Source: Holophagae bacterium (lineage in GTDB: Bacteria > Acidobacteriota > Holophagae > Acanthopleuribacterales > Acanthopleuribacteraceae). From it: a stretch of 64,000 nucleotides of DNA. The position numbers and the translations under genes were made by a program. Under the pieces are notes generated by a model. The model made no database searches and was not told the origin of the DNA. It saw nothing but the letters and a program-made list of their open reading frames with translations. The stretch covers positions 1 to 64,000 of the forward strand of contig JAJCXM010000022.1 of the NCBI GenBank assembly GCA_029263455.1, given 5' to 3'. Shown in pieces: positions 1-64,000 of the stretch. The first letter of the stretch is position 1. Every line of letters starts with the position of its first letter.

Positions 1-101
1 CCAATCACTTCCCGCCAATAAGCTCGCTTCTCCGTTCGCGACGAGCCCTTTAATGCGGGTTTTAGTCGCTCCCCCAAACATACTTCTTGCTGGTCCGTCA
101 T
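1..101 (-). CDS. IS66-type accessory transposition protein (TnpA-like), N-terminal part only
   Basis: This reading frame runs off the left edge of the window, so only about 33 residues are visible. It starts at an ATG at 99-101 behind a strong ribosome binding site (GGAGGTG on the minus strand, about 4 bases before the ATG). The visible end contains KRAYWREVI, which resembles the N-terminal helix of the small accessory proteins of IS66-family elements. That family match is recalled from general pattern and rests on few residues. The strong RBS supports a real gene. The rest of the element would lie to the left. It could also be an unrelated DNA-binding protein. Confidence 0.4.
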   Translation of the reverse strand, partial: MTDQQEVCLGERLKPALKGSSRTEKRAYWREVI

Positions 102-151
102 GATTCACCTCCATGCCGACCAGCATGCCCGCTCTCTTTCCCATTGGCTAG

Positions 152-337
152 ATGGGGTTCATCGCTCGCTTACGAACAGAATGGGCCTGGCAGAGTCGGG
201 CGCTGAGATCTGAGTCGTATTGCCGCGAGGTTATCCAGCGCTTCAAGTTGCAATCGCCAGGACTCAATCAACCCTTCGAGTTGGCCTCGGGCTTATGCAA
301 CACGCATATGCGAGCGGGACCTCATTCGAGTCACTAG
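152..337 (+). pseudogene. Possible degenerate remnant of a second TnpA-like gene, opposite strand
   Basis: A 61-codon frame contains SYCREVIQRFK followed by SPGLNQPF. Its YCREVI segment matches the YWREVI of the gene on the other strand at 1-101. Most of the aligned codons differ only at the third base, which suggests shared coding ancestry. There is no convincing RBS and the frame ends early, so if real it is a relic. The similarity is short and may be chance. Confidence 0.2.
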
Positions 338-762
338 CGACTGCCGAAACAAAGTCCAAAAATAACTAGCATATCGATCATGTAAGGAATCCGTGCGTCC
401 GAAATGCGTGTCTTCGGGACAAAGAATCGCCATGAAGCAACAGGTGTCGTAAATCCTAACGGAATCGGCGGATCCGCGACGCATGCAAACTGGATCAAGG
501 ATCAGAGCGTGGGATCTGACAAGTCAAACAGGCGAAAAAGGACGGGCCAGATCCCGATCTAGTCGAACAGAGGGTCGTTTAACAGCTTAAAGTCGAGCTA
601 ACGCCTCGACTTCTGATCGACATACTGAGTTATAGGCCACCTTTCACGCGATACGTCCCCAAATTTCCCCTTCTTCAGACGGTCTCAATCTCCCCATTGG
701 TCGGTGTGTGAATAGTGACCTCCGATCGACAAAAAGGCGCCTTTTCATATGTATTGAAGCCG
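338..762. other. Gene-poor stretch left of the glycan cluster
   Basis: I see no open frame with a credible start, no RNA gene and no clear terminator here. The glycan operon stops at 763, so its transcript probably ends in this stretch. Together with the IS-like fragments at the left edge, it looks like an eroded boundary region. Confidence 0.4.
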
Positions 763-1770
763 TCAGTTCTCTGCTTTGGAGCTTGAATGTTCTTTGTAGG
801 TGATAAATGTCGCATAGGCGACAAAAACCAAGGCGGCCCATAGCAGTGCAACCCAACGAGACTTACTGACCAGGTAAAGTGACGCCAATGAAATGGCTAA
901 GCCGAGGGTGATCACCAATCCGGTCACCTTGGCATGTGACCAACCTTGTTGATTAAGTCTTTGATACAGATGGCTACGATGTGCTTGCCACACGCGTTCT
1001 TGTCTAAGAAGTCGTCGACAAAGCGTGAAACTAGCATCAGACAAGAACACCCATGACAATAGTGCCATCACCAATATGGACTCATGAACGGGTTTTTCTT
1101 GGGTAATAAAAGGCAGGGCCGATAAGCTGAACCCCAAGAACATCGAACCCGAATCTCCCATGAATATCTTCGCTGGCGACCAATTCAGAATTAGGAAGCC
1201 AAAACAGGCACCGCCAATGACAAGCATCATTGACGCTTCGTACCAGCCAACATATAGAGACCAGAGCAGCGCGATACAAACCGCTTGGCTAGTCGCCAAC
1301 CCGTCGAGTCCATCCATGAAGTTAAACATATTCATGTAGGATAGGATCCACAGTGCCGCAAACACGCTCGAAGTGATGCCAAGTTTAATGTCTAATGGTT
1401 CAGGGAGAGGAAAAAGGGCCAACTCGGGGGCGTTCCAGACGAAACAAAGCACGATTATGAGCTGCAAAGCCAGGCGTACAAAGGGCCCGTTGACGCGTTT
1501 ACTGTCATCCAGCCAACCAATGAAGCCCAGCGCCAACGCGCAAATGATGAATATCCAAGAAACCGCTATTTGAGAATAGATAAGCAATACGTTGCCGACG
1601 ATTGTCCCGATGATAATACTCAGGCCTCCGCCGCGCGGTGTTGGGGCTGAATGCGACGATCGTTGGTTGGGAACGTCGAGTGTTCCCGTTTTCATAAGTA
1701 CTCTTATCAAGATCAAGGTTGAAACGAATGCGGCTAAAGCGGCAGCCAGTGTTGCAATTAGAACTTCCAT
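763..1770 (-). CDS. WecA/WbpL-type undecaprenyl-phosphate sugar-1-phosphate transferase
   Basis: This is an integral membrane enzyme that moves a sugar-1-phosphate from a UDP-sugar to undecaprenyl phosphate, the first step in building a lipid-linked glycan. The MraY/WecA family signature NMFNFMDGLDGLA is present, as are the early DDSKRV acid motif and a conserved RGGG loop near the N-terminus. Hydrophobic segments run along the whole length of about 335 residues, which is normal for the family. I place the start at the ATG at 1768-1770 rather than further upstream, because the protein then begins with its first membrane helix. It overlaps the preceding epimerase gene by 13 bases. It is the last gene of the leftward cluster. 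Substrate is not determined; an N-acetylhexosamine is likely. Confidence 0.88.
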   Translation of the reverse strand: MEVLIATLAAALAAFVSTLILIRVLMKTGTLDVPNQRSSHSAPTPRGGGLSIIIGTIVGNVLLIYSQIAVSWIFIICALALGFIGWLDDSKRVNGPFVRLALQLIIVLCFVWNAPELALFPLPEPLDIKLGITSSVFAALWILSYMNMFNFMDGLDGLATSQAVCIALLWSLYVGWYEASMMLVIGGACFGFLILNWSPAKIFMGDSGSMFLGFSLSALPFITQEKPVHESILVMALLSWVFLSDASFTLCRRLLRQERVWQAHRSHLYQRLNQQGWSHAKVTGLVITLGLAISLASLYLVSKSRWVALLWAALVFVAYATFITYKEHSSSKAEN

Positions 1771-2681
1771 GATTTGACCACTTCGGGGACAACGTGTTGC
1801 GCAGGTGTTGGCGACCAATCAAATGCTTTTTTAGCCTTGTCATTGTCAAATGTTAGATTGCTCGTCATCTTCTCAATTAGATGACTATTAATGGGGAAAA
1901 CTGTTTTGAGAAGATGTCCTATGCCATCGCCTAACAGACCTAACCCTTTTGCGATGAAAAGAGGCAATCGGAGTGGTCTATTTCGGTTCAATGCCTGACA
2001 AATTACCGTTTCTAACTGCAGAAAACTCAAGTGATCGTCATCAGTAAGATTAAATACACCTTCGGTTCCAGTTAAGCTGTGAACAAGCTTGGCAACATCG
2101 TCAACCCAAACCATACTTCTTTGACTCTGGCCGCTGCCAACGCCGAGATATCGATGTCTTTTCAAAGCCGCTACCATGGAACCAAAATTGCCAGGAGCGT
2201 TTGCACCAATGACCAATGGCAATCTCAAGATGATGAGTTTCGTTTCTTTTGCTTGGAAATAGTTACGACAGGCTTCTTCTGCTTGAAATTTGGACATGGC
2301 ATACGCAGTGGTAGGTCGACACTCTGTGGTTTCATCGAGATTTGAACCCTTCACCTGTCCGTATACGGCTACCGTGCTGATCAAAATGAACGTCTCTAGC
2401 GAATCTGGTAGGGCAGCCAGTAGGTGTTGAGTTCCTTTGGCATTGGTTTGGAACATGCGCCTATGTGTCTTGGGACCATCATTCTTGACATGAGCTAGGC
2501 CAGCGACATGTATGACAGTCTTCACATTGTTTGGAATGGCTTCGATGGATTCACGGAGATCGGCCTTGATATGTGTAAAGGGTTCAACGCTCGTCCGTCC
2601 CAAAGTGAATAGTTCTTCCGGCTTAAAAAAAGCGGCTATCCGACTGCCAATAAAGCCGGATGCTCCGGTAATAAGTTTCAT
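1758..2681 (-). CDS. NAD-dependent epimerase/dehydratase (extended SDR)
   Basis: The protein is a nucleotide-sugar-modifying short-chain dehydrogenase. It starts with the Rossmann motif GASGFIG at residues 6-12 and has the catalytic YAMSK (YxxxK), with SVA-type residues (LISTVAVYG) just before. At 307 residues it has normal length for the UDP-sugar 4-epimerase-like proteins that sit beside WbpL-type transferases (WbpV/WbuX-like). It probably makes the sugar nucleotide used by the transferase just downstream, with which its 3' end overlaps. Its ATG overlaps the stop of the preceding glycosyltransferase by four bases (ATGA). Exact substrate cannot be read from sequence. Confidence 0.85.
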   Translation of the reverse strand: MKLITGASGFIGSRIAAFFKPEELFTLGRTSVEPFTHIKADLRESIEAIPNNVKTVIHVAGLAHVKNDGPKTHRRMFQTNAKGTQHLLAALPDSLETFILISTVAVYGQVKGSNLDETTECRPTTAYAMSKFQAEEACRNYFQAKETKLIILRLPLVIGANAPGNFGSMVAALKRHRYLGVGSGQSQRSMVWVDDVAKLVHSLTGTEGVFNLTDDDHLSFLQLETVICQALNRNRPLRLPLFIAKGLGLLGDGIGHLLKTVFPINSHLIEKMTSNLTFDNDKAKKAFDWSPTPAQHVVPEVVKSWKF

Positions 2682-3868
2682 GTTCTTGTTCGCTGTACAC
2701 GTTTGATGACGTCTAACATTTGATCAGATAGTTTGTTTCGGTCAAAGCGTTCCTTTGCCAAGGCTAATGATGCACGAGCCATTTCCTCTCTTTGCGATTC
2801 GTTTCGCGCGAGTGATTCGATGGCTGATGCGATTTCGCCAGGTTGTGACCTCTTAACTGATAAACCACAGCCAGATTCTTGCACAAGCTCCTTTATCCAG
2901 CCTTGGGTCGTCTGAATAATGGGAAGTCCAGATGCTAGGGCGTCAAACAACTTGTTTGGCGAAACCGTGCTAAGTGTGGGTAAGTCTTCAAAAACGACCA
3001 GCGAACAAAGCGCATGTTGAAACCAAGGCACAAGTTCGTTCTTCGGTTGAAGACCCATCATGTTGATATTGGTTAGGCCATTCTCGTGTATTTTTGTTCG
3101 CATGATTGCTTCATCACAGCCGGTGCCAAAGACAACCAGCTGGACACTTGAGCCTAAGTTTTTTAACGCTTGGGCAACGTCAATCAACAGTAGAGTGCCG
3201 TCCATCTTGCCAAGACTACCTGCATAAAGCGCATAGCCACCAGATTGGGGGATCGGGTATGTCTGCCCAGAGAATAATTCAAGGTCACTCGCATTAGGGA
3301 TCACTTCGATTGGGCAGTTTTTTACTCGTGGCTCAATGGCTTTGGCCATCCCGGGCGAAAGTGCAACGATAGCGGAAGCACCGCGGTAGCACCAGCTTTC
3401 CAGTTTTTTGGCCAACCAAATTGCCAGAGAACTGCGCAAAATGCCCAGTTCAATTGCTCCGTCTGGCCAGACGTCTCTGACCTCAAAAACCAGGGGTTTA
3501 CGAGTGAAAAAGCTGAAAATCCGACCAGGAATGCCGATCGTAAGTGGACCTGAAGAGGCAACGGCTACATCGGCTTTGGCTCTCAATCCAAACCAGCTTG
3601 AAACTGCAGAAAACGCAATGAATTTGAGGATCCGGGCAGCCTTAGACTGTTGGTTTGTTGATTGGATATTGATGATGACAATATCGATGCCTTCGATGGC
3701 CAAGCGAGTGATGAATCCGTTAGGTTTCAGATCAGATTTGTCGTAACTTGAGGTAATAACGGTCACGCGGTGGCCATCCTTGACCCAGCGGCGCGCAAAT
3801 TCGTATACCCTTGTGCTCCAGGACCCACGTGGTGTTGTAAAGTATTGATAAAAATAGATGATGTGCAT
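2678..3868 (-). CDS. GT4-family glycosyltransferase, WbuB-like
   Basis: A retaining GT-B glycosyltransferase of 396 residues. The N-terminus (YFYQYFTTPRGSWSTRVYEFAR) has the layout of WbuB-type transferases, which add an amino sugar to lipid-linked acceptors. The C-terminal half holds the family 4 donor-site region (STVSPNKLFDALASGLPII), including the SxxPxK-type loop. It is translationally coupled to the epimerase gene by a four-base overlap. It acts at the cytoplasmic face of the inner membrane. The family call is firm. The sugar transferred is inference only, based on the WbuB-epimerase-WbpL gene order that is common in O-antigen clusters. Confidence 0.85.
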   Translation of the reverse strand: MHIIYFYQYFTTPRGSWSTRVYEFARRWVKDGHRVTVITSSYDKSDLKPNGFITRLAIEGIDIVIINIQSTNQQSKAARILKFIAFSAVSSWFGLRAKADVAVASSGPLTIGIPGRIFSFFTRKPLVFEVRDVWPDGAIELGILRSSLAIWLAKKLESWCYRGASAIVALSPGMAKAIEPRVKNCPIEVIPNASDLELFSGQTYPIPQSGGYALYAGSLGKMDGTLLLIDVAQALKNLGSSVQLVVFGTGCDEAIMRTKIHENGLTNINMMGLQPKNELVPWFQHALCSLVVFEDLPTLSTVSPNKLFDALASGLPIIQTTQGWIKELVQESGCGLSVKRSQPGEIASAIESLARNESQREEMARASLALAKERFDRNKLSDQMLDVIKRVQRTRT

Positions 3869-3873
3869 AGTTC

Positions 3874-5172
3874 TCAGTGGTTTGAGGCGGGGACAGATTT
3901 CGAACGTTTCTTATTGAGGTCAGGTAAATCCGAAATAACAAACCGTCTTTTGCCAGATTGGGTAAGCGGTATTTGGTCAACAACCTCAATTTCTATGTCG
4001 ATATCTATCAAGCCAAGCGATCTTAGGTCAGTCAGTATCCTATGTTTTTGGTTTGCCGGTTTCTTTTCGTCCTTCAAGACCAACAATAGCTGGATGCAGT
4101 CTAGTTTCGTCTGCCTTACTTGAAACGATTCCACGAAATCGTAGTGCTCAAAAAGGCCCGTAAAGAAATGGACGATAAGAACCTGGCCACTCGGAGTCCG
4201 GATAATGTCAGTATCTCGACCGTCAATGTTTTGTAGAAGAGGCAGTTCGCGACCACAGGGACAATTGCCCTCTTTCAATGTCACCAAGTCTCCCACCCTG
4301 TAACGAACAATCGGTTGAGGCCCGGGTAATAACCGCGTTACTAGCGCTTGTCCCCTTTGACCAGAAGCTACAGGAAAATCTGAGTCGTCTACGGCTTCTA
4401 GAATGACGTCCAATGCATGTATGTGGTAGTTATCTTCGAATCCACATTGGGCAGCAATTTGAACCCCTTCGCCAATTCCATAAGTGTCGTAAACTTTAGT
4501 TTTGAACGCGGACTCCATCTGTTGCCGGTAGTGTGCGTATAGGTTGTCGCCCCAGGTCACAACCGAATTCAAGCCCGCATTCCAACCAGACAGTTCGGCC
4601 TGTTGTGCGATGAAATAGAGGGCTCCAGGATACCCCCATAAGTGGCGTATTCCCTTTTCTTGCATGGTGGTTAGGATGTCTTGAGCTTTTCTGGGCGACA
4701 GATCAGAAATTGAGACATAGTAAGTCTTCAACATCGTGTCTTTAATAAACCGAAGTAACCCTCGCTTGACGTTCATGCCTGTTTGAAGGTGAGCCTCCCC
4801 GATGGTCCAATTTGACCACTCTAATGCCAACACAAAATTTGCTCTCGTCCGAGCTGAGGTATTGTTATCACACCAAACTCGCGTGTTGGTCCCGGTTGAC
4901 CCGGACGATGAAGCGATGAAATCAAAGCGATTTGAATTCTGCTTGTACCTCTGAAATTGCTGACCAATGTCGGTTTTCTCGCTTACCGGGATATCTCGTA
5001 GCTTGGCTCCATCTCTTCCCATACCACTCAGAAGCTTCTTGAGTTTTTGGTGGCGAATTGCCTCGATCTCCTCAAACGGCAACCATTGTTGAATGCGAAG
5101 TTCTGCTAAGTTGTCTAACATCGGATGATCGATTAGGCGCTCAAGAACCCGCCAAAGCGGCATAATAAACAA
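3874..5172 (-). CDS. CapK/PaaK-like adenylate-forming enzyme
   Basis: This 432-residue protein belongs to the phenylacetate-CoA ligase-like (CapK) group of adenylate-forming enzymes often found in capsule and exopolysaccharide clusters. The glycine/serine-rich ATP loop SSSGSTGTN is near residue 90, a YGIGEG adenylation motif is in the middle, and RYRVGDLV and a CPCGRELP cysteine pair follow, as usual in this family. The frame opens with TTG; GGAG lies nine bases upstream behind an A8 run. An internal ATG three codons later is possible but lacks a well-spaced RBS. The acyl substrate and product are unknown; it may activate an acid used to decorate the glycan. Confidence 0.75.
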   Translation of the reverse strand: MFIMPLWRVLERLIDHPMLDNLAELRIQQWLPFEEIEAIRHQKLKKLLSGMGRDGAKLRDIPVSEKTDIGQQFQRYKQNSNRFDFIASSSGSTGTNTRVWCDNNTSARTRANFVLALEWSNWTIGEAHLQTGMNVKRGLLRFIKDTMLKTYYVSISDLSPRKAQDILTTMQEKGIRHLWGYPGALYFIAQQAELSGWNAGLNSVVTWGDNLYAHYRQQMESAFKTKVYDTYGIGEGVQIAAQCGFEDNYHIHALDVILEAVDDSDFPVASGQRGQALVTRLLPGPQPIVRYRVGDLVTLKEGNCPCGRELPLLQNIDGRDTDIIRTPSGQVLIVHFFTGLFEHYDFVESFQVRQTKLDCIQLLLVLKDEKKPANQKHRILTDLRSLGLIDIDIEIEVVDQIPLTQSGKRRFVISDLPDLNKKRSKSVPASNH

Positions 5173-5228
5173 ACGTTTAAACTCCTTTTTTTTGCTTAAG
5201 CGGCTATCATAGCGTAACGTTTAAGTCG

Positions 5229-6269
5229 CTAATCCTGAATCAATCGTTTAATAAGCTGAACCCATAGTCGCTCGCAGCGGTCAACATCGTATTTCTCTGC
5301 AGTCAACCTTGCATTTTCCGAAAGCTTACTTGTTAGTGCGGGGTTGGTATTGAGTCTAACCATAGCCTCAACAAGCGCTTTCTGGCCATCGAATAAGAGC
5401 CCATTTAGCTCATGTTCGATTAAGTGAGGAATCCCCCCAACCGCAGTCGAGATGACAGGAAACCCCAAGGCCATTGCCTCAATCACACTTACAGGTAGAT
5501 TATCAACACGAGTTGGGTTTACGAAAAGGTCAAACTCCTTCGAGAGCGAGATCCATTCTGCTTTCTCAAGCCGACCCGTAAATGACACACAGGACTGAAG
5601 TCCATGTTCATTTACACAGGCCGACAATTCTAGAATGGATCCGTCCTTGTCAGGACCAACAAAACATAGCTTTGCTTTGGGATGTGCTTCTTTGATTTCT
5701 AGAAACGCATTTAGAAGAAGCTTCGGATTGTAGATATGTTGCAAGGAGCGCACAAATAGGATTCGCAGTTCGGTTTGAGATCTATGAAGGTATGGGTATT
5801 CGCTTACACGAATGAAATTGGGTATCTCGGAATAACACAGACCCTCAGCGTTAAGAACCTGCGACATGTACCCAGACACGGTCACGTTAGTGACGGACCG
5901 AGTGAAAAGGAAGCGACAAAGTTTAGGCGAACTCTGAAAACGCGCGGGAAATGCGCCGCCGTGGATGATGGGCACATACTTAATACCCAGGAGATTGGCC
6001 ACAACTGCCGCAACTAGCGCAAAAAAGAAGGCATTAGAACTGTAAGTGTCGATCAAAACTAAGTCGGTTGTTCTTCGATGTTTGAATATTGTCGTAATCA
6101 TATGCGCCAAGCGCAATGCTTTGTTCTTTTTATTAGAGCAAGTTGTAACACCAAATAAGCGGCTCAGAATGGGCGATAAAGATTCGATGGTTGTTGGCGT
6201 GAAACCATGTTTCGAAAGAATGTTGCCTACATAAAGAATCTGCGGAATGCTGTTGGTTGAAGTGTTCAT
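5229..6269 (-). CDS. GT4-family glycosyltransferase
   Basis: A 346-residue GT-B glycosyltransferase. The N-terminal domain starts ILYVGNILSKHGFTPTT, and the C-terminal donor domain has ILFVRSL..YNPKLLL..F and the conserved NPTRVDNLPVSVIEAMALGFPVISTAVGG with its E-x7-E glutamates. It is cytosolic or peripheral at the inner membrane. It is one of several similar transferases in this leftward block, which together set the sequence of the glycan repeat. Donor and acceptor cannot be assigned. Confidence 0.85.
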   Translation of the reverse strand: MNTSTNSIPQILYVGNILSKHGFTPTTIESLSPILSRLFGVTTCSNKKNKALRLAHMITTIFKHRRTTDLVLIDTYSSNAFFFALVAAVVANLLGIKYVPIIHGGAFPARFQSSPKLCRFLFTRSVTNVTVSGYMSQVLNAEGLCYSEIPNFIRVSEYPYLHRSQTELRILFVRSLQHIYNPKLLLNAFLEIKEAHPKAKLCFVGPDKDGSILELSACVNEHGLQSCVSFTGRLEKAEWISLSKEFDLFVNPTRVDNLPVSVIEAMALGFPVISTAVGGIPHLIEHELNGLLFDGQKALVEAMVRLNTNPALTSKLSENARLTAEKYDVDRCERLWVQLIKRLIQD

Positions 6270-6331
6270 TATACACTCGGAAATATCAGGTTTTGAACCG
6301 GTAAAGTGCTGTTAATTTCCAAAGTCAATTG

Positions 6332-7690
6332 TTAAATCAACGACTTGGCTTCAGGACTTTTAAGTTGGTTATCTTCCTCGACAATTGGAAGGGACATGGA
6401 AAAGGCGATCATAAGTCCAGGCAGGGATGCACGAAAAGCTGCATGGATCATATAAAAAAGACCCCACGACGCCATTGACAGTTTTAGGTAGGTCGCTTCT
6501 CGTGTTTGCCTATGATCAAAACAACGAACAACAATCATCCACAGTAAGAGTAACAATGCGATTACGCCAAGCATCCCATGTTCTGCAAGCATTCGTGTCT
6601 GCTCTGTATGCGATACAGCATAGTGAAAAACACTTTCGTGGTAAATTTTCGTACCTCCTGGCCCAACTCCTAAGAATGGATTGTCTGCGAACACTTCAAT
6701 ATCAACCTTCAACATTTCATAACGTCCGGTACTCGATGTGTCAGCAAAACGATCTGACAAGCTGTTTCCAGTTATTGAATTGAGAAAAGGCAGGAGAAAG
6801 ATGTTTATCGCGAATCCGACAATTGGCGCAATTATTATGACTCCACGTCGGGCTTTTGCCGAACGTAACACTCCAAAGCTTAATACGCATAAGGCGATAC
6901 CAGTCGTCCAAATTCCGCCTCGTGAAAACGTCAATAGACATTGGCCGATCAGCCACAAACTTAGTGATACCAGCACAAGTTGCTGGAGTCGATTTGAAAG
7001 TCGAGCAAGAACCAAACAGGCATAAATTCCTGCTCCTATGGTTGTTGAAACTTGATTAGGGCCGAATCCACCTGATGTGACAGAACTTGACTGAGATAGT
7101 TGTAGCGTTTCTGCAGATAATGTTGAAAAGGTAGCGATTGCTGCAACGGCGACTGCAGGAGGAATGATAGCAAATAATGTTTCCTCGATTCCTGAGCTTC
7201 CCATGCGAATACGCCTTAGTAGGATCATGAAAGCCGTCATACACATTGGCCCGCTTAGATTGAATCGAATATCCCTGAAATCTATCGCGTCCATAGCAAA
7301 AATGGATGGAATTAATAGTGCAAAGTAAAGCAAATGATAAGGCTGCTTAAACGTAAACAACTTGCGCCTAACGACTAAAGAGAGTGCCACCAACGTACAT
7401 GCATATTTACTATATTCCCACGAGAGATTGCCACCGGTCATCCTCCAAAGTACCTCGGACACCGAGATGTACCAGAGCATCATTAAGGTGTATTTTATGT
7501 TTCCTTTGACGGCAAACCATAGGCCAATTCCGGTGGTGAGCAAGCTATGAAACGTGGCGATCTGTTCGTACCGAGACATGATTATTCCCAGTGGGATATG
7601 CGAGGCAACAAACGCATACTTTATGCTGGCAATCAACAATTGAATGCCCTTACCCTTTTTTTGGAGAGCAGGTCTTTTCAGATCAGGCAT
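6332..7690 (-). CDS. O-antigen ligase/polymerase-like membrane protein (Wzy_C type)
   Basis: A polytopic membrane protein of about 452 residues with many hydrophobic segments. Before the last helices it has a periplasmic loop with NPFLGVGPGG and the conserved HTEQTRMLAEHGMLG region, typical of the Wzy_C family that includes O-antigen ligases (WaaL), polymerases (Wzy) and O-oligosaccharyltransferases. The frame opens at a TTG directly followed by ATG (7688-7690); I use the ATG. It would join glycan units to one another or to their final carrier in the periplasm. Ligase and polymerase cannot be told apart from sequence. It is the only such protein in the cluster. Confidence 0.75.
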   Translation of the reverse strand: MPDLKRPALQKKGKGIQLLIASIKYAFVASHIPLGIIMSRYEQIATFHSLLTTGIGLWFAVKGNIKYTLMMLWYISVSEVLWRMTGGNLSWEYSKYACTLVALSLVVRRKLFTFKQPYHLLYFALLIPSIFAMDAIDFRDIRFNLSGPMCMTAFMILLRRIRMGSSGIEETLFAIIPPAVAVAAIATFSTLSAETLQLSQSSSVTSGGFGPNQVSTTIGAGIYACLVLARLSNRLQQLVLVSLSLWLIGQCLLTFSRGGIWTTGIALCVLSFGVLRSAKARRGVIIIAPIVGFAINIFLLPFLNSITGNSLSDRFADTSSTGRYEMLKVDIEVFADNPFLGVGPGGTKIYHESVFHYAVSHTEQTRMLAEHGMLGVIALLLLLWMIVVRCFDHRQTREATYLKLSMASWGLFYMIHAAFRASLPGLMIAFSMSLPIVEEDNQLKSPEAKSLI

Positions 7691-7699
7691 CAAGGTTTC

Positions 7700-8776
7700 T
7701 CAATCCGAAGCGCCAGCAAGAAACTGAGAATATCGGTCCTTGTGTGACTGGTGAGAGTGTTTTTGAACAACTGCCCAGGCATTCCGGATAATCTTTTCTT
7801 GCAGCATTTTGTCGTTTGAAAGCCTACGTACGACCGCCACCATCTCTTCAGTATTATGACAGATGAAGCCCGTTTTATTGTGACTTACAAGCTCTAATAC
7901 GCCGCCAACGGGTCTAGCAATGACAATACAACTAGCAGCCATTGCCTCTAGGATAACATTTGGGAATCCTTCGAAGTCTGATGTCAAAACCAAGAATCGC
8001 GACTGACTTAACAACAATTGAACATCATCACGTTCGCCAAGAAAGTCGACTGAAACAGCTGATCTTTCAGCAAGTGCTTCCATTTGAGCTCGGAGCGGTC
8101 CATCACCTACTATTCGGATTGGAAAAACAAGGCCGCCTTCTTTGAGTGCGGTGACAAAATCTATAAAAAGATCAGCTCGTTTTTGTTCAACGAGGCGACC
8201 GACAAATGAAAAGCCAACTTCCCTTTCCTTTGAATTAGCGTCGATATGGATCGCCGATATGTCGATGACATTCTGAATATAGATTAATTCTGAGCATACG
8301 CCCATCTCCTTAAGGTTATTAATCGCTGTGTTAGAGTTTGCGATTAGGGCGGTAGTCCAGCTGACAGCGATATGTCGCGCCCACCTCGGCAGGCTATTCA
8401 TTTCTTGGAACCCATCGTTTCTAATAGCCGCATAGGCTTTCTTTCGCAACAGTACGCCGGCTATTCCTACATAAGGACTCGCATAAAAATGTTGGGCAAT
8501 TATGTGCGTCGCTTTCATAGCATGTACAAACCAACAAAATTTGATGAGCCGAACTAATCGGTTTTTAGATGTGATCGACAGAACGGTGACGCCCAAATCG
8601 CGTATCTTCTCTTCCCAGTAACCAGAATGATCTAAAGTACAGACGGTTACCTGATGACCGAGTTCAATACACGTTTTGACTGAGTAAAACAGTTGTTTTT
8701 CGGCCCCACCCTTTCTCAAGGTACCGGCTAAAAACATGATTCTTAGTTTCAATCTCCCGTCCTCAATTCGCCCCAA
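7700..8776 (-). CDS. GT4-family glycosyltransferase
   Basis: A retaining GT-B transferase of up to 358 residues. The acceptor-domain start IMFLAGTLRKGGAEKQLF is the usual GGAE/GGxE loop of GT4 enzymes, and the C-terminal half has FVGRLVEQKR and SDFEGFPNVILEAMAASCIVIARPVGG. The ATG at 8774-8776 overlaps the end of the preceding transferase by 28 bases. An alternative ATG at 8735-8737 would start the protein directly at the Rossmann strand, and I cannot choose between them. Sugar specificity unknown. Confidence 0.83.
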   Translation of the reverse strand: MGRIEDGRLKLRIMFLAGTLRKGGAEKQLFYSVKTCIELGHQVTVCTLDHSGYWEEKIRDLGVTVLSITSKNRLVRLIKFCWFVHAMKATHIIAQHFYASPYVGIAGVLLRKKAYAAIRNDGFQEMNSLPRWARHIAVSWTTALIANSNTAINNLKEMGVCSELIYIQNVIDISAIHIDANSKEREVGFSFVGRLVEQKRADLFIDFVTALKEGGLVFPIRIVGDGPLRAQMEALAERSAVSVDFLGERDDVQLLLSQSRFLVLTSDFEGFPNVILEAMAASCIVIARPVGGVLELVSHNKTGFICHNTEEMVAVVRRLSNDKMLQEKIIRNAWAVVQKHSHQSHKDRYSQFLAGASD

Positions 8777-9906
8777 TATTGAGCCAGTTGATCATGAATA
8801 ATTTGCTGCCATTCTTCAAGCGTGAATGTTTTTGCTGAATTAATTGCACTGTTTACGCACTGAAAATAAGTTTCTGGACTTGCATAAATTTGATCAAACG
8901 ACGATGCAATACTTCTCGCATCTAATCTGTCATGAATTCTGCCATTTGTTTGATTGATGAGGCTCCGTAGCACAGAGACCGCGTTACAAATCACTGGCAA
9001 ACCGCTTGTTAGCGCCTCTTGAACAACTTTTGGGAAACCCTCGCTTTGCGATGGGAATATCATCGCGTGCGAGTGGATAAATATGTCAAGAAGGTCTTTA
9101 TGAGTAACGAGACCTCTAAAAACAACACCCTCTATACTAAAGTTATCTACGAGTATTTCTAATTCGCCCTTTAGAGAACCATCACCAAGTATTGTAAGTG
9201 TCGCTCCAGGATAGGTATGTCTTATTTCCTTCAGGGACATGATTGCAACATCAACACCCTTTCCTTTTTCAAGTCGGCCAGCGAAAACGAGCTTTGGTGC
9301 TTTTGGCGAGTACTCCTTTCTTATGGCCTTCCGATTGAGCAATTCACATTGTGATCTGCTTAATGTTGTTGCAAAAACCCACTTTATCCAGGGAGATCGA
9401 GGGTCGGGGGGTTGTACGCCTCCGCCCGTTGCTAAGGTCACTGTATGTGGTGGCTTCCAGAAACGCATGCCCAAATGCCATAGTTTTTCAGCGACGGTCC
9501 GACGGTTTTCCCAATTCCCACAAAAACGAATAAACAGTTTTTTCCGATAGATTTTTGCAAGGATAATGCCTAGAGTTCCGATGTCGCTGGGAATTGGGAC
9601 ATGAATAACATCGCTCTTCCTTGCAATTGAAGAAAGCAATTTGAAGTTTTGAAGAAACCACACCCAAACGCCCAATTTCCTTGTCCACCCCCTGCCTTTA
9701 GGTTGTTGGGTCGGTATCAGTTCAATGTTGCTGTCGGTGAAGGAGGAACCGTCTTGAGACTCGATATTATTTGATACTGGTACCACTACGCTAGTTTTGT
9801 CAAAAAGACTCGCAATGGTACTGATTTGAATAACGAACCCGCCATCTGTGACGTATCTATGGTTGTGAGTTCGGAATAGTTTGTGGGAAAAAACCGCCAG
9901 ATTCAT
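8749..9906 (-). CDS. GT4-family glycosyltransferase
   Basis: A 385-residue GT-B glycosyltransferase. It shows FAGRLEKGKGVDVAI at the start of the donor domain and FPSQSEGFPKVVQEALTSGLPVICN with the two conserved glutamates. The N-terminal domain has an HVPIPSDIG stretch where the acceptor-binding loop usually lies. It sits in tandem with its neighbours, all read leftward. About 80 bases separate its start from the next gene upstream. No substrate assignment is possible. Confidence 0.83.
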   Translation of the reverse strand: MNLAVFSHKLFRTHNHRYVTDGGFVIQISTIASLFDKTSVVVPVSNNIESQDGSSFTDSNIELIPTQQPKGRGWTRKLGVWVWFLQNFKLLSSIARKSDVIHVPIPSDIGTLGIILAKIYRKKLFIRFCGNWENRRTVAEKLWHLGMRFWKPPHTVTLATGGGVQPPDPRSPWIKWVFATTLSRSQCELLNRKAIRKEYSPKAPKLVFAGRLEKGKGVDVAIMSLKEIRHTYPGATLTILGDGSLKGELEILVDNFSIEGVVFRGLVTHKDLLDIFIHSHAMIFPSQSEGFPKVVQEALTSGLPVICNAVSVLRSLINQTNGRIHDRLDARSIASSFDQIYASPETYFQCVNSAINSAKTFTLEEWQQIIHDQLAQYWGELRTGD

Positions 9907-9985
9907 TTTGTTCTCCGGTTTTTGCGCGAGGCCGAAACGTTGTTGGATCAGTGGTACTAATTTCTAATTGATAGAAGTTTTGAGG

Positions 9986-11128
9986 TCATATCCAGTTGCC
10001 TAAACAGTTTTCATAGAATATTTCGTTGGCATCGACGGCGGAACCTACGCCGAATTTAGCAATAGCTTTGTCTCTTGCTGCTTTTCCAAGTCTGCTCCTC
10101 AATCCAGAATCATCAATTAGAGTAAACAAAGCTGTTGTTAATTGGTCAAGGCTTTTAGGGTCACACAAATAACCAGTTCGCATATGATCCACAACTTCTG
10201 GTCCCGGGCCCAATGAACTAGCGACAATTGCTTTTCCCATGCTCATTATTTCTAACCAGAGTACAGGGTGTGCTTCCATTATGGAAGGTGCGACGCAGAA
10301 TTCTGCAGTTGAAATCAGGCCAGGAACGTCGCTGTGCGGTATTTGATCTCTTAAAATTATCCGATGGCTCAGGTCAGGAGGTATTAGTTTCCTAATTAGT
10401 GACTTGTTACCAACTTTAGTATCTGGATCTATCCAGTCACGACCGACCATCATCAAGTGAAAATCTTCTCTTAGCCGAAGCACGTTAATCGCAGCTTTTG
10501 TAAGCTCAAGCACTCCTTTCTTGGATGAAAAATTGCCTAGGAACAAAATTCTGCCCTTGGAAATTAGATCCTGGTCTCCTGGACTAAAGAAATTGGTATC
10601 AACAGGGTTGTAGATGACTTTGATCGTCCGCGAGCCTAGGTTGTGTAAATCGTGGTTCATTGATGCATTGAATTTGCTGACGGCGCACAAGAAATCTGCT
10701 TTGGCAATTGAACGACGTTCGAGCCAAGCGCGTTTCATTTTGGTAGGGCTACCGGTCGATTTGGAAAAGAAGACGTGCCCGCCATGAAACCTCATGATTT
10801 TGGGAAACGGAGTCAGTTTCGGTAATAGCGCAAGCCCTGAATTGGGCGCTTCAAGGACATCGATTTTTTGCTTCTGGTTGGATTTTTTTATGGCGTTCCA
10901 GAGGCGAGTGCTATTAAACGCAAAAGCAAACCGGGGAACACTTGATGATTGGATCTTGATCACAGTTACCCCAGACAATGAGTGTTCGCCAGCATCTGAA
11001 GGGTAGATGCCAAAAATAGATACTTGATGGCCGTTACGGACTAACCCTTCGGCCAGTGTCTTAGTAAAACTGCCTATGCCGCCGACCCCGAATGGTGGAT
11101 ACTCATTACACAAGAATGCTATGTTCAT
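9986..11128 (-). CDS. GT4-family glycosyltransferase
   Basis: A 380-residue glycosyltransferase with a clear GT4 N-terminus (MNIAFLCNEYPPFGVGGIGSF, glycine-rich acceptor loop). The donor domain has FLGNFSSKKGVLEL and VAPSIMEAHPVLWLEIMSMGKAIVAS. Its ATG overlaps the stop of the gene upstream (11125-11128), so the two are translationally coupled. Role: one step of glycan repeat assembly at the inner membrane. Specific sugar unknown. Confidence 0.84.
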   Translation of the reverse strand: MNIAFLCNEYPPFGVGGIGSFTKTLAEGLVRNGHQVSIFGIYPSDAGEHSLSGVTVIKIQSSSVPRFAFAFNSTRLWNAIKKSNQKQKIDVLEAPNSGLALLPKLTPFPKIMRFHGGHVFFSKSTGSPTKMKRAWLERRSIAKADFLCAVSKFNASMNHDLHNLGSRTIKVIYNPVDTNFFSPGDQDLISKGRILFLGNFSSKKGVLELTKAAINVLRLREDFHLMMVGRDWIDPDTKVGNKSLIRKLIPPDLSHRIILRDQIPHSDVPGLISTAEFCVAPSIMEAHPVLWLEIMSMGKAIVASSLGPGPEVVDHMRTGYLCDPKSLDQLTTALFTLIDDSGLRSRLGKAARDKAIAKFGVGSAVDANEIFYENCLGNWI

Positions 11129-12540
11129 GTGGTTGTCAAAACGGGATGAATTCTCAATTTCTCGTTGATGGTCTTTGTGATAGATCGTTCCGTACTCTGG
11201 GTTGGGGAACCGAGTATTTCCTCGACCAGCTTAGCTCTTTGAGAGCTATCTTTTGTCGGATTCGTAAGATACATATTGCAATAAGAAATTAATTCTTGTG
11301 AGTTTCGAGCAATTCGCACGGCCCCACTTTTGACGACACGTTGATAGTGCTCAAAGCCATAATAGTCTTCATAAAGAGTTGTATGCCTGTCCGAAAAACC
11401 AAACGCCAGATTGATCACGGGCTTGTCATGAAGTGCAAAGTCAATTGTCATCGTCGATGCAATATTGATGTTCAGATCGCTATGAAATGCTAAATTTGCC
11501 AACGACATCTTGTCCTTTTTTGTTGGTAGAAATCTCGCCATCTTACGTTTAGTGTCAATCCAGTCCGGTCTCGCGACCCTAACGTTAACAAACTCATTCT
11601 CGAGTGACAAATAACGATCATAGGATTCAAATGGCGAGGGCCGAACGGCAACTTGACAATCTTGGATGTCTTCGTTCTTGATCAACTGCAAAAGTAGGCG
11701 AACGTGGTCTACGTCCTCTGAGCTAATCCCTTGCATTGCCCCTGAATAACAGATTAAACGCAAGCTTGGAGAAAAGCCGAGGCCTGTTAAGAATTCTTCA
11801 CGGCTAACGATCAATTCCTTGTTCTTATAGTGTATGAATTGAGGTGCACCGGTAATAGAAACTTGATTCGCTGACACGTTTGGATGAAACTTCAGGAGTT
11901 CGCGAGCCATTAATTCATTCCAAACAAAGAACTGGCTGAACGTAGGTGTAATTCGCGGCTTTGTAGTCAAATTATCCCAACTGCTAACGAATGTTGCCGT
12001 TCTTAGTCCAAGGGCATTTGCAGCGTAAATTGGATAAACGCTTGGCTCAAATCTTTGTGTCGACGTAAGGACCGCATCAATTCCGTTGGTTTCTAGTAAA
12101 TGTTTGTAAATCAATACAGAGGGTAACTCTTTGCAGAGATGAGAATGCATTTGTTCTAGAAAGTTAATTGCGGGCTTATTCGCAAAGAATCTGGATATGA
12201 AGCGAGAGAAAGCGAGCATAGTTTTACCGTAAAAACTACCCTTGAGGCCACGCGCAATGGTGACCCGCATTCCTTTCGTGTTTCCCCATCTCATATGAGC
12301 GAACCTAAGCGTGTGGTATATGAATGCACGAAATTTCGACGGCCTACCACCTGATGGGTCCATAATTAATGGCTGATATGACACGCCTTCAAGTTTAGGA
12401 AGGTAACTCTCAGTGGCAAGCTCAATCGGAATTGGATGTAAAACGATAACGTCGTTATCTTCGACCAAGAGTTTGGTGAATGATTGTGTCAGAAAATCTC
12501 TTACCCCAACCCCATTTGGGATGACAAACAGTAGTTTCAT
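11125..12540 (-). CDS. Surface-glycan protein with a GT-B/CDP-glycerol-transferase-like fold
   Basis: A 471-residue protein I do not recognise with certainty. It starts with a Rossmann-like strand (MKLLFVIPNGVGVRDFL). The middle has FVSSWDNLTTKP and the segment VSITGAPQFIHY, a pattern seen in CDP-glycerol glycerophosphotransferase-like and related surface carbohydrate proteins. The C-terminal part has INIASTMTIDFALHDKPVIN, which resembles the nucleotide-phosphate-binding loop of that fold. It overlaps both neighbours by four bases. It probably transfers a sugar or a polyol phosphate, but this is inferred from fold-like motifs and context. Confidence 0.6.
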   Translation of the reverse strand: MKLLFVIPNGVGVRDFLTQSFTKLLVEDNDVIVLHPIPIELATESYLPKLEGVSYQPLIMDPSGGRPSKFRAFIYHTLRFAHMRWGNTKGMRVTIARGLKGSFYGKTMLAFSRFISRFFANKPAINFLEQMHSHLCKELPSVLIYKHLLETNGIDAVLTSTQRFEPSVYPIYAANALGLRTATFVSSWDNLTTKPRITPTFSQFFVWNELMARELLKFHPNVSANQVSITGAPQFIHYKNKELIVSREEFLTGLGFSPSLRLICYSGAMQGISSEDVDHVRLLLQLIKNEDIQDCQVAVRPSPFESYDRYLSLENEFVNVRVARPDWIDTKRKMARFLPTKKDKMSLANLAFHSDLNINIASTMTIDFALHDKPVINLAFGFSDRHTTLYEDYYGFEHYQRVVKSGAVRIARNSQELISYCNMYLTNPTKDSSQRAKLVEEILGSPTQSTERSITKTINEKLRIHPVLTTT

Positions 12541-13730
12541 GTCAGAGTCTGAGTTAGAATTTGGATTTGGCGGTCCAGGAACGAAGACAGTTTCCCCATG
12601 ATTAGGTCGTCTGTATAATTTTGTAAGATATATTCTCGAGCCTGGCGACCTCGTTTTCGAGCCGACGCCATATCGCCTATTAGATCCACGAGCGGTTGCA
12701 CAAATACCCCAGTCAAGTTTGGATTCTCCACCAGAATCAAGGATGAGTCATCATTGTACAACTCACTTTGTCCAGGGTGTTCGGATGTAATGCAAGGTAA
12801 ACCACTTGCCATTGCTTCCAGCAGCGAGTTCGCCATCCCCTCGGCTGCTAAAGTGGGAAACAAGTATGCGTCGGACGCTTGATAGATAAGAGGGGCGTCG
12901 TGTGGTTCAATGATTCCTTTGAATGAAATGTCAGGAATCGACTGTAGTGGCACCAAACTCTGTATCACACTACAATGTTCTGACTTATCGCTACCAACTA
13001 CCCAGAGTTTGGCGTTAGGAATGATAGCCTTAATTTGATTCCAGAAAGGTACAATTAAGTGCGCTCCTTTCTTTGCCACCTGGCGCGAAAATATTAGAAC
13101 TACTATGTCTGATTCAGTGAACCCAAACTGGTGCCTCAACACTCGACGTTTACTCGCGGCGGCCGGTTTGAAAAAGTCAGTATCAACAGAGTTCGGGACG
13201 ACCTCCAGCATAGGTTCATACGCGTGTACATTCATGCGGTCATATCTATAAGCTTCGAGCGTTTGAGTCCAGATCACGTCGAAATTTTTTATCGAACAGT
13301 ATCTTCTGAAGTCGACGTTGCTTAGGTTATATGAGTACCCTCTCTGAGCTAGAATCAGTCGACAAGGCCAATCTACAAACGTCCTTAATAGGTTTCCTAA
13401 CTTATATAGATCGTAAGCGATTATCACTTTTGGTCGCAGTTGCTGCAGGTGAGCACGAATACTGAAAGCGTATGCAAAGTGACCTGGCTCGGAGATTCCA
13501 AATAGAAGAGTCGCGAGAATCCTTTTTGGTACGAATCTCAGCAATTTTGGATTCAACCACCCTTTTGGGTGCAACCTGATTATCGAGCTAGAACTAGCGC
13601 CATCAGCTAAACATATTGCTACTTGAGCCTTGTCGGTTTTCGACTTAAGTTGACGTCCGATAAATCTGTTGTATGAGCCAATCGTGTCAGGGTCTTTTAG
13701 TGTTAAGTGTACCGCGTCAACGCCTTTCAT
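12537..13730 (-). CDS. GT4-family glycosyltransferase
   Basis: A 397-residue GT-B glycosyltransferase. The donor domain has LIFSRQVAKKGAHLIV (the conserved R/K phosphate contacts) and LFPTLAAEGMANSLLEAMASGLPCITS with its E-x7-E motif. The acceptor half is less typical and starts with a valine-rich strand around MKGVDAVHLTL. It ends with a four-base overlap into the next gene. Transferred sugar unknown. Confidence 0.82.
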   Translation of the reverse strand: MKGVDAVHLTLKDPDTIGSYNRFIGRQLKSKTDKAQVAICLADGASSSSIIRLHPKGWLNPKLLRFVPKRILATLLFGISEPGHFAYAFSIRAHLQQLRPKVIIAYDLYKLGNLLRTFVDWPCRLILAQRGYSYNLSNVDFRRYCSIKNFDVIWTQTLEAYRYDRMNVHAYEPMLEVVPNSVDTDFFKPAAASKRRVLRHQFGFTESDIVVLIFSRQVAKKGAHLIVPFWNQIKAIIPNAKLWVVGSDKSEHCSVIQSLVPLQSIPDISFKGIIEPHDAPLIYQASDAYLFPTLAAEGMANSLLEAMASGLPCITSEHPGQSELYNDDSSLILVENPNLTGVFVQPLVDLIGDMASARKRGRQAREYILQNYTDDLIMGKLSSFLDRQIQILTQTLT

Positions 13731-13804
13731 TTATCGATCCCTTAATCCCAAATTCGAAATTCAATACACGTACTACTAACCCATTCATGGATTCTCACCA
13801 AAAC

Positions 13805-14476
13805 TCATCCTGTTCTTTCAATGCGCCGTTTAAAGCCCTTTATCCGATACTTTATGGAAGATTTGATCCTGAAGTATAGGTTTGTGAGATACGCCTTAAT
13901 CTTTGTTGCTTTCGTAGGGTTCTTGAAATAAACGCAGTAGGCGCTTTTGCTAGAAAGGGACAAACTGAGGTAATCCATCCGCGTCCAGTTGATAAGTTGC
14001 GACTCAATGATTTCTCGTTGATTGCTCCGATTACCTTCGAGAAAGACAATACCGTAGTTGCTTAGTAGTTTATCAACATTCAGATTTGGAGGTCCACCGT
14101 CTACGATAATGAAATCATATTTCTGACCTTGGTTCAGATCTTGTGTAAGGTTGTTCACCAAAGTATATTGATTCTCGAATACCGAGAGATTCTTTTTCAG
14201 ACTATTTATGCAGTAGCTGTTGTCTTCAAAAACAGTAAATTCTGCAACAGTTCTTTTTCTTCTATTGCTAGCCAACACGATGTAAGTGAGCGTTCCAATT
14301 CCAGCCCCAATTTCCAGCAGACGTGTGGGTGCGTGGCGTTTTAAAACTCGGCTTAAACCCTTAATAGCATTCCAGGATGCAATGTGTTCGCTACCTGAAG
14401 AACGCGAGAACCATTGATAGATTTCTTTGTCTGTATTAAGCAACTGAACTCCTCTGCAGCGGGCTAGTGTATTCAT
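13805..14476 (-). CDS. Class I SAM-dependent methyltransferase
   Basis: A 223-residue protein with the SAM-binding motif LLEIGAGIGTLTYIV near residue 55, an acidic residue after the second strand (FTVFED), and FIIVDGGPPN at the fourth strand. It resembles O-methyltransferases acting on small substrates or sugars. The C-terminal tail is strongly basic, which could hold it at the membrane. It lies between a glycosyltransferase and the ABC flippase, so a role in glycan decoration is likely. Substrate unknown. Confidence 0.7.
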   Translation of the reverse strand: MNTLARCRGVQLLNTDKEIYQWFSRSSGSEHIASWNAIKGLSRVLKRHAPTRLLEIGAGIGTLTYIVLASNRRKRTVAEFTVFEDNSYCINSLKKNLSVFENQYTLVNNLTQDLNQGQKYDFIIVDGGPPNLNVDKLLSNYGIVFLEGNRSNQREIIESQLINWTRMDYLSLSLSSKSAYCVYFKNPTKATKIKAYLTNLYFRIKSSIKYRIKGFKRRIERTG

Positions 14477-14485
14477 GAAAAACAG

Positions 14486-16252
14486 TTATTCGGGTTTTAC
14501 GCTGTTCAGATATTGACTAAAAGTAGATGCCTTGTTTGCCATCAATAGCTGCAAATTTCCACTTTCAACAACCGCACCTTTATCGAGTATTAACACACTG
14601 TCGGCATCTAAAGCGTGATTTACGTTGTGTGTAACCAAAACAATCGTTTTACTTCCTTTCATTTTACGAAGGTATTTTCGTATTACGTCGGCAGTCTTAT
14701 GGTCGAGTGAACTTGTGGCTTCGTCAAGGATCAAGAGGTCGATATTTCTGAACAATTCTCTTGCTAGCCCAATTCTCTGCCGTTGACCTCCCGAAATTAA
14801 TCCCCCGCGATCGCCGACTGGCCCATCCATGCCTCCTTCACGATTGTGCCCAAAATCTAGTGCAGTCTTTTTAATAATTGATTCAGGAACCTGGCCTTCT
14901 GTCCAAAGCATAATATTGTTTTTCATAGAATCGTTGAATATTACAGACTCTTGTGTGATGTAACCCAAATGGCGTCGGTAGCTTTTTTTGTCAAGTTCTC
15001 TGAGGTCGACTCCGTCAACTAGCACCTGCCCAGATGTTGGAACGAACAGACCCGTCAAAATATTAACCAGAGTTGACTTACCAGATCCTGACTCTCCCAA
15101 AATAGCGACCAGCTGACCTGTGTCAATCTTCAGATTAACGCCTTTTAATGCCTCAAAATCGCCGTATTTATAACTGACACCCAAGAGTTCGTAAGTGCTA
15201 GGAACCTCTGTAATCCGTGTGGCCCCATTGGATTCAACGTTCTTTTCGAGTTCGGCTATTTTGGATGTTACAAGATCAATCGATGATGATGTTGCAAGGA
15301 ACGTCTGCCAAGAAACTTGATAAGCCATAAAGTTAGTCAAAGAACGATAAACCAATAGCAATATGAAAATAACGGACGTCACCGGAGCTTCACTAAACGT
15401 CGAATGAAATCCTACCAAGGCCAGCAGGGAAGTTACGAGAATAGGTTCGCGCAAGCCTTTTACTAGGGCCTTGAGAATGCTTAGCTTAAACATCGTGCTG
15501 CTTAGGCTCTTCACGATGATGCGCAGCTTGATCAGAGTTTTTTGTATGGTCCCAGTGGCAAGAAGATATTTTGCATTTTGGAGATTTTCAGTAACAAAAC
15601 CTTGAAATGATGACTGTTGTTTAACTAAAGATGCGGATAGTAATTTTGCTTTTCGATTGAGTACCCTCAAGATTAATGCAGACATGGAGGTCAGAAGGAT
15701 CGTCACTAGGGTGAAGAACGGATTTACAAATGAGGCGACGATTATATATGTGAAAACAGTTAGAAGGCACGACGCCGATGAAACGAAAAGAAAAATAGAG
15801 TTGACGCTGTCGGTCAACTCTCCACCGGCTATATGACTGAGAACACCGCTGTCCTGTTTGGCTAAGAAACTAAAATTGGAATTCGAAAAAGACTCAACGA
15901 ACCGCGTTCTAAAACTAAACGCTAGGCGGCTTTTTTGCCAACCTGCGAAAGCCACTTCACAAAAAAGCATGCATCCCTTAAGACCATAAATGCACACAAT
16001 CCCGGCTATTATGTAGGGTAACTCAAACGGAATGCCTAGACTTGAATAAACCAAGTGAAACCAGTTTGTTACAGGTGACCTGCTTGTTTGATCGGCATCC
16101 ATTGTTTCGATAAGTGGCAGAAACAATGCAAGCCCAAAACCATCCAAAACGGTTGTTATTAATGTCAGCGCCATTAATATCAATGAATTCCATCGCATCT
16201 CTTTCCAGATCAGCGTTGAATATTGAAAAAACGAACTTCCCCACCTAGACAA
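14486..16252 (-). CDS. ABC flippase for lipid-linked glycan (PglK/MsbA-like half-transporter)
   Basis: A fused permease/ATPase of 588 residues. The first half has about six membrane segments. The C-terminal nucleotide-binding domain has Walker A GESGSGKST, signature ISGGQRQRIGLAR and Walker B LLILDEATSSLD. Half-transporters of this size and position act as flippases for lipid-linked sugars (PglK, MsbA). No Wzx-type flippase appears in the cluster, so this gene probably fills that role. It starts at a TTG (16250-16252) with GAGGAG five bases upstream. It could instead export another lipid or peptide, and it is not close enough to the lasso genes to be assigned to them. Confidence 0.85.
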   Translation of the reverse strand: MSRWGSSFFQYSTLIWKEMRWNSLILMALTLITTVLDGFGLALFLPLIETMDADQTSRSPVTNWFHLVYSSLGIPFELPYIIAGIVCIYGLKGCMLFCEVAFAGWQKSRLAFSFRTRFVESFSNSNFSFLAKQDSGVLSHIAGGELTDSVNSIFLFVSSASCLLTVFTYIIVASFVNPFFTLVTILLTSMSALILRVLNRKAKLLSASLVKQQSSFQGFVTENLQNAKYLLATGTIQKTLIKLRIIVKSLSSTMFKLSILKALVKGLREPILVTSLLALVGFHSTFSEAPVTSVIFILLLVYRSLTNFMAYQVSWQTFLATSSSIDLVTSKIAELEKNVESNGATRITEVPSTYELLGVSYKYGDFEALKGVNLKIDTGQLVAILGESGSGKSTLVNILTGLFVPTSGQVLVDGVDLRELDKKSYRRHLGYITQESVIFNDSMKNNIMLWTEGQVPESIIKKTALDFGHNREGGMDGPVGDRGGLISGGQRQRIGLARELFRNIDLLILDEATSSLDHKTADVIRKYLRKMKGSKTIVLVTHNVNHALDADSVLILDKGAVVESGNLQLLMANKASTFSQYLNSVKPE

Positions 16253-16355
16253 ACGTTCTCCTCAATATGAAAGCCTAAAACTTCTGGTTAGCAACAAACC
16301 CAGTAACCGGAAGTTGCGCACCCTTAATATTAGTGGTCATGGCCTCGCATACCGT

Positions 16356-17090
16356 TCATTTGGTTGATTTCCTTGCAAGTGCCACAAGGTGAATTTTACC
16401 TTTTGGGTTATTGCGATTGCGATTAATGTATAACGAGTAAACCATTCCTAGTAAGTTCACGAAGATTCCTGCTGCCGAGCGGATGGGCCTCTTAACGTTT
16501 ATGGATGCGGTGCAATAGCGTCTAGTAAACCCGTCGCAAATCAGAAAGTAGATCCACTCGACACTCAGGTGCTCAGTTAGTTTCGCTTTTAGTTCGTCGA
16601 ATTGATAATGGCGCTTGTGATCTGGGTTGTTATTCTTGACCCAATGTCCGTTGGGCGTTGTAAGCAGCAAGAAACCGCCTGGCTTCAACAATCTTGCGGC
16701 TTGTTCAATAAATAGCCCGTCATTTTCTACATGTTCGATGACTTCAATTGCCGATATTCCGTCGAAGGTATTTGACTCGAATCGACTATCTACAAGGTCA
16801 TCAAGTACGATCGAATTGACGTTGGATCTCCGAGTGCTCAATGCATGCTTAATCTGCGCGTCTACGCCTAAATTCAATTGAAATTGGGCTTCAGTTTCCC
16901 TAGGAAGATCGCTAATTGTGACCTTGGCCTTTAAGCCAATGGTGTAAGGAGACCTTCTTCCACCAACATCAAGGATACTCGGATTCGAATCACCTACGAT
17001 GGATTTAAGTGTCTTATAAGTCCAGTAGTAAATAGGGAGTCCAAATGGTCGAGTTGCGATTCGCAAAATTTCATAAAATGTATGCCTCAA
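16356..17090 (-). CDS. SAM-dependent methyltransferase, paralogue 1 flanking asnB
   Basis: A 244-residue class I methyltransferase (Methyltransf_11 type). The SAM site is ILDVGGRRSPYT, followed by ISAIEVIEHVENDG and LLKPGGFLLLTTPNGHW. The region SPYTIG...ITISDL is unusual and is shared with the gene at 18938-19675; the two align over their whole length and are clearly paralogues. They sit either side of the AsnB-like gene. It starts with TTG in my reading; no better start is in frame. The glycan context suggests a sugar or amide-linked group as substrate, but this is inference. Confidence 0.75.
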   Translation of the reverse strand: MRHTFYEILRIATRPFGLPIYYWTYKTLKSIVGDSNPSILDVGGRRSPYTIGLKAKVTISDLPRETEAQFQLNLGVDAQIKHALSTRRSNVNSIVLDDLVDSRFESNTFDGISAIEVIEHVENDGLFIEQAARLLKPGGFLLLTTPNGHWVKNNNPDHKRHYQFDELKAKLTEHLSVEWIYFLICDGFTRRYCTASINVKRPIRSAAGIFVNLLGMVYSLYINRNRNNPKGKIHLVALARKSTK

Positions 17091-17136
17091 TTAGCTCACC
17101 TGTTCTTCTTCATATTGCGGTCTTATCATCTCGCCG

Positions 17137-18837
17137 TTAACGGCAAACCCGTGCAAGACTAAGCCATTGCCATATAAAAAAACTGTTGTCGCTACGACCT
17201 GAATCAAATTCTGCCAACTGATCAATAGCAATGTTTTTATTAAGGAAACTATTCTTGTTCCAGATTAGCTTGAGTTCATTAGATCGCCAATCTGCCAATG
17301 GACCTCGCAACCATTCTCTTTGAGGTGTCTGCAACGGTCTTTTTGGGGCGATGCTGCTAGAGGTCGGAATGGATCTTTGAGCTATCTTACGCAAAAGTAT
17401 CTTACCTAAAGTAGGGCTTATCTTTCGACTTTCTTTTTGTCGAAATGCAAGCTCTACCAATCTATAGTCAAGAAACGGCTCTCGTAACTCTATTGAATGC
17501 ATCATCGAAACTCTGTCGTTGAATCGGAGTGCTCGAGGTATTTTTGTAAAAAAGAGGTCACGATACTGTAGGTTTCTCAACGAATCACTGAATGGCTTCG
17601 GTGGAGCCCAAGAACGAGACAACCTATAAAAATCAGGTTTCATACATTCAGGCCGTACCGCTTTGGACCTCGACCCTTGAATGGTAGCCAGAGAGTCGGG
17701 TTTGCGGTAATAGTCGTAACCTCCCCATTGCTCGTCCATCCCTTGTCCATCCATTAAAACTCTCAAACCTAGTGACTTAGCCCTGTCAAATATCAAACTA
17801 TATGCAATGACGGGTATACCGCCAAAAGGTTCATCTTGAGAATCGGAAATCTTTTGCATCAATTCTGGGATGTCGCTGGCTTGAAGTAAACAGGTGTTCA
17901 GCTTGTGATTCGTTAATTTAATCATGTTCATCACGTAAGGCAATTCGTCGTAATTAGAGTCACCGGTTGCAAACGTGAATACTTGCGTTGAGTCCATATC
18001 ACCGCGGTTCTTGTGAATGATCCCTAGCAAGAGTGAACTGTCGAGTCCCCCACTTAAGTTCACGCCGATTGGAACGTCGGCTCGGAATCGTAACTTGGTA
18101 GCGTCTTGTAGCAAATGAGTATACTCTTCGGCAACCAAGGACTCATCTCTTTCATCGTAGCTTGAGACTTGATCTATGAATTCGTACCATTGGCGAATAT
18201 GAGGAATCGTGCCTTGTGACCACTTTATCCAGTGGCCCCCACGTAGGCGAAAAATGTTCTTGAAGAATGTGTAAGAATCGTGGTCGTAGAGGCCGTGTCG
18301 AATATAAGTCGCCCAGGTTTCCCAGTCTGTTTCTTTGGGTACACCGAGATCGTGTAAAGATTTGATCTCGCTGGCGAATTTAAAGCCACCGTTAGAGAAG
18401 TGATAATAGAGCGGCTTCACTCCAAATCGGTCAGTTGCGGCAAATAGCTCGTTGAGTTTGTTGTCCCAAATTACAAAAGCAAACATTCCGTTGAGTTTGT
18501 TGAGACATAATTCACCCCATTTGATATAGCTAGCAAGCAATACCTCGCTATCACTATTTGTTCGAAATTCATGGGCGAATCCAAGTTCATGTCGGAGTTC
18601 TTTGTAATTGTAAATTTCGCCATTAAAAACGAGCCAGTATCGATTGGTTGAATCTGACATGGGTTGGTTTGCTTTGTCCGTCAAGTCGACTATTTTCAAA
18701 CGGTTATGTCCAAGGATTCCACTGCTCAGCTCCTTATAGGCATTCACATCCGGTCCTCGGTGACTCTGGGTACGTAAGCCTAAGTCGATCGCCCCTTGGT
18801 TCACGCTTGTGCCAAAGATCCCTAGAATTCCGCACAT
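17137..18837 (-). CDS. asnB: Glutamine-hydrolysing asparagine synthase-like amidotransferase
   Basis: This 566-residue protein starts MCGILGIFG, so the catalytic N-terminal cysteine of class II glutaminases is intact. The synthetase half has the ATP-binding PP-loop NLSGGLDSSLL. In glycan clusters such proteins (WbpS-like) amidate sugar uronic acids or related carboxylates, while the same fold makes asparagine in primary metabolism. The ATG at 18835-18837 directly follows an in-frame GTG and puts the cysteine in position 2, so I use it. Two paralogous methyltransferases flank it. It should not be confused with the lasso enzyme at 25506, which lacks the cysteine. Confidence 0.85.
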   Translation of the reverse strand: MCGILGIFGTSVNQGAIDLGLRTQSHRGPDVNAYKELSSGILGHNRLKIVDLTDKANQPMSDSTNRYWLVFNGEIYNYKELRHELGFAHEFRTNSDSEVLLASYIKWGELCLNKLNGMFAFVIWDNKLNELFAATDRFGVKPLYYHFSNGGFKFASEIKSLHDLGVPKETDWETWATYIRHGLYDHDSYTFFKNIFRLRGGHWIKWSQGTIPHIRQWYEFIDQVSSYDERDESLVAEEYTHLLQDATKLRFRADVPIGVNLSGGLDSSLLLGIIHKNRGDMDSTQVFTFATGDSNYDELPYVMNMIKLTNHKLNTCLLQASDIPELMQKISDSQDEPFGGIPVIAYSLIFDRAKSLGLRVLMDGQGMDEQWGGYDYYRKPDSLATIQGSRSKAVRPECMKPDFYRLSRSWAPPKPFSDSLRNLQYRDLFFTKIPRALRFNDRVSMMHSIELREPFLDYRLVELAFRQKESRKISPTLGKILLRKIAQRSIPTSSSIAPKRPLQTPQREWLRGPLADWRSNELKLIWNKNSFLNKNIAIDQLAEFDSGRSDNSFFIWQWLSLARVCR

Positions 18838-18937
18838 CACCGTTCACCGACGTTGGCACACGGCGGCAGGTTAACGAATTGAGGATTCGTTCTATCTCCT
18901 ATGTGATTAAACGTTATGCTCTTTAACATTTCATGTA

Positions 18938-19675
18938 TCAAGTCGCCTTTGATTGAGGCTTGTGTGCAAGTGCCACGAGGTGATAATTACCTTTCGAGCT
19001 TATATTGTCGTCAGAATTGGACATCGACCAAATTTGGGTCAACAAGTTGCCTATCATGCTCTTAGCCGTATTTAAAGGTCGCCGTAACGACCAAGGTTGT
19101 AAGCCCCATCTTCGAAGTCGTTTGCCGCGGAATTTGAATCTGACCCAATCAACCGTGAAATGGCGTGCAAGTAGGTTCTCAAGCTCGTTTTTCCGGTAGT
19201 GGCGTTTATGGTCTGGATTGTTGTTCTCCACCCAGTCACCATTTGGTGTCGTAAGCAATATGAATCCACCTGGCTTTACAATTCGTGCGGCATTCCTAAC
19301 GAAGTCTTCGTCTTTGTCGACGTGCTCAATGACTTCAACGGAAACGATTCCATCGTATGAGTTATCCGGTAGTTTCGAGGATGCCAAATCGTCATAAACG
19401 ATACCTGTGACATTACTGCGATTAGAAAGCAGAAAATCCCTCATGCTTTCATTGAGGCCCAACTTCAGACTGTTTTGTATCGAGGTTTCACGGAGAAGAT
19501 CAGAGATTGTGATTCGTGCCTTAATACCTATCGTATATGGCGACTTTCGACCTCCTACATCCAATAATTCGAAGTCGGGACGTAGCACTAGTGCACGTAA
19601 TTGTCTGTACGTCCAATGATACAGAGGTATTTCAAACCACCTCAGTTGTTTTCTAATTAGCTCGTATCGCTTCAC
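18938..19675 (-). CDS. SAM-dependent methyltransferase, paralogue 2 flanking asnB
   Basis: A 245-residue class I methyltransferase closely related to the gene at 16356-17090. Both share a WFEIPLYHWTY-like or FGLPIYYWTY-like start, LLDVGGRKSPYTIG, VSVEVIEHVDKDE and VKPGGFILLTTPNGDWV, and end with a similar HLVALA tail. It starts at GTG (19673-19675). The pair probably arose by duplication and may methylate two positions of the same sugar, or one may now be redundant. Substrate unknown. Confidence 0.75.
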   Translation of the reverse strand: MKRYELIRKQLRWFEIPLYHWTYRQLRALVLRPDFELLDVGGRKSPYTIGIKARITISDLLRETSIQNSLKLGLNESMRDFLLSNRSNVTGIVYDDLASSKLPDNSYDGIVSVEVIEHVDKDEDFVRNAARIVKPGGFILLTTPNGDWVENNNPDHKRHYRKNELENLLARHFTVDWVRFKFRGKRLRRWGLQPWSLRRPLNTAKSMIGNLLTQIWSMSNSDDNISSKGNYHLVALAHKPQSKAT

Positions 19676-19806
19676 GGGCGCTCCTCAGCTAAGCCTTGGT
19701 GTTATATCATATGAACCGATCATATTTTTGCTTAACATCCAGCCAACGTACCGAAGAACTGACTAGAATTAAATCAACAAACTATTCTTAGTTAGCCAAT
19801 TCGAGG

Positions 19807-20538
19807 TCAACCTAAAACGACGGAACCAGTTTTGGTGTCAGTATCGTCAAAATTCTGGCGTAGTATTTTGTTTGCGATTGTTTTAGCTAGATGCCAGTCA
19901 TCTAGAGTGTCTAAGTTAACGTGTTGGCTCCTGCTTACAATAACTCCCTTAATTCTTTCTCCGTACAAGGTGTTGGCCTCAATGAATTTTGTTCTCGCAA
20001 CATAGACGGATCCGTCCCGAAAATAGGTTGGCCTCAACGATTGGCGGCGTGTGGGCGGATCTGGTGATTCCGAATGAAGGTGCATGAACCCGTCACAATT
20101 TTCAATATAAGCCCATTCAGGATGATGTTCATCTGGAATTCGGGCCATCGTCACGACAGAATCCGCGCCAGACTCCAAAAGGGTGGAAATACACAAATCA
20201 ATCTCACCGGTCTCTCGGAAAGGTGTGGTGGGTTGCAATAAGCACACTGCGTCGAATCCAGGCATGTGCTGTAAGGCGTGCTGTAAAACGGGTAGAGTGG
20301 GAACTTGATCACCCGCTAATTCGGCAGGCCGAAGAAACGGCAGGTGAGCTCCCGCCTTGCGGGCAACGTCCGCGATTTCTGGGTCATCGGTGGTTACAAT
20401 CAGATTTGTGATCAATTTCGAAGAAAGAGCCGATTCGATCGTCCATTCGATAACCGCTTTGCCGCCGAGCATTCGAGTGTTCTTGCGAGGAATACCTTTT
20501 GAGCCGCCGCGGGCCGGGATGATGCCCAGAACCTTCAT
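19807..20538 (-). CDS. neuA: CMP-N-acetylneuraminate (or related nonulosonate) cytidylyltransferase
   Basis: NeuA activates a nonulosonic acid with CTP to give the CMP-sugar donor. The nucleotide-binding start IIPARGGSKGIPRKN is diagnostic, and the LLQPTTPFR motif follows in the middle. At 243 residues it is the short bacterial form without the extra esterase domain. Its ATG overlaps the stop of neuC by four bases. The order neuB-neuC-neuA gives a complete route from UDP-GlcNAc to CMP-sialic acid. No legionaminate-specific dehydratase or aminotransferase is in the window, so N-acetylneuraminate is the simplest product. Confidence 0.9.
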   Translation of the reverse strand: MKVLGIIPARGGSKGIPRKNTRMLGGKAVIEWTIESALSSKLITNLIVTTDDPEIADVARKAGAHLPFLRPAELAGDQVPTLPVLQHALQHMPGFDAVCLLQPTTPFRETGEIDLCISTLLESGADSVVTMARIPDEHHPEWAYIENCDGFMHLHSESPDPPTRRQSLRPTYFRDGSVYVARTKFIEANTLYGERIKGVIVSRSQHVNLDTLDDWHLAKTIANKILRQNFDDTDTKTGSVVLG

Positions 20539-21695
20539 GAATAGGTCAACTTTTTGTCGATCGTCAATTCGGCTTCAGCAAGAATTTGCGCTATCTTGTA
20601 CCCCGCTTGACCATTGCCGTAAAGCGTGCTTCTGGGGTAGGGCCCATGCTCCATTTGTATGCCTATGGCGGTTGCTATTTCCTGACTTTCATAATCTTTA
20701 TCTACGACATTGTGTGAGCGGTCGCGGCCCGCTTGCCGTGTGCCGATATTTACTACAGGAACCCCTAAGAAGCTGCTTTCACGAATGCCAACACTTGAGT
20801 TGCCTACGAGGCAGCGTGCGTTGCAGATAAGGCGCAAGAAATCGTCAGGCGCCATATTTTTGAAGAAATGAAAATTGTCACACTCGTTTGTTTCTCGAAA
20901 CGTCCGAATGGCATTGGACGTGCCGTCGGAACCCGCATCAACATTGGGCCAGAACCAAAGGACAGGTATATTGATTTGATGGACAGCCCTTAAAGTCTCA
21001 AAGGCGTGGTTTTTAGCCAGTTGGTGTTCAGTCGTCACTGGGTGTTGCATGACAACGATATAACCACGGCCGCTCATGTGCTCTAGAACGCCAACACCGC
21101 CATATTTTTGAAACGGGTCGAAATCAAGCTCTGGGTTTTTTGCAACTTGGGCAGCAATATCAATTGATGGACAACCTGTTACGTATACGGATTCGTGACG
21201 CTCGCCCATTCGTTTGACGCGTTCAGCGGCCGCTTCCGAGGATACTAAGTGCAAATCCGCAAGTTTCGTAATCGCGTGCCTAACCTTTTCGTCAATCGAC
21301 CCTGTAATTTCACCGCCTTGTATGTGGACGAGTGGTATATTCATGTAGGCAGCTGCAATGGCAGTAGCAATGGTTTCATAGCGATCGGCTACAGAAACCA
21401 CAGCATCAGGTCTGATATTGTCAAACACAGTTGTCAGCTCTAGAAGTCCAATGCCAGTCGTTTTGGCCATACTGGCCAGGTTTTCACCCTCGAGCACCAT
21501 ATAGACTTGCGCGTCGATAGTAAAACCGTCGTCCTTGATTTGGTTGATTGCACTGCCATAGCGATCCAATAGAGCAGAGGCGCAAACCACCAGTTTAAGG
21601 TCCAAATCGGGGTGAGCTTTAATGGCGAATAACGCACTGCGAATTCGGCTGTAGCTGGGTCTAGCTGTGATGACAACACAAATGGTTCGTTTCAA
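20535..21695 (-). CDS. neuC: Hydrolysing UDP-N-acetylglucosamine 2-epimerase
   Basis: NeuC converts UDP-GlcNAc into free ManNAc and UDP, the first committed step of bacterial sialic acid synthesis. The 386-residue protein has the family start TICVVITARPSYSRIRS, VSVADRYETIATAIAA with VHIQGGEITGSIDE (nucleotide contacts), and LVGNSSVGIRE near the C-terminus. The GEITGSIDE segment separates NeuC/LegG-type hydrolysing enzymes from the plain WecB type. It is coupled by ATGA overlaps to neuB before it and neuA after it. A LegG role on UDP-diNAcBac remains possible. Confidence 0.9.
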   Translation of the reverse strand: MKRTICVVITARPSYSRIRSALFAIKAHPDLDLKLVVCASALLDRYGSAINQIKDDGFTIDAQVYMVLEGENLASMAKTTGIGLLELTTVFDNIRPDAVVSVADRYETIATAIAAAYMNIPLVHIQGGEITGSIDEKVRHAITKLADLHLVSSEAAAERVKRMGERHESVYVTGCPSIDIAAQVAKNPELDFDPFQKYGGVGVLEHMSGRGYIVVMQHPVTTEHQLAKNHAFETLRAVHQINIPVLWFWPNVDAGSDGTSNAIRTFRETNECDNFHFFKNMAPDDFLRLICNARCLVGNSSVGIRESSFLGVPVVNIGTRQAGRDRSHNVVDKDYESQEIATAIGIQMEHGPYPRSTLYGNGQAGYKIAQILAEAELTIDKKLTYS

Positions 21696-22708
21696 TTGAG
21701 ATTATCCTCAATGTCAGAGAATTTAATCATACAACCCTCGTCAAGGGCATGCTTGGCGCGTTTTCCTACTAAATCGCTCATTCTGGACGCTGGAATGCCG
21801 GATCCAGGTTTCTTTGTCGTTAGATTGTCGATCGTCAATAACTCCCCTGCCTGAACGCTTGTTGACAAACAAATACTCTTCATAAAAATGGCGCGAAGGT
21901 CTTTGAGATTGATTGCCTGATTATCTTTATCATAAGGGGTGTTCAGAGAAGCCTTTATGAATCCAACCCCGTCAACCAATGTTTTGAGTTGGTCTACCGT
22001 GATCGACGAGGACGTGTCGGGCCCAAAACATTTCTTATGAAAAACGATATGAACCTCGATATATTTAGCTCCCAAAGTGGCGGCAGCCAAACCTGCATAG
22101 ATAGTTCCGGAGTGATCACTTAGTCCAATTGGTATATTTAGACGCTTCCTTAACTCAGGGATCAGTTGCAACCCTATCCTTTCTGGTGGGCAAGGGTAAG
22201 CAGTAGTGCACTGCATCACTGCGACTTGGCAGCCTTTTTGTTTAAGATAGTTCACCGTGGATTCAAGCTCTTCTAGTGGACTCATTCCTGAGGATAACAA
22301 CATTAATTGTTTAGTTTCTGCCATCGCATCTAGTAGCGGGTAATTGGTGACCTCTCCTGACGCAACTTTCCAAAATGCCACACCAACGCGCCTGAGCAAT
22401 TTCACGGCTTCCAGTGAAAAAGGGGAGCTGATGAATTGTATCCCGCGGTCGTCGGCATGCTTTTTCAAACCATGCCACTGTGGCTCTGTAAATTCCATTC
22501 GCTTCCAATAATCAAATCGGTATTCATCTTGAAGACTGAATTTGATGCGCCAAGGTTCGTTTAAGCTACTTTCCGCCTTTGCGATATGTGTTTGAAACTT
22601 AATTACGTCGGCGCCCGCATCGGCCGCAGAGTCAATAAAAGCATGCGCTTGACCAAGGCTTCCGTCGTGGGCCTGTCCAACCTCAGCAATAACTAAGCAG
22701 GAATTCAA
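21692..22708 (-). CDS. neuB: N-acetylneuraminate synthase (NeuB family)
   Basis: NeuB condenses phosphoenolpyruvate with ManNAc (or a related sugar) to form the nonulosonic acid. The TIM-barrel start VIAEVGQAHDGSLGQA and ADVIKFQTH are typical, and the last 60 or so residues form the antifreeze-like SAF domain (LTTKKPGSGIPAS). It starts with a TTG at 22706-22708 behind GGAGGA, which is well spaced; no ATG lies near. It heads the leftward glycan run, and the divergent intergenic region to its right (22709-22847) probably carries the promoter. LegI-type substrate use cannot be excluded. Confidence 0.9.
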   Translation of the reverse strand: MNSCLVIAEVGQAHDGSLGQAHAFIDSAADAGADVIKFQTHIAKAESSLNEPWRIKFSLQDEYRFDYWKRMEFTEPQWHGLKKHADDRGIQFISSPFSLEAVKLLRRVGVAFWKVASGEVTNYPLLDAMAETKQLMLLSSGMSPLEELESTVNYLKQKGCQVAVMQCTTAYPCPPERIGLQLIPELRKRLNIPIGLSDHSGTIYAGLAAATLGAKYIEVHIVFHKKCFGPDTSSSITVDQLKTLVDGVGFIKASLNTPYDKDNQAINLKDLRAIFMKSICLSTSVQAGELLTIDNLTTKKPGSGIPASRMSDLVGKRAKHALDEGCMIKFSDIEDNLN

Positions 22709-22768
22709 TTGTCCTCCGAACTAAGATAAATTATTCATCCCAAATTGAAACGCAAGAAGATCCGGCAA

Positions 22769-22799
22769 TTGTGCCCTATTGAAATATTAACACTATAAT
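22769..22799 (+). promoter_or_regulatory. Candidate sigma-70 promoter for the rightward methyltransferase
   Basis: A perfect TATAAT at 22794-22799 follows TTGTGC at 22769-22774 with a 19-base gap, which is longer than ideal. The TATAAT lies 48 bases before the ATG I use at 22848. The same AT-rich interval must also hold the leftward promoter of the neuB run, which I cannot place. Confidence 0.35.
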
Positions 22800-22847
22800 C
22801 ATATAGAATCCGGCTTGTTCACCATTAAATATCCAGGTGCTTTGTCA

Positions 22848-23855
22848 ATGTCTTATGAATCAAATTTTGTTGACGATCAACTTCGAAAGTTGATCGCTGA
22901 TTATCTTGAAAGCGAAGGAATCGTTGCTGATGTTGGGTTTTTTGTAGGAGAGACCAGTAACCTCTATCACAAGTATGAATCGCAAATTTATGACCGGAAA
23001 CAAAAAAGTATTTCAAACTCCGCAAAAGTCTGGAAGAAAAGCCTTCTTAATATTTGTTCACATTTACCTGACCGATTTTCGCTTCTAGATTTTGGCTGCG
23101 GTACTGGCTTCGCTGCTGACATTTTCATGAGTATTTTTGGAAGACGTGTCGAAAAATTGGTTTGTTTTGATCTTTCATCTGACATGGTTTCAATTTGTAG
23201 AGAAAAGCTATCTAGCCGATACGACACCAAAATGATATTTCTTGAGGGTGAATCTGGTCTTGAGAAGCTTTCAAATCAGAATTTTGACGTGGTACTAACA
23301 AATGCCGTGTTGCATCATCTTTTGGATTTGCATGTATTCCTTGAACGCCTAGATAGGCTTCTTGCACCGGGCGGGATTTATGTTATGGGCCACGAACCCA
23401 ACGCTAATTTCTACCGCAACAAATCGCTGATTAAGATTACGAAACGGTTTGGTACTTACAAGCGTTTTAAGTGGAGGTTATCCCTCGATTATGTTCTACA
23501 AAAACTCAAAATAAGGTCAGGTGCTCGTGGGCTAGCACAATTGACCAATAATGGCCTACGCTCGAGGGGACTAATTGAACGAGACATACCTGAATTCATG
23601 ATACGGAAACTTGTTGATATCCATGTACCATCAGGTATTGACCGTCCTCAACCCTGGGGTTTGAATGGATTTAGCAAGGAATTTGTGTTGGATGCGCTTC
23701 AGGAACTCGATTTAGTCTGTTTTGTTTCTTATGACCACATTAAGGACAGTCATGTGAAAGAAAGTTGGATCTGGAGTCTTGTTGAACAGCATCTTTCAAA
23801 AAAATACCCTGACGATGGTTCGGATTGTCTTATGATTTTCCGAAAGAAAAATTAA
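22848..23855 (+). CDS. SAM-dependent methyltransferase, stand-alone
   Basis: A 335-residue class I methyltransferase. SAM motifs are LLDFGCGTGFAADIF near residue 80, VCFDLSSDMVSICREKL, and VLTNAVLHHLLD with APGGIYVMGHEPN. The long C-terminal extension of about 150 residues (after the Rossmann part) is rich in basic residues and I do not recognise it. A frame extends upstream to a TTG at 22815, but the ATG at 22848 with AGGTG nine bases before it is better. It is read away from the neuB gene and towards the oxygenase. It may belong to either the glycan or the peptide locus. Substrate unknown. Confidence 0.7.
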   Translation: MSYESNFVDDQLRKLIADYLESEGIVADVGFFVGETSNLYHKYESQIYDRKQKSISNSAKVWKKSLLNICSHLPDRFSLLDFGCGTGFAADIFMSIFGRRVEKLVCFDLSSDMVSICREKLSSRYDTKMIFLEGESGLEKLSNQNFDVVLTNAVLHHLLDLHVFLERLDRLLAPGGIYVMGHEPNANFYRNKSLIKITKRFGTYKRFKWRLSLDYVLQKLKIRSGARGLAQLTNNGLRSRGLIERDIPEFMIRKLVDIHVPSGIDRPQPWGLNGFSKEFVLDALQELDLVCFVSYDHIKDSHVKESWIWSLVEQHLSKKYPDDGSDCLMIFRKKN

Positions 23856-23945
23856 CTGTATTAGTTTTGGAAATATGAGCCATTACACATAAGGCGGAAT
23901 CTGAAACGAACCGGGCAAAGAAATTACTGCCATTGGCTCAAGTTT

Positions 23946-24776
23946 TTATCGGAATTTCCCTGACAACCGCTTGAGAATTTTGCGGGCGATGACTTGGGCG
24001 CGGATGCTGAGTTTGTTTAGGCAGCGGCATTGACCACGCCAGTGCCCGCAGGGCAACATGATTTGTTTGGATTGTGCCCCGACCGTTTTCTCGATGACAT
24101 CCCAGTATTTAAGTTTGTCGGTGCCAAAGGTGATGCTTATCAATACCCTTAACTCTTGTGTGGTTGCATAAGGGGCCGTTGAGTGGGTGAAGCCTTCGCC
24201 AAAAATAATAGCTTCGCCTAACTCATAACGATAGGTTTGCGTTCCGTCCAAGCTCTGATAACGAAGATAACGATGCGATTCTTGTAGTTCGAATAACGGC
24301 GTCATCAGCGTAAAGGCTGGCGCGCCGGCATAATAATCAACGTGCCAATTCTCGCCGGGTGCCTGATTACCCACCACCATGAAGCCGCAGTACATGACCA
24401 AACGTTTATCATGATCAATCAACTTCCTGATGTGGTCCTCAATGGCCAATGTGTCGAGGAACTGGCGGTAAAGCGCATAACAGGTGGGCGTATTGGTGGA
24501 GAGCCACAACAAAGGGTAACGACCATAAGTGGTCAGATAGTAATCATCATTGCCGTCCATCTTCTGGCTGAAATGCTCACCACCGACTAAGAACTTTTGG
24601 TGATCTTCTAACTCTAGAAAAGGCTTAATTTGATCTAGGTAAGATTGGCGCAACTCGTCGAGTAGCTCTGGCTCAAAACGAACCACATAGGCATTATGCG
24701 CGCCAAGTTGTTCGATTTTCATATCTGTACCATCATGGTTGCCACTGTAGCACTGAAGCTTAGCTAAGAACGACAT
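23946..24776 (-). CDS. 2-oxoglutarate/Fe(II)-dependent oxygenase-like protein
   Basis: A protein of 276 residues with a plausible double-stranded beta-helix iron site: His145 and Asp147 in WHVDYYAG, His198 in GFTHSTAP, and an arginine shortly after in LRVLIS that could bind 2-oxoglutarate. The C-terminus has a short cysteine pair (GQCRC) and a basic tail. I choose the ATG at 24774-24776 because GGAG lies six bases before it; the frame is open a little further. It diverges from the lasso-type operon with 177 bases between starts. Iron/2OG enzymes tailor some lasso peptides (canucin A is hydroxylated on Asp), so a link is reasonable but is inference. Confidence 0.55.
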   Translation of the reverse strand: MSFLAKLQCYSGNHDGTDMKIEQLGAHNAYVVRFEPELLDELRQSYLDQIKPFLELEDHQKFLVGGEHFSQKMDGNDDYYLTTYGRYPLLWLSTNTPTCYALYRQFLDTLAIEDHIRKLIDHDKRLVMYCGFMVVGNQAPGENWHVDYYAGAPAFTLMTPLFELQESHRYLRYQSLDGTQTYRYELGEAIIFGEGFTHSTAPYATTQELRVLISITFGTDKLKYWDVIEKTVGAQSKQIMLPCGHWRGQCRCLNKLSIRAQVIARKILKRLSGKFR

Positions 24777-24849
24777 CTGAAACTCCAAAGCCCATATCAA
24801 TAATGCTCTCTTAAATATGAAGTACCTTTTGACTTAAACGACTTGATTG

Positions 24850-24876
24850 TTGACAGTGCTAGCTTTAGGATAAATA
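24850..24876 (+). promoter_or_regulatory. Candidate promoter of the lasso-type operon
   Basis: A perfect TTGACA at 24850-24855 is followed after 15 bases by TAAATA (24871-24876), or after 19 bases by another TAAATA (24875-24880). Neither spacing is ideal, but the perfect -35 box and AT-rich surroundings fit. It would start transcription some 65-70 bases before the first precursor gene. Confidence 0.35.
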
Positions 24877-24953
24877 AATACATCAAATGTACTTTTTGAT
24901 AGTAAACCAAGGCTAGCTCCATAAAAGGTGTTGAAGCCTCAGGAGTCTGATCG

Positions 24954-25091
24954 ATGAAAAGAATCAAATCGGTCTATAACAAACCCGTTCTGAAATGTTA
25001 CGGGTGTATCGGTGTTATGACCCAAGGTAACTCCAGCGTTATGAACCAGCCAGGTGGGAAAAAGCAAGCGGCGGAAAATCCAAATAAGTAA
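24954..25091 (+). CDS. Lasso-type precursor peptide A1, lacking a ring acceptor
   Basis: A 45-residue peptide with a clear RBS (AGGAG at 24941-24945, eight bases before the ATG). The leader contains YNKPVLKCYG and ends VMTQ. This fits the lasso leader pattern Y-x2-P-x-L-x3-G and the conserved Thr at position -2. Cleavage after Gln24 would give a core starting GNSSVMNQP. Known lasso peptides close a ring from residue 1 to Asp or Glu at position 7, 8 or 9, and here those positions are Asn, Gln and Pro. Aligned with A2, one residue is missing exactly where A2 has its acceptor Asp. The leader has two cysteines absent from A2. It may be a decayed copy or make a non-lasso product. Confidence 0.75.
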   Translation: MKRIKSVYNKPVLKCYGCIGVMTQGNSSVMNQPGGKKQAAENPNK

Positions 25092-25189
25092 GCGACCCCT
25101 CTAAAAAAATCAAAGTTTACGAAAGCGACCTGAATCTTGATACTCAAGCTGTGCTATCTTTTGCCCGAAAACAGTCTAGAGGTAACAGT

Positions 25190-25489
25190 TTGTCATACTC
25201 GCTTGATGGTTATGTGGTTCCGCCTGATGATTATGTTTCTAAAACATTCGATCAGGAAACGGTGATTGTTGACTTGGAGGGCGGAGAATATTTCGGGCTC
25301 GAAAAGGTTGGTGCCCGTTTTTGGGCTTTGGTTGAATTGGGTTCCGGGTTGCGTCCCGCTTTTCGGACATTACTTGATGAGTTTGACGTCGATGAAAAGA
25401 CGCTGGAAAGCGATCTTCTTGAGCTAGTCGGCGAATTGGTTGACCATGGTCTCCTAAAGTATAGCGATCATCACCCAGATGCGGTTTGA
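25190..25489 (+). CDS. Lasso B1 protein: PqqD-like RiPP recognition element
   Basis: A 99-residue PqqD-family protein. B1 proteins bind the leader of the precursor and hand it to the processing enzymes. The PqqD pattern is visible: VIVDLEGGEYFGLEKVGARFWALVE, then a helix with TLLDEFDVDEKTLESDLLELV and a final DHGLL. The frame is open from a GTG at 25151, but that start has no RBS. The TTG at 25190 has AGAGGT six bases before it, so I use it. The gene lies between A1 and the lactam synthetase, the expected place for B1. The B2 protease domain that sometimes follows or fuses with B1 is absent. Confidence 0.88.
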   Translation: MSYSLDGYVVPPDDYVSKTFDQETVIVDLEGGEYFGLEKVGARFWALVELGSGLRPAFRTLLDEFDVDEKTLESDLLELVGELVDHGLLKYSDHHPDAV

Positions 25490-25505
25490 GCAGCGGTGAT
25501 CTGAA

Positions 25506-27371
25506 TTGGGCGGCATAGCCGGTATTTTTCATCGACGTGACCAGGTGGCCAAGCGCCGAGACGTGGACACAATGTTAAAACCCAGTGCCGTACGTGGCCC
25601 ACACGGGTCTCAAATATGGCTAGATGGTCCCGTTGGTTTGGGTCATTTGGCATTGCATATTTCCGCTAACCAGAGGCTCGACCCCCAACCTGTCTCGATA
25701 GGCCAACAAACCATTTGTTTGCATGGCCGCTTGGACAACCGAGCCGAAATAGCGAAAGCCCTGACTAAAGATGAACCGACAAACCATGTATGTGATGCGC
25801 GTTTGGCATTGATGGCCTACCAAGCATGGGGACTAGAAGCCTGGCCAAAGTTTGCCGGTGATTTTGTCTTTGTTATTTGGGACGCTGAAACAGAATCCTT
25901 GATCTGCGTTCGCGATCGCATGGGTCTCAAGCCTTTTCACTATATGGTTCACGAACGTGTTTTCGCATTTGGTAGTGACGTCCGCCAAGTCCTGGCTGTG
26001 TACGATCGCCCACTTATGCCCAACAAGGGGATGATTGCCGAATATTTGGCTAGCCATATCACGTCAAACACCGAGACGCTTTATGAAGGCATCATGCGGC
26101 TTGAACCAGCCCATATGATGACGGTTACGAAGTCGGAAGTTAGGATACAAAGGTACTGGGATCCCAACGCGACCAATGTCAGTTACTCGTTGACAGATGC
26201 CGAGCGCGAAGCCAATTACGCGCACGCTTTTTCGCAAGCGGTTAAGCAGCAATCCGATGTTGAAGCACGCATGGGCGTTTCTTTAAGTGGTGGCATTGAC
26301 TCATCCACCGTCATGGCAGCTTTGGTCCAACACCGGGACAAGGCCCGAATCTCTGCCTATTCATTATGCTTTGAGGGGCTAGAGTGTGATGAAAGCGAGT
26401 CTATGAGGGAGATTGCTTCTACCTGGGGCGTGTCGCATCAACCCTTTTCGTTTGATCCACCGTCTTATGAAGTGATCGCGCAGTGGGTTCGTCGCTGGCG
26501 CGACTTTCCTGATTACCCCAATTTGATGGCCTATAAGCCGCTTAAACAGCAATCTGTCATCGATGGCTCGCGTATTATGTTTTCAGGACTTGGGGCCGAT
26601 GATTGGACCGATTTGCGCTGCTCGCCCTTGCCGGATATGATTGCTCGCTTTCGTTGGCTAAAAGCCGCAAAGGAAATGAAAAGAAGATCAGCCTGGTACG
26701 GTTGGAGACGAATGCCAGGTGTACTGGCTCGCCAAGGCGTCTGGCCACTGTTGCCTGTTAGTTGGAGGCGTAAGCGTTTCACATCATTTGATTTAGGTCG
26801 TAACTATGCGCCATGGCTAAACACCGAATTCTTGTCGAACACACACTTGTCCGAACGTATTTGGGAAGAACGTCAAGGCCGTTTCCCTTCTTATGATCGC
26901 CGTGCTTGGATCCAATGGCTAGAAAAAGGCTATTGTGTGCAGTTCGGTGAAGCACAAGAACGTGTGGCTGCAGAAGCGGGCGTGGAGATGCGCTTCCCTT
27001 TCAGCCATAAAGATGTCGTGGAAATAGGACTAGGCATCCCACCTGAATATAAGTGGCTACGACCTGCCAACAAATGGATTGTCCGGCGTTGTTTTGAGTT
27101 ATTAAAACCACCTGCGGCTAACTTCAATTTCACATCGGCGGAAGGGTCCCCCATCTACATGGGATTCCTTAAGTCACTGGGCGCAAACGAATTCTTCCAG
27201 AGAAACTTAGCGGTTTATGAAAACGGTTGGATTGATGCAGAAAAAATGCGTGCTATTGCTAATGAAAGCTTTCAAATGTACGATAAGGGTAATAGTGTGT
27301 ACGCCTTCAAAGCGCGACCGCTTTGGATGGTGGCCGGCATTGAGCTTTGGCTAGAGAATGCATTTGGATAA
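25506..27371 (+). CDS. Lasso macrolactam synthetase C (asparagine synthase-like)
   Basis: The enzyme activates the side-chain carboxylate of the core's acceptor Asp/Glu with ATP and joins it to the N-terminal amine. The 621-residue protein has the asparagine synthase layout, with the ATP PP-loop VSLSGGIDSSTV near residue 260. The N-terminus reads MGGIAGIF, where true amidotransferases have MCGI. The glutaminase cysteine is therefore replaced by glycine, as expected when no ammonia is needed. It starts with TTG at 25506, 16 bases after the B1 stop. Contrast the AsnB at 17137, which keeps the cysteine. Confidence 0.9.
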   Translation: MGGIAGIFHRRDQVAKRRDVDTMLKPSAVRGPHGSQIWLDGPVGLGHLALHISANQRLDPQPVSIGQQTICLHGRLDNRAEIAKALTKDEPTNHVCDARLALMAYQAWGLEAWPKFAGDFVFVIWDAETESLICVRDRMGLKPFHYMVHERVFAFGSDVRQVLAVYDRPLMPNKGMIAEYLASHITSNTETLYEGIMRLEPAHMMTVTKSEVRIQRYWDPNATNVSYSLTDAEREANYAHAFSQAVKQQSDVEARMGVSLSGGIDSSTVMAALVQHRDKARISAYSLCFEGLECDESESMREIASTWGVSHQPFSFDPPSYEVIAQWVRRWRDFPDYPNLMAYKPLKQQSVIDGSRIMFSGLGADDWTDLRCSPLPDMIARFRWLKAAKEMKRRSAWYGWRRMPGVLARQGVWPLLPVSWRRKRFTSFDLGRNYAPWLNTEFLSNTHLSERIWEERQGRFPSYDRRAWIQWLEKGYCVQFGEAQERVAAEAGVEMRFPFSHKDVVEIGLGIPPEYKWLRPANKWIVRRCFELLKPPAANFNFTSAEGSPIYMGFLKSLGANEFFQRNLAVYENGWIDAEKMRAIANESFQMYDKGNSVYAFKARPLWMVAGIELWLENAFG

Positions 27372-27393
27372 TCGAGGATCAGGAGCACCAGTC

Positions 27394-27534
27394 ATGAATC
27401 AGAGAAAAACAACTTATTCAAAGCCGCGATTGCGGCAATATGGTAGCGTAAGCGTGTTGACCCGTGGAGCGGATATATCCACGCAGAATGATCCCAACGG
27501 TAAGACCACAACCGGCGGAAAATCAATGCTGTAA
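27394..27534 (+). CDS. Lasso peptide precursor A2
   Basis: A 46-residue precursor between the synthetase and kinase genes, with AGGAG at 27381-27385 eight bases before the ATG. The leader has YSKPRLRQYG and ends VLTR, matching the lasso recognition motif and Thr at -2. Cleavage after Arg24 gives a 22-residue core starting GADISTQND, so Gly1 and Asp9 would form a nine-residue ring. The tail starts PNGK, is rich in Thr and Gly, and ends KSML. Ser20 and several Thr are possible targets of the kinase encoded next. All of this follows the known lasso precursor rules; the actual product has not been seen. Confidence 0.88.
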   Translation: MNQRKTTYSKPRLRQYGSVSVLTRGADISTQNDPNGKTTTGGKSML

Positions 27535-27552
27535 CAAAGCTCATTTTTAGCA

Positions 27553-28500
27553 TTGGCATATCATTACTCGGCATACGGTCTCAACATCACATCAGAAAGT
27601 CAAATCGCTGGTCTTAGTCAACGGCCAAATGGCGACGTTGATGTGCGGGTAAATCTCGACACGCAATTACATGTTCGGTGGGACGAACCTAGCGACCCGG
27701 TAGACTTCTATCGAAGTCCATATTGCGATGACCATGGTCGTCCTTTGCTCGTTGTAGATAAGTTAAACCCTTTCTTCAGGCTAACCTTCTCTGACCAGGT
27801 TCAATTCATCGTGGCTGAGGATGGTTCACATGTGTGGGGTACATGGCCAGCTACGAGTTCGCGTCGAGACACAGAAATATATCTGACTGGTTCCGTGCTG
27901 GGATTTGTGCTTCGGCTAAAGGGTAAAGTTACTGTGCACGCAAGTTCGGTTCTGTACCAAGGTCAGGCGATTCTCTTAGTCGGCGATTCAGGGTTTGGAA
28001 AATCAACGACTGCCGCTGCTTTTGTGGCCGAAAATGGCCAGCCTTTGGCTGACGATGTGGTCGTCATCGAGACTGATAAGCATGGAGGGTATACGCGCAT
28101 GGGCGCTAATCAGATTCGGCTGTGGCCTGACTCGGTTAGCGGTTTGTATGGTGATGAAGACGCCCTGCCGAAGTTGACCCATGACTGGCCCAAACGGTTC
28201 CAGCAAATCGATGCTGACCCTCAGGCTTCCTACCCCATCGCGGCGGTATTTGTTTTGCAATCGCGATCGGCTCAAGGTCCGACGATTGCCCCAATGACGT
28301 CGGCTGAGATGTGTGGTCATTTACTCTCGAACTCCCATGCTGACGGATTGCAGACGAAAGCAAGCAGGGCGCGAAGTTTTGAGGTGCTATCACAACTCGC
28401 AGAACGGGTGCCAGGTTATTGGCTAACCAATCACACTTCTTTCGAACGACTTAAGGACACCTGTAAGATGTGCTTAGAAACCATTCAAGAGGGACCATGA
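27553..28500 (+). CDS. HprK-like kinase, probable lasso peptide tailoring enzyme
   Basis: A 315-residue protein with the C-terminal kinase fold of HPr kinase. Walker A is VGDSGFGKST at residues 142-151, preceded by VHASSVLY, and LADDVVVIE follows as in HPrK. Homologues in lasso clusters (the paeninodin kinase) phosphorylate a Ser at the end of the precursor. The N-terminus YHYSAYGLNITSE is typical of these RiPP-linked kinases and supports the TTG start at 27553, despite a weak RBS. No phosphocarrier HPr gene is nearby. It overlaps the methyltransferase gene by four bases. The A2 core has Ser5 and Ser20 plus four Thr, but its last residue is Leu, not Ser. Confidence 0.82.
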   Translation: MAYHYSAYGLNITSESQIAGLSQRPNGDVDVRVNLDTQLHVRWDEPSDPVDFYRSPYCDDHGRPLLVVDKLNPFFRLTFSDQVQFIVAEDGSHVWGTWPATSSRRDTEIYLTGSVLGFVLRLKGKVTVHASSVLYQGQAILLVGDSGFGKSTTAAAFVAENGQPLADDVVVIETDKHGGYTRMGANQIRLWPDSVSGLYGDEDALPKLTHDWPKRFQQIDADPQASYPIAAVFVLQSRSAQGPTIAPMTSAEMCGHLLSNSHADGLQTKASRARSFEVLSQLAERVPGYWLTNHTSFERLKDTCKMCLETIQEGP

Positions 28501-29639
28501 CCTATTCCATCTTCGCATTTGGGCGCATGATTGATGATCGAGAACGCACGGAATCCTACGTCAAGGCCCTCCAGGCCAGTGTTCGCCCCGGTTCGGTGGT
28601 GGTTGACATAGGCGCCGGAACCGGGGTTTTTTCGTTGGTGGCTTGTCAGCTCGGAGCCCGAAAGGTGGTTGTCATTGAACCCAATGAGGCCATACAAGTT
28701 GCGCGTGAATCAGTTAATGCCAATGGTTTTTCGGATCAGGTGGAATTCGTTCAAGATCTGTCGACTGTTTACGCAAGTGTTGAGAAGGCGGACGTAGTGG
28801 TAGCCGACATTCGCGGTGTCTTGCCTATGCACCAAACCTCCATAAATTCGATGATCGATGCCCGCGAACGATTGTTAAAGCCAAAGGGAACGCTTATTCC
28901 GGGCCATGACTCACTTTGGGCCACCCTTGTTCAGCATGAATCTATTCACAAACAACATATTAGCCCGTGGCACTGGGAACCGTTAGGACTCAACCTTAAA
29001 GCTGGTAGGCCCTACGCCTGCAATCACATGCGCAAAGAACAATTCCAGCCCAAACAGTTGGTCGTCGAGGCTCAATGCTGGGCCGAACTTGACTACCGCA
29101 CGATCGTGGAAGCCAACATCAAAGGCTCAATCTCGTGGACACTTTCTGAAAATATTCAAACCCATGGCATTGCTGCCTGGTTTGATACCGAGTTGCTGCC
29201 AGGAATCGGATATTCCAATGCGCCCCAGACGGGTCGTGAATTGTACGGCACCATGTATTTTCCGTTTGATGAGGTGATCAACGCACAAAAGGGACAACGC
29301 ATCCAAGTGTCCATCCAAGCGAAGCCCGTTAACCACGATTACGTTTGGATATGGGAGGCAGCCGTTTTTTCAGAGGATGGCACACGGATCCAGCGCGTCA
29401 AACAAAGCTCTCTTTTCAGTTCATCCATCCACGCGCAACGGATTCAGAAGGTCCAGGACCAGCAGGTAACGGCACTTAGCCCGGAGGGCTTGCTTGCGCT
29501 AGATATTCTTGAGCAAATGCGATCGGGTCTTACGATTCTTAATATAGGGCGTGCGGTTTATAAGGCGTATCCCGACCGCTTTAATGATGAAGAAGACGCG
29601 GTCCATTTTGTGGCCGGGTACGCACTCAAGTACACATGA
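28497..29639 (+). CDS. PRMT-like methyltransferase with C-terminal PqqD-like domain
   Basis: A 380-residue class I methyltransferase. The SAM motif VVDIGAGTGVF is at residues 34-44, then VVVIEPNE and VVVADIRGVLP. The beta-barrel half resembles protein arginine methyltransferases, but the catalytic double-glutamate loop is not present (DIRG in place of SEWMG). The last 55 or so residues (from about 327, LSPEGLLALDILEQMRSG) look like a small PqqD/winged-helix domain that could bind a leader peptide. The ATG at 28497 overlaps the kinase stop (ATGA), so the two are made together. It is probably a tailoring enzyme for the lasso-type product; the methylated residue is unknown. Confidence 0.72.
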   Translation: MTYSIFAFGRMIDDRERTESYVKALQASVRPGSVVVDIGAGTGVFSLVACQLGARKVVVIEPNEAIQVARESVNANGFSDQVEFVQDLSTVYASVEKADVVVADIRGVLPMHQTSINSMIDARERLLKPKGTLIPGHDSLWATLVQHESIHKQHISPWHWEPLGLNLKAGRPYACNHMRKEQFQPKQLVVEAQCWAELDYRTIVEANIKGSISWTLSENIQTHGIAAWFDTELLPGIGYSNAPQTGRELYGTMYFPFDEVINAQKGQRIQVSIQAKPVNHDYVWIWEAAVFSEDGTRIQRVKQSSLFSSSIHAQRIQKVQDQQVTALSPEGLLALDILEQMRSGLTILNIGRAVYKAYPDRFNDEEDAVHFVAGYALKYT

Positions 29640-29643
29640 GAGT

Positions 29644-29832
29644 AAGCAGCAAGCGGCAAGCAGCAAGCGGCAAGCTACAAGCAGCAAGCAGCAAGCAGCA
29701 AGCGGCAAGCTACAAGCAGCAAGCAGCAAGCGGCAAGCAACAAGCAACAAGCTACAAGCAACAAGCTACAAGCAACAAGCTACAAGCAGCAAGCAACAAG
29801 CAGCAAGCAGGAAGCAGGAAGCAGCAAGCTAC
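29644..29832. repeat. Heptanucleotide array, 27 perfect-length AAGCNNC units
   Basis: Starting five bases after the methyltransferase stop codon there are 27 uninterrupted 7-base units. All begin AAGC; the next three bases are mostly AGC, GGC, TAC or AAC, with two AGG. The tract is 189 bases. Any reading frame across it gives Lys/Gln/Ala/Ser or Cys/Leu-rich artefacts, so the open frames seen here on both strands are not genes. Similar short tandem heptamers are known from cyanobacteria. Short pieces of the same heptamer recur at 33724-33750, 43776-43800 and 44424-44456. Confidence 0.95.
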
Positions 29833-29851
29833 ATGCTTGTGAGTCTGGCTT

Positions 29852-30215
29852 TCCGATTTGGAATGCGGAGGATTGCCTGTGCTTTTTCGCGCATTTACGT
29901 GGAACGCGACTGCTGATCTCGCGATGCTTGCTTCGCAAGCGCGCATGGGCGGAAGGTCTCTGCATTGCAAGGCTTGATGGTGATTTTGGAGTATGGGGTT
30001 GGGCAATCGGAGTTTGAAGCTTGATGGTAACCCCGAAGTGTAGCGCTCGACGAGCAAGCACGTCGACATCTTCTTTTCGTCACCTTTGAAGCACCTTGTA
30101 TAGAGCGGCAGCAAGCTGCGCGCATTCCATATAGGGGTTGCTTCGCGCGCGTTAATTTCGGTTCAGGATCTTTGCACTGCAGGCTTGGCCAGTAACTTCG
30201 AATCATAGCGCGCCT
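29852..30215. repeat. Dispersed intergenic repeat, copy A (related to 44179-44440)
   Basis: This stretch matches 44179-44440 in order and orientation. Shared landmarks are CGATTTGGAA, TCGCGATGCTTGCTTCGC, TTGGGCAATCGGA and a closing AGCGGCAGCAAGCT. A second, shorter relative of the same unit follows at about 30130-30215. I see no credible gene. The two long copies have drifted by substitutions and small gaps, so the repeat is old or evolves quickly. Confidence 0.7.
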
Positions 30216-30440
30216 AATTCTGTCACCTCGTTGAGGTTTATGACCTGGGCTATTTCCAGAAGCGCTCTAACGGGAGCATCAGCTCTGACCAGTGGCTGGA
30301 ATATGACATATGGGTCTCCATCTAGTCTTTGGGAGTCATCAAGCTAGATTATTTAGCAATGATTGAATGAAGGTGGTTAATGACTCATCTTGATAGACAG
30401 ATGCATTCAATGACTCATGATGGGCATGTTAAAATGGACT
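30216..30440. promoter_or_regulatory. Upstream region of the nucleotidyltransferase pair, with a direct repeat
   Basis: AATGACTCAT occurs twice, with its TGACTCAT at 30381-30388 and at 30411-30418, exactly 30 bases apart. The second copy ends 22 bases before the likely start codon. A repeat at this place could bind a regulator in a pair-type (toxin-antitoxin-like) operon. No clear promoter boxes can be named. Confidence 0.3.
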
Positions 30441-30662
30441 ATGTCCGATCAGAAGAACGTCAAACCACCCATTCGCACGTTTGCTTCGTTTGAGGAAGAA
30501 AATCGCGCCGAATCTTTGCGACGTTCAAAGCAAACATCCACTGAGCGCTGGGTCGAATTTAACCTATTACAAGATCGTCTTTTGGGTGAGGGTTGGCGCG
30601 AGAGACCTATCGTCAAAGTGGCTAGCTGGGAAATCGTAGCTTGGTTTAATGGACCGGAATGA
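30441..30662 (+). CDS. Small protein paired with a nucleotidyltransferase
   Basis: A 73-residue acidic/basic mixed protein (starts MSDQKNVKPPIRTF, ends WFNGPE). I do not recognise the family. I prefer the ATG at 30441 over an upstream ATG at 30417, because the latter lies inside a repeated sequence. The stop overlaps the next gene's start by four bases, so the two are coupled. Small proteins of this type upstream of MNT-like nucleotidyltransferases are often the partner in toxin-antitoxin-like pairs, but no such function is shown here. Confidence 0.6.
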   Translation: MSDQKNVKPPIRTFASFEEENRAESLRRSKQTSTERWVEFNLLQDRLLGEGWRERPIVKVASWEIVAWFNGPE

Positions 30663-31120
30663 TTTTTTCGCAAGACGTCAAAGACCTGTTGCGCTTATTT
30701 CAAAAACACGATGTGGCTTATATGCTGGTTGGAGGCCACGCGGTCGTTCATTATGGTTACATTCGGTCTACACAGGATGTGGACTTTCTAGTGATGCCGT
30801 CTAAGGTCAATGCACTACGAGTCTCATCGGCGCTGTTCGAGTTCGGTTTTGGAGACGCAGGTATCGCTCAATCCCTTTTTGAAAAGGAGGGTACGGCTGT
30901 TCATTTGGGCGTTGAGCCCAATCGAATCGATCTGTTAACCCACCTAAAAGGAATTCCAAACGAACGACTGTTCCACAATCGACAAAAGATTGAAGTGGAT
31001 GGACAATCTATCTACATTATTTCGGCATCGGACCTGATCGCCGTCAAAAAAGCATCACAGCGGCTGCGTGATCAGGGTGACGCGGAAGAGCTTGAACGTA
31101 TTTTTCAATCTAATGATTGA
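30659..31120 (+). CDS. MNT/DUF6036-like nucleotidyltransferase
   Basis: A 153-residue protein with the polymerase-beta-like nucleotidyltransferase core: GGHAVVHYGYIRSTQDVDFLV supplies the glycine pair and DxD metal site (Asp-Val-Asp). A second acidic position appears in RIDLL. Such proteins act in toxin-antitoxin pairs or transfer nucleotides to proteins or antibiotics. It is coupled to the small gene before it. The pair stands alone between repeat regions, as accessory modules often do. Toxin or antitoxin roles are not assigned. Confidence 0.75.
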   Translation: MIFSQDVKDLLRLFQKHDVAYMLVGGHAVVHYGYIRSTQDVDFLVMPSKVNALRVSSALFEFGFGDAGIAQSLFEKEGTAVHLGVEPNRIDLLTHLKGIPNERLFHNRQKIEVDGQSIYIISASDLIAVKKASQRLRDQGDAEELERIFQSND

Positions 31121-31180
31121 GAGCGTGCGTTTCATGCGACGTCTGGCATCAAACGTGGCTTGAGTGGCGCAAAAAAGTGA

Positions 31181-33052
31181 TCAATTTTGGAGGAGTTGCG
31201 CAACTAGCGACTGAATAAAGACATCTATGTCGTCTTGATGGGTGGTATCAATGCGCATGGCGTTCTTGGGTCGTTCGAATGGGGCATTGACGCCAGCCAG
31301 GTTCTTGATTAAGCCTGATCGAGCCTTGGCGTATAGTCCGTGTCGGTCTGTCTGTTCACATTGCTCGACCCCTACATCGGCATGGACTTCAATAAATTGA
31401 TCCGCGCCTATGATTTGTCGGGCCAGCTCTCGTTGCGCAGTTAGCGGTGAAACAAACGCGCATATCACCGTCACTCCAGCGTCATTCATGAGATGTGCTG
31501 TCTCAGCGGCCCGCCTCAGATGTTCTGTCGTATCATCGCTTGAAAAATCCAGACCACTACTCAGAGTATGGCGTAACTTGCCGCCGTCAAGAACGCTAAC
31601 AATGGCCCCTTTCTCCCAAAGCGCTTTCTCCAATTGATAGGCCAATTCCCGTTTACCGCTGCCCACCAACCCCGTGATCCAAATGGTCTTCGCAGCCAGG
31701 GCCATTCTCTTTAAGCGCGCTGCTGACTCGACTAAGGATTTATGTTCGTTGGGTGTGTCGTGAAGTTCGTGCCAGGTTTCAACCGGAACCGGGAGTTGGT
31801 CTTCGGGTGCGCGGTCAATGATCATGCCAGCGGCAACCGTGTGGTGGTTCAATTCATCGATGAGAATGAAGCAACCGGTCGCTCGGTTCCCTGAATAAGC
31901 GTCGTAGTGTATCGGGATGTGTGTTGCCACCACGACTCTACCAATCTCGTTCAGTGCCAATGTCTCTGCCGGTTGCCTGTGTAAGCTCTCTACGTCAACT
32001 CGGTAACTTAATTCGACAACACGTGACTTACACAGAGACGTGTTCATTTTGATGAAGTAACTCGAGTCCTTGGACAGATTCGCTTCATCCATCCACACAA
32101 TCATGGCTTCAAAGAGACGACCACTCTTGGGTCGGTTAGCCGGCGCCACGAGAAAATCGCCGCGACTGATGTCCAATTCGTCTTCTAGGCACACCGTAAC
32201 AGACATTGGCGGATAGGCCTCTTCTATGGGGCCTTCATAGGTATCGATGGACGCCACTTTGGATGTCTTTCCCGAAGGTAGGGCCATGATCTCCGAACCT
32301 GTACGCAAGATGCCCGATACGACCTGACCCGCATAGCCACGGTAATCCTGATTGGGTCGACAAACCCACTGCACAGGAAAACGCAGATCAACCATATTGC
32401 GATCTCCGCCCACATAAATACTCTCCATTAGTCCCAGCAAGGGACTGCCCTCGTACCAGGTCATGTTCTTACTGGACTTGGTAACCAGGTCACCATGTAA
32501 GGCAGAAATAGGCACAAAACGTAGGTCGCCTATATCTAAGCGCGCGGCAAATTCCGTGAACTCACTCACGAGTTCGTCGAAGCGAGCTTGGGACCAATCC
32601 ACTAAATCCATCTTGTTCACGGCGACGATCATATGTTTGATGCCCAACAAGTTAGCTATGAACGTATGTCGTTTCGATTGTTTAAGCAGGCCTTTGCGAG
32701 CGTCTACCAAAATAACGGCGATATCGGCGGTTGAAGCGCCCGTCACCATATTGCGCGTGTACTGTTCATGGCCAGGTGTGTCAGCGATGATGAATGCTCG
32801 TTGACTGGTGCGAAAATATCGATAGGCGACATCGATGGTGATGCCTTGCTCGCGTTCCGCCTTTAAGCCATCCATCAAAAAGGCAAACTCCATGCCCTGC
32901 CCACGTTTTTGCGCCGATGAGGTCGCGGCCCGCATTTGGTCGCTATAGATCTGATGGGAGTCATGCAAGAGCCGCCCGATAAGGGTGGATTTCCCGTCAT
33001 CGACACTGCCGGCTGTTGAAATGCGAATCAATGTTGGTTGTTCTTTGTTCAT
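31181..33052 (-). CDS. cysN: CysN-CysC fusion: sulfate adenylyltransferase GTPase with degenerate APS kinase domain
   Basis: The N-terminal part is the GTPase subunit that drives ATP sulfurylase: AGSVDDGKST, DTPGHEQY and NKMD are all intact. The C-terminal ~170 residues are an APS kinase domain. Its P-loop reads GLVGSGKRE, with Arg (around residue 466) where all active kinases have Ser or Thr, and the conserved DGDN motif reads DGGK. The kinase half therefore looks inactive. I start at ATG 33050-33052 (MNKEQPTLIRIS), 13 codons inside the longest frame. cysD is not next to it but lies at 46474. A separate APS kinase at 47474 has intact motifs. Confidence 0.88.
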   Translation of the reverse strand: MNKEQPTLIRISTAGSVDDGKSTLIGRLLHDSHQIYSDQMRAATSSAQKRGQGMEFAFLMDGLKAEREQGITIDVAYRYFRTSQRAFIIADTPGHEQYTRNMVTGASTADIAVILVDARKGLLKQSKRHTFIANLLGIKHMIVAVNKMDLVDWSQARFDELVSEFTEFAARLDIGDLRFVPISALHGDLVTKSSKNMTWYEGSPLLGLMESIYVGGDRNMVDLRFPVQWVCRPNQDYRGYAGQVVSGILRTGSEIMALPSGKTSKVASIDTYEGPIEEAYPPMSVTVCLEDELDISRGDFLVAPANRPKSGRLFEAMIVWMDEANLSKDSSYFIKMNTSLCKSRVVELSYRVDVESLHRQPAETLALNEIGRVVVATHIPIHYDAYSGNRATGCFILIDELNHHTVAAGMIIDRAPEDQLPVPVETWHELHDTPNEHKSLVESAARLKRMALAAKTIWITGLVGSGKRELAYQLEKALWEKGAIVSVLDGGKLRHTLSSGLDFSSDDTTEHLRRAAETAHLMNDAGVTVICAFVSPLTAQRELARQIIGADQFIEVHADVGVEQCEQTDRHGLYAKARSGLIKNLAGVNAPFERPKNAMRIDTTHQDDIDVFIQSLVAQLLQN

Positions 33053-33166
33053 GGTGAGAATCATAGGATATATGCGCAAAGATCGAAACATAAGTCGTTG
33101 AGTCGGTCAGATGCGTGTGATTGGGGGGTTCTTGAATGGCTTGATCTGGCATGGATCGGGCTGACA

Positions 33167-33317
33167 GAGGCTGTCTCATAAGTCGCTTCAATCGTCTTCA
33201 ATGTGAGTCCGAGCTTCTAGCCGGAGGTTCGAAGTCTTTTGTATTCAGGTAAATACAGTAAAAAGGATAGTCGTTCTAACCGTTCCGTCGAATTATTAGG
33301 ACTTATGCGACAACCTC
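33167..33317 (+). mobile_element. MITE-like element, copy 1 (151 bp)
   Basis: The left end GAGGCTGTCTCATAAGTC and right end GACTTATGCGACAACCTC are inverted repeats of each other over 18 bases with two mismatches. The interior shares long stretches with copy 2 at 43821-43970 (for example GGATAGTCGTTCTAA and TCGAATTATTAGGACTTATG). It has no coding capacity, so it would need a transposase elsewhere. Confidence 0.8.
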
Positions 33318-33514
33318 TAACAGCCGAACCTCCGGCTGGCCGGTTTCACTAGTTTCGCCGCGCCGTGGAAGCCAGACTCACATTTCTTGAGGCTTGCAGA
33401 CAATTCTGCAAAAGCCTCACCTTGTCTGTTGAGACATTTTTTAGAACAGGGAGTGGGCATCAGGAATGGGCTGCAACTAGTTGGAATGAAGCTCCTTAAC
33501 ATCACAAGCGGGAC

Positions 33515-33665
33515 GAGGCTGTCGCATAAGTGCCGATTCTTGGCGTGACGGTTAAAGTGACCATCCGAGGTTGGCGTAATTAACCAAAAAACAAAATGCA
33601 TATAACCTCTGGCTTGAAGCCAAACTCACGTTCTTGAACCTTGAAGCGAGATATGCGACAGCCTC
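33515..33665 (-). mobile_element. MITE-like element, copy 3, inverted (151 bp)
   Basis: Ends GAGGCTGTCGCATAAGT (33515-33531) and ATATGCGACAGCCTC (to 33665). Read on the minus strand it aligns with copy 2: the GAATGTGAGTTTGGCTTCC-like segment and the GGAT-GTC-TAA region are both present, with more substitutions than between copies 1 and 2. The length is identical to copy 1. Orientation is opposite to copies 1 and 2. Confidence 0.7.
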
Positions 33666-33905
33666 ATCTTGCCTGTTGGGGGCTTCCCCTGGTTGGGGCG
33701 ACAATATAAGGAAAAGGGCAGTATCTTGCTGCTTGCTGCTTGTAGCTTGAAACGACCTCGGCCCGACTTCGGACGCTTGATGTGCCGCCCGAAGGGGCTC
33801 ATGGTCTATTTTATGACAGGACCCCGACCTCACGGTCGGGGCTATATCCTGACGCGCTAGGGCGCTCGGGAGGCATGAGCGACCTGCTCAGCTACAACCT
33901 TTCTT
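33666..33905. repeat. Repeat debris: heptamer remnant and GC-rich hairpin
   Basis: The interval holds about 27 bases of the AAGCNNC heptamer on the minus strand (33724-33750). It also holds a perfect 8-base-pair hairpin, CCCCGACC-TCAC-GGTCGGGG (33822-33841), followed by no T run. The segment around GCCCGAAGGGGCTC and the hairpin has a relative at about 44060-44120, next to the other heptamer remnant. No gene is seen. The hairpin could end transcription weakly or be part of the dispersed repeat. Confidence 0.55.
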
Positions 33906-33916
33906 GTTGAAAAGGC

Positions 33917-33951
33917 GGACATGTGTCCGATGGCCCCGGACACCTGTCCGG
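33917..33951. promoter_or_regulatory. Twin palindromes: probable enhancer for the NtrC-type regulator
   Basis: Two 14-base inverted repeats of the form CGGACA-NN-TGTCCG lie at 33917-33930 and 33938-33951. Their centres are 21 bases apart, two helical turns, so both face the same side of DNA. They are about 130-160 bases upstream of the sigma-54 promoter, the usual range for enhancer sites of NtrC-family activators. A further palindrome, AGCACCTCAGGTGCT (33989-34003), lies between. The likely ligand is the regulator encoded at 38742. This is inferred from geometry and not shown. Confidence 0.7.
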
Positions 33952-34076
33952 TTGCGTTAAGTCCTTTAAAACATGCCGGTTAATACCAAGCACCTCAGGT
34001 GCTAGAGTAAGGTTCCGTTATTCAAGTAAGTGAGTTAACTTGTTTATTAAGAGATATTTGGATGAATACTATCAAC

Positions 34077-34091
34077 TGGCATGAGGCTTGC
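34077..34091 (+). promoter_or_regulatory. Sigma-54 promoter of the efflux operon
   Basis: TGGCATGAGGCTTGC matches the sigma-54 consensus: the GG at 34078-34079 and the GC at 34090-34091 are exactly ten bases apart, as required. Transcription would start near 34103, just ahead of GGAG (34105-34108) and the ATG at 34118. The operon's own GAFTGA-containing activator makes a sigma-54 promoter expected here. Confidence 0.8.
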
Positions 34092-34117
34092 CTTTACTGG
34101 ATACGGAGATGATGAAT

Positions 34118-35392
34118 ATGTCTATACAAGATACATCGGCCCAAGATCGGACCATTCGACCCAAATCAATCAAACGGGCGCTCAACTGGATCATTCCGGC
34201 TGTGTTAATCGTTGTTGCTGTCGGCGTCTACTACGCCGTCTATATGCGTGCATGGTTTTCGGCCGACCGCTCGTTTGAACGCTCTAGAGTTAGGATCGCC
34301 CAGGTTGTGCGCGGTGATCTCACGCGCGAACTTGCGGTAGAAGGTCGCATTGTCGCGTCATCGTACCCGACACTTTATGCGCCCGCTGATGGGCGTGTGC
34401 GCCTGAAAGTTAGGGCTGGAGACCGCGTTAAAGAAGGCGACCTATTGGCCGTTATTGAAAGTCCAGAACTCAATAATCGCGTTCTTCAGGAAGAGTCGCA
34501 ATTGGCAGCAATTAATGCGGAACTCACCCGTCAACAAATAGCGGCGCAAACCATGAAATTGACAAATCAACAGGATACGGATCTTAAACAGTTGCGATTA
34601 GAGACGAACAAGCGTGAGCTGGCCCGATCGAAGCAGTTATTTGACCAAGGATTGGTTAATCGCAGTGATTATGACGCCGCTGTGGACGCGGTAAGTATTT
34701 CCGAACTGGAATACAAGCATGCCGTCGAGAAAGCTGCGTTAGACCTGTCAACCCAATCCTTAGAAACGCAAAACCGAGCCAACCAAAAGGAACGACAACA
34801 ACTGGTTTTAGATGAAGCAAAACGCAAAGTGGCCGAGCTGTCCATCCAGTCGCCAGTCAATGGCATGATAGGCAGTATATCGGTGGATCCTCGTGATGCT
34901 GTCGTCGCTAACCAGGAAGTATTGACCGTCATTGACTTGACGGCATTTGAAATCGAAATCCAGATCCCCGAATTCTATGCCGATGCAGTCGAGGTTGGAC
35001 ACCCAGCTGAGATCCGCTACGAAAACAAGATTTTTGGAGGACTGGTTTCGTTGGTGTCGCCTGAAGTTAACCGATCAACTGTGTCAGGACGCGTTGTGTT
35101 TGATGAGGCGGGTCCTGAGGGACTCAAACAGAATCAACGGGTATCGACGCGCATCATCCTTAATACGCAAAAGGATGTCCTCAAAGTGAGGCGCGGACCC
35201 TTTCTCGAAGCGGGGGGTGGGCGCACCTCTTATCTGGTTCATGAAGATTTGGCTCGAAAAGTAGCCATTGAAACCGGTGCCGTCAGTTTGACAGAAGTCG
35301 AAATGGTGAGTGGCGTCAGCGAAGGGGATTTTTTAGTTATCTCCGACCCCGGAGTCTTCCAGGGCTCCGAAACCGTCTATCTATACGAATAA
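34118..35392 (+). CDS. Periplasmic adaptor (HlyD/MacA-like) of an ABC efflux system
   Basis: A membrane-fusion protein of about 424 residues: one N-terminal membrane anchor (WIIPAVLIVVAVGVYYAVYM), a biotinyl-lipoyl-like half motif (APADGRVRLKVRAGDRVKEGDLLAVIE), a long coiled-coil hairpin, the second lipoyl half (IQSPVNGMIGSISVDPRD) and a beta-barrel. It links the inner-membrane ABC permease to an outer-membrane exit. The open frame begins at 34088, inside the sigma-54 promoter, so that start cannot be right; the ATG at 34118 follows GGAG by nine bases. An in-frame ATG at 34112 is an alternative. No outer-membrane TolC-like gene is in the operon. Confidence 0.88.
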   Translation: MSIQDTSAQDRTIRPKSIKRALNWIIPAVLIVVAVGVYYAVYMRAWFSADRSFERSRVRIAQVVRGDLTRELAVEGRIVASSYPTLYAPADGRVRLKVRAGDRVKEGDLLAVIESPELNNRVLQEESQLAAINAELTRQQIAAQTMKLTNQQDTDLKQLRLETNKRELARSKQLFDQGLVNRSDYDAAVDAVSISELEYKHAVEKAALDLSTQSLETQNRANQKERQQLVLDEAKRKVAELSIQSPVNGMIGSISVDPRDAVVANQEVLTVIDLTAFEIEIQIPEFYADAVEVGHPAEIRYENKIFGGLVSLVSPEVNRSTVSGRVVFDEAGPEGLKQNQRVSTRIILNTQKDVLKVRRGPFLEAGGGRTSYLVHEDLARKVAIETGAVSLTEVEMVSGVSEGDFLVISDPGVFQGSETVYLYE

Positions 35393-35409
35393 GCAGGAGG
35401 CAAGAAGTT

Positions 35410-36132
35410 ATGTTGTCGATGGAAAGTATCACAAAAATTTATCGAACAGATTTCGTAGAAACACATGCGTTGAGTCGATTCAATCTAAGAGTAGAGAGTG
35501 GTGAGTTCCTTGCCATAATGGGCCCATCGGGTTCCGGCAAATCGACGTTTCTCAATATCTGTGGCCTACTTGATGATTTTGATGAAGGCCACTATTTCTT
35601 GGACGACAAGGACGTGTCCCAGCTGAATGACAATGAGCGTTCTCGGATCCGAAACCAAAACATCGGCTTCATCTTCCAGAGCTTTAATCTGATCCCCGAC
35701 CTCAACGTCTTTGACAATGTGGATGTGCCATTGCGGTACCGCGGGTTGAGAGCGTCTGTCCGCAAAGGCATGATCGATGAAGCGTTAGAAATCGTAGGTC
35801 TTTCGGGCCGTAAGCGACATTTACCCTCGCAACTTTCTGGTGGTCAACAACAGCGTGTGGCCATTGCACGAGCCATTGCTGGCCTGCCCAAAATACTGCT
35901 GGCAGATGAACCAACGGGAAACCTGGACTCGGGCATGGCTCGCCAAATTATGGAGTTGTTGGAGAAGATAAATGAAACCGGCGCAACCTTGATTATGGTG
36001 ACTCACGACCATGAGCTGGCTGCTCGCGCTCACCGTCAAGTCCATATTCTGGACGGCAATATTGTGGATTTGGATGCGTCCGAGTTTGATTCTATTCGCG
36101 AACGAGAAGCTGTCGATGTAAAGGAGGCCTAA
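35410..36132 (+). CDS. MacB-type ABC transporter ATP-binding protein
   Basis: A 240-residue ATPase of the LolD/MacB group. Walker A GPSGSGKST, Q-loop region IGFIFQSFNLIPDLNVFDNV, signature LSGGQQQRVAIARA, Walker B ILLADEPTGNLD and the switch His (MVTHDHE) are all present. It powers the two FtsX-like permeases that follow. AGGAGG-like bases precede the ATG. The substrate is not readable; such systems carry peptides, lipids or antibiotics. Confidence 0.92.
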   Translation: MLSMESITKIYRTDFVETHALSRFNLRVESGEFLAIMGPSGSGKSTFLNICGLLDDFDEGHYFLDDKDVSQLNDNERSRIRNQNIGFIFQSFNLIPDLNVFDNVDVPLRYRGLRASVRKGMIDEALEIVGLSGRKRHLPSQLSGGQQQRVAIARAIAGLPKILLADEPTGNLDSGMARQIMELLEKINETGATLIMVTHDHELAARAHRQVHILDGNIVDLDASEFDSIREREAVDVKEA

Positions 36133-36133
36133 G

Positions 36134-37468
36134 GTGTTTCTATATCACTTAAAAATGGCTTGGCTTGGCATTCGACGTGCCCCCTGGGTCACCCTTATTT
36201 CCATCGCTTCGATCGCGCTCGGCGTCAGTGTTTCCACTTCGATGACGTCGGTTTACCATCTATTCACTCAAAACCCCTTTCCTCACAAGGATGATCGCCT
36301 ATTCAACGTACGAACCGACACCTGGGACGCAGACCAAGAATTTTTTGATGTGGAACCGGGCGAACCTCCGAAATCACAAACTTATCGGGACATGATGGCG
36401 CTCATGCAGAACGATATTGCCAGCCAGCAAACGGGCGTCGCTAATGCTACCGCTTACATTTTCCCAGCTAAACAAGAAATCCGGCCGTTTCAAAGCGTGA
36501 TTCGACTATGCCATAGCGACTTCTTCAAAATGTTCGAGGTTCCTTTCGCGTATGGCAATGCTTGGGGTGCTCAACAGGATCAGAGCCTGGAGCCGGTTGT
36601 GGTTTTGAGCCAAGACGGTAACAACAAACTGTTTGGCGGCGTTAATAGCGTAGGCCGCGCTGTCAAGATTGGGACACGCGAGTTTACGGTTGTTGGGGTT
36701 ATGGATCAATATCAACCCATGCCCCTTGTGTATGACCCAATAAATAGTCTAGCGGGCAAGACGCGCGACTTCTTCATGCCGCTCGAATTCATTCGTCAAC
36801 CGGATTTGGGGCTCAATATTTGGGGTGATGGAGATGCTTGGGGCCCTAGCGAAACTTTTGATGGAGATAAGTTGTTCACCGTCGCTGAATTCTATTGGAT
36901 CCAGTACTGGGTGGAACTCGAGCCGACGCGCCTCCAGGAATACAAATCCTTCGTCGATGCTTATGCTTTAGAGCAGAAATCACTGGGTCGTCATCCGCGC
37001 CCTGTCAATAATCGTGTAACGCCGATGATGGAGTTTGTGAATAGTCGAAACTCGGGATTAGGTGTCTCTAAGGCCATCATGATCCTCTCGATTCTGTTCC
37101 TGGTCGTGTGTGCCATTAACCTCTCCGGATTGTTATTAGGCAAGTTCTTGGCCCGGTCCTCAATTATTGGTGTGCATCGAGCCCTGGGAGCCTCCAAGAA
37201 AGATGTTTTTGTCCAACACATTCTTGAATGTGAACTGGTGGGCATCGCTGGCGGCGTTTTTGGGCTAGTGCTCAGTTACGTTGCGTTGCGAATGATTGCG
37301 CGCGCAATCACCATCGGCGCTGATCGAGTGAATACAGACATGATAACGGTAGATACCTATACCGCCACCATTGCGATTGTCTTTGCGCTGGTAGCCGGCC
37401 TTCTGGCTGGTCTATATCCCTCGTGGCGTGCGGGACGTGTTGCGCCTGCTTTGCAATTAAAAGTTTAG
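36134..37468 (+). CDS. FtsX/MacB-like permease, first of two
   Basis: A 444-residue permease: one N-terminal membrane helix (VTLISIASIALGVSVSTSM), a large periplasmic MacB_PCD domain, and three C-terminal helices ending in GLLAGLYPSWRAGRVAPALQLKV, the usual FtsX end. It starts with GTG one base after the ATPase stop. It works as a pair with the next gene, since MacB-type ATPases need two permease halves. There are no frameshifts. Confidence 0.87.
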   Translation: MFLYHLKMAWLGIRRAPWVTLISIASIALGVSVSTSMTSVYHLFTQNPFPHKDDRLFNVRTDTWDADQEFFDVEPGEPPKSQTYRDMMALMQNDIASQQTGVANATAYIFPAKQEIRPFQSVIRLCHSDFFKMFEVPFAYGNAWGAQQDQSLEPVVVLSQDGNNKLFGGVNSVGRAVKIGTREFTVVGVMDQYQPMPLVYDPINSLAGKTRDFFMPLEFIRQPDLGLNIWGDGDAWGPSETFDGDKLFTVAEFYWIQYWVELEPTRLQEYKSFVDAYALEQKSLGRHPRPVNNRVTPMMEFVNSRNSGLGVSKAIMILSILFLVVCAINLSGLLLGKFLARSSIIGVHRALGASKKDVFVQHILECELVGIAGGVFGLVLSYVALRMIARAITIGADRVNTDMITVDTYTATIAIVFALVAGLLAGLYPSWRAGRVAPALQLKV

Positions 37469-37476
37469 GAGACATC

Positions 37477-38718
37477 ATGGAAATAGGACCTATCTTACGC
37501 ACAATGACCCGTAACAAAACAGGCGTCGGTTTATTGATATTTGAGATCGCTATTACGATGGCTATTGTTCTTAATGCGGCGATGCTTGTCATCGACAGCA
37601 AAAAACGACTGCAGATAGATTCTGGCCTAGATGAAGAAAACATTGTGACCCTGACGGTCAAATCACTGGGCGACAAATTTGATGACACCGTCTACTTTAA
37701 CCAGATAGTGGATCAAGATTTGTTGGCGATACGCTCGATGCCCGAGGTGGTAAGCGCCAGCACTTGTGCACCTACACCCTTGCAAGGGGGAGGCAGCTCC
37801 ACCCAGCGCAAACCAGTTGGTGCTGAACCTTCAAGACTTGTGCGCTGTCCTAGATATAATGTGGATGAACACTTCATCAACACACTGGGACTGTCCTTGG
37901 TGGAAGGTCGCAGCTTTAACAAAGAAGATATGCCACCGGTTATGGATAGTGAGGAGTCGGTTGAAGAGGATCTAACTTCGAATCCTGTGATTGTGACTCA
38001 AGACCTTGCGCTGGCCCTTTTCCCCGACGGTGACGCTCTTGGCCAGCTCATTACCTTTGACGACAGCGGAAGCCCAGACATAATTGTTGGCATCGTTAAG
38101 TATATGTTCACGCCTTATGACAACGGCAAAAGCGGCATGGAAACGCGCATTCTCTTTCTGGCGGGCCGTCGCGGCGGACCAAGTGGCATGGGTTACCTTG
38201 TGCGGGCTGAAAAGGGAGCTATGAACTCGTTAATGTCGCAATTGGAGTCCACCTTACTGAAGGTTGAGGGTGATCGACTTATTGATATATCGCCGTTGAC
38301 TGAAATCAAGCGTGCCGGCTTTTCTTTCACTTATTTCATCGTCAATGCACTTACGGTCATTATGTTCCTACTGGTTGGCGTAACCGCCTTAGGTATTTTC
38401 GGACTGACCTCTTTTGCTGTGGCGGGTAGGACTAAACAAATAGGTACACGGCGAGCCCTGGGCGCCACAAAGTTCCAAATCGTGCGTTACTTTTTGGTTG
38501 AAAACAGTTTAATGACCCTGATGGGAATTACTCTTGGGGCCGTGATGGCGGTTGCACTTAATGGGGTCATTGTTAAAGCGACCGACGGCACACCGTTGGG
38601 AGTTGGCGCTATCGTCGCGGGTGTCGTCGCTCTATGGGCCGTCGGTCTCTTTTCATCACTGATTCCTTCGTTGCGAGCGGCAAGTGTGCCTCCGGTAGTT
38701 GCCACACGAGCGACGTGA
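37477..38718 (+). CDS. FtsX/MacB-like permease, second of two
   Basis: A 413-residue permease with the same layout: first helix GVGLLIFEIAITMAIVLNAAMLVI, a periplasmic domain, and terminal helices with GIFGLTSFAVAGRTKQIGTRRALGATKFQI and a final SLIPSLRAASVPPV. I choose the ATG at 37477 with AGGAGA just before it; a longer frame overlaps the previous gene and looks spurious. It pairs with the permease at 36134. Substrate unknown. Confidence 0.87.
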   Translation: MEIGPILRTMTRNKTGVGLLIFEIAITMAIVLNAAMLVIDSKKRLQIDSGLDEENIVTLTVKSLGDKFDDTVYFNQIVDQDLLAIRSMPEVVSASTCAPTPLQGGGSSTQRKPVGAEPSRLVRCPRYNVDEHFINTLGLSLVEGRSFNKEDMPPVMDSEESVEEDLTSNPVIVTQDLALALFPDGDALGQLITFDDSGSPDIIVGIVKYMFTPYDNGKSGMETRILFLAGRRGGPSGMGYLVRAEKGAMNSLMSQLESTLLKVEGDRLIDISPLTEIKRAGFSFTYFIVNALTVIMFLLVGVTALGIFGLTSFAVAGRTKQIGTRRALGATKFQIVRYFLVENSLMTLMGITLGAVMAVALNGVIVKATDGTPLGVGAIVAGVVALWAVGLFSSLIPSLRAASVPPVVATRAT

Positions 38719-38741
38719 AGCAGTAGAATATCAACAGTCTT

Positions 38742-40067
38742 ATGGAAAAAATCCTGATTGTTGATGATAACGAAGGCGTACGTGAAGCCTTAAGTGTGCT
38801 TTTTGAGATTGAGGGCATCGCAGCTGTAGTTGCCGATTCACCCCAATCAGCTCTGGCGCTCATAGAGCGTGAGCCGATTGGGGTTGTCATTCAAGACATG
38901 AATTTCAAACGCGACGCAACCTCTGGAGCCGAAGGCATCGCGCTGTTTAAAGCGATACGCAGCCGCGACCCCCATCTGCCCGTTCTGTTGATGACCGCCT
39001 GGACATCATTAGAAGCGGCAGTTCAGCTAGTTAAAGAAGGTGCTCAGGACTATCTGGCCAAACCCTGGAACGACGATGCGCTGGTGCGCTGTGTCCGAGA
39101 TTTGTTGAAAATCAGGGCCAACCTTCGATCTCGGACTGGAACAAAGGACACGTCGTTCATATGCGCCAGTCGAGCGATGGAAGACATCTTGCGGCTAGCA
39201 CAACAGGTCGCCGATTCTGATGTGCCAGTGCTGATCAGTGGACCCAACGGCGTGGGAAAAGAAAAGATCGCTGATGTAGTTCAACGGCATTCCAAACGCA
39301 ATAACAAACCCTTCATAAAAGTAAACGCGGGCGCCATACCGGCAGAACTGCTTGAAAGTGAACTGTTCGGTGCCGAAGTTGGCGCTTTCACTGGTGCGAT
39401 GAAACAGAGAATAGGTCATTTTGAAGCGGCAGATGGCGGTACCTTGTTTCTCGACGAAATTGGGAACTTATCGACGCTGGGTCAAATGAAATTGCTTCGG
39501 GTTTTGCAAACCGGAGAATTTCAACGCCTGGGTTCTAGCAAAACACAGCGTGTTGATACGCGCATTCTAAGTGCCACTAATATTGATCTCAAAGCGGCGG
39601 TTCGCGATGGTCTATTTAGGCAAGACCTCTATTTTAGGCTCAACGTGATTGAACTCTATTTGCCGTCATTGAAAGAGCGTGTTGATGATATTGAACCTTT
39701 GGCGCGGCATTTCTTGCACAAATACATAGCCGACGGCAGTGCCAGTGAATTTACCGACGAAGCCATACAAGCTTTGCGTCTCTATGCTTGGCCAGGAAAT
39801 GTCCGCGAATTGGAGAATGTTGTTAGGCGCGCATTGGTGCTGGCTAAAGACTCACGGATCACCGCGTCCGATCTCTTTTTGGGAGGAACTGGCACATTAT
39901 CTGAACATGAACGCAAGGAGCGCATAGAAATTGAGCTAGCGCTGCGAGAGAGTAGCGGCACGATCGCACACGCCGCCCAACAATTGGGACTCTCACGCCA
40001 AGCGCTTTATCGTAAGATGAATAAATATGGCATTGGTGTGGAACGCCAAATCAGAGATGAGTTTTGA
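38742..40067 (+). CDS. NtrC-family sigma-54-dependent response regulator
   Basis: A 441-residue activator with a receiver domain (phosphoacceptor near Asp52 in VVIQDMNFK), a AAA+ domain with the GAFTGA loop that contacts sigma-54 (ELFGAEVGAFTGAM), Walker B GGTLFLDEIGN, and a C-terminal Fis-type helix-turn-helix (AAQQLGLSRQALYRKM). The Walker A motif reads SGPNGVGKE, close to the family norm. It is the fifth gene of the efflux operon and probably activates the operon's own sigma-54 promoter through the twin palindromes upstream. It overlaps the kinase gene by four bases. Confidence 0.93.
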   Translation: MEKILIVDDNEGVREALSVLFEIEGIAAVVADSPQSALALIEREPIGVVIQDMNFKRDATSGAEGIALFKAIRSRDPHLPVLLMTAWTSLEAAVQLVKEGAQDYLAKPWNDDALVRCVRDLLKIRANLRSRTGTKDTSFICASRAMEDILRLAQQVADSDVPVLISGPNGVGKEKIADVVQRHSKRNNKPFIKVNAGAIPAELLESELFGAEVGAFTGAMKQRIGHFEAADGGTLFLDEIGNLSTLGQMKLLRVLQTGEFQRLGSSKTQRVDTRILSATNIDLKAAVRDGLFRQDLYFRLNVIELYLPSLKERVDDIEPLARHFLHKYIADGSASEFTDEAIQALRLYAWPGNVRELENVVRRALVLAKDSRITASDLFLGGTGTLSEHERKERIEIELALRESSGTIAHAAQQLGLSRQALYRKMNKYGIGVERQIRDEF

Positions 40068-41386
40068 AGCCAAAGCGATTTACGTTAGCCGCAAAGATTC
40101 TATTTGTTACAACCGCGTCTCTGGTCTGTTCGTCCGCACTCATCATTTCCCTGTTGTCCTTGGGACTAGGTCCGATACTTGCCACACTGATCGCCAGCAT
40201 CGTCAGCCTGATCCTGTTGCTGGTATTACTCGAACGCGTTACCGGTCCCATTTATCGAGGGCTCCAGTCCTTGCGCGATGGTGCCGACAATTTGAAGGAT
40301 CGCGACTTTAGTGTACGCATTGCCGGATCCCACGAGGACGAAGTTGGCGAACTGGTTTCCATCTTTAATGAAGTCACACGAACATTACAAGATGAACGCT
40401 TCGACCTTTATCAGCGGGAACTGATGTTAAATACAATTGTCGAAAACGCGCCGGTTGCGCTGGTGCTAACCGATCCTCGTGGACGTATTCGCTTTCACAA
40501 TCGTACAGCTCGGCAGCTATTTGATTTGCGCCATGATGATGCCGCCAAGACCTTCTTTGAGATTCTTGATCGCTGCCCAAGTCAGATTCTGGAGGCGGCG
40601 CAAAAACAGTCGGACTCATTGGTAAGTTTCGAGCGGGAAGGTGTGCTGGAGACGTTTCATTTAGTTAAGCGAACATTTAGTTTGAGCGCACTGCCTCACC
40701 AACTCTATCTCTTTCGGCCGATGACGCGTGAAATGTCGAGAGAAGAGGTGGCGGTTTGGAAGAAAGTCATCCGACTCATCGCACATGAGTTAAACAACTC
40801 ACTCGCCCCTATATCGTCACTCATCCATTCGGCTCGTAAATTAAAAGATCAACCGGACCGCCGACTTCAACAAGAACGTGTTTTTGTGTCGATTCAAGAC
40901 AGGTTGGACCACTTGCAACGGTTCTTGGAAGGCTATGCGCAGTTCGCGCGGTTACCCACGCCGGTAAAATCACCTGTCAACTGGCCCGAATTTCTCAACC
41001 GTGTGCAAACGCTCTTTCCATTCGAGCTTCATGGCGCTTTGCCAAAGGAACCGGGATGGTTTGATGCGACTCAAATGGAACAAGTGCTCATCAACCTGAT
41101 TAAGAATGCGCATGAAGCGGGTAGCCCAGCACACGATATTAGTGTCGAAGTGCTGAAGAACAGCGCGACCGTAAATGTTGTCGTCCTTGATCGTGGACCT
41201 GGCATGGACGAGCAAGCGCTTAAACAGGCGTTGCAACCATTTTTCTCGACCAAGACACGAGGTAGTGGGCTGGGTCTAGCGTTGTGTCGCGAGATTGTTG
41301 AAAGTCATGATGGCGATCTTGAAATCGTTAACCGTGAAGATGGCGGTCTCAAGGTCACCTGTGCGCTTCCTAATAACGCTAATTGA
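40064..41386 (+). CDS. Membrane sensor histidine kinase paired with the NtrC-type regulator
   Basis: A 440-residue kinase: two N-terminal membrane helices separated by a very short loop, HAMP (around LRDGADNLKDRDFSVRI), a PAS-like domain (LMLNTIVENAPVALVLTD), the phospho-His in RLIAHELNNSLAPIS near residue 241, and an ATPase domain with LINLIKNAHEAG and GSGLGLALC. The short loop suggests it senses within the membrane, as NtrY/NtrB-like sensors of membrane-active drugs do. It starts at a TTG overlapping the regulator's stop (TTGA). This call is firm; the signal is not known. Confidence 0.9.
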   Translation: MKPKRFTLAAKILFVTTASLVCSSALIISLLSLGLGPILATLIASIVSLILLLVLLERVTGPIYRGLQSLRDGADNLKDRDFSVRIAGSHEDEVGELVSIFNEVTRTLQDERFDLYQRELMLNTIVENAPVALVLTDPRGRIRFHNRTARQLFDLRHDDAAKTFFEILDRCPSQILEAAQKQSDSLVSFEREGVLETFHLVKRTFSLSALPHQLYLFRPMTREMSREEVAVWKKVIRLIAHELNNSLAPISSLIHSARKLKDQPDRRLQQERVFVSIQDRLDHLQRFLEGYAQFARLPTPVKSPVNWPEFLNRVQTLFPFELHGALPKEPGWFDATQMEQVLINLIKNAHEAGSPAHDISVEVLKNSATVNVVVLDRGPGMDEQALKQALQPFFSTKTRGSGLGLALCREIVESHDGDLEIVNREDGGLKVTCALPNNAN

Positions 41387-41474
41387 CCCCATTAAACTGA
41401 AGCCAAATAGGATGACGCGTTAGCTGTGGACGTGACCCTTTCGTTATAATGGTGAGCAACGCAAATGAGGTCAT

Positions 41475-42491
41475 ATGCCAACTCAACCCCATGTCTTATT
41501 TCTATATACCGGTGGCACTCTGGGTATGCAACCCAAAGACAATCAACCGCTTGAGCCTGCTGCGGCACACCGCGACCTGCTCACTTGGGTGCCTGAACTT
41601 AGAGAATACGCATCCATTGATATCGAGATTCTATCGAATATCGATTCGTCTCTGATGACGCCGGAAATATGGATTTCATTGGCGAGTCGCATAGAACGCG
41701 CTCAAGAAGAGAAGACACATGCGGGCGTCGTTGTGATCCATGGCACGGATACTCTGGCATTTACATCGTCCGCTCTTTCCTTTTTGTTACCTGGCCTTAG
41801 CATGCCTGTCGTCTTGACTGGCAGTCAGCGTCCTTTGGCCGTGACCCGAACCGATGCCAGAAATAATGTGTTAGGGGCCGTAGAAACCGCGTTGGAGGGA
41901 CCTCACGAAGTGTTGGTTTTCTTTCGCGAGCGTGCCTATCGCGGTAACCGTGTAACCAAAATGGCGATCTCTGACTTTCGTGCATTTACGAGCCCAAATT
42001 TCCCAGCTTTAGGCAATGCGGGTATAGCTTGGGAATGGAACGAAGAATTGTTTTGGCCATCGACGTGTCGACCAACCATGTGGGGCGAAATCCCCGATAA
42101 ATTACCCAAAGCGCCGCTTGTGCTTCCGTGGCTGCCTGGTCTTGATTTTTCTGATCTGCAACCGACATTAGATTTGCAATGGGCGTTAATAATTGAGGCG
42201 TTCGGATCGGGCAATATCCCGTTGCCAGATAACACCCGTGAGATTCTGTCAGGCTTCATGGAACGAGGAGGCCATGTGTTCATACGCAGTCAGGTGGCCA
42301 AAGGTCAGGTTGCTCTGGATATGTATGCGCCCGGAAAAGAACTCATGCAACTGGGAGCCGTGGGTGCGTTGGATATGACCCGCGAAGCCACGGTTACGAA
42401 ACTGATGGTGATGCAAGGCATGGGTCTGGATGGAGACCGAGTTCGATACCACATGACGCAAAGCCTCTGTGGCGAACTTACGATTAATTAG
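41475..42491 (+). CDS. ansA: L-asparaginase, cytoplasmic type I-like
   Basis: A 338-residue L-asparaginase without a signal peptide, the size of the cytoplasmic type. The first catalytic threonine lies in LYTGGTLGM (Thr12/Thr15 region), and the second active-site motif HGTDTLAFT is near residue 90. It hydrolyses asparagine to aspartate and ammonia. The gene lies 88 bases after the kinase stop and has AGG-rich RBS sequence (GAGGTCAT) ahead of its ATG. A TATAAT at 41445-41450 may give it its own promoter. Confidence 0.92.
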   Translation: MPTQPHVLFLYTGGTLGMQPKDNQPLEPAAAHRDLLTWVPELREYASIDIEILSNIDSSLMTPEIWISLASRIERAQEEKTHAGVVVIHGTDTLAFTSSALSFLLPGLSMPVVLTGSQRPLAVTRTDARNNVLGAVETALEGPHEVLVFFRERAYRGNRVTKMAISDFRAFTSPNFPALGNAGIAWEWNEELFWPSTCRPTMWGEIPDKLPKAPLVLPWLPGLDFSDLQPTLDLQWALIIEAFGSGNIPLPDNTREILSGFMERGGHVFIRSQVAKGQVALDMYAPGKELMQLGAVGALDMTREATVTKLMVMQGMGLDGDRVRYHMTQSLCGELTIN

Positions 42492-42502
42492 GAGTCTGTC
42501 TT

Positions 42503-43753
42503 TTGACGAATCAACTTAGAGCAAAACAACTCTCTTTGTTGGAGGTAGCTTGGCGCCAAAGTGATGATGTCTTTAAGCAAATTAAACAAGAGGCGTTAAC
42601 GATAAGGCCCATCCCACTAAGACATCCGTTTGTCTTTTACCTGGGGCACCTGCCTGCATTTACATGGAACCAGCTCGTCTTCTTTGACGTTGAGAAATCG
42701 CTTAATGCTGAATTTGAGCGCCTGTTTGAACGCGGTATTGACCCGTTGACACAATCAAGCGCAGCGGGTGCGCGGCATGATACGTGGCCAGATATCAGCG
42801 AAATAGAATCATTCAGGGACGACATTCGGTCCCGTGTCAAAGAGTCATTGTTAAGCGGTCGCTTTGATGCCATCCCAAGAGTGATACACGGGATTGTGGA
42901 ACACGAATATATGCATATTGAGACACTGCTCTACATGGTGCACGAGCTCGATCATCAATTTAAGAATCAGGTATTTGAAGCCTCGTCCCAGCAAAAGAAA
43001 CATGCGCATAAGTGGTGTGTTGTTCCAGCTGCTCGAGTCCAAATAGGGGCCCAACGCCATCAATATGATTTTGTTTGGGACAATGAGGAGATGGCCCATG
43101 AAGTGGATGTTTCGGCCATCGAAGTTAGTGATGTGCCCGTTACCAATGATGATTATCGTAATTTTGTTGTTGATGGGGGTTATAAAGATCCTCGATGGTG
43201 GTCGCCAGAGTCTTTTGAGTGGTTGAGTGAGGAAGAAATTTGTCGACCTGTTCATTGGCTTGAAGAAGGCGATTGTATACGTGGCTTGACAAGAAACTGG
43301 CGTTTCGAACACGCCTCACATTGGCCCGTTCAAGTCAGTTACGCGGAGGCTGATGCTTATGCAAAATGGAGTTCCGCAAGGTTAATGAGTGAAGCCGAAT
43401 TCAATCGTCTAGCCACTGACAACGCGGCGGAGGGTTCTGCCAATTTTGGTTTGCGACATATGGGACTAGTGAACGTAGGCAGTTTTATGCCCAACGATTT
43501 GGGCATTTACGATCTTTGGGGGAACGCATGGGAGTGGACGCATACCGCATTTGCTCCCTTTCCCGGGTTTTCGGTGACGCTGCCAAGTTATGCAGGCTAT
43601 TCGGCCGACTTCTTTGATGGCAAACATCGCGTCCTGTTAGGGGGTTCATGGGCGACCGCAGATGCATTAATGAGACCTAGTTTTCGCAACTGGTTCCAGG
43701 AGCGCTATCCTTACGTTTTTGCGCAGTTCCGACTGGTTCGAGATCTGACGTGA
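42503..43753 (+). CDS. EgtB/OvoA-like nonheme iron sulfoxide synthase family protein
   Basis: A 416-residue protein with an N-terminal DinB-like helical domain and a C-terminal formylglycine-enzyme-like domain, the EgtB layout. The iron-binding HxxxHxE motif is present as HEYMHIE, and a further His lies in FYLGHLPAF. The C-terminus carries GGSWATADALMRPSFRNW, typical of this family. EgtB joins a thiol to a histidine betaine in ergothioneine synthesis, and OvoA relatives act on histidine. The partner methyltransferase EgtD is not in the window, so the reaction is open. It starts with TTG behind TAGGAG eight bases upstream. Confidence 0.8.
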   Translation: MTNQLRAKQLSLLEVAWRQSDDVFKQIKQEALTIRPIPLRHPFVFYLGHLPAFTWNQLVFFDVEKSLNAEFERLFERGIDPLTQSSAAGARHDTWPDISEIESFRDDIRSRVKESLLSGRFDAIPRVIHGIVEHEYMHIETLLYMVHELDHQFKNQVFEASSQQKKHAHKWCVVPAARVQIGAQRHQYDFVWDNEEMAHEVDVSAIEVSDVPVTNDDYRNFVVDGGYKDPRWWSPESFEWLSEEEICRPVHWLEEGDCIRGLTRNWRFEHASHWPVQVSYAEADAYAKWSSARLMSEAEFNRLATDNAAEGSANFGLRHMGLVNVGSFMPNDLGIYDLWGNAWEWTHTAFAPFPGFSVTLPSYAGYSADFFDGKHRVLLGGSWATADALMRPSFRNWFQERYPYVFAQFRLVRDLT

Positions 43754-43775
43754 TGCGGTGGACGAGATGTCGCAG

Positions 43776-43800
43776 CAAGCAACAAGCTTCAAGCAGCAAG
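43776..43800. repeat. Heptamer remnant
   Basis: Three to four units of the AAGCNNC heptamer (AAGCAAC, AAGCTTC, AAGCAGC) lie just after the EgtB-like gene and shortly before MITE copy 2. This repeats the arrangement at 29.6 and 33.7 kb, where heptamers and longer repeats also lie together. Confidence 0.7.
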
Positions 43801-43820
43801 AGTGTGAGTCCGCGCTTCCA

Positions 43821-43970
43821 GAGGCTGTCGCATAAGTCGCTTCAAGGCCCAAGAATGTGAGTTTGGCTTCCAGCCAGAGGTTATAATCCGTTTTTATTCA
43901 GGTAGATACAACAAATAGGATAGTCGTTCTAATTGTTTCGTCGAATTATTAGGACTTATGCGACAACCTC
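43821..43970 (+). mobile_element. MITE-like element, copy 2 (150 bp)
   Basis: Terminal inverted repeats GAGGCTGTCGCATAAGTC and GACTTATGCGACAACCTC match over 17 of 18 bases. The interior aligns with copy 1. CTTCCA lies directly on both sides of the element and could be a 6-base target duplication, although the right-hand CTTCCA also begins a repeated flank sequence. No coding frame. A 23-base stretch right after this copy (43974-43996) is the exact reverse complement of the stretch right after copy 1 (33317-33339). Confidence 0.8.
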
Positions 43971-44040
43971 CTTCCAGCCGGAGGTTCGGCTGTTAGCCCT
44001 CATTCTGCAAATAAACGACGTTACAATTCTTAGCCGTACG

Positions 44041-44460
44041 TAATCCCTCAACCTCCTGTCGCCCGATGGGGCTCTTTTTGGTGAAGGACGCTAAACCCCG
44101 GCCTTACGACCGGGGCTAAATTCTGCCGCCTCTGCGAGGCTAAAAACCAGGGTACAATCACCGATGATTAATTAGGATTTCGATTTGGAACGCGGAAGCT
44201 TGCCTCCGATTTTCGCATCTCTACATTGAACACGAATGTTGGTATCGCGATGCTTGCTTCGCGAGCGCGAATGAGCGCCTGATCACTGCATCGCAGGCCT
44301 GACGGTAACTTCGAAATATGGCGTTGGTTGGGCAATCGGAACCGCACGGTAACTTCGATGCATCGCGCTCGATGAGCTTGCTCATCGAGATCGTTTCTTC
44401 AACTCCTGCGTCGCACCGGTCAAAAGCGGCAGCAAGCTACAGCGGCAGCAAGCTACCTCA
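44041..44460. repeat. Dispersed intergenic repeat, copy B, with GC-rich hairpin and heptamer ends
   Basis: From 44179 to about 44440 the sequence follows the repeat at 29852 in the same order. Before it, at 44096-44115, lies a CCCCGG...CCGGGG hairpin related to the one at 33822-33841, preceded by a GCCCGATGGGGCTC version of the same unit. After it come two GCGGCAGCAAGCTAC-like pieces of the heptamer (44424-44456). No gene is visible between 43754 and 44475. Confidence 0.7.
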
Positions 44461-44475
44461 CTCCAAATCGGAGGC

Positions 44476-44955
44476 TTAGACATCCGTTTCTTTGGTTGAA
44501 GATTCTCTGACGAGCAGGGACGGCCCGCGTTCGGCTAAGACAACAACTTCCTGTTCGGCTTCAACATATCCGCTTTCGGCTATGCAATCTAAATGAATGA
44601 CCTCACCTTCAATCTCGACGGCAACCGTTCCTGAGGGCCGCAAGGGCGATAATGTCAAACCTTTCATGCCTATATAGGCTGTGCGATCAGGCACACCTGT
44701 GTATCCATCTTCTTTTCTCATTTCCCCTTTGAGCGCCACTCTGCCCAGTCCCCACATGACGATTTTTGGTGCGGTCGCTAACGCGGCAGCCAGGTGGATA
44801 AGAGCGGGAAGCCAGCCAAAGTTTACAAAAGTGAGATGAACCGAATAGAGAATGAGTCCGCAACCGACAATCGCCAAAATGGCACCAGGAATCAGAAGTA
44901 GATCAATAAAGATCAGGGCAAATCCGCCCAATGTATAAATCACAATTTCCCACAT
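44476..44955 (-). CDS. Short NfeD-like membrane protein
   Basis: A 159-residue protein with about two or three N-terminal membrane segments (ALIFIDLLLIPGAILAIVGCG) and a C-terminal OB-fold-like NfeD soluble domain (GLTLSPLRPSGTVAVEIEGE). It is coupled closely to the longer NfeD protein just upstream (two bases between them). NfeD proteins work with stomatin-like proteins and membrane proteases; no stomatin gene is in the window. Confidence 0.82.
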   Translation of the reverse strand: MWEIVIYTLGGFALIFIDLLLIPGAILAIVGCGLILYSVHLTFVNFGWLPALIHLAAALATAPKIVMWGLGRVALKGEMRKEDGYTGVPDRTAYIGMKGLTLSPLRPSGTVAVEIEGEVIHLDCIAESGYVEAEQEVVVLAERGPSLLVRESSTKETDV

Positions 44956-44957
44956 GA

Positions 44958-46421
44958 TTAGGACTCCATGCTGTGAGGTCTGACTAATATTCGATTGCCG
45001 TCGATTGACACCACCTGGATAGCGGTATCGTCATCCACATAGCCTGCATCCGAGACGACATCCAGTAGGTCACCTGACTCGGTTAACATCTTGCCTGCAG
45101 GTCTGAGGTCACCGTGCGCTCGTCCGCAAGTGCCTTTAAGCTGGCCGCGGTCTTTAACGGTATCCATGACGTAGCCTTCGGCGGCTGTCAGTTCTGTAGC
45201 TAGCAACCGTTTTTGCACATAGTTCAGTTTCAATAATGAAGGCACTGCAATGGCAAAAAGTACAAACGAACTGATAAATGCGCCAGTTAAGTTGAGTACC
45301 AAGCCGTTGACCCAACCCCATTGCAAATCGTTTTGAATGGGTAACTCGCCAATATCGGGCAAGGAGGCCATCAATAGGGATCCGAACACAAGCAATAAAC
45401 TCGCGATGCCGAAGACCCCAAATCCAGGAAGCACAAATATCTCAATAGCGGCGCAGACGACACCGACAACAAAAAGGGCAATTTCTAGGGATGACGCTGT
45501 ACCGAGCATGTAGCGCGATCCAAAAACGATGGCAAAGCAGATTAGGGCCGTTAGTCCTGGGATCCCAAACCCGGGTGCTTTGATTTCGGCGTAAAGACCA
45601 TTTAAGCCGATAATGACAAGGACAAAAAATAGCCAGCCATTGGCGCCTAGGAAGCGCAAGATCTGATCGTTGGTTTCCATTTCTAGATAGTCGAGGTCGC
45701 CGTCCTTCAAACCCATGCCTTCTAGGAAACTTTCGAAATCATCAACCTCGCGGGCGATGCCAAGCTCGTCTGCTTCACCCGAATGTAGCGTCAGCAACTG
45801 GCCCGCTTTGCTTATGACCTTAGCGATTGAAGCGCGTTCTTTTTCAGGAATAAGATCGTATTCGTCTCGAAGTATGAATTGCCGTTCCTCACCTTCGCCA
45901 AGCTGTAAGACTTCCACTTTTGCATCAAAGAACCCCTGCGCAATAGCAAAGGAATGCCCCTTTTCGTCGCACGACTTTTTCCAATCTGAGCGGTACACGG
46001 TGACAAATTTCTCCGGCGCTTCCTCGATGCCTTCTGCCGTCTGCATGATCATTTGTGCGTCGCCCATCGTTGTCTTTTGTTCCATGACGATTTCATCGCA
46101 AGCGAAGGCAATAAAAGTGCCGGCAGAAATGGCTTTTGTTTCCACGTAGGCAACGGTTGGAATTTTCAGGCGCAACAAGCGCTCGGTAATTTCTCGCGCC
46201 GAAAAAACGACGCCTCCATAGGTGTCGATCAGCAAGATCACGCGCTGGTATCCTTGCTCCTCTGCTTGATCAAGGGCTTCGACGATCCAGTCAGCTTGCA
46301 CTTGATCAACCATGTATTTACCGTTATCTGAAACGGGGATTACCAGTGTGTTGGAATTGGCAAAAGCGGAGACGGAAATAAATAACAGCAATGAAAACGT
46401 AGATCCGAGCAGCGACTTCAA
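44958..46421 (-). CDS. NfeD1b-like membrane serine protease (ClpP-class)
   Basis: A 487-residue protein with a signal peptide (LLGSTFSLLLFISVSAFA), an S49/ClpP-like protease domain (LIDTYGGVVFSAREITERL; the nucleophile Ser lies in the KAISAGTFIAFACD region), several membrane helices, and an NfeD OB-fold at the C-terminus. It starts with TTG behind GGAG. Such proteases cleave stomatin and control membrane quality. The neighbouring short NfeD gene belongs to the same unit. Confidence 0.85.
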   Translation of the reverse strand: MKSLLGSTFSLLLFISVSAFANSNTLVIPVSDNGKYMVDQVQADWIVEALDQAEEQGYQRVILLIDTYGGVVFSAREITERLLRLKIPTVAYVETKAISAGTFIAFACDEIVMEQKTTMGDAQMIMQTAEGIEEAPEKFVTVYRSDWKKSCDEKGHSFAIAQGFFDAKVEVLQLGEGEERQFILRDEYDLIPEKERASIAKVISKAGQLLTLHSGEADELGIAREVDDFESFLEGMGLKDGDLDYLEMETNDQILRFLGANGWLFFVLVIIGLNGLYAEIKAPGFGIPGLTALICFAIVFGSRYMLGTASSLEIALFVVGVVCAAIEIFVLPGFGVFGIASLLLVFGSLLMASLPDIGELPIQNDLQWGWVNGLVLNLTGAFISSFVLFAIAVPSLLKLNYVQKRLLATELTAAEGYVMDTVKDRGQLKGTCGRAHGDLRPAGKMLTESGDLLDVVSDAGYVDDDTAIQVVSIDGNRILVRPHSMES

Positions 46422-46473
46422 TTGTATTTCTCCTTTGTTGAGACAGGCAAAATGCCATCAACTTACTTAAACG

Positions 46474-47376
46474 TTAGAAGTAGCCATCTCGTTTCTTGCG
46501 TTCCATGGCGTCGTCAGACTCTAGATCGATCATTCGTTGAGCTCGTTCGGAGGAAGCCATTTGCGTCATCTCCAAAACCACATCATCTAGCGTACCTGCA
46601 CTTGAATCAATGGCACCCGTACATGGCATGCATCCTAAACTTCGGTAACGACATGTTTGCTTTTTTGTCTCTCCAAGCCTCTCTGGAAATGGAAAGTCTT
46701 GTTTCCCAAGTAACTGGCCTTCCTGGTTGGCGACCTCGCGTTCTTGGGCTAAGTACAGGGACACCAAAGGAATACTCTCTTGTTGAATATAGGTCCAAAT
46801 GTCGCGTTCTGTCCAATTGGATAAGGGAAAGACCCGCATGGTTTGCCCCGTCTTGACGCGCGTGTTATATAGATTCCAAATCTCAGGCCGTTGCTGTTTT
46901 GGATCCCATTGGCCCTGGCTGTCACGGAAAGAAAAAATACGCTCTTTGGCGCGCGATTTTTCTTCATCGCGGCGGGCGCCACCAAATGCGGCATCAAAGG
47001 CATGATGACTAAGGGCATCTAGTAAAGCTTGTGTCTTGAGCGCCGCACAACAAGCATCACGGCCCATCTCATAAGGGTTCATGTTGTCCTTAATAGCTTT
47101 TTCATTACGCCACACAATAAGGCTAACGTTGCATTCAGCCGCTATGCGATCACGGAACTGATACATTTCGGGGAACTTGTAACCTGTATCCACGTGTAGC
47201 AAAGGAAATGGAATGCGACCGGGCGCAAATGCTTTCTCGGCAAGCCTGAGCATTACGGAAGAATCTTTACCCACCGAATACAACATGACAGGGGCTTGGC
47301 ATTCAGCCACAACTTCACGCATGATATGAATGCTCTCGGCTTCCAGTTGCTGTAAGTGGTTAAGTTGGTATCTCAT
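46474..47376 (-). CDS. cysD: Sulfate adenylyltransferase subunit 2
   Basis: CysD makes APS from sulfate and ATP. The 300-residue protein carries the PP-loop-type SVGKDSSVMLRL near residue 35, the GGARRDEEKSRAKERIFSF motif, and an ending DDAMERKKRDGYF, which is typical. Its usual partner cysN is not adjacent but lies about 13 kb to the left as a cysN-cysC fusion. An APS kinase gene diverges from it on the right. Confidence 0.95.
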   Translation of the reverse strand: MRYQLNHLQQLEAESIHIMREVVAECQAPVMLYSVGKDSSVMLRLAEKAFAPGRIPFPLLHVDTGYKFPEMYQFRDRIAAECNVSLIVWRNEKAIKDNMNPYEMGRDACCAALKTQALLDALSHHAFDAAFGGARRDEEKSRAKERIFSFRDSQGQWDPKQQRPEIWNLYNTRVKTGQTMRVFPLSNWTERDIWTYIQQESIPLVSLYLAQEREVANQEGQLLGKQDFPFPERLGETKKQTCRYRSLGCMPCTGAIDSSAGTLDDVVLEMTQMASSERAQRMIDLESDDAMERKKRDGYF

Positions 47377-47473
47377 GGCTGCTTTATAACACGGCTTAGG
47401 CTTTAAGGTAGATTTTACAGCTCTGGGGTTAAGCTCCGATCATGATACGCTTTGCCTTCTTGGATGGACCAAA

Positions 47474-48193
47474 ATGACCGAAACAAAAACACGTAGTTTA
47501 CTTAAAGCGCTTACTTGGCGAGGGTCAGCAACTATCGCGACCCTGGCTCTGGTTTATGGTTTTACCGGACAGATGAAACTGGCAGCTGCGGTGGGCGGAC
47601 TCGAAATTGTTATTAAGATGTTGCTTTATTTCGTACATGAACGCCTGTGGAGCAGAATTGGGACGGGGAAAGCCACGCCCGCTAAGTCATATGTGATTTG
47701 GTTGACCGGGCTGTCGGGGTCCGGTAAATCGACGATTGGCTTACAGCTTCAAGCGGAATTGATTAAACGAAAGCAAAGGGTAGAACGGTTGGACGGGGAT
47801 GTGACACGCGCCATATTTCCCAGTACCGGTTTTGACAAAGAGTCACGTAATGCCAATGTGAAGAAAGCCGGGTTCGTGGCCAGCTTGTTACAAAAACAAG
47901 ACGTTAATGTGGTCGCTTGCTACATATCTCCTTACAAAGAGGCGCGCGACGACGTTCGCCAGATGTGCGATAACTTTATTGAAGTATATGTCTCAACTCC
48001 GTTGGCGGTCTGCGAAGAAAGGGACGTAAAAGGACTCTATGCCAAAGCGCGAGCTGGTGAAATCACTCAGTTTACGGGCATAGATGATCCCTACGAAGTT
48101 CCTGACAAACCGGAGCTGGTGGTTGATACCTCGCTAATCAGTGTCGATGAGGCCTGCCGCAAGATTCTTGACTTAATGAATTGTCGTGAATAA
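47474..48193 (+). CDS. cysC: DUF2061-APS kinase fusion
   Basis: A 239-residue fusion. Residues 1-65 are a DUF2061 membrane domain (SLLKALTWRGSATIATLAL, KMLLYFVHERLW). Residues 70-239 are a full APS kinase with Walker A GLSGSGKSTI near 78-87, DGDVTRAIF and YISPYKEARDDVR, so it should phosphorylate APS to PAPS. It probably makes up for the degenerate kinase half of the cysN-cysC fusion. The membrane domain may fix it at the inner membrane. It starts 97 bases from cysD, in the opposite direction. Confidence 0.9.
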   Translation: MTETKTRSLLKALTWRGSATIATLALVYGFTGQMKLAAAVGGLEIVIKMLLYFVHERLWSRIGTGKATPAKSYVIWLTGLSGSGKSTIGLQLQAELIKRKQRVERLDGDVTRAIFPSTGFDKESRNANVKKAGFVASLLQKQDVNVVACYISPYKEARDDVRQMCDNFIEVYVSTPLAVCEERDVKGLYAKARAGEITQFTGIDDPYEVPDKPELVVDTSLISVDEACRKILDLMNCRE

Positions 48194-48635
48194 CAAGCTA
48201 CGCATTGGCATGCCATCCGATGCCCATTCAATCAGCGACCTGATTCTAAGCTTAGTCCCCGAATTCATGCCTCAGCCTAATGAGGTCTTTCTCGATTCAA
48301 TCGCTCCACATGTGCTCCGTGCCGCCATTGAGGACAAATCTCTTCAATATCGACTTGCAGAGCAGGAAGGGCGAATAATTGGTGTTTGCGGTATTCAAAA
48401 TGAAAGTCATCTATATCATCTCTTTGTCGCTACGAGCCTTAAAGGGGCAGGTTTGGGATTTCATTTGTTCAAGGACGCATGTCAACGAATCAAAGATGCG
48501 GGCTTCAATCGGATGACGCTCAATGCCTCTGAGAATGCCATTGCCTTTTATGAAAGACAGGGTTGTAAGGCGACCGATGAAATGCAGGATAAGAACGGTG
48601 TTCGCTTCTTACCCATGGCCTTGACCCTGATTTAA
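48186..48635 (+). CDS. GNAT-family acetyltransferase
   Basis: A 149-residue N-acetyltransferase with the acetyl-CoA loop ATSLKGAGLGFHLF (Q/RxxGxG/A variant) and the C-terminal NASENAIAFYERQGC pattern. It starts at a GTG that overlaps the APS kinase stop by eight bases and may be translated with it. Substrate unknown. Confidence 0.8.
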   Translation: MNNKLRIGMPSDAHSISDLILSLVPEFMPQPNEVFLDSIAPHVLRAAIEDKSLQYRLAEQEGRIIGVCGIQNESHLYHLFVATSLKGAGLGFHLFKDACQRIKDAGFNRMTLNASENAIAFYERQGCKATDEMQDKNGVRFLPMALTLI

Positions 48636-49579
48636 TTCGTCATCGGGACGACCCGCTTGGGTTGGTAGTCAGCGAGGGACTGCGGTAACGATTGTCTTAT
48701 GCTCGTTATCAGCGCTTGCAGGATCCGACTCTTGAGTTGCGTGCGCGCATGAACCAAGCTGACCTCACGAGTGGGCACCGGCTCAGCAAAATGCTTCAAC
48801 TTCTTCAGAGACAAAGGCGGTAAATCGAGTGTGGCGGACAACGGCAGTAAGGTCATACCTAAGCCGCGGTCGACAAGTCTGATCAAAGTCTCCAAATTTC
48901 CACTCTCAAACTTAAGCTGTGCTGTGTCGTTGCTCAATTGGCTGTGGCAAAGCGACATTGCCTGGTCTCTAAAGCAATGGCCCTGAGACAACAGCCATAC
49001 ATCGTTCTTTTGTAGCTCAGACTCCTTGACGGAATTTCGCGAGTTGAGCACATGATTTTCCGACAGATAACACACGAAGGGTTCGTAGAATAGCTGTATT
49101 TCGTGAATGGATGGACTATTGAGTGGTGTTACAAGTACACCGGCATCCAATCGCTCTTGACGCAAACGATCCACGATCGCCTCCGTTTGAAGCTCTTCTA
49201 TGGTCAATTGGACTTCAGGAAACGAGGTAGCAAAATGATCGACGAACCTGGGAATTAGAAATGGCGCTAAAGTAGGGATAATACCTAGCGAAAAAGGCCC
49301 ACTTATCTGACCTTTGATATCTGAGATAGATGCTTCGATGCGTTTAACCTCTGCGAATACAATTCGAGCTTGCTCGATGACTCGAACACCTATGGCCGTG
49401 GGTTCAATCGGCTTTTTGCTGCGGTCGAACAGAATAACGCCTAACAAGTCCTCCAGCTTCTGAATCTGCATCGATAAGGTAGGCTGCGTCACATGACAGG
49501 CATCGGCCGCGCGCCCGAAGTGACGCGCTTTATCGAGTTCAATCACATAACCCAACTGTGTCAGTGTAAAAGGCAGCAC
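48632..49579 (-). CDS. oxyR: OxyR-like LysR-family regulator
   Basis: A 315-residue LysR regulator. The N-terminal helix-turn-helix (HFGRAADACHVTQPTLSMQIQKLE) and the effector domain are normal. The two redox cysteines of OxyR fit CHSQLSND (second) and EGHCFRDQAM-like GHCFRDQ (first). It diverges from the ahpC-ahpD-dps operon and probably activates it when oxidised. It starts with GTG at 49577-49579. The OxyR-like palindrome touches its start codon, so it may repress its own gene. Confidence 0.88.
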   Translation of the reverse strand: MLPFTLTQLGYVIELDKARHFGRAADACHVTQPTLSMQIQKLEDLLGVILFDRSKKPIEPTAIGVRVIEQARIVFAEVKRIEASISDIKGQISGPFSLGIIPTLAPFLIPRFVDHFATSFPEVQLTIEELQTEAIVDRLRQERLDAGVLVTPLNSPSIHEIQLFYEPFVCYLSENHVLNSRNSVKESELQKNDVWLLSQGHCFRDQAMSLCHSQLSNDTAQLKFESGNLETLIRLVDRGLGMTLLPLSATLDLPPLSLKKLKHFAEPVPTREVSLVHARTQLKSRILQALITSIRQSLPQSLADYQPKRVVPMTN

Positions 49580-49596
49580 GATAGTTATTGTCTATC
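49580..49596. promoter_or_regulatory. OxyR-type operator
   Basis: GATAG-N7-CTATC is a perfect inverted repeat with the ATAG-N7-CTAT spacing known for OxyR half-sites. It lies immediately next to the oxyR start codon and 78 bases before ahpC, in the divergent control region, so it suits control of both. Confidence 0.75.
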
Positions 49597-49674
49597 AATA
49601 TATAAATTTAATCAATTTGAATTATGTAGTGCTGAGAGGCATGATGGAGGTGTACCAGATTATTGGAGGTAGTT

Positions 49675-50223
49675 ATGAATCAACGTGTACTTGGATTGCA
49701 CCAAGCCTTTCCCCAGTTCAACCTGCCGGCGGTCGTTTCCATCGAGCCCGGTCATGAATTTACTCAAATCAGCCATTCAGACATGGACAATAAATGGCGT
49801 GTCTTCTTTTTTTGGCCATTGGATTTCACCTTTGTCTGTCCAACGGAGTTGGCAGAGTTCAATCGACGATTAGAAGATTTCACCGATAGAGACGCGCTAC
49901 TGTTTGGTGTCAGTACAGACAGTAAATTTGTTCATTTGGCATGGCGTAATAGCCACCCAGATTTGCGTGACTTGAATTACCCCATGTTAGCGGACAACAA
50001 GAAGGAACTCAGTGAGCAGCTCGGAATTTTGCACCCAGAAGACAAAGTTCCCTTGCGGGCAACCTATATCGTTGATCCAGAAGGTGTGATCCGCTGGTTG
50101 TCTATCAACGACCTTGAAGTGGGACGCAACGTAGCGGAAGTCTTGCGGGTGCTGGATGCATTACAAACGGATGAGCTTTGTCCTTGTAACTGGCAAAAAG
50201 GCGAAGGGACGTTGGTGTCATGA
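49675..50223 (+). CDS. ahpC: Alkyl hydroperoxide peroxidase (AhpC/TSA)
   Basis: A 182-residue 2-Cys peroxiredoxin. The peroxidatic Cys lies in DFTFVCPTELAEF, and the C-terminus has ELCPCNWQKGEGTL with two close cysteines. This double-Cys ending is typical of mycobacterial AhpC, which is reduced by AhpD and not by AhpF. The ATG at 49675 follows GGAGGT (49665-49670). The ahpD gene follows at once. Confidence 0.92.
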   Translation: MNQRVLGLHQAFPQFNLPAVVSIEPGHEFTQISHSDMDNKWRVFFFWPLDFTFVCPTELAEFNRRLEDFTDRDALLFGVSTDSKFVHLAWRNSHPDLRDLNYPMLADNKKELSEQLGILHPEDKVPLRATYIVDPEGVIRWLSINDLEVGRNVAEVLRVLDALQTDELCPCNWQKGEGTLVS

Positions 50224-50795
50224 ACCAGATCGAACTAATGGAACGGCCCTCATTACAACCCTTGATTGAAGGCATGGACACGTCTATTGCCAAAGATCTT
50301 AAGATCAATCTAAAACGGCTCGTGAACACCAGCAGTTTGGACGGACAAGAGGTTCATTTGGTTGTCTTGGCACTGGCACGGGCCAGCCAACATGAAGGGC
50401 TTGAACAATATGCTCGTCAATGGCTTGTGCATTCTAATGTGAGCGAGAGTCTCATTCGCGAAGCTGTTGAAAGCGCGGCCTTGATGGCCATGTTAACAAC
50501 CTATTACCGTTTCCGGCACATGCTTGAAGAAGGTGTGGGTAGTTTACACGAGAGCTATCAACAGGCGGGTTTGAGGATGACAGCACTGGCGAGACCAGAT
50601 ATGGGCAAACGAATGTTTGAGATGTTGGCCTTTTCGCTCGCCGTTGTTTATGGTTGTCCTAGTTGCGTTGTGGCCCATGAGCAAGCATTGTTAAGACAGG
50701 ATGTGGCGCGTGCTCAAATACACGATCTCGCTCGTTTGGCAGCGGTTGTGAAAGGGTTAGCCACATATAGTGATGGAGGTGATTATGCATATTGA
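50220..50795 (+). CDS. ahpD: Alkyl hydroperoxide reductase AhpD-like
   Basis: A 191-residue alkylhydroperoxidase D-like protein of the carboxymuconolactone decarboxylase superfamily. The redox motif [11 protein letters not shown] (CxxC and His four residues on) is typical of AhpD, which recycles AhpC. Start overlaps the ahpC stop (ATGA). A pairing with the CxC-type AhpC agrees with the mycobacterial system. Confidence 0.88.
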
Positions 50796-51252
50796 TATAG
50801 GAATTGAAGAAGGACACCGAAAAGCGATCGCCGATGGGCTTTCGCGTTTGCTGGCGGACAGTTACACGTTATATCTGAAAACACACAACTATCATTGGAA
50901 CGTGACCGGTCCAATGTTTCAAACGTTGCATTTGATGTTTGAACAACATTACACGGAATTAGCACTTGCCGTTGATGGCATCGCTGAACGTATTCGCGCG
51001 TTAGGACATCCCGCTCCTGGCTCCTACGCCGCGTTTGCAAAGTTAACAACGATTAAGGAAGAAGAGAACGTACCAGAAGCGACAACAATGATCCGAAACT
51101 TGGTAGCGGCACATGAAGCTGTTATTCGAACGGCGCGATCCTTGTTCCCTAAGGTCGCTGAAGCGCATGATGAAGCTACAGCCGACTTGGTCACGCAACG
51201 GCTTCAGGTTCACGAAAAAACCGCATGGATGTTGAGGGCCTTGTTGGCCTAA
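50785..51252 (+). CDS. dps: Dps-like ferritin, DNA protection during starvation
   Basis: A 155-residue ferritin-like protein. The first helix carries the ferroxidase-site residues in [13 protein letters not shown], and the second follows with [24 protein letters not shown]. It stores iron safely and limits hydroxyl radical formation, which suits an OxyR operon. I use the ATG at 50785 with GGAGGTG before it; it overlaps the end of ahpD by 11 bases. Confidence 0.92.
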
Positions 51253-52115
51253 TTGGCTCTTTGTCGAGCGATGTAGACGGCAATCAGGTCTATCACAATC
51301 AGATTGGCGATTAGCAAAACGGCGACCGCGGTGAGCCAGGCCACGCGGTCGCCAATGACCCAACCGCCGAAAACCCCGTAAACGACTTCAAGAGAGAGCA
51401 ATACGCCTGCGATGGAAGCGGACAGGACGCGCATACTGTTGTTGTAAAGCACGTAAGCTAATCCTGTACACAAGAATCCCAATGCCAGTGCGTAAATCCA
51501 GCTTTGCGTGTCTTGTGGCAACCATGGCGCCGGTGTCATGATCAATGTCAAAGGGATTGCGCCCAGCATTTCAAAGGCTGAAATAACCAGTGCCGACTCG
51601 TTTTGAACCCAGACCCGATTGGCTAATACAAATAGGGCGAAAGTGGTATAGGAAAAAATTGCCCAAGCTATACCTTTCCACAAGTTAACTTGCTCGAAGC
51701 CAGCATCTATTCCCAGCAGGGCAAACCCGGCCATGCTAATGCCCATGGCAATCACATATCGTTTGGGTAACCGTTCGCCAAGAAACAGAGCGGCGCAGAG
51801 GGCAACGATGAGGGGTTCGAGGCCTATCATCGCCGAACCAAGCAGCACACCCAGATATTCGATGGATTGAAAAAACGCAAACCAATGGATGGCAAGTACG
51901 ACGCCAAGGCTTGTGTATTTCGCGGCTTGACGTACAGACGGCATCTTCTTGCGACAGCGTACCCAAACCCAGAAAGCGAGCATGATGCCGCCAAACGTGA
52001 CGCGGTAGGAGGTACTTCGCCAAGGCTCGAACCTCGACGCACCGGCGAGCACACCGGCAATGCCCATGAAGAAAACGGCAACGTGCGCGGAAAGCATGGC
52101 TTGGCTTTTGGTCAA
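51249..52115 (-). CDS. EamA/DMT-family transporter
   Basis: A 288-residue membrane protein with about ten hydrophobic segments and two EamA repeats (the second around [20 protein letters not shown]). It converges with dps, sharing four bases at the ends. Likely an exporter of small metabolites; the substrate is unknown. Confidence 0.85.
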
Positions 52116-52230
52116 TTCTGCTCCCGGACCTCAAGAATCTGGTCACTGTTACATGAGAGAGAACATGAATCAACGGCAAGCTACTTGACGTAGAATGAAA
52201 GGACGTTGACTCATCTCGGAGGATGCAACC

Positions 52231-52590
52231 ATGGTCCGCTTCTTATGCTGTATGGTCTTTTTTGTTTTGCCGCTTTGGGCAGGTACCCAGCTTGAAAGTA
52301 AAAGCTATCAATTAACGTTTGAACAAGCGTGGGCTGCAGCCGAACAAGCTTGTGCCAACCATTCATGGAAAATTAAAGAATCCTCCAAAACTGACGGTGT
52401 GATGGTCGTGAAAACTAAAGTGAGTGGTTTTACGTGGGGCGCTGTCTTGAACATCAATATTTCAAAGCAGGGCAAGGGTGTTAAAGTTCATGTCACGGCC
52501 TCGACCAATCAAATTGGCGACAAGAAGAAATTGAAGAAAGACTTGGGTCGATTTTTTGGTTCGTTTGAGAACGAGATAGCAGTCGACTAA
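52231..52590 (+). CDS. Small exported protein of unknown function
   Basis: A 119-residue protein with a signal peptide (LCCMVFFVLPLWAGTQ) and a two-layer alpha/beta-looking body (YQLTFEQAWAAAEQACANHSWKI...DGVMVVKT). The last part is lysine-rich. The pattern resembles small lipoprotein/periplasmic proteins of unknown role. The N-terminal Cys pair could be part of a lipobox-like signal, but no classic LxxC is clear. ATG at 52231 follows GGAGG by about nine bases. Confidence 0.7.
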   Translation: MVRFLCCMVFFVLPLWAGTQLESKSYQLTFEQAWAAAEQACANHSWKIKESSKTDGVMVVKTKVSGFTWGAVLNINISKQGKGVKVHVTASTNQIGDKKKLKKDLGRFFGSFENEIAVD

Positions 52591-52712
52591 TACGCATTAA
52601 AGACTGATGAGGTGGCGGTTGGGGATTTGATTCCCTGCAGATTGAGCGAGCTTTGCGGCAATTATCTTGGGTTTAGCCCGCGCTTCAATCAATATGAATC
52701 GAGGTTTTTATG

Positions 52713-53438
52713 ATGGCAGCCAAGATTGCAACTTTAATTGTTGATGACGAACCATTGGCGCAACGTTCGATTGAAGCCATGATTGAAAATGATCCAAATT
52801 TCACCATCGTGGGTAAAGCCGACTCTCTCCAAGAAGCGAAACGATTCTGTCATGATCAACAAATAGATTTGGTGTTCCTGGATGTGCGATTGCCCGATGG
52901 CAACGGCTTTGAACTGCTACATAGTTTCGCCGAACCAGCTCCCGTCACCGTTTTTGTGACGGCATACGACCAATTCGCAATCCGCGCTTTTGAAGTGGAA
53001 GGGGTGGACTATTTGCTTAAACCCTTCTCCAAGTCCCGCTTTCGAATGACCTTAGATCGTGTAAAGACTCACTTTGAGCGTGTAAAACCTAAAGCGCATT
53101 TGACGATGGAGCCAAAATCTTTACGGATACAGGTCCGTCATCATGGGCGTAGGTTCTTTGTGGACCCAAAGAGTATTCATTACATCGAAGCGGCCGACTA
53201 CTATGCGGTAATCCACGTGCCAGGAAAGAAAATGATGGTGCGCAAATCGCTAACCAAGCTGGCGGAAGATTTGGAACCACTCATGTTTCGACGAGTTCAT
53301 CGTTCCTATCTAATCAATCTTGAACAGATGGACTATGTGGATCGCGACGATCGAGGTGCCTATCAGGCGGTCCTCAAGTGTGGCACCAAGATCCCGTTGG
53401 GGCCTAAGTACCAAAAAAATCTATTTGATTTCGGCTAA
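52713..53438 (+). CDS. LytTR-family response regulator
   Basis: A 241-residue regulator: receiver domain with phosphoacceptor Asp in LVFLDVRLPDGNGF, and a C-terminal LytTR DNA-binding domain (FVDPKSIHYIEAADYYAVIHVPGKKMMVRKSLTKL...FRRVHRSYLINL). Two adjacent ATGs at 52710 and 52713 are possible starts. It is in an operon with the large kinase after it, so the pair forms a LytS/LytR-like system. Confidence 0.93.
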   Translation: MAAKIATLIVDDEPLAQRSIEAMIENDPNFTIVGKADSLQEAKRFCHDQQIDLVFLDVRLPDGNGFELLHSFAEPAPVTVFVTAYDQFAIRAFEVEGVDYLLKPFSKSRFRMTLDRVKTHFERVKPKAHLTMEPKSLRIQVRHHGRRFFVDPKSIHYIEAADYYAVIHVPGKKMMVRKSLTKLAEDLEPLMFRRVHRSYLINLEQMDYVDRDDRGAYQAVLKCGTKIPLGPKYQKNLFDFG

Positions 53439-53443
53439 TTGAC

Positions 53444-56422
53444 GTGGTGCTAGCTTATTTGATCGGGGTCTTCGCGTTCAGCGAACCCATGGGCGCGATC
53501 CGTTTTCAGCACATCGTAGACCCCTTCGATTTGTCCAACCCCATTGTGACAGCTATGGTCCAGGACAACGCAGGCCAAATATGGCTGGGCACCCAATTCG
53601 GCTTAAATGTCTTTGATGGCTATAGTGTGGCGTATGTGAAGCCGGGCAGCTGGGAATCTGGTGTCGATCGTAGTTGGATAAGGGCGCTGCATATCGATGC
53701 AAAAGGTGTTCTGTGGGTTGCTTTGCGGGATCGCCTACTTCGTTATGATGCTTCAATGCGAGACTTCATCGAGGTCCATTTACCCGGTCAATTTGACGAT
53801 GTAAACATTCGCGCCCTTAACTCTGACTTAGATTCTATCTTTGTATCCAGCGAAGCCCACGGAACATTAATAGGGCGATGTAATTCCGGCGTCGATGAAT
53901 TTCATTTTGAGCCCTTTCAACCGCTTGGCGATCGCATGGCTCTGGCATTTCAAGACGATGACATGGGTCGTCTCTGGATCGGACATGTCGAGGGCTTAAG
54001 TGTTTTATCGCCGGATCGCAAGCAGATATCGGAAGTTGACGGCTTAGAACTTTGTGTGTCTCTGTCAGGCGACGACAAACGGCAACAAACCTGGGCCACT
54101 GACGGTCGCCAACTTCTGAATCTCTCCTGGCGTGATTTGTCATGGCAACGCCATGCGGTTCCCTTTGTGGATGGCGGTTGGATCAACGATATCTATTGTG
54201 ATGTCTGGGGCGATGTGTGGTGTGCGACCTCATCAGGTCTACTTTGCTTTAATTCCAGTACAAAGGAATGGACGTCTCACCAGTACAACCGCAACCAGCC
54301 TTGGTCGATTCAAAGTAGCCATTGCTTGGATCTGTTGCCGGATGCCGATGGCAATATTTGGGTGTCCACCTATGGAAAAGGGGTTTCGCTATTCCGTCCG
54401 CGAGCGGCCTTGGTGTCTTGGAAGAACTTTGAGGATGATCCGCAGAAAACGGTTCGTATTTGGCGTATTCGGGCCGGCAAAGAATCGAGTTGGTGGCTTG
54501 CTGCGGGAGATGCTGGATTGATAGAAATCGATCGCGACAATTTCAGTGTCAAGCAGCGTGTTCAGGTGCCATTTAGTGATTTGTGTCGTGCGATCACAGA
54601 AATGGTTGCGACTCCCGACGGCAATACGTGGCTACTTGGAACCTGCGACGGCATCTTTGAATGGGATCCGGCAAGACATTCGCATAAGGCCTTCTTGCCC
54701 AGTGAATACGAACATCGCAGTATTCGATCCATGGTATTTGATCGGGAAGGGCAGCTGTGGGTGGCGACCGATCAAGGAATTGACCGTATCGTTGATGGCG
54801 AAATCAGCCATCTTTCAACAACGCCAACGATGCAGCTGTTGTTAGATCGAAAAGGGGTCGTTTGGGCAGGTAGCCTACGCGATGGGTTGTTTGCTTTTGA
54901 TGAAGAGCAAGTCTTGAAATCGGTTTCGTTGGCAGAAAACAACAACCATCGCCATTCGTTTTATGTCCGTTGCATAACTGAGTCGAAAGACGGCAATTTG
55001 TGGATAGGAACTGACCGCGGCGTGTATGAACTTGATAATAATCGAAAACCTGTTCGGCATATCGGCCCCGCGGAAGGCCTGGTCGAACCCTTGATCAGCT
55101 CGGTTTTCGCCGACGAATTGGATCGTGTCTGGATCGCCACCCTACGTGGTATCCAGAGTTATGATCTCACGACTGAGAGACTAGTGACTCATGGTTTGTT
55201 GGATGGATTTCCAGCTGGCTTTATGGTGGGTTCGTACATGCAAACGGAGGCCGGCCAAATCACTCTAGGCGGACTAAACGGACTCATCTCCTTTGATCCA
55301 AAAAAAATCAAATCCGACGAGGTTAAAACCAGACTATCTTTGGGTCAGGTGGATATCAAGAATGTTGAATTGGCGACTCAGCGCTCGCTCTATGTAGACC
55401 AAAATGGGGCGTTGGCGAGCTTCGAGTTAGAAGCAGCAGAAAACTGGATATCCATTGAGCTAAAAAACATTATTTTTCCGATCGGTGGCCGACAAGGTAT
55501 TTCGTATCGAATCAATAAAGGGAATTGGGTCAAACAACCAGCTAATCAACGCCATCTTGTTCTGACCGGCTTGAGATCTGGAAGCTATGCGCTTGATTTC
55601 ACGGTAGATAAAGATAATTTCGAATCGACTGGCATATCTGTTGTGTTCCGTATTAAACCACCCTGGTACGCGTCGCGATGGGCATTTATCGGCTATGGAT
55701 TTGCGTGCATTTGCCTGGGTTTATTGGTGTTTATGTATTTACGTCAGCGGTATCAAAGAAAACTAGCCCATCAAACGCAAAAAATGCAAATCCAAGTGTT
55801 GGAGGGTAAGCTCAACCGCTCACGTTTGGCATTATTACAATCACAGCTTCAGCCTCATTTTTTGTTTAACACGCTTAATTCCATCTCTAGTTTGGTACGT
55901 GATGGTGAATTGGATTTGGCCGACGAATTGATAGCCGAGTTTGCTGACCTTTTTCGTTTCGTGCTTAGCCACAAAGACGACCACTGGATATCGGTCGCTG
56001 AAGAATTGGAATTCGTGCGTCGTTATTTGTCGATCGAGAAAACGCGCTTTGGGGCTCGTCTAAATGTAGAAGTTATCTGCGATGATCAGACGGCAAAATA
56101 TCAGATGCCCGCCTTACTGATTCAGCCTCTGGTTGAAAATGCCATTAAGCATGGGGTTGGCTATCAGGGAACCATCCGCGTTCTGGTGGGCTGCGAAGAG
56201 GAACGTATCCACATTGAAGTCACCAATTCGGGTGGAAATTCATTGGGCTCTTATGAGTTGGGTCTGGGTCTCTCAAGTATCAAAGATCGGTTAGCCATTT
56301 GTTTTGGGACGCTTGCTTCCATGACGTTGAAAACGGTTGAAAACCATACGTTGGCGCGTTTGGAGTTCCCAGTTACGCTTGATACGGATAGAAGCGCAAC
56401 GGCAACGCGAACCCAATCTTAG
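53444..56422 (+). CDS. Beta-propeller LytS-type sensor histidine kinase
   Basis: A 992-residue hybrid-length sensor. A signal peptide is followed by about 600 residues of two-component-propeller repeats (e.g. QDNAGQIWLGTQFGLNVFDG, DADGNIWVSTYGKGV), a Y_Y_Y-like domain near 650-735, one membrane helix near 746-768, a coiled coil, and a LytS-type His-kinase domain (LQPHFLFNTLNSI with His near 804, NAIKHG near 898). The large periplasmic part suggests glycan or polymer sensing. It starts with GTG five bases after the LytTR gene stop. Confidence 0.92.
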   Translation: MVLAYLIGVFAFSEPMGAIRFQHIVDPFDLSNPIVTAMVQDNAGQIWLGTQFGLNVFDGYSVAYVKPGSWESGVDRSWIRALHIDAKGVLWVALRDRLLRYDASMRDFIEVHLPGQFDDVNIRALNSDLDSIFVSSEAHGTLIGRCNSGVDEFHFEPFQPLGDRMALAFQDDDMGRLWIGHVEGLSVLSPDRKQISEVDGLELCVSLSGDDKRQQTWATDGRQLLNLSWRDLSWQRHAVPFVDGGWINDIYCDVWGDVWCATSSGLLCFNSSTKEWTSHQYNRNQPWSIQSSHCLDLLPDADGNIWVSTYGKGVSLFRPRAALVSWKNFEDDPQKTVRIWRIRAGKESSWWLAAGDAGLIEIDRDNFSVKQRVQVPFSDLCRAITEMVATPDGNTWLLGTCDGIFEWDPARHSHKAFLPSEYEHRSIRSMVFDREGQLWVATDQGIDRIVDGEISHLSTTPTMQLLLDRKGVVWAGSLRDGLFAFDEEQVLKSVSLAENNNHRHSFYVRCITESKDGNLWIGTDRGVYELDNNRKPVRHIGPAEGLVEPLISSVFADELDRVWIATLRGIQSYDLTTERLVTHGLLDGFPAGFMVGSYMQTEAGQITLGGLNGLISFDPKKIKSDEVKTRLSLGQVDIKNVELATQRSLYVDQNGALASFELEAAENWISIELKNIIFPIGGRQGISYRINKGNWVKQPANQRHLVLTGLRSGSYALDFTVDKDNFESTGISVVFRIKPPWYASRWAFIGYGFACICLGLLVFMYLRQRYQRKLAHQTQKMQIQVLEGKLNRSRLALLQSQLQPHFLFNTLNSISSLVRDGELDLADELIAEFADLFRFVLSHKDDHWISVAEELEFVRRYLSIEKTRFGARLNVEVICDDQTAKYQMPALLIQPLVENAIKHGVGYQGTIRVLVGCEEERIHIEVTNSGGNSLGSYELGLGLSSIKDRLAICFGTLASMTLKTVENHTLARLEFPVTLDTDRSATATRTQS

Positions 56423-56451
56423 GTTACGGTCGCTCCGTTAATCATTGGCTA

Positions 56452-57543
56452 TTAGTTGTTTGGTAAGTCAAATGGCAACCATAACTGGATGCCGGAACTA
56501 GAATCGTCTTCGAATAACAGGTTGCTGACGCCAATACCCAACAAACGTACACCCTTCGTGGTGGCATCGGTTTGGGACAATAGAGCTAAGGCGTGTGCCG
56601 CTAGCCAATCGGGTTCTTGGTGATGATCGCTGGCACTTATGGAACGCGTAACCGTGGTGAAGTCCGGATAACGAACTTTTAATGAAACTGTCTTGCCCCA
56701 AGCGCGACTTCTTTGTAATCGTGCGCTGACCTCATGGCTCAACCTCTTTATCTCATCTTCCATTTCATGTTGAGCGCGAAGATCTGACCTGTATGTTTCC
56801 TCTGACGACACAGACTTGCGGATGTAGTCTGTTCGCACTGGACGCGGATCTAAGCCGCGTACGATGTGGTAGTAAAACGAACCAATCTTGCCAAAATGTT
56901 GTAGTAGTTCGGTCAGACTGAGCTCTCGCAGATCAGATCCGTGCCTAATGCCTAGCTGATGCATACGGGCCTCGGTTGCTTTGCCAATTCCGTGAAAACG
57001 ACCGATGGGTAGTTTGGCGACAAAGCCCACGGCCTCGTCGGGCGTAATCACATACAGGCCGTTGGGTTTATTAATGTCAGATGCGACCTTGGCCAGGAAC
57101 TTATTAGGCGCCACACCAGCGGATGCTGTCAGCTGTGTGGTCTCGTAAATCTGTTTACGGATAGCTTGTGCGACCCAAGTTGCTGATGGCAGGTCCTTTT
57201 TGTTGTTCGTCACATCCAAATAGGCTTCGTCGAGCGACAATGGCTCTACTAAATCGGCATATTGGTGGAAAATCTCTCGGATCTGAATGGATACTTCTTT
57301 GTAAGCTTGAAAACGGGGTCGAATAAAAACGGCTTGTGGGCACAGTCGAACGGCTTGATATGCGGACATAGCCGAGCGAATCCCAAACGACCTTGCCTCG
57401 TAGCTTGCTGCTGCCACCACGCCGCGACCTTGTGGTGAACCGCCGACAACGACTGGCTTACCTTTTAGTTCAGGCTGATCGCGCTGCTCAACGGACGCGT
57501 AAAACGCATCCATATCGACATGAATGATCTTGCGGTTTTCCAT
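56452..57543 (-). CDS. dinB: DNA polymerase IV (translesion)
   Basis: A 363-residue Y-family polymerase. The catalytic acid motifs are IIHVDMDAFYASVE and SLDEAYLDV; the fingers motif YEARSFGIRSAMS is also clear. It copies damaged or mismatched DNA at the cost of accuracy. It is read leftward and ends 29 bases from the kinase gene end. No LexA-type box is clear upstream. Confidence 0.95.
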   Translation of the reverse strand: MENRKIIHVDMDAFYASVEQRDQPELKGKPVVVGGSPQGRGVVAAASYEARSFGIRSAMSAYQAVRLCPQAVFIRPRFQAYKEVSIQIREIFHQYADLVEPLSLDEAYLDVTNNKKDLPSATWVAQAIRKQIYETTQLTASAGVAPNKFLAKVASDINKPNGLYVITPDEAVGFVAKLPIGRFHGIGKATEARMHQLGIRHGSDLRELSLTELLQHFGKIGSFYYHIVRGLDPRPVRTDYIRKSVSSEETYRSDLRAQHEMEDEIKRLSHEVSARLQRSRAWGKTVSLKVRYPDFTTVTRSISASDHHQEPDWLAAHALALLSQTDATTKGVRLLGIGVSNLLFEDDSSSGIQLWLPFDLPNN

Positions 57544-57731
57544 GGTCCTAAAGAATACAATAAAGCTTCAGGTAACCACTCAATTTCCATGGAGAGGTTG
57601 CTCGAGAATGAATACGATATGGTCCTGGTTGTTAGATCTAGATTGTGGTACAGCTAACACCTTGTGTGGTTGAAAGTCGACGGCGAGTTCGGCGACGATT
57701 CCAGGATCGAAGGTGATCGTCTACTTTCGGT

Positions 57732-58442
57732 TCAAGGTAAAGCGACCGTTTCCGCGGGTAATGCTGGGTTCTGCCATAGGAAATTCACTGACGACCCAGG
57801 GTACGAGCCCCGGAGCGCAACTACGGCAAGTGGTTGGGTTGCGATTACCTCGAAATATGATTTTCCAATCGCTGATTCACTGAAGAATCCCGCGTCACCC
57901 AGTACGAAAAGGCCTTTCTGGGCTGGCATCAATGCAGCAGCCGCTTGAACGGTCATGCGCTCAACGCCCATTGCATCAAACTGGGTGATGAGAACAGACG
58001 ATGGAATGGATCCCATGTTAACAAAGGCAATTCCATCAAACACATTGTCCCAGTTACCCGGAAACAATCGCCAGTGATCGGTTTGGATGGAGGCCTCACC
58101 TACGTGAGCGGGGCTACCATTGCCAACAGCTGCATATGCAACACTCAATTCAACGTCCTCATCGGAGTCGATCGCCAAATAGGAAATGTCATCGCGTTGA
58201 AATAGCTGGGATAGGGTGTAAAAAGACGAGACATTTCCGGCGATCGTGCCTGAAAACGCCACTTGACTGCCGCCATCGGTCGTCGCCATCAATCTGAATT
58301 CGCGCGACTGGGCATCTAGATTAGAGACGATCACTTCGGTCGTGAATGAACCACCGGCTCGTGTTACGTGTGGGATCATCCGCGTTTGACTCCACGCTGC
58401 ACAGCATCCTAGGAACGTCAAAATACAAATAAAACGTTGCAT
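57732..58442 (-). CDS. Exported protein of unknown function
   Basis: A 236-residue protein with a signal peptide (FICILTFLGCCAAWSQ) and a body of beta-rich segments: HVTRAGGSFTTEVIVSNLDAQSREF, AFVNMGSIPSSVLITQFDAMG, VALRGSYPGSSVNFLW. The pattern of two similar Ig-like halves matches secreted 'choice-of-anchor'-type domains. No enzyme motif. It is convergent with no neighbour; about 190 bases to its right hold no gene. Confidence 0.65.
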   Translation of the reverse strand: MQRFICILTFLGCCAAWSQTRMIPHVTRAGGSFTTEVIVSNLDAQSREFRLMATTDGGSQVAFSGTIAGNVSSFYTLSQLFQRDDISYLAIDSDEDVELSVAYAAVGNGSPAHVGEASIQTDHWRLFPGNWDNVFDGIAFVNMGSIPSSVLITQFDAMGVERMTVQAAAALMPAQKGLFVLGDAGFFSESAIGKSYFEVIATQPLAVVALRGSYPGSSVNFLWQNPALPAETVALP

Positions 58443-58576
58443 TCCTGCCTCCCTGTGAGGATTAGATCTTTTTGTTTAGTTGTTAGTTGTGAAGGGAAAA
58501 TTATATCTTTGTTAGCGATCAAGCGTCAACATATGCACCCTAAATAGATCTTTGTTTTTCTGATACAAAATAGTGT

Positions 58577-59356
58577 TTAGTCAGACGGGTTCTCCACATT
58601 TGGAGCAGTTGGTTTGTCCTCCTTGCCACTAGGCGACTTGCGTTGGTACCAATACTGATAAGCTAATGGATCCTTTTTGAGACCACGCAAATAACGCCAT
58701 GCGATGCCCGTCATATGTGAAAAATAGTGCCAATCGCCGTATTGGTCAAATTTTCGTGTTGAGGTGACCGTTTTCGCACCGCGAACTTGGCGAACCGCTC
58801 GTCCACGAGATTTTCCCCAGCGTCTGACACGTAACATCATGGCCACATCTTCGGCAAACATCATGTCCTCTGGGTAACCCTCCACGTCGCTAAAAGCACG
58901 CGCATCGAAAAAGACAACACCGGTATCAATCCGAAGTAGCCAAACTAGGGGCACGAAACACATATAAGTAGCGACGATGCCAGGCGACCAACGTTCGAAT
59001 ACAACGCCGGTTGCGCCACCTGCTAGGTTCTTTTTTGACATGGCGGCATCAATAACATTGAATGTCTGTGGGTGGATCACCGAGTCAGCATCCACAAAAC
59101 AGACGATATCGCCGCTTGCTGCCGATGCGCCGCCGTTTCTGGCCGCTGCAATAACCCGCTTCTTAACTTCAACAACCTGACAATCGAATTCTGCCGCCAC
59201 TTTAGTTGTACAGTCAGTCGACATATTGTCGGCTACGATGACTTGAATCTCTCCCTCACCATAATAGGCAACCTGAGCGGCAGTCACCGACGCCAATAAG
59301 CGCCCCAGCAAGCGCTCTTCGTTGTAGGCAGGAATGACAAGTGAGAATCTAACCAT
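58577..59356 (-). CDS. GT2-family glycosyltransferase
   Basis: A 259-residue GT-A transferase: FSLVIPAYNEERLLGRLLASV, then VADNMSTDCT and the metal-binding FVDADS (DxD). The ending (WHYFSHMTGIAWRYLRGLK) is basic. I use the ATG at 59354-59356. A longer frame (up to 59389) adds only a few residues before the typical start. Function may be in glycolipid or envelope synthesis; no partner genes are nearby. Confidence 0.78.
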   Translation of the reverse strand: MVRFSLVIPAYNEERLLGRLLASVTAAQVAYYGEGEIQVIVADNMSTDCTTKVAAEFDCQVVEVKKRVIAAARNGGASAASGDIVCFVDADSVIHPQTFNVIDAAMSKKNLAGGATGVVFERWSPGIVATYMCFVPLVWLLRIDTGVVFFDARAFSDVEGYPEDMMFAEDVAMMLRVRRWGKSRGRAVRQVRGAKTVTSTRKFDQYGDWHYFSHMTGIAWRYLRGLKKDPLAYQYWYQRKSPSGKEDKPTAPNVENPSD

Positions 59357-59458
59357 AGTGTATTCTAGACCGACCATGGCCGCAGCCAACTTGATATGGA
59401 TTAATTCCGGCGAAGTCAGCAGGAAGCGGCAGCCAAGTTAGGCTCGTATAATGCCTAC

Positions 59459-60871
59459 ATGAACCTGACACGCGCCTTCATGCTAGAACGTATTTACGCC
59501 AACGACACCCAATACGATGGTCGATTCATTACAGGTGTATTAAGCACGGGCATCTATTGCTTGCCATCATGCCGTGCACGACCACCCAAAGCGCAAAATG
59601 TTAAGTTCTTTCCCGGTCCTAATGAAGCCGAGGCGGAAGGCTTACGACCATGTTTACGTTGCCGGCCGGACGATTTTTATGCGGGCTACGACCCGGACCA
59701 AGCCTTAATTGAAACCCTGGTTAAAGAAATAGATGCTAACCCGGAACGGTTCTCGGACATGGAAGCGATGAGTAGGCGAGCGGGTTTTGGCGCCACCAAG
59801 CTGCACCATCTCTTCCAATGCCACTTTCATGTCACACCGGCCCAATATCTGGCTAAGGCACGCATTGCCTCAGCTTGCCGACTCTTACAGTCAGGTCAGG
59901 TCGCTGCCAGCGAAGTCGGTTTCCAGGTTGGATTCCAGTCTCTATCCGCTTTCTATCGTCAGTTTGGGCGTATCACTGGACTTAGCCCTGCAGCCTATCG
60001 AGATCTAAACACCGAGTTGGTGGTGAAACTACCGGCTCCTTATCCCGTCAAACGTGTCATCGGTTACCTAAACCGACTGGAAGACTCGAGTGTGACTTTT
60101 GAAACCGTTGCGGAAACCAGTTTTGGACATGTGCCCATGCGGTTGAACTACAGTGAGCAACATGTCGCGGTCAAGTTTCTTCACGATGTGCCGGAACGAA
60201 AGATCATGTACGCGGTTCATGATGAGTTGATTCGCTGGTTGGGTTTGCGACAAACAACCGAATGGTTTGAGAAACAGGTGGCAAGTAAAGTTCCAGTCAT
60301 GGAGAAGCAGGTGAAAGCCGCTCGTGGGTTGGTTGTGCCGCAAACACGCACCCTGTTTGAAGCCTTCTTATGGGTGATTGTTGGTCAGCAAATTAATCTT
60401 CCGTTTGCTTTTAGGCTCATGAGGCGATTGCGTGATGAGTTGGGCAGCCAAGTGGCTGGTGTTAAGTTATTGCCTTCGGCGCAACAGATGGCCGAGGTTG
60501 AGCCGGGCGAATTATTGGGTTGGCAATTTAGTCGTCGAAAAGCTGAGTATCTGGTCGGAGTAGCGCGCTGGTTTGTTGCTAGAGACTTGTCCCTAAACAA
60601 CATCTGCCATCTGTCTAGTTTGAGACTAGAACAGGAATTGTTGGCGATACGAGGTCTGGGACCATGGTCAGTCAATTACGTATTAATGCGTGGCATGGAA
60701 AGGCTGAATGCTTACCCTATTGGTGATTCTGGTTTACATGCAGCCCTGAAACGCGTCAGCCCTGAACGCTGGAATGATGTTGGTTGGCGCCAGTCACACA
60801 TGAATCAATTTGCACCCTATCGGGCCCTAGCTACGATGCACTATTGGAATGGACTGAAGGAGGACGCATGA
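59459..60871 (+). CDS. alkA: Ada-AlkA fusion: methyl-sensing regulator and 3-methyladenine DNA glycosylase
   Basis: A 470-residue fusion. The N-terminal Ada zinc domain has Cys34, Cys38, Cys65 and Cys68 ([24 protein letters not shown]). An AraC-type helix-turn-helix follows ([35 protein letters not shown]). The C-terminal half is an AlkA-type glycosylase with an HhH-GPD motif ([16 protein letters not shown]). It removes alkylated bases and can activate its own operon. The next gene, ogt, overlaps by four bases. A perfect TATAAT ends six bases before the ATG. Confidence 0.93.
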
Positions 60872-61389
60872 AACGTCTAAATATCTCTTTTTTGGAGTCG
60901 CAAATTGGACGCTTACGTGTCGCGGTTGACGATGAAGAACGCTTGGTCGCCATTTGTTTCGAAAGCGAAGACGAGGAACAACTCATGCAAAGTTGGTCAA
61001 AAAAGGGGTTCACAATTCGTCAAGACCCAACCTCGGGAGAAAAAGTTCGCGCACAGTTGACGTCCTACTTTAACGGCAATCTTAGCCGTTTTGAGTTGCA
61101 ACTTTCTCCCTTAGGAACAACGTTCCAGTGTCGTGTCTGGGATGCGCTCACGGAGATTCCTTATGGAGAAACATGCTCTTATCGCGATGTTGCCGAACGC
61201 ATTGGTGCGCCCAAGGCGGTACGTGCGGTTGGCGCTGCCAACGGTCGCAACCCCATTCCAATTGTCATACCTTGCCATCGTGTCATCGGATCCAACGGAA
61301 AACTAACAGGCTACGCGGGCGGTTTGAAGATCAAAGAGAAATTGCTGTCCTTAGAATCTAAACAGGCCCAACTCTTCGCCGCGAATTAG
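60868..61389 (+). CDS. ogt: Methylated-DNA-protein-cysteine methyltransferase
   Basis: A 173-residue O6-methylguanine repair protein with the acceptor cysteine at position 136 in [11 protein letters not shown], preceded by ATPFGxT-type [32 protein letters not shown] use the ATG at 60868, which overlaps the alkA stop (ATGA); the longer frame starts inside alkA. Together the two genes form a compact alkylation-repair operon. Confidence 0.93.
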
Positions 61390-61516
61390 GTCGTCTCAAA
61401 AGCATGCGCTTGTTGCGCTCATACTCACGACACAAAAATGTACCATGAGAGGCGTCGCGTTTGTATGGCGCCGCTCGTGCCTGTAGTCTTGTGAACTGGA
61501 CTTTTTGTAAAAGAAA

Positions 61517-61555
61517 CTTGACACTTAGTCTGTCCATCACTATGTTTGTGTCAAG
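61517..61555 (+). promoter_or_regulatory. Promoter with flanking inverted repeat
   Basis: TTGACA (61518-61523) and TATGTT (61541-61546) are 17 bases apart, a good sigma-70 promoter. CTTGACAC (61517-61524) covers the -35 box and its exact inverse GTGTCAAG (61548-61555) covers the start point; their centres are 31 bases, three helical turns, apart. This is a fine operator shape for a dimeric repressor. The helix-turn-helix protein at 62005 is an obvious candidate. Confidence 0.6.
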
Positions 61556-61588
61556 CATGCTTTACATAAAGACAAATGGAGTCGATAA

Positions 61589-62008
61589 ATGAAGACACAG
61601 ATGGAAACGCGAACTTGGGCTGAGAGAGTGAGTCATAGTTCGCTAAGACTTGGCATCTGGACATTGCTTTGGTTGATTACCTTAGCATTGGCCACCTTTG
61701 GTCCCTTATTCTTGTGGCCTGGTCAGAAAGCAATCTCAGGCATTGCTGTTGTTATTAACTTGGCGGTTGGGATCGGCATGATTTTGGCGCACATACGTAA
61801 CTTGAAGAATCAGGATGAATTACAACAGAAGATCCAAATTGACGCGATGGCATTATCTTTGGGTGCGGCAGTTATAGGCGGTATCAGCTATTCTCTATTA
61901 GACATTACACACCTCATCGGTTTTGATGCCGAAATCTCCCATCTAGTGATTTTGATAACTTTGACTTATGTTTTGGCCATATCTGCAGGGAAGAGACGTT
62001 ATCGATGA
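61589..62008 (+). CDS. Membrane protein paired with a YozG-like regulator
   Basis: A 139-residue protein with four hydrophobic segments (GIWTLLWLITLALATFGPL, AISGIAVVINLAVGIGMI, and two more in the C-terminal half). It is followed with a four-base overlap by a small XRE-type regulator, a common pairing of unknown function. GGAG lies eight bases before the ATG. No known enzyme motif. Confidence 0.75.
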   Translation: MKTQMETRTWAERVSHSSLRLGIWTLLWLITLALATFGPLFLWPGQKAISGIAVVINLAVGIGMILAHIRNLKNQDELQQKIQIDAMALSLGAAVIGGISYSLLDITHLIGFDAEISHLVILITLTYVLAISAGKRRYR

Positions 62009-62211
62009 AAAATCGTTTGAAAGTTCTTCGAGCTGAACGAGATTGGACGCAGGCGCAGTTAGCCGAAGCGTTGGAAGTCTCGCGCCAGACTATTAATGCC
62101 ATTGAAAAGGGTAAATTTGACCCTAGTTTGCCTTTGGCTTTCAAGGCGGCAAGACTCTTTGGGCTAACTATCGAGGAGCTTTTCCAATATGAGTCAGCGT
62201 CAATGAGTTGA
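62005..62211 (+). CDS. Small XRE/Cro-family transcriptional regulator
   Basis: A 68-residue DNA-binding protein consisting of one helix-turn-helix: RLKVLRAERDWTQAQLAEALEVSRQTINAIEKGKFDPSLPLAFKAARLFG, the YozG-type form. It is coupled to the membrane protein before it and may repress the operon through the inverted repeat at 61517-61555. Confidence 0.9.
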   Translation: MKNRLKVLRAERDWTQAQLAEALEVSRQTINAIEKGKFDPSLPLAFKAARLFGLTIEELFQYESASMS

Positions 62212-62221
62212 GGATCTGTTC

Positions 62222-62659
62222 ATGATCAAAAAAGCGAAAGTTCTATTTTTATGCACTGGGAACTCGTGTCGGAGCCAAATGGCCGAAGCATTTGCGCGCG
62301 CGCAACACGATTCCTGGCTAGAAGCCTACTCGGCCGGTATTGTTGCACATGGTCTTAACCCTGTAGCGGTAGAAGTCATGGCTGAATTGGGTATTAACAT
62401 GTCAACGCATGCTTCCAAAAAAGTAGCAGATTTAGGCACAAACACGTTTGATCTGGTGGTCACGGTTTGTGGCCATGCAGATGAGAGATGCCCGGTTTTT
62501 GCCACCGAAACAAAGGTCATCCATCAAGCATTTGATGACCCTCCAAAATTAGCCGCACAGGTCGAGGGTGAGGCGCAAGGCAGGGCCATTTATCGACGCG
62601 TGAGAGATGAAATCAAAACCTTCATCGAGACTCTGCCAGTAATCTTAAGGCAAGATTGA
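62222..62659 (+). CDS. arsC: Thioredoxin-linked arsenate reductase
   Basis: A 145-residue low-molecular-weight phosphatase-type arsenate reductase. The phosphate-loop LCTGNSCRSQMAEAF (Cys11, Arg17) and the shuttle cysteines VCGHADERCP are those of the S. aureus pI258 ArsC type. It reduces arsenate to arsenite, although no arsenite exporter gene is in the window. Confidence 0.88.
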   Translation: MIKKAKVLFLCTGNSCRSQMAEAFARAQHDSWLEAYSAGIVAHGLNPVAVEVMAELGINMSTHASKKVADLGTNTFDLVVTVCGHADERCPVFATETKVIHQAFDDPPKLAAQVEGEAQGRAIYRRVRDEIKTFIETLPVILRQD

Positions 62660-62666
62660 CGGTGTT

Positions 62667-63686
62667 TCAACGTGCGATTTGGCCTGTTTTCAAGGGCTTT
62701 TGCCGTTTTCGCGGTTCGTCGGGATACATGGACGCGACGTAGTTTTCGTAGCCGTTGAAGATAGGCGTTTTGAAGGTTCTATTAGGCTTCCCTAGCCAAT
62801 GCGAGCGCGACTGACTCCAACGAGGGTGAGGAATGTTTGGGTTCACGTTAGATAGGAAGCCGTACTCATGGGGATGGACCATCCAGAAAGTCTTGGGCTG
62901 TGTGGCCAAGAACTCGATCTTGACGATCGATTTTGGACTCTTGTAGCCGTATTTCCAGGGCACGATAAGACGAATAGGCGCACCTTGTTGTTTAAGTAAA
63001 GGCTGACCGTAGGCACCTGTCACCAACATGGTTAGTTCGTTCATTGCTTCATCCAACCGAAGCGCCTCATGATAAGGCCAAGGGTAGTCTGGGGCTAACT
63101 CCATGCCAGGCATTTGACTTGGAACACTCGCGGACACAAAGCGTACGTACTTGGCGGTGGCAAGTGGTTTTGCCTTTTCGATGAGTTGGCTCAACTGAAA
63201 ACCTGTCCAGGGAATGTTCATGGCCCATTTCTCAACGCACCTGAAGTGGTATAGGCGTTCTTCATGAGGAAACTCAAAGATCCCATTAAGGTCCAAGCTC
63301 AAAGGATTCTCGCATAAGCCCAGCACCTCCAGGCGCCAAGGCGACACGCTGAATGAAGTCGTGTGTTTCCAAACTTGTCCGCCATAACCGGGCAGAAACT
63401 CGTAGTAGTTATTGAAACGGGCAGCCTGATCGCGGGCCGTTATGTCCATTCTGAGTTTCGCAGGCAACGGCACGAGATGGTTTCGTTGGCTTGGAAATAT
63501 ATCAGGCCGGCTGATTGGCGCTGAGAGCATGCGTGACTGATCACGACTGTCCTGAGGATCCCCAGACTTTGCAATGGCAGTGCCGGCCAAGGTCGTCATG
63601 GTCGTTTTTAAGAAACGTCGTCGATTGATCCATAGATCAGCCGGAGTTACCTCATGATTAGGTATGTTTGCGACAAACTTTCGCAT
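62667..63686 (-). CDS. msrP: Periplasmic methionine sulfoxide reductase, molybdopterin subunit
   Basis: A 339-residue YedY/MsrP protein with a Tat signal (INRRRFLKTTMTTLAG) and the molybdenum-ligand Cys in HFRCVEKWAM. It repairs oxidised methionine in envelope proteins and normally takes electrons from the haem protein MsrQ, which is not seen next to it. Ends 8 bases from arsC. Confidence 0.9.
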   Translation of the reverse strand: MRKFVANIPNHEVTPADLWINRRRFLKTTMTTLAGTAIAKSGDPQDSRDQSRMLSAPISRPDIFPSQRNHLVPLPAKLRMDITARDQAARFNNYYEFLPGYGGQVWKHTTSFSVSPWRLEVLGLCENPLSLDLNGIFEFPHEERLYHFRCVEKWAMNIPWTGFQLSQLIEKAKPLATAKYVRFVSASVPSQMPGMELAPDYPWPYHEALRLDEAMNELTMLVTGAYGQPLLKQQGAPIRLIVPWKYGYKSPKSIVKIEFLATQPKTFWMVHPHEYGFLSNVNPNIPHPRWSQSRSHWLGKPNRTFKTPIFNGYENYVASMYPDEPRKRQKPLKTGQIAR

Positions 63687-63721
63687 GTTAGTTCCTGTCG
63701 GGCGTATCCACTGATGGCTAA

Positions 63722-64000
63722 CTAATATCGGTAAGCCTTAGCAGCCTCCACAAAAGCCGCCACGTTTTCAACGGGTGTTTCTTTATATATTCCATGCCCC
63801 AGGTTGGCGATGTGGCCGGGCTTATCTCCGTTGGCCTCAATCATCGCCCTTGTTCTGATACGGATGTAGTCATGGTCTGCATAAAGTACGGCGGGGTCTA
63901 GATTACCCTGAACGGCCACTTGGTCGCCTAACATACGCCTGGAGTGGGCGATAGGCATGGTCCAATCTAGTCCAACTACTTCAGATCCGATACTGGCCAA
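63722..64000 (-). CDS. hemE: Uroporphyrinogen decarboxylase, C-terminal part
   Basis: The frame continues past the right edge. The 92 visible residues match the end of HemE: VVGLDWTMPIAHSRRMLG, VAVQGNLDPAVLYA and HIANLGHGIYKETPVENVAAFVEAAK. It makes coproporphyrinogen III in haem synthesis. It lies 36 bases upstream of msrP. Confidence 0.92.
   Translation of the reverse strand: MASIGSEVVGLDWTMPIAHSRRMLGDQVAVQGNLDPAVLYADHDYIRIRTRAMIEANGDKPGHIANLGHGIYKETPVENVAAFVEAAKAYRY

Follow-up and report, generated by a model that had tools for sequence, protein, structure and literature searches.

In lasso peptides, Thr(-2) is the typical site of cleavage by the leader peptidase B2. Known methylated forms include the C-terminal methyl ester of lassomycin and StspM and the aspartimide of the PIMT lassos. 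Among the closest described systems to the locus studied here are the kinase-bearing lassos, and in those that have been characterised the modification takes place on the linear precursor, aided by B1 (PMC10368454, PMC9266682). Biosynthetic enzymes are not always clustered: the citrulassins depend on an essential tailoring enzyme, PAD, that is encoded elsewhere in the genome (PMC12971885), and some lanthipeptides have their leader protease outside the cluster (PMC8960859). In another group of RiPPs, the linear polyphosphorylated peptides (LPP), a signal-peptidase-like enzyme cuts the leader, and in Bacilli both lasso and LPP clusters have been described inside capsule loci (PMC13381572).

Genes and precursors of the window locus

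The window, by which we mean the whole stretch of 64,000 nucleotides that we analysed, carries at 24954-29639 six intact genes in the order A1-B1-C-A2-HprK-like kinase-PRMT-fold methyltransferase, and the order and span given for them in an initial annotation of this DNA hold for all six. We consider the block very probably a lasso-type locus of a class that we call K-MT for its kinase and methyltransferase. The cyclase, B1 and an A2 precursor expected of a split-B lasso locus are present, and because a local B2 is missing we say that it works like a lasso locus and reserve full split-B membership.

B1 (25151..25489, plus strand) is a PqqD-fold RiPP recognition element (RRE) that matches PF05402 at 5.4e-13 (49.5 bits) and scores under the cut-offs of the lasso PqqD models NF033536 and NF033530. 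Its true start is probably TTG 25190, giving 99 aa, which we prefer over GTG 25151 because an AGAGG ribosome-binding site precedes the TTG. The asparagine-synthetase-like macrolactam cyclase C (25506..27371, plus strand, 621 aa) matches PF00733 (Asn_synthase) and PF13537 (GATase_7), and its best NCBIfam lasso model is NF033535, at 287.6 bits, under that model's exception cut-off of 525. The protein begins MGG, so the glutaminase Cys2 is absent, the SGGIDS motif is present, and the gene stands where other loci of the class have C. The gap between B1 and C (25490..25505), the usual site of B2 in most full loci of the class, is only 16 bp here.

The HprK-like kinase (27553..28500, plus strand) gives weak HprK profile matches (PF07475, 2e-6), but has the catalytic residues in order, namely the His of HAS, the P-loop Lys of GDSGFGKST and the Asp-Asp of ADD, and its homologues occupy the same position in other loci. 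The C-terminal Ser that serves as substrate of lasso kinases is not found in A2, which ends in GKSML, with Ser third from the end and Leu as the last residue; the site varies among lasso kinases, since BsfK phosphorylates Ser3 (PMC10368454).

The methyltransferase (METHYLTRANSFERASE) is a class I SAM enzyme of PRMT fold (28497..29639, plus strand, with the start at ATG 28497 and not GTG 28470). Its AlphaFold model is confident (pLDDT 91.8) and is matched by Foldseek to PRMT2, PRMT6 and PRMT1 with E of about 1e-26, while the family profile matches PRMT8 with E 5e-48. Pfam matches are to PrmA and PRMT_C, not PCMT, and a ribosomal PrmA or a PIMT-like enzyme is ruled out because both fold and profile match the PRMTs. 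In profile alignment, the segment that corresponds to SEWMGY...E of the PRMTs is ADIRGVLPMHQ in the window protein, with SDLRGxLP as the family consensus, so neither this protein nor its family retains the canonical double-Glu loop of arginine methyltransferases. The C-terminal ~70 aa form a helical domain with weak sequence similarity to PqqD: PF05402 matches this region in 18 of 39 members with a best E of just 1.6e-4, whereas Foldseek gives no convincing match and the hhalign alignment spans 25 columns only. Given this conflict between sequence and fold evidence, we do not accept the domain as a proven RRE. By its sequence, the class supplies an uncharacterised PRMT-fold methyltransferase as a candidate lasso tailoring enzyme; among open papers we found none joining lasso peptides with a PRMT-type enzyme.

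Precursor A1 (24954..25091, plus strand, 45 aa) has an AGGAG ribosome-binding site 8 nt upstream of its ATG and a leader of the form YNKPVL..G..VMTQ, with the junction falling between ...YNKPVLKCYGCIGVMTQ and the putative core GNSSVMNQPGGKKQAAENPNK. This core has no Asp or Glu ring acceptor at positions 7-10, which the initial annotation did not mention; one substituted base, turning E into Q8, might be enough to explain the loss. A2 (27394..27534, plus strand, 46 aa) scores 21.3 bits with the lasso-leader model NF033521 against a cut-off of 19, has the leader YSKPRL..G..VLTR, and has its junction between ...YSKPRLRQYGSVSVLTR and GADISTQND-PNGKTTTGGKSML. It keeps the YxxPxL leader, Thr(-2), the acceptor D9 for a predicted G1-D9 ring, and a C-terminal K-S motif. 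The predicted monoisotopic neutral mass of the A2 lasso is 2174.03, or 2253.99 with a phosphate, 2188.04 with a methyl group and 2268.01 with both. The leader motif occurs in exactly 2 small ORFs of the window, A1 and A2, where shuffled sequence would be expected to give 0.08. The two precursors of the initial annotation are both present as ORFs, but A2 alone appears competent as a lasso precursor; A1 is probably a paralogue that cannot be cyclised or is decaying, and it may be non-functional.

The window locus borders a polysaccharide island. Three of the island genes (763-1818, 1758-2681 and 2678-3868) have homologues, 40-43% identical, directly beside the lasso locus of a congener (G004). 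Elsewhere in the window, 14486-16252 encodes a 588-aa ABC protein and 34088-38718 a MacAB-like set, and nothing ties either to the peptide.

The K-MT class across phyla

We sought homologues of the methyltransferase in scans of the phylum and of wider genome contigs, and annotated the loci with profiles built here. The homologues are mostly 28-41% identical along their whole length, and their loci usually have the order B1-B2-C-A-K-MT or variants of it. The class occurs in at least eight phyla: Acidobacteriota, Cyanobacteriota (including Phormidium and Synechococcus), Chloroflexota, Planctomycetota, Gemmatimonadota, Myxococcota, Pseudomonadota (including Thermomonas and Lysobacter) and Verrucomicrobiota. 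The locus is therefore not a unique invention, since the class is widespread. The initial annotation was right in identifying the HprK-like and PRMT-like enzymes, but the pair is not unusual, as it stands beside B1-C-A throughout these phyla. The gene order that it had proposed to look for in other genomes (B1-C-A-HprK-methyltransferase) proves to be conserved, while the absence of B2 is shared with other members.

In full loci (e.g. L066, L098 and L102), B2 lies between B1 and C. Among 60 loci with both C and the methyltransferase, B2 is present in 39 and there is no clear local B2 in 21, 17 of which are uncut by a contig end. Two loci entered the count twice, from two collections: L066, which has B2, is identical to L105, and L067, which has no clear one, to L111. 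Among the 17, L137 shows a weak B2-like match of 27 bits next to B1. Once these are allowed for, the distinct loci number 58, of which 38 have B2, and 16 untruncated loci are left with no B2 signal. Loci without B2 are scattered on the methyltransferase tree, the backbone of which is poorly supported, and a single clade-wide event of B2 loss is accordingly unsupported.

The precursors found in the loci without a clear B2 all keep Thr(-2) and an Asp or Glu at core positions 7-10, except A1 of the window. A1 is the sole acceptor-less precursor of the 17 in such loci, when Thr(-2) of L112 and L122 is taken to be the second of their Thr residues. The retention of both features suggests that leader removal still matters in these loci. 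Two other candidate marks of the class were dropped: the C-terminal K-[ST] motif, present in only about half of the cores, and an adjacent exporter, since an ABC-exporter-like ORF lies no more than 4 kb away in just 13/60 loci. None is adjacent to the window block, as was stated initially, but in this class that is usual and not peculiar.

The single B2 of the genome and removal of the leader

No protein in the window matches PF13471 or our 42-sequence B2 profile, in agreement with the initial statement that B2 is missing from the block and its neighbourhood. Searching the whole genome with the same Pfam model and profile, as had been proposed, did find a B2, a single one, on another contig (C1:100211-100705, minus strand) and in a radical-SAM RiPP-like cluster. 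A B2 hidden by a frameshift or lying between B1 and C is ruled out by the 16-bp gap and by the position of the sole genomic B2 elsewhere. The C1 protein passes the curated model NF033537 (41.0 against a cut-off of 33) and retains the invariant Cys and the His-Ala-Trp (HAW) motif. Its cluster has the order PqqD - HprK-like kinase - radical SAM/SPASM - B2 - NTP_transf_5, and the PqqD protein has a conserved core-like C-terminal tail. The cluster seems to carry its precursor core as a fusion with its own PqqD domain, and the tailed protein is the likely native substrate of this B2. On the tree of B2 proteins, the C1 sequence belongs to a divergent, radical-SAM-associated clade that sits on a long stem. 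The radical-SAM/B2 cluster is also found in genomes without a recognised lasso locus; B2s resembling that of C1 are encoded in G212, G299 and G084, where cyclase-like matches have no adjacent B1, so this type of B2 has its own function. The window genome also contains a second operon without B2, with the order C-B1-K, on contig C8.

We also searched 13 further genomes that contain loci without B2. The match in the L137 genome is the weak B2 already noted within the locus itself, and 9 of the 12 others have a PF13471 protein elsewhere, whereas G406, G409 and G410 have no B2 above the cut-off anywhere in the genome. In the complete chromosome of G411, a B1-B2 pair (1.288 Mb) and C-A-K-MT (2.01-2.03 Mb) are about 0.7 Mb apart. 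B2 is elsewhere in G154, G157 and G373 too, and that of G157 is an orphan among housekeeping genes; for G402 and G258, contig breaks might also explain the separation. Any PF13471 match, transglutaminases included, is found in 49/199 genomes of the phylum, and we treat the comparison with this background as supportive and not as a formal test, because it spans different lineages and ordinary transglutaminases are among the matches.

The sequences are best explained by a lasso peptide made from A2 that would be phosphorylated and methylated and would lose its leader in trans. B1, through its RRE, would bind A2 by its YxxPxL leader; the kinase would phosphorylate a Ser or Thr of the core, with S20 in the C-terminal K-S motif as one candidate, and the PRMT-fold enzyme would methylate the core. 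By analogy with the characterised kinase-bearing lassos, these modifications are most likely made on the linear precursor before the leader is cut and the ring closed. A B2 acting in trans would then cut after Thr(-2)-Arg, and C would close the G1-D9 macrolactam. Cleavage by an enzyme encoded elsewhere was among the options first put forward for this locus, and it is the best supported of them. Since the only B2 in the genome sits in the radical-SAM cluster, it may be shared, and it is the best candidate for such a protease. We put the chance that the C1 B2 itself cuts the A2 leader at about even; its divergent clade, its separate function, the three genomes without any B2 and an assembly that is 95% complete count against it.

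A more general proposal, that one B2 of a radical-SAM cluster is the shared peptidase of unlinked lasso loci, with two RiPP classes on one protease, we hold only tentatively; under it, the C8 operon might use the C1 B2 as well. The congener G004 (97% complete) has the same radical-SAM cluster, with the radical SAM protein 70% identical; its lasso locus differs (K-C-A, with B1 on the opposite strand) and also has no B2, and the only B2 of the genome is of the radical-SAM type. G403 and G407, which are more distant, likewise have a K-MT lasso locus without B2 and a radical-SAM-type B2 only. Five other members of the family have no radical-SAM orthologue, and in G001, G002, G003 and G006 the B2 is inside the lasso locus, while the fifth, G005, has a B2 with no recognised cyclase nearby. 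The pairing fits a shared peptidase, but the genomes that support it, four with that of the window, fall into two pairs of close relatives and amount to about two independent cases.

The locus could instead be decaying, having lost B2 and the acceptor of A1 and making no mature lasso. The acceptor-less A1 would fit this, as would the 7-bp tandem array that directly adjoins the last gene and the long branch (1.31) of the window methyltransferase on its tree, but the four enzyme genes are all full length with their catalytic motifs kept, A2 retains its leader, Thr(-2), D9 and tail, and loci without B2 that have intact precursors recur in many phyla, so we think decay fairly unlikely. It is also unlikely that a canonical lasso B2 lies in the ~5% of the genome that the assembly does not cover and that this ordinary unlinked B2 cuts the leader. 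The assembly is indeed in 40 contigs and 95.07% complete, and lasso-clade B2s do lie elsewhere in the genomes of other loci without B2; against this, the 42-sequence profile finds the radical-SAM type only, and the congener likewise has no other type.

We regard it as quite improbable that the leader is left on or cut by a protease other than B2, so that the product would be a modified peptide in linear or leader-bearing form and not a lasso. A linear RiPP family, frequently encoded in capsule loci, does use HprK-like kinases and RREs too (PMC13381572), the window locus adjoins polysaccharide genes, and three genomes with loci of this kind have no B2 at all; yet both C and the acceptor D9 are kept here, as is the Thr(-2) site, and the genes immediately flanking the block include no visible protease.

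If trans-acting leader peptidases are common, mining rules that need A, B and C together discard real lasso loci, and about a third of the loci with C and the methyltransferase in this study are without a clear local B2. The class also permits a direct test of whether one B2 serves two RiPP classes.

Comparison with known systems

The window locus resembles the kinase lassos of the paeninodin, SyanA and BsfA types in its discrete B1, AsnB-like C and HprK-like kinase with His-Lys-Asp-Asp (PMC8498205, PMC10368454, PMC9266682), and shares with them the YxxPxL leader and, with most of them, Thr(-2). Those loci (A, B1, B2, C and K) contain B2, whereas this one does not, and it differs further in its added PRMT-fold methyltransferase and in a C-terminal residue that is Leu and not Ser. 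As in the lassomycin/StspM and PIMT lassos, a SAM methyltransferase is encoded beside A-B-C, but unlike theirs the enzyme has the PRMT fold, its profile matching PRMTs and its Pfam matches not including PCMT. The unlinked enzyme of the citrulassins is a tailoring PAD, while in the window genome it would be the leader peptidase; the lanthipeptides with unclustered proteases belong to a different RiPP class and use different protease families. The LPP RiPPs of Bacillota are similar in combining an RRE, an HprK-like kinase and an NTP transferase in or near polysaccharide loci and in coexisting with lasso systems (PMC13381572), but they have no cyclase, use a signal-peptidase-like leader peptidase and come from the phylum Bacillota, unlike the window system.

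A possible precursor in the radical-SAM cluster

In the radical-SAM cluster on contig C1 of the window genome, the PqqD protein (L002:10418-10804, minus strand) carries a C-terminal tail, and tails of the same kind are found on PqqD proteins at L200:11637-12038, L206:10585-11130 and L207:7887-8582 and in four further loci (L224, L225, L226 and L227). The tail is conserved across all of these (e.g. ...AGTCAFVPAQTPLCNQNPFS); in several radical-SAM clusters it has a Thr two residues ahead of a possible B2 cut, and it frequently ends in a C-terminal Ser, a candidate residue for the kinase. The protein resembles a fusion in which the tail would be a RiPP core and the PqqD domain its RRE.

A B2 of the radical-SAM-associated clade is encoded as an orphan in genome G373 (contig C42, L088:6708-7166), with no radical SAM gene next to it at that locus. 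Two lasso loci are also present in this genome: L070, of the K-MT type, lacks B2, and L087 encodes a B2 of its own.

Other features of the window genome

Besides the window locus, the genome has a second operon, C-B1-K, encoding a lasso-like cyclase, PqqD and HprK-like kinase (L244:5943-8771, about C8:381942-384770, minus strand), in which B2 is absent and at which there is no recognisable YxxP precursor.

In the window, the 7-mer AAGCAGC is repeated in tandem (26.6 copies, 29644-29829), and this array begins 5 bp past the methyltransferase stop. A short copy lies at 44425-44456, and contigs C3, C8 and C38 carry related arrays.

Lasso loci in other genomes

In the K-MT lasso loci of Thermomonas and Xanthomonas (L131, L133, L134, L135, L138) the cores are long, contain several Cys and carry KHC or KKYC as a C-terminal motif; in most of these loci C is encoded on the other strand. 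In the congener G004, the lasso locus (contig C63, L208:5104-14012) adjoins homologues of the window polysaccharide genes and differs from that of the window in having the order K-C-A, another methyltransferase, B1 in the opposite orientation and an NTP-transferase-like gene.

What the first reader, a model, noticed from the sequence alone, without database searches (positions are those of the whole stretch)
27394..27534. A2: small precursor gene with a predicted 9-residue Gly1-Asp9 ring
The 46-codon gene has a strong RBS and sits in the operon between the synthetase and kinase. Its leader matches the B1-recognised lasso pattern (Y-x2-P, L, G and Thr at -2), and the core GADISTQND places Asp at position 9. 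The tail is Thr/Gly-rich and unusually polar, with few bulky residues to lock a threaded ring, so threading may be held by other means such as a phosphate.
Basis: partly seen in the sequence, partly recalled or inferred. Interest (0 to 1): 0.72.

Follow-up and report, generated by a model that had tools for sequence, protein, structure and literature searches.

The report
Lasso peptide precursor, phospho-methyl subfamily
This small gene very probably encodes the precursor of a knot-shaped (lasso) bacterial peptide with a nine-residue ring, from a recurring but apparently undescribed subfamily whose gene clusters also carry a peptide kinase and an arginine-methyltransferase-like enzyme.

Summary
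27394-27534 is a 46-codon gene with AGGAG 8 nt before its ATG, between a lasso-type cyclase (25506-27371) and an HPr-kinase-like gene (27553-28500). Its leader has Y8-x2-P11-x-L13, G17 and Thr(-2). The core is GADISTQNDPNGKTTTGGKSML, with Asp at 9.

I collected 26 precursors from loci carrying a related PRMT-fold methyltransferase (nearly all with the kinase too; Acidobacteria, Cyanobacteria, Chloroflexaceae, a gammaproteobacterium). Asp/Glu falls at core position 9 in 11 and at 8-10 in 23. No within-core shuffle of 20,000 reached 11 in one column. Kinase clusters without the methyltransferase favour position 8. The Gly1-Asp9 ring is therefore well supported.

Three things temper it. The operon's second precursor, A1 (24954-25091), keeps the leader but has Gln where A2 has Asp. 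The operon lacks the B2 leader peptidase; the only B2-like gene found in the genome is elsewhere, in a radical-SAM cluster, so processing in trans must be assumed. The idea that a phosphate holds the thread has no support.

The new element is a kinase plus PRMT-fold methyltransferase lasso subfamily. The methyltransferase lacks the Arg-binding residues of true PRMTs; its precursors are enriched in Lys/Arg-Thr/Ser near the C-terminus.

The parts
27394..27465 (+). A2 leader peptide, 24 aa: MNQRKTTYSKPRLRQYGSVSVLTR
   Evidence: NCBIfam lasso_leader_L3 21.3 bits, cut-off 19
27466..27531 (+). A2 core, 22 aa: GADISTQND-PNGKTTTGGKSML; predicted ring Gly1-Asp9; candidate phosphosite Ser20 (Lys19-Ser20)
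   Evidence: sequence; homologue comparison
27490..27492 (+). GAT codon of Asp9, predicted isopeptide acceptor
   Evidence: sequence; acid at position 9 in 11/26 precursors of the methyltransferase-bearing loci
24954..25091 (+). A1, paralogous precursor MKRIKSVYNKPVLKCYGCIGVMTQ|GNSSVMNQPGGKKQAAENPNK; Gln8 stands where A2 has Asp9; no acidic residue at 7-10
   Evidence: 43% over 37 aa, E 9e-10; AGGAG 8 nt before the ATG
25151..25489 (+). B1: PqqD-like leader-binding protein (RRE)
   Evidence: Pfam PqqD E 5e-13; best NCBIfam match lasso_PqqD_Bac, below cut-off
25506..27371 (+). C: asparagine-synthetase-like lasso cyclase (TTG start, no Cys2, SGGIDS kept)
   Evidence: Asn_synthase E 6e-30; best NCBIfam match lass_lactam_cya E 2e-85, below cut-off; alignment
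27553..28500 (+). K: HPr-kinase-like peptide kinase; H129, K150, S151, D167, D168 present
   Evidence: the same residues with the same spacing are named as catalytic in BsfK (PMC10368454)
28497..29639 (+). PRMT-fold methyltransferase with a C-terminal helical extension of about 65 aa; overlaps K by 4 nt

Best explanation
A2 is the precursor of a class II-type (no cysteine) lasso peptide. B1 binds the YxxPxL leader; the kinase phosphorylates a hydroxyl near the C-terminus, most likely Ser20 of the Lys-Ser pair; the PRMT-fold enzyme methylates the peptide, perhaps at the neighbouring Lys. A B2-type protease acting in trans cuts after Thr-Arg, and C joins the Gly1 amine to the Asp9 side chain, giving a nine-residue ring with a 13-residue tail. 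Shown here: gene order, leader motif, Asp9 and its positional conservation in homologues, intact kinase and cyclase motifs, and the PRMT fold. Inferred: threading, order of steps, phosphosite, methylation site, protease in trans.
For: Gene order A1-B1-C-A2-K-MT. Related operons with A, B1, usually B2, C, K and MT in Acidobacteria, Cyanobacteria, Chloroflexaceae and a gammaproteobacterium. Acid counts at core positions 8/9/10 are 7/11/5 of 26, with 0/20,000 shuffles reaching 11 in one column; position 9 is 11/26 with the methyltransferase against 1/16 without (p 0.015), which favour position 8 (10/16). C carries SGGIDS. K has all residues named as important in BsfK. Trans-acting B2 is plausible: five other methyltransferase-bearing loci also lack a local B2 while their genomes hold one elsewhere (L084, L086, L087, L092, L127).
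Against: No B2 in the operon; the genome's single Transglut_core3 match is a partial one (37.9 bits) in a radical-SAM cluster. A1 lacks the acceptor acid. In L086, L087, L088, L121 and L269 the Asp is at 10 when counted from the same Thr; a ten-residue ring would be outside the 7-9 range I know for lasso peptides. Precursors are phylogenetically related, so p-values are optimistic. No product has been observed.
Confidence: 0.68

Rival explanations
1. A linear, phosphorylated RiPP: the B1, kinase and methyltransferase decorate a linear peptide and C is idle, lost in function, or does other chemistry. This resembles the linear polyphosphorylated peptides (LPP) of Bacillota.
For: No B2; A1 has no acceptor acid; LPPs share the YxxP leader, RRE, HprK-like kinase and capsule-locus setting (PMC13381572), and this operon lies beside a polysaccharide locus.
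Against: A cyclase with intact synthetase motifs sits in the operon, whereas LPP clusters lack one; Asp position is sharply conserved in homologues; no SpI-type peptidase gene was seen nearby.
Confidence: 0.17
2. A degenerate lasso cluster: B2 has been lost, A1 is already a dead precursor, and A2 no longer gives a mature product.
For: B2 missing exactly where many homologues carry it, between B1 and C (17 nt gap here); A1 with Gln in place of Asp.
Against: All remaining genes are open, tightly spaced and motif-complete; both precursors keep AGGAG sites; loci without local B2 recur in the family.
Confidence: 0.13
3. One reading: a lasso whose thread is held by a phosphate rather than by bulky residues.
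For: Tail without aromatics; kinase in the operon.
Against: Known lasso kinases act on the linear precursor (PMC9266682, PMC10368454); no characterised phosphate plug found in the papers read; aromatic-poor tails do not differ significantly between methyltransferase-bearing and other kinase clusters.
Confidence: 0.05

Closest known systems
Paeninodin / pseudomycoidin (phosphorylated lasso peptides; PadeK, PsmK, PsmN)
   Same: Split B1, Asn-synthetase-like C, HprK-like kinase with the His-Lys-Asp-Asp residues, nucleotidyltransferase-like genes near many of the clusters
   Different: Those end in the Ser that is phosphorylated; here the candidate is Lys-Ser two residues before the end, with Lys/Arg-Thr in relatives. 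A PRMT-fold methyltransferase is added; B2 is not in this operon. Paeninodin leaders favour WxxP, here YxxP (PMC13381572)
Bsf lasso peptide of Bradymonas sediminis (BsfK phosphorylates core Ser3)
   Same: YxxPxL leader, discrete B1, kinase with the same catalytic residues and spacing
   Different: Bsf has Ile at -2 and phosphorylates Ser3; A2 has Thr at -2 and Asp at core position 3
Linear polyphosphorylated peptides (LPP)
   Same: YxxP leader, RRE, HprK-like kinase, setting beside polysaccharide genes
   Different: LPP has an SpI peptidase and no cyclase; here a cyclase and no SpI
StspM / LasF and PIMT-type lasso methyltransferases
   Same: SAM-dependent methyltransferase in a lasso cluster
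   Different: The methyltransferase here is PRMT-fold, judged by sequence and predicted structure

Membership tests
Lasso peptide (class II type) | Leader with YxxPxL and Thr at -2 | tested here: met
   sequence; NCBIfam lasso_leader_L3 above cut-off for A2
Lasso peptide (class II type) | Asp/Glu at core position 7-9 | tested here: met
   A2 Asp9, conserved in position among homologues; A1 does not meet it
Lasso peptide (class II type) | Asn-synthetase-like macrolactam cyclase | tested here: met
   best NCBIfam match is lass_lactam_cya, though below its cut-off
Lasso peptide (class II type) | Discrete RRE (B1) | tested here: met
   PqqD, 49.5 bits, cut-off 23.4
Lasso peptide (class II type) | B2 leader peptidase | tested here: inconclusive
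   absent from the operon; one partial match elsewhere in a 95% complete genome
Lasso peptide (class II type) | Threaded isopeptide ring | not testable with these tools
   needs mass spectrometry or NMR of the product
Paeninodin-type phosphorylated lasso peptide | Kinase with the His-Lys-Asp-Asp residues | tested here: met
   H129, K150, D167, D168
Paeninodin-type phosphorylated lasso peptide | Ser as the last residue of the precursor | tested here: not met
   A2 ends ...GKSML, A1 ends ...NPNK
LPP | No cyclase, SpI-type peptidase | tested here: not met
   cyclase present; no SpI-like peptidase gene recognised among the operon's ORFs
Protein arginine methyltransferase | PRMT fold with SAM-binding and PRMT_C parts | tested here: met
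   PRMT_C E 8e-10; PRMT1/8 E about 1e-23; predicted model matches PRMTs
Protein arginine methyltransferase | Double-Glu loop and THW loop that hold the guanidinium group | tested here: not met
   SEWMGYCLFYES aligned to ADIRGVLPMHQT, so both Glu are replaced; THW not conserved; first position Asp in all 15 relatives, second mostly Gln or Gly, Glu in three

The most novel reading that the evidence does not exclude
A widespread lasso subfamily in which a PRMT-fold enzyme, having lost the arginine pocket, installs an undescribed methyl mark beside the phosphorylated Ser/Thr at the peptide's C-terminus, with processing by a protease encoded elsewhere in the genome and shared between clusters.
Probability: 0.25. 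Interest if true: 0.6.

Novelty: new variant of a known kind. Interest (0 to 1): 0.42.

Why it matters
If right, it adds a tailoring enzyme class (PRMT fold) to lasso peptides, offers precursor sequences from several phyla for testing the modification, and shows a lasso operon that must rely on a leader peptidase encoded elsewhere. It also extends the recurrent link between phosphorylated RiPPs and polysaccharide loci to Acidobacteriota.

Tried and rejected
The first scan of genome contigs with the methyltransferase alone found no relatives, and an 8-row alignment was too diverse; a 3-row alignment worked. The idea that the C-terminal 65 residues of the methyltransferase are a second RRE was tested by profile comparison with B1: 30% probability over 31 columns, so not shown. 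A promoter and terminator scan found fewer sites than shuffles, so it is uninformative. Literature searches for a PRMT in lasso clusters found none among the open-access papers held. The divergent gene at 23946-24800 has no Pfam match and no homologue in the related loci, so I left it out of the operon.

Full report
Check of the observation. The gene at 27394-27534 exists as described. The cyclase gene ends 23 nt before it and the kinase ORF starts 18 nt after it; the kinase and the methyltransferase overlap by 4 nt. The site AGGAG lies 8 nt before the ATG of both A2 and A1. The leader is MNQRKTTYSKPRLRQYGSVSVLTR and the core GADISTQNDPNGKTTTGGKSML. NCBIfam's lasso leader model passes its cut-off for A2; A1 matches only lasso_cyano, below its cut-off.

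The surroundings. The operon reads A1 (24954-25091), B1 (25151-25489), C (25506-27371), A2, K (27553-28500), methyltransferase (28497-29639). B1 is a PqqD-like RRE, C an asparagine-synthetase homologue whose best NCBIfam match is the lasso cyclase, K an HPr-kinase-like protein, and the methyltransferase a PRMT-fold protein. Upstream lies a polysaccharide locus with glycosyltransferases, an O-antigen ligase-like protein, an ABC transporter, and NeuB-, epimerase- and cytidylyltransferase-like genes. Paeninodin and LPP clusters of Bacilli are also often found in such loci (PMC13381572).

The missing protease. In many relatives B2 lies next to B1 and C, commonly between them. Here B1 and C are 17 nt apart with no remnant. 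A search of the whole genome (95% complete, 40 contigs) with Transglut_core3 finds one match, on contig C1, inside a cluster of a radical-SAM protein, an HprK-like protein and a nucleotidyltransferase-like protein. The second lasso-like operon of the same genome (L022) also lacks B2. L084, L086, L087, L092 and L127 lack a local B2 while their genomes hold one elsewhere. A shared protease acting in trans is the simplest reading; it is inferred. A published lasso peptide, pseudomycoidin, was reported to be made without leader and leader peptidase (Zyubko et al. 2019, seen here only as a title in a reference list), so B2-independence is a second option.

The methyltransferase was used to collect related loci from Acidobacteriota, GTDB contigs and the phylum of L122's genome. 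The kinase was used to collect loci with a kinase but without the methyltransferase. Precursors were read by leader motif. Counted from the leader's conserved Thr, the 26 precursors of methyltransferase-bearing loci have Asp/Glu at positions 8, 9 and 10 in 7, 11 and 5 cases; the expectation per column is 1.7, and none of 20,000 within-core shuffles reaches 11. The 16 kinase-only precursors peak at 8 (10 of 16) and have one at 9. Examples with Asp9: AVDMNGMADGGGGGMNKT, GTPAGANKDGGMMPNNKTD, NANRNATRDGGANNLRT, GTTGNSGNDNPKFGLSKTQ, SITGTVNSDGGPVIGMMKTG. Asp9 of A2 thus fits the subfamily rule, and Gly1 is not required (8 of 26 have Gly). Five loci (L086, L087, L088, L121, L269) have Asp10 in this register; either cleavage is shifted by one residue or the ring differs, which I cannot resolve.

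The paralogue A1. A1 and A2 align over 37 residues at 43% (E 9e-10). In the alignment A2's N-D-P faces A1's N-Q-P. A1 therefore keeps leader and Gly1 but has an amide where the acceptor acid is needed, so by known chemistry it should not cyclise.

The tailoring enzymes. The kinase has H129, G144, G147, G149, K150, S151, D167 and D168, with the spacing of the residues listed for BsfK (PMC10368454). Paeninodin kinases act on the precursor's C-terminal Ser (PMC9266682) and BsfK on core Ser3. A2 has Asp at core position 3 and ends GKSML, so Ser20 is my best guess. The methyltransferase aligns with PRMT1/8, but both glutamates of the double-E loop are replaced and the THW motif is lost; the first position is Asp in all 15 relatives, the second is variable. 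AlphaFold2 gives a PRMT-like model (pLDDT 81, pTM 0.71). Arginine is thus an unlikely substrate. Precursors of methyltransferase-bearing loci have Lys/Arg in the last five residues in 20 of 26 against 5 of 16 without it (p 0.008), and Lys/Arg followed by Thr/Ser in the last eight in 13 of 26 against 1 of 16 (p 0.006). I noticed this pattern on part of the same data. Of three precursors found afterwards (L269, L270, L272), one has the NKT motif, one has Lys and Arg without it, one has neither. The precursors are related by descent, so these p-values overstate the case. A Lys beside the phosphosite as methylation target is a hypothesis.

The phosphate-lock idea. A2's tail lacks aromatics, as do most tails of the subfamily (19 of 26 have no F, W, Y or H after position 10), but this does not differ significantly from kinase-only clusters (9 of 16). 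There is no evidence that the phosphate plugs the ring.

Verdict. A2 is a lasso precursor with a well supported Gly1-Asp9 ring, in a subfamily that combines kinase and PRMT-fold methyltransferase. I found no description of that combination in the open literature searched, which does not cover most subscription papers.

Noticed in passing
29644-29829: Tandem array of a 7-bp unit (AAGCAGC, 26.6 copies) starting just after the methyltransferase stop codon.
   Followed up: no
L022 10940-13908 (own genome, contig C8): Second lasso-like operon in the same genome (precursor core GGDVGQGDSGNFNTAFPS, C, B1, kinase), also without B2 and with Asp at 8 and a terminal Ser.
   Followed up: partly
L020 7163-10551, minus strand (own genome, contig C1): Cluster of B2-like protease, radical SAM protein, HprK-like protein and nucleotidyltransferase-like protein without recognisable precursor; B2, nucleotidyltransferase and the neighbouring tRNA-synthetase gene are in the same order in a congeneric genome (L079).
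   Followed up: partly
L086 6959-8941: Precursor (core AGGMTSRNSDGGHSSQNKTG) read in frame with the C-terminus of the cyclase: a fusion or a sequencing error.
   Followed up: no
L089, L090, L092: Subgroup of methyltransferase-bearing loci whose precursors end in a Cys-Leu pair (LRVCL, RRPCL, TGMCL).
   Followed up: no
23946-24800, minus strand: Divergent gene next to A1 with an HxD...H pattern like 2OG-Fe(II) oxygenases but no Pfam match.
   Followed up: partly
30659-31120: DUF6036/nucleotidyltransferase-like gene about 1 kb after the methyltransferase; nucleotidyltransferase-like genes are also close to many related operons.
   Followed up: partly
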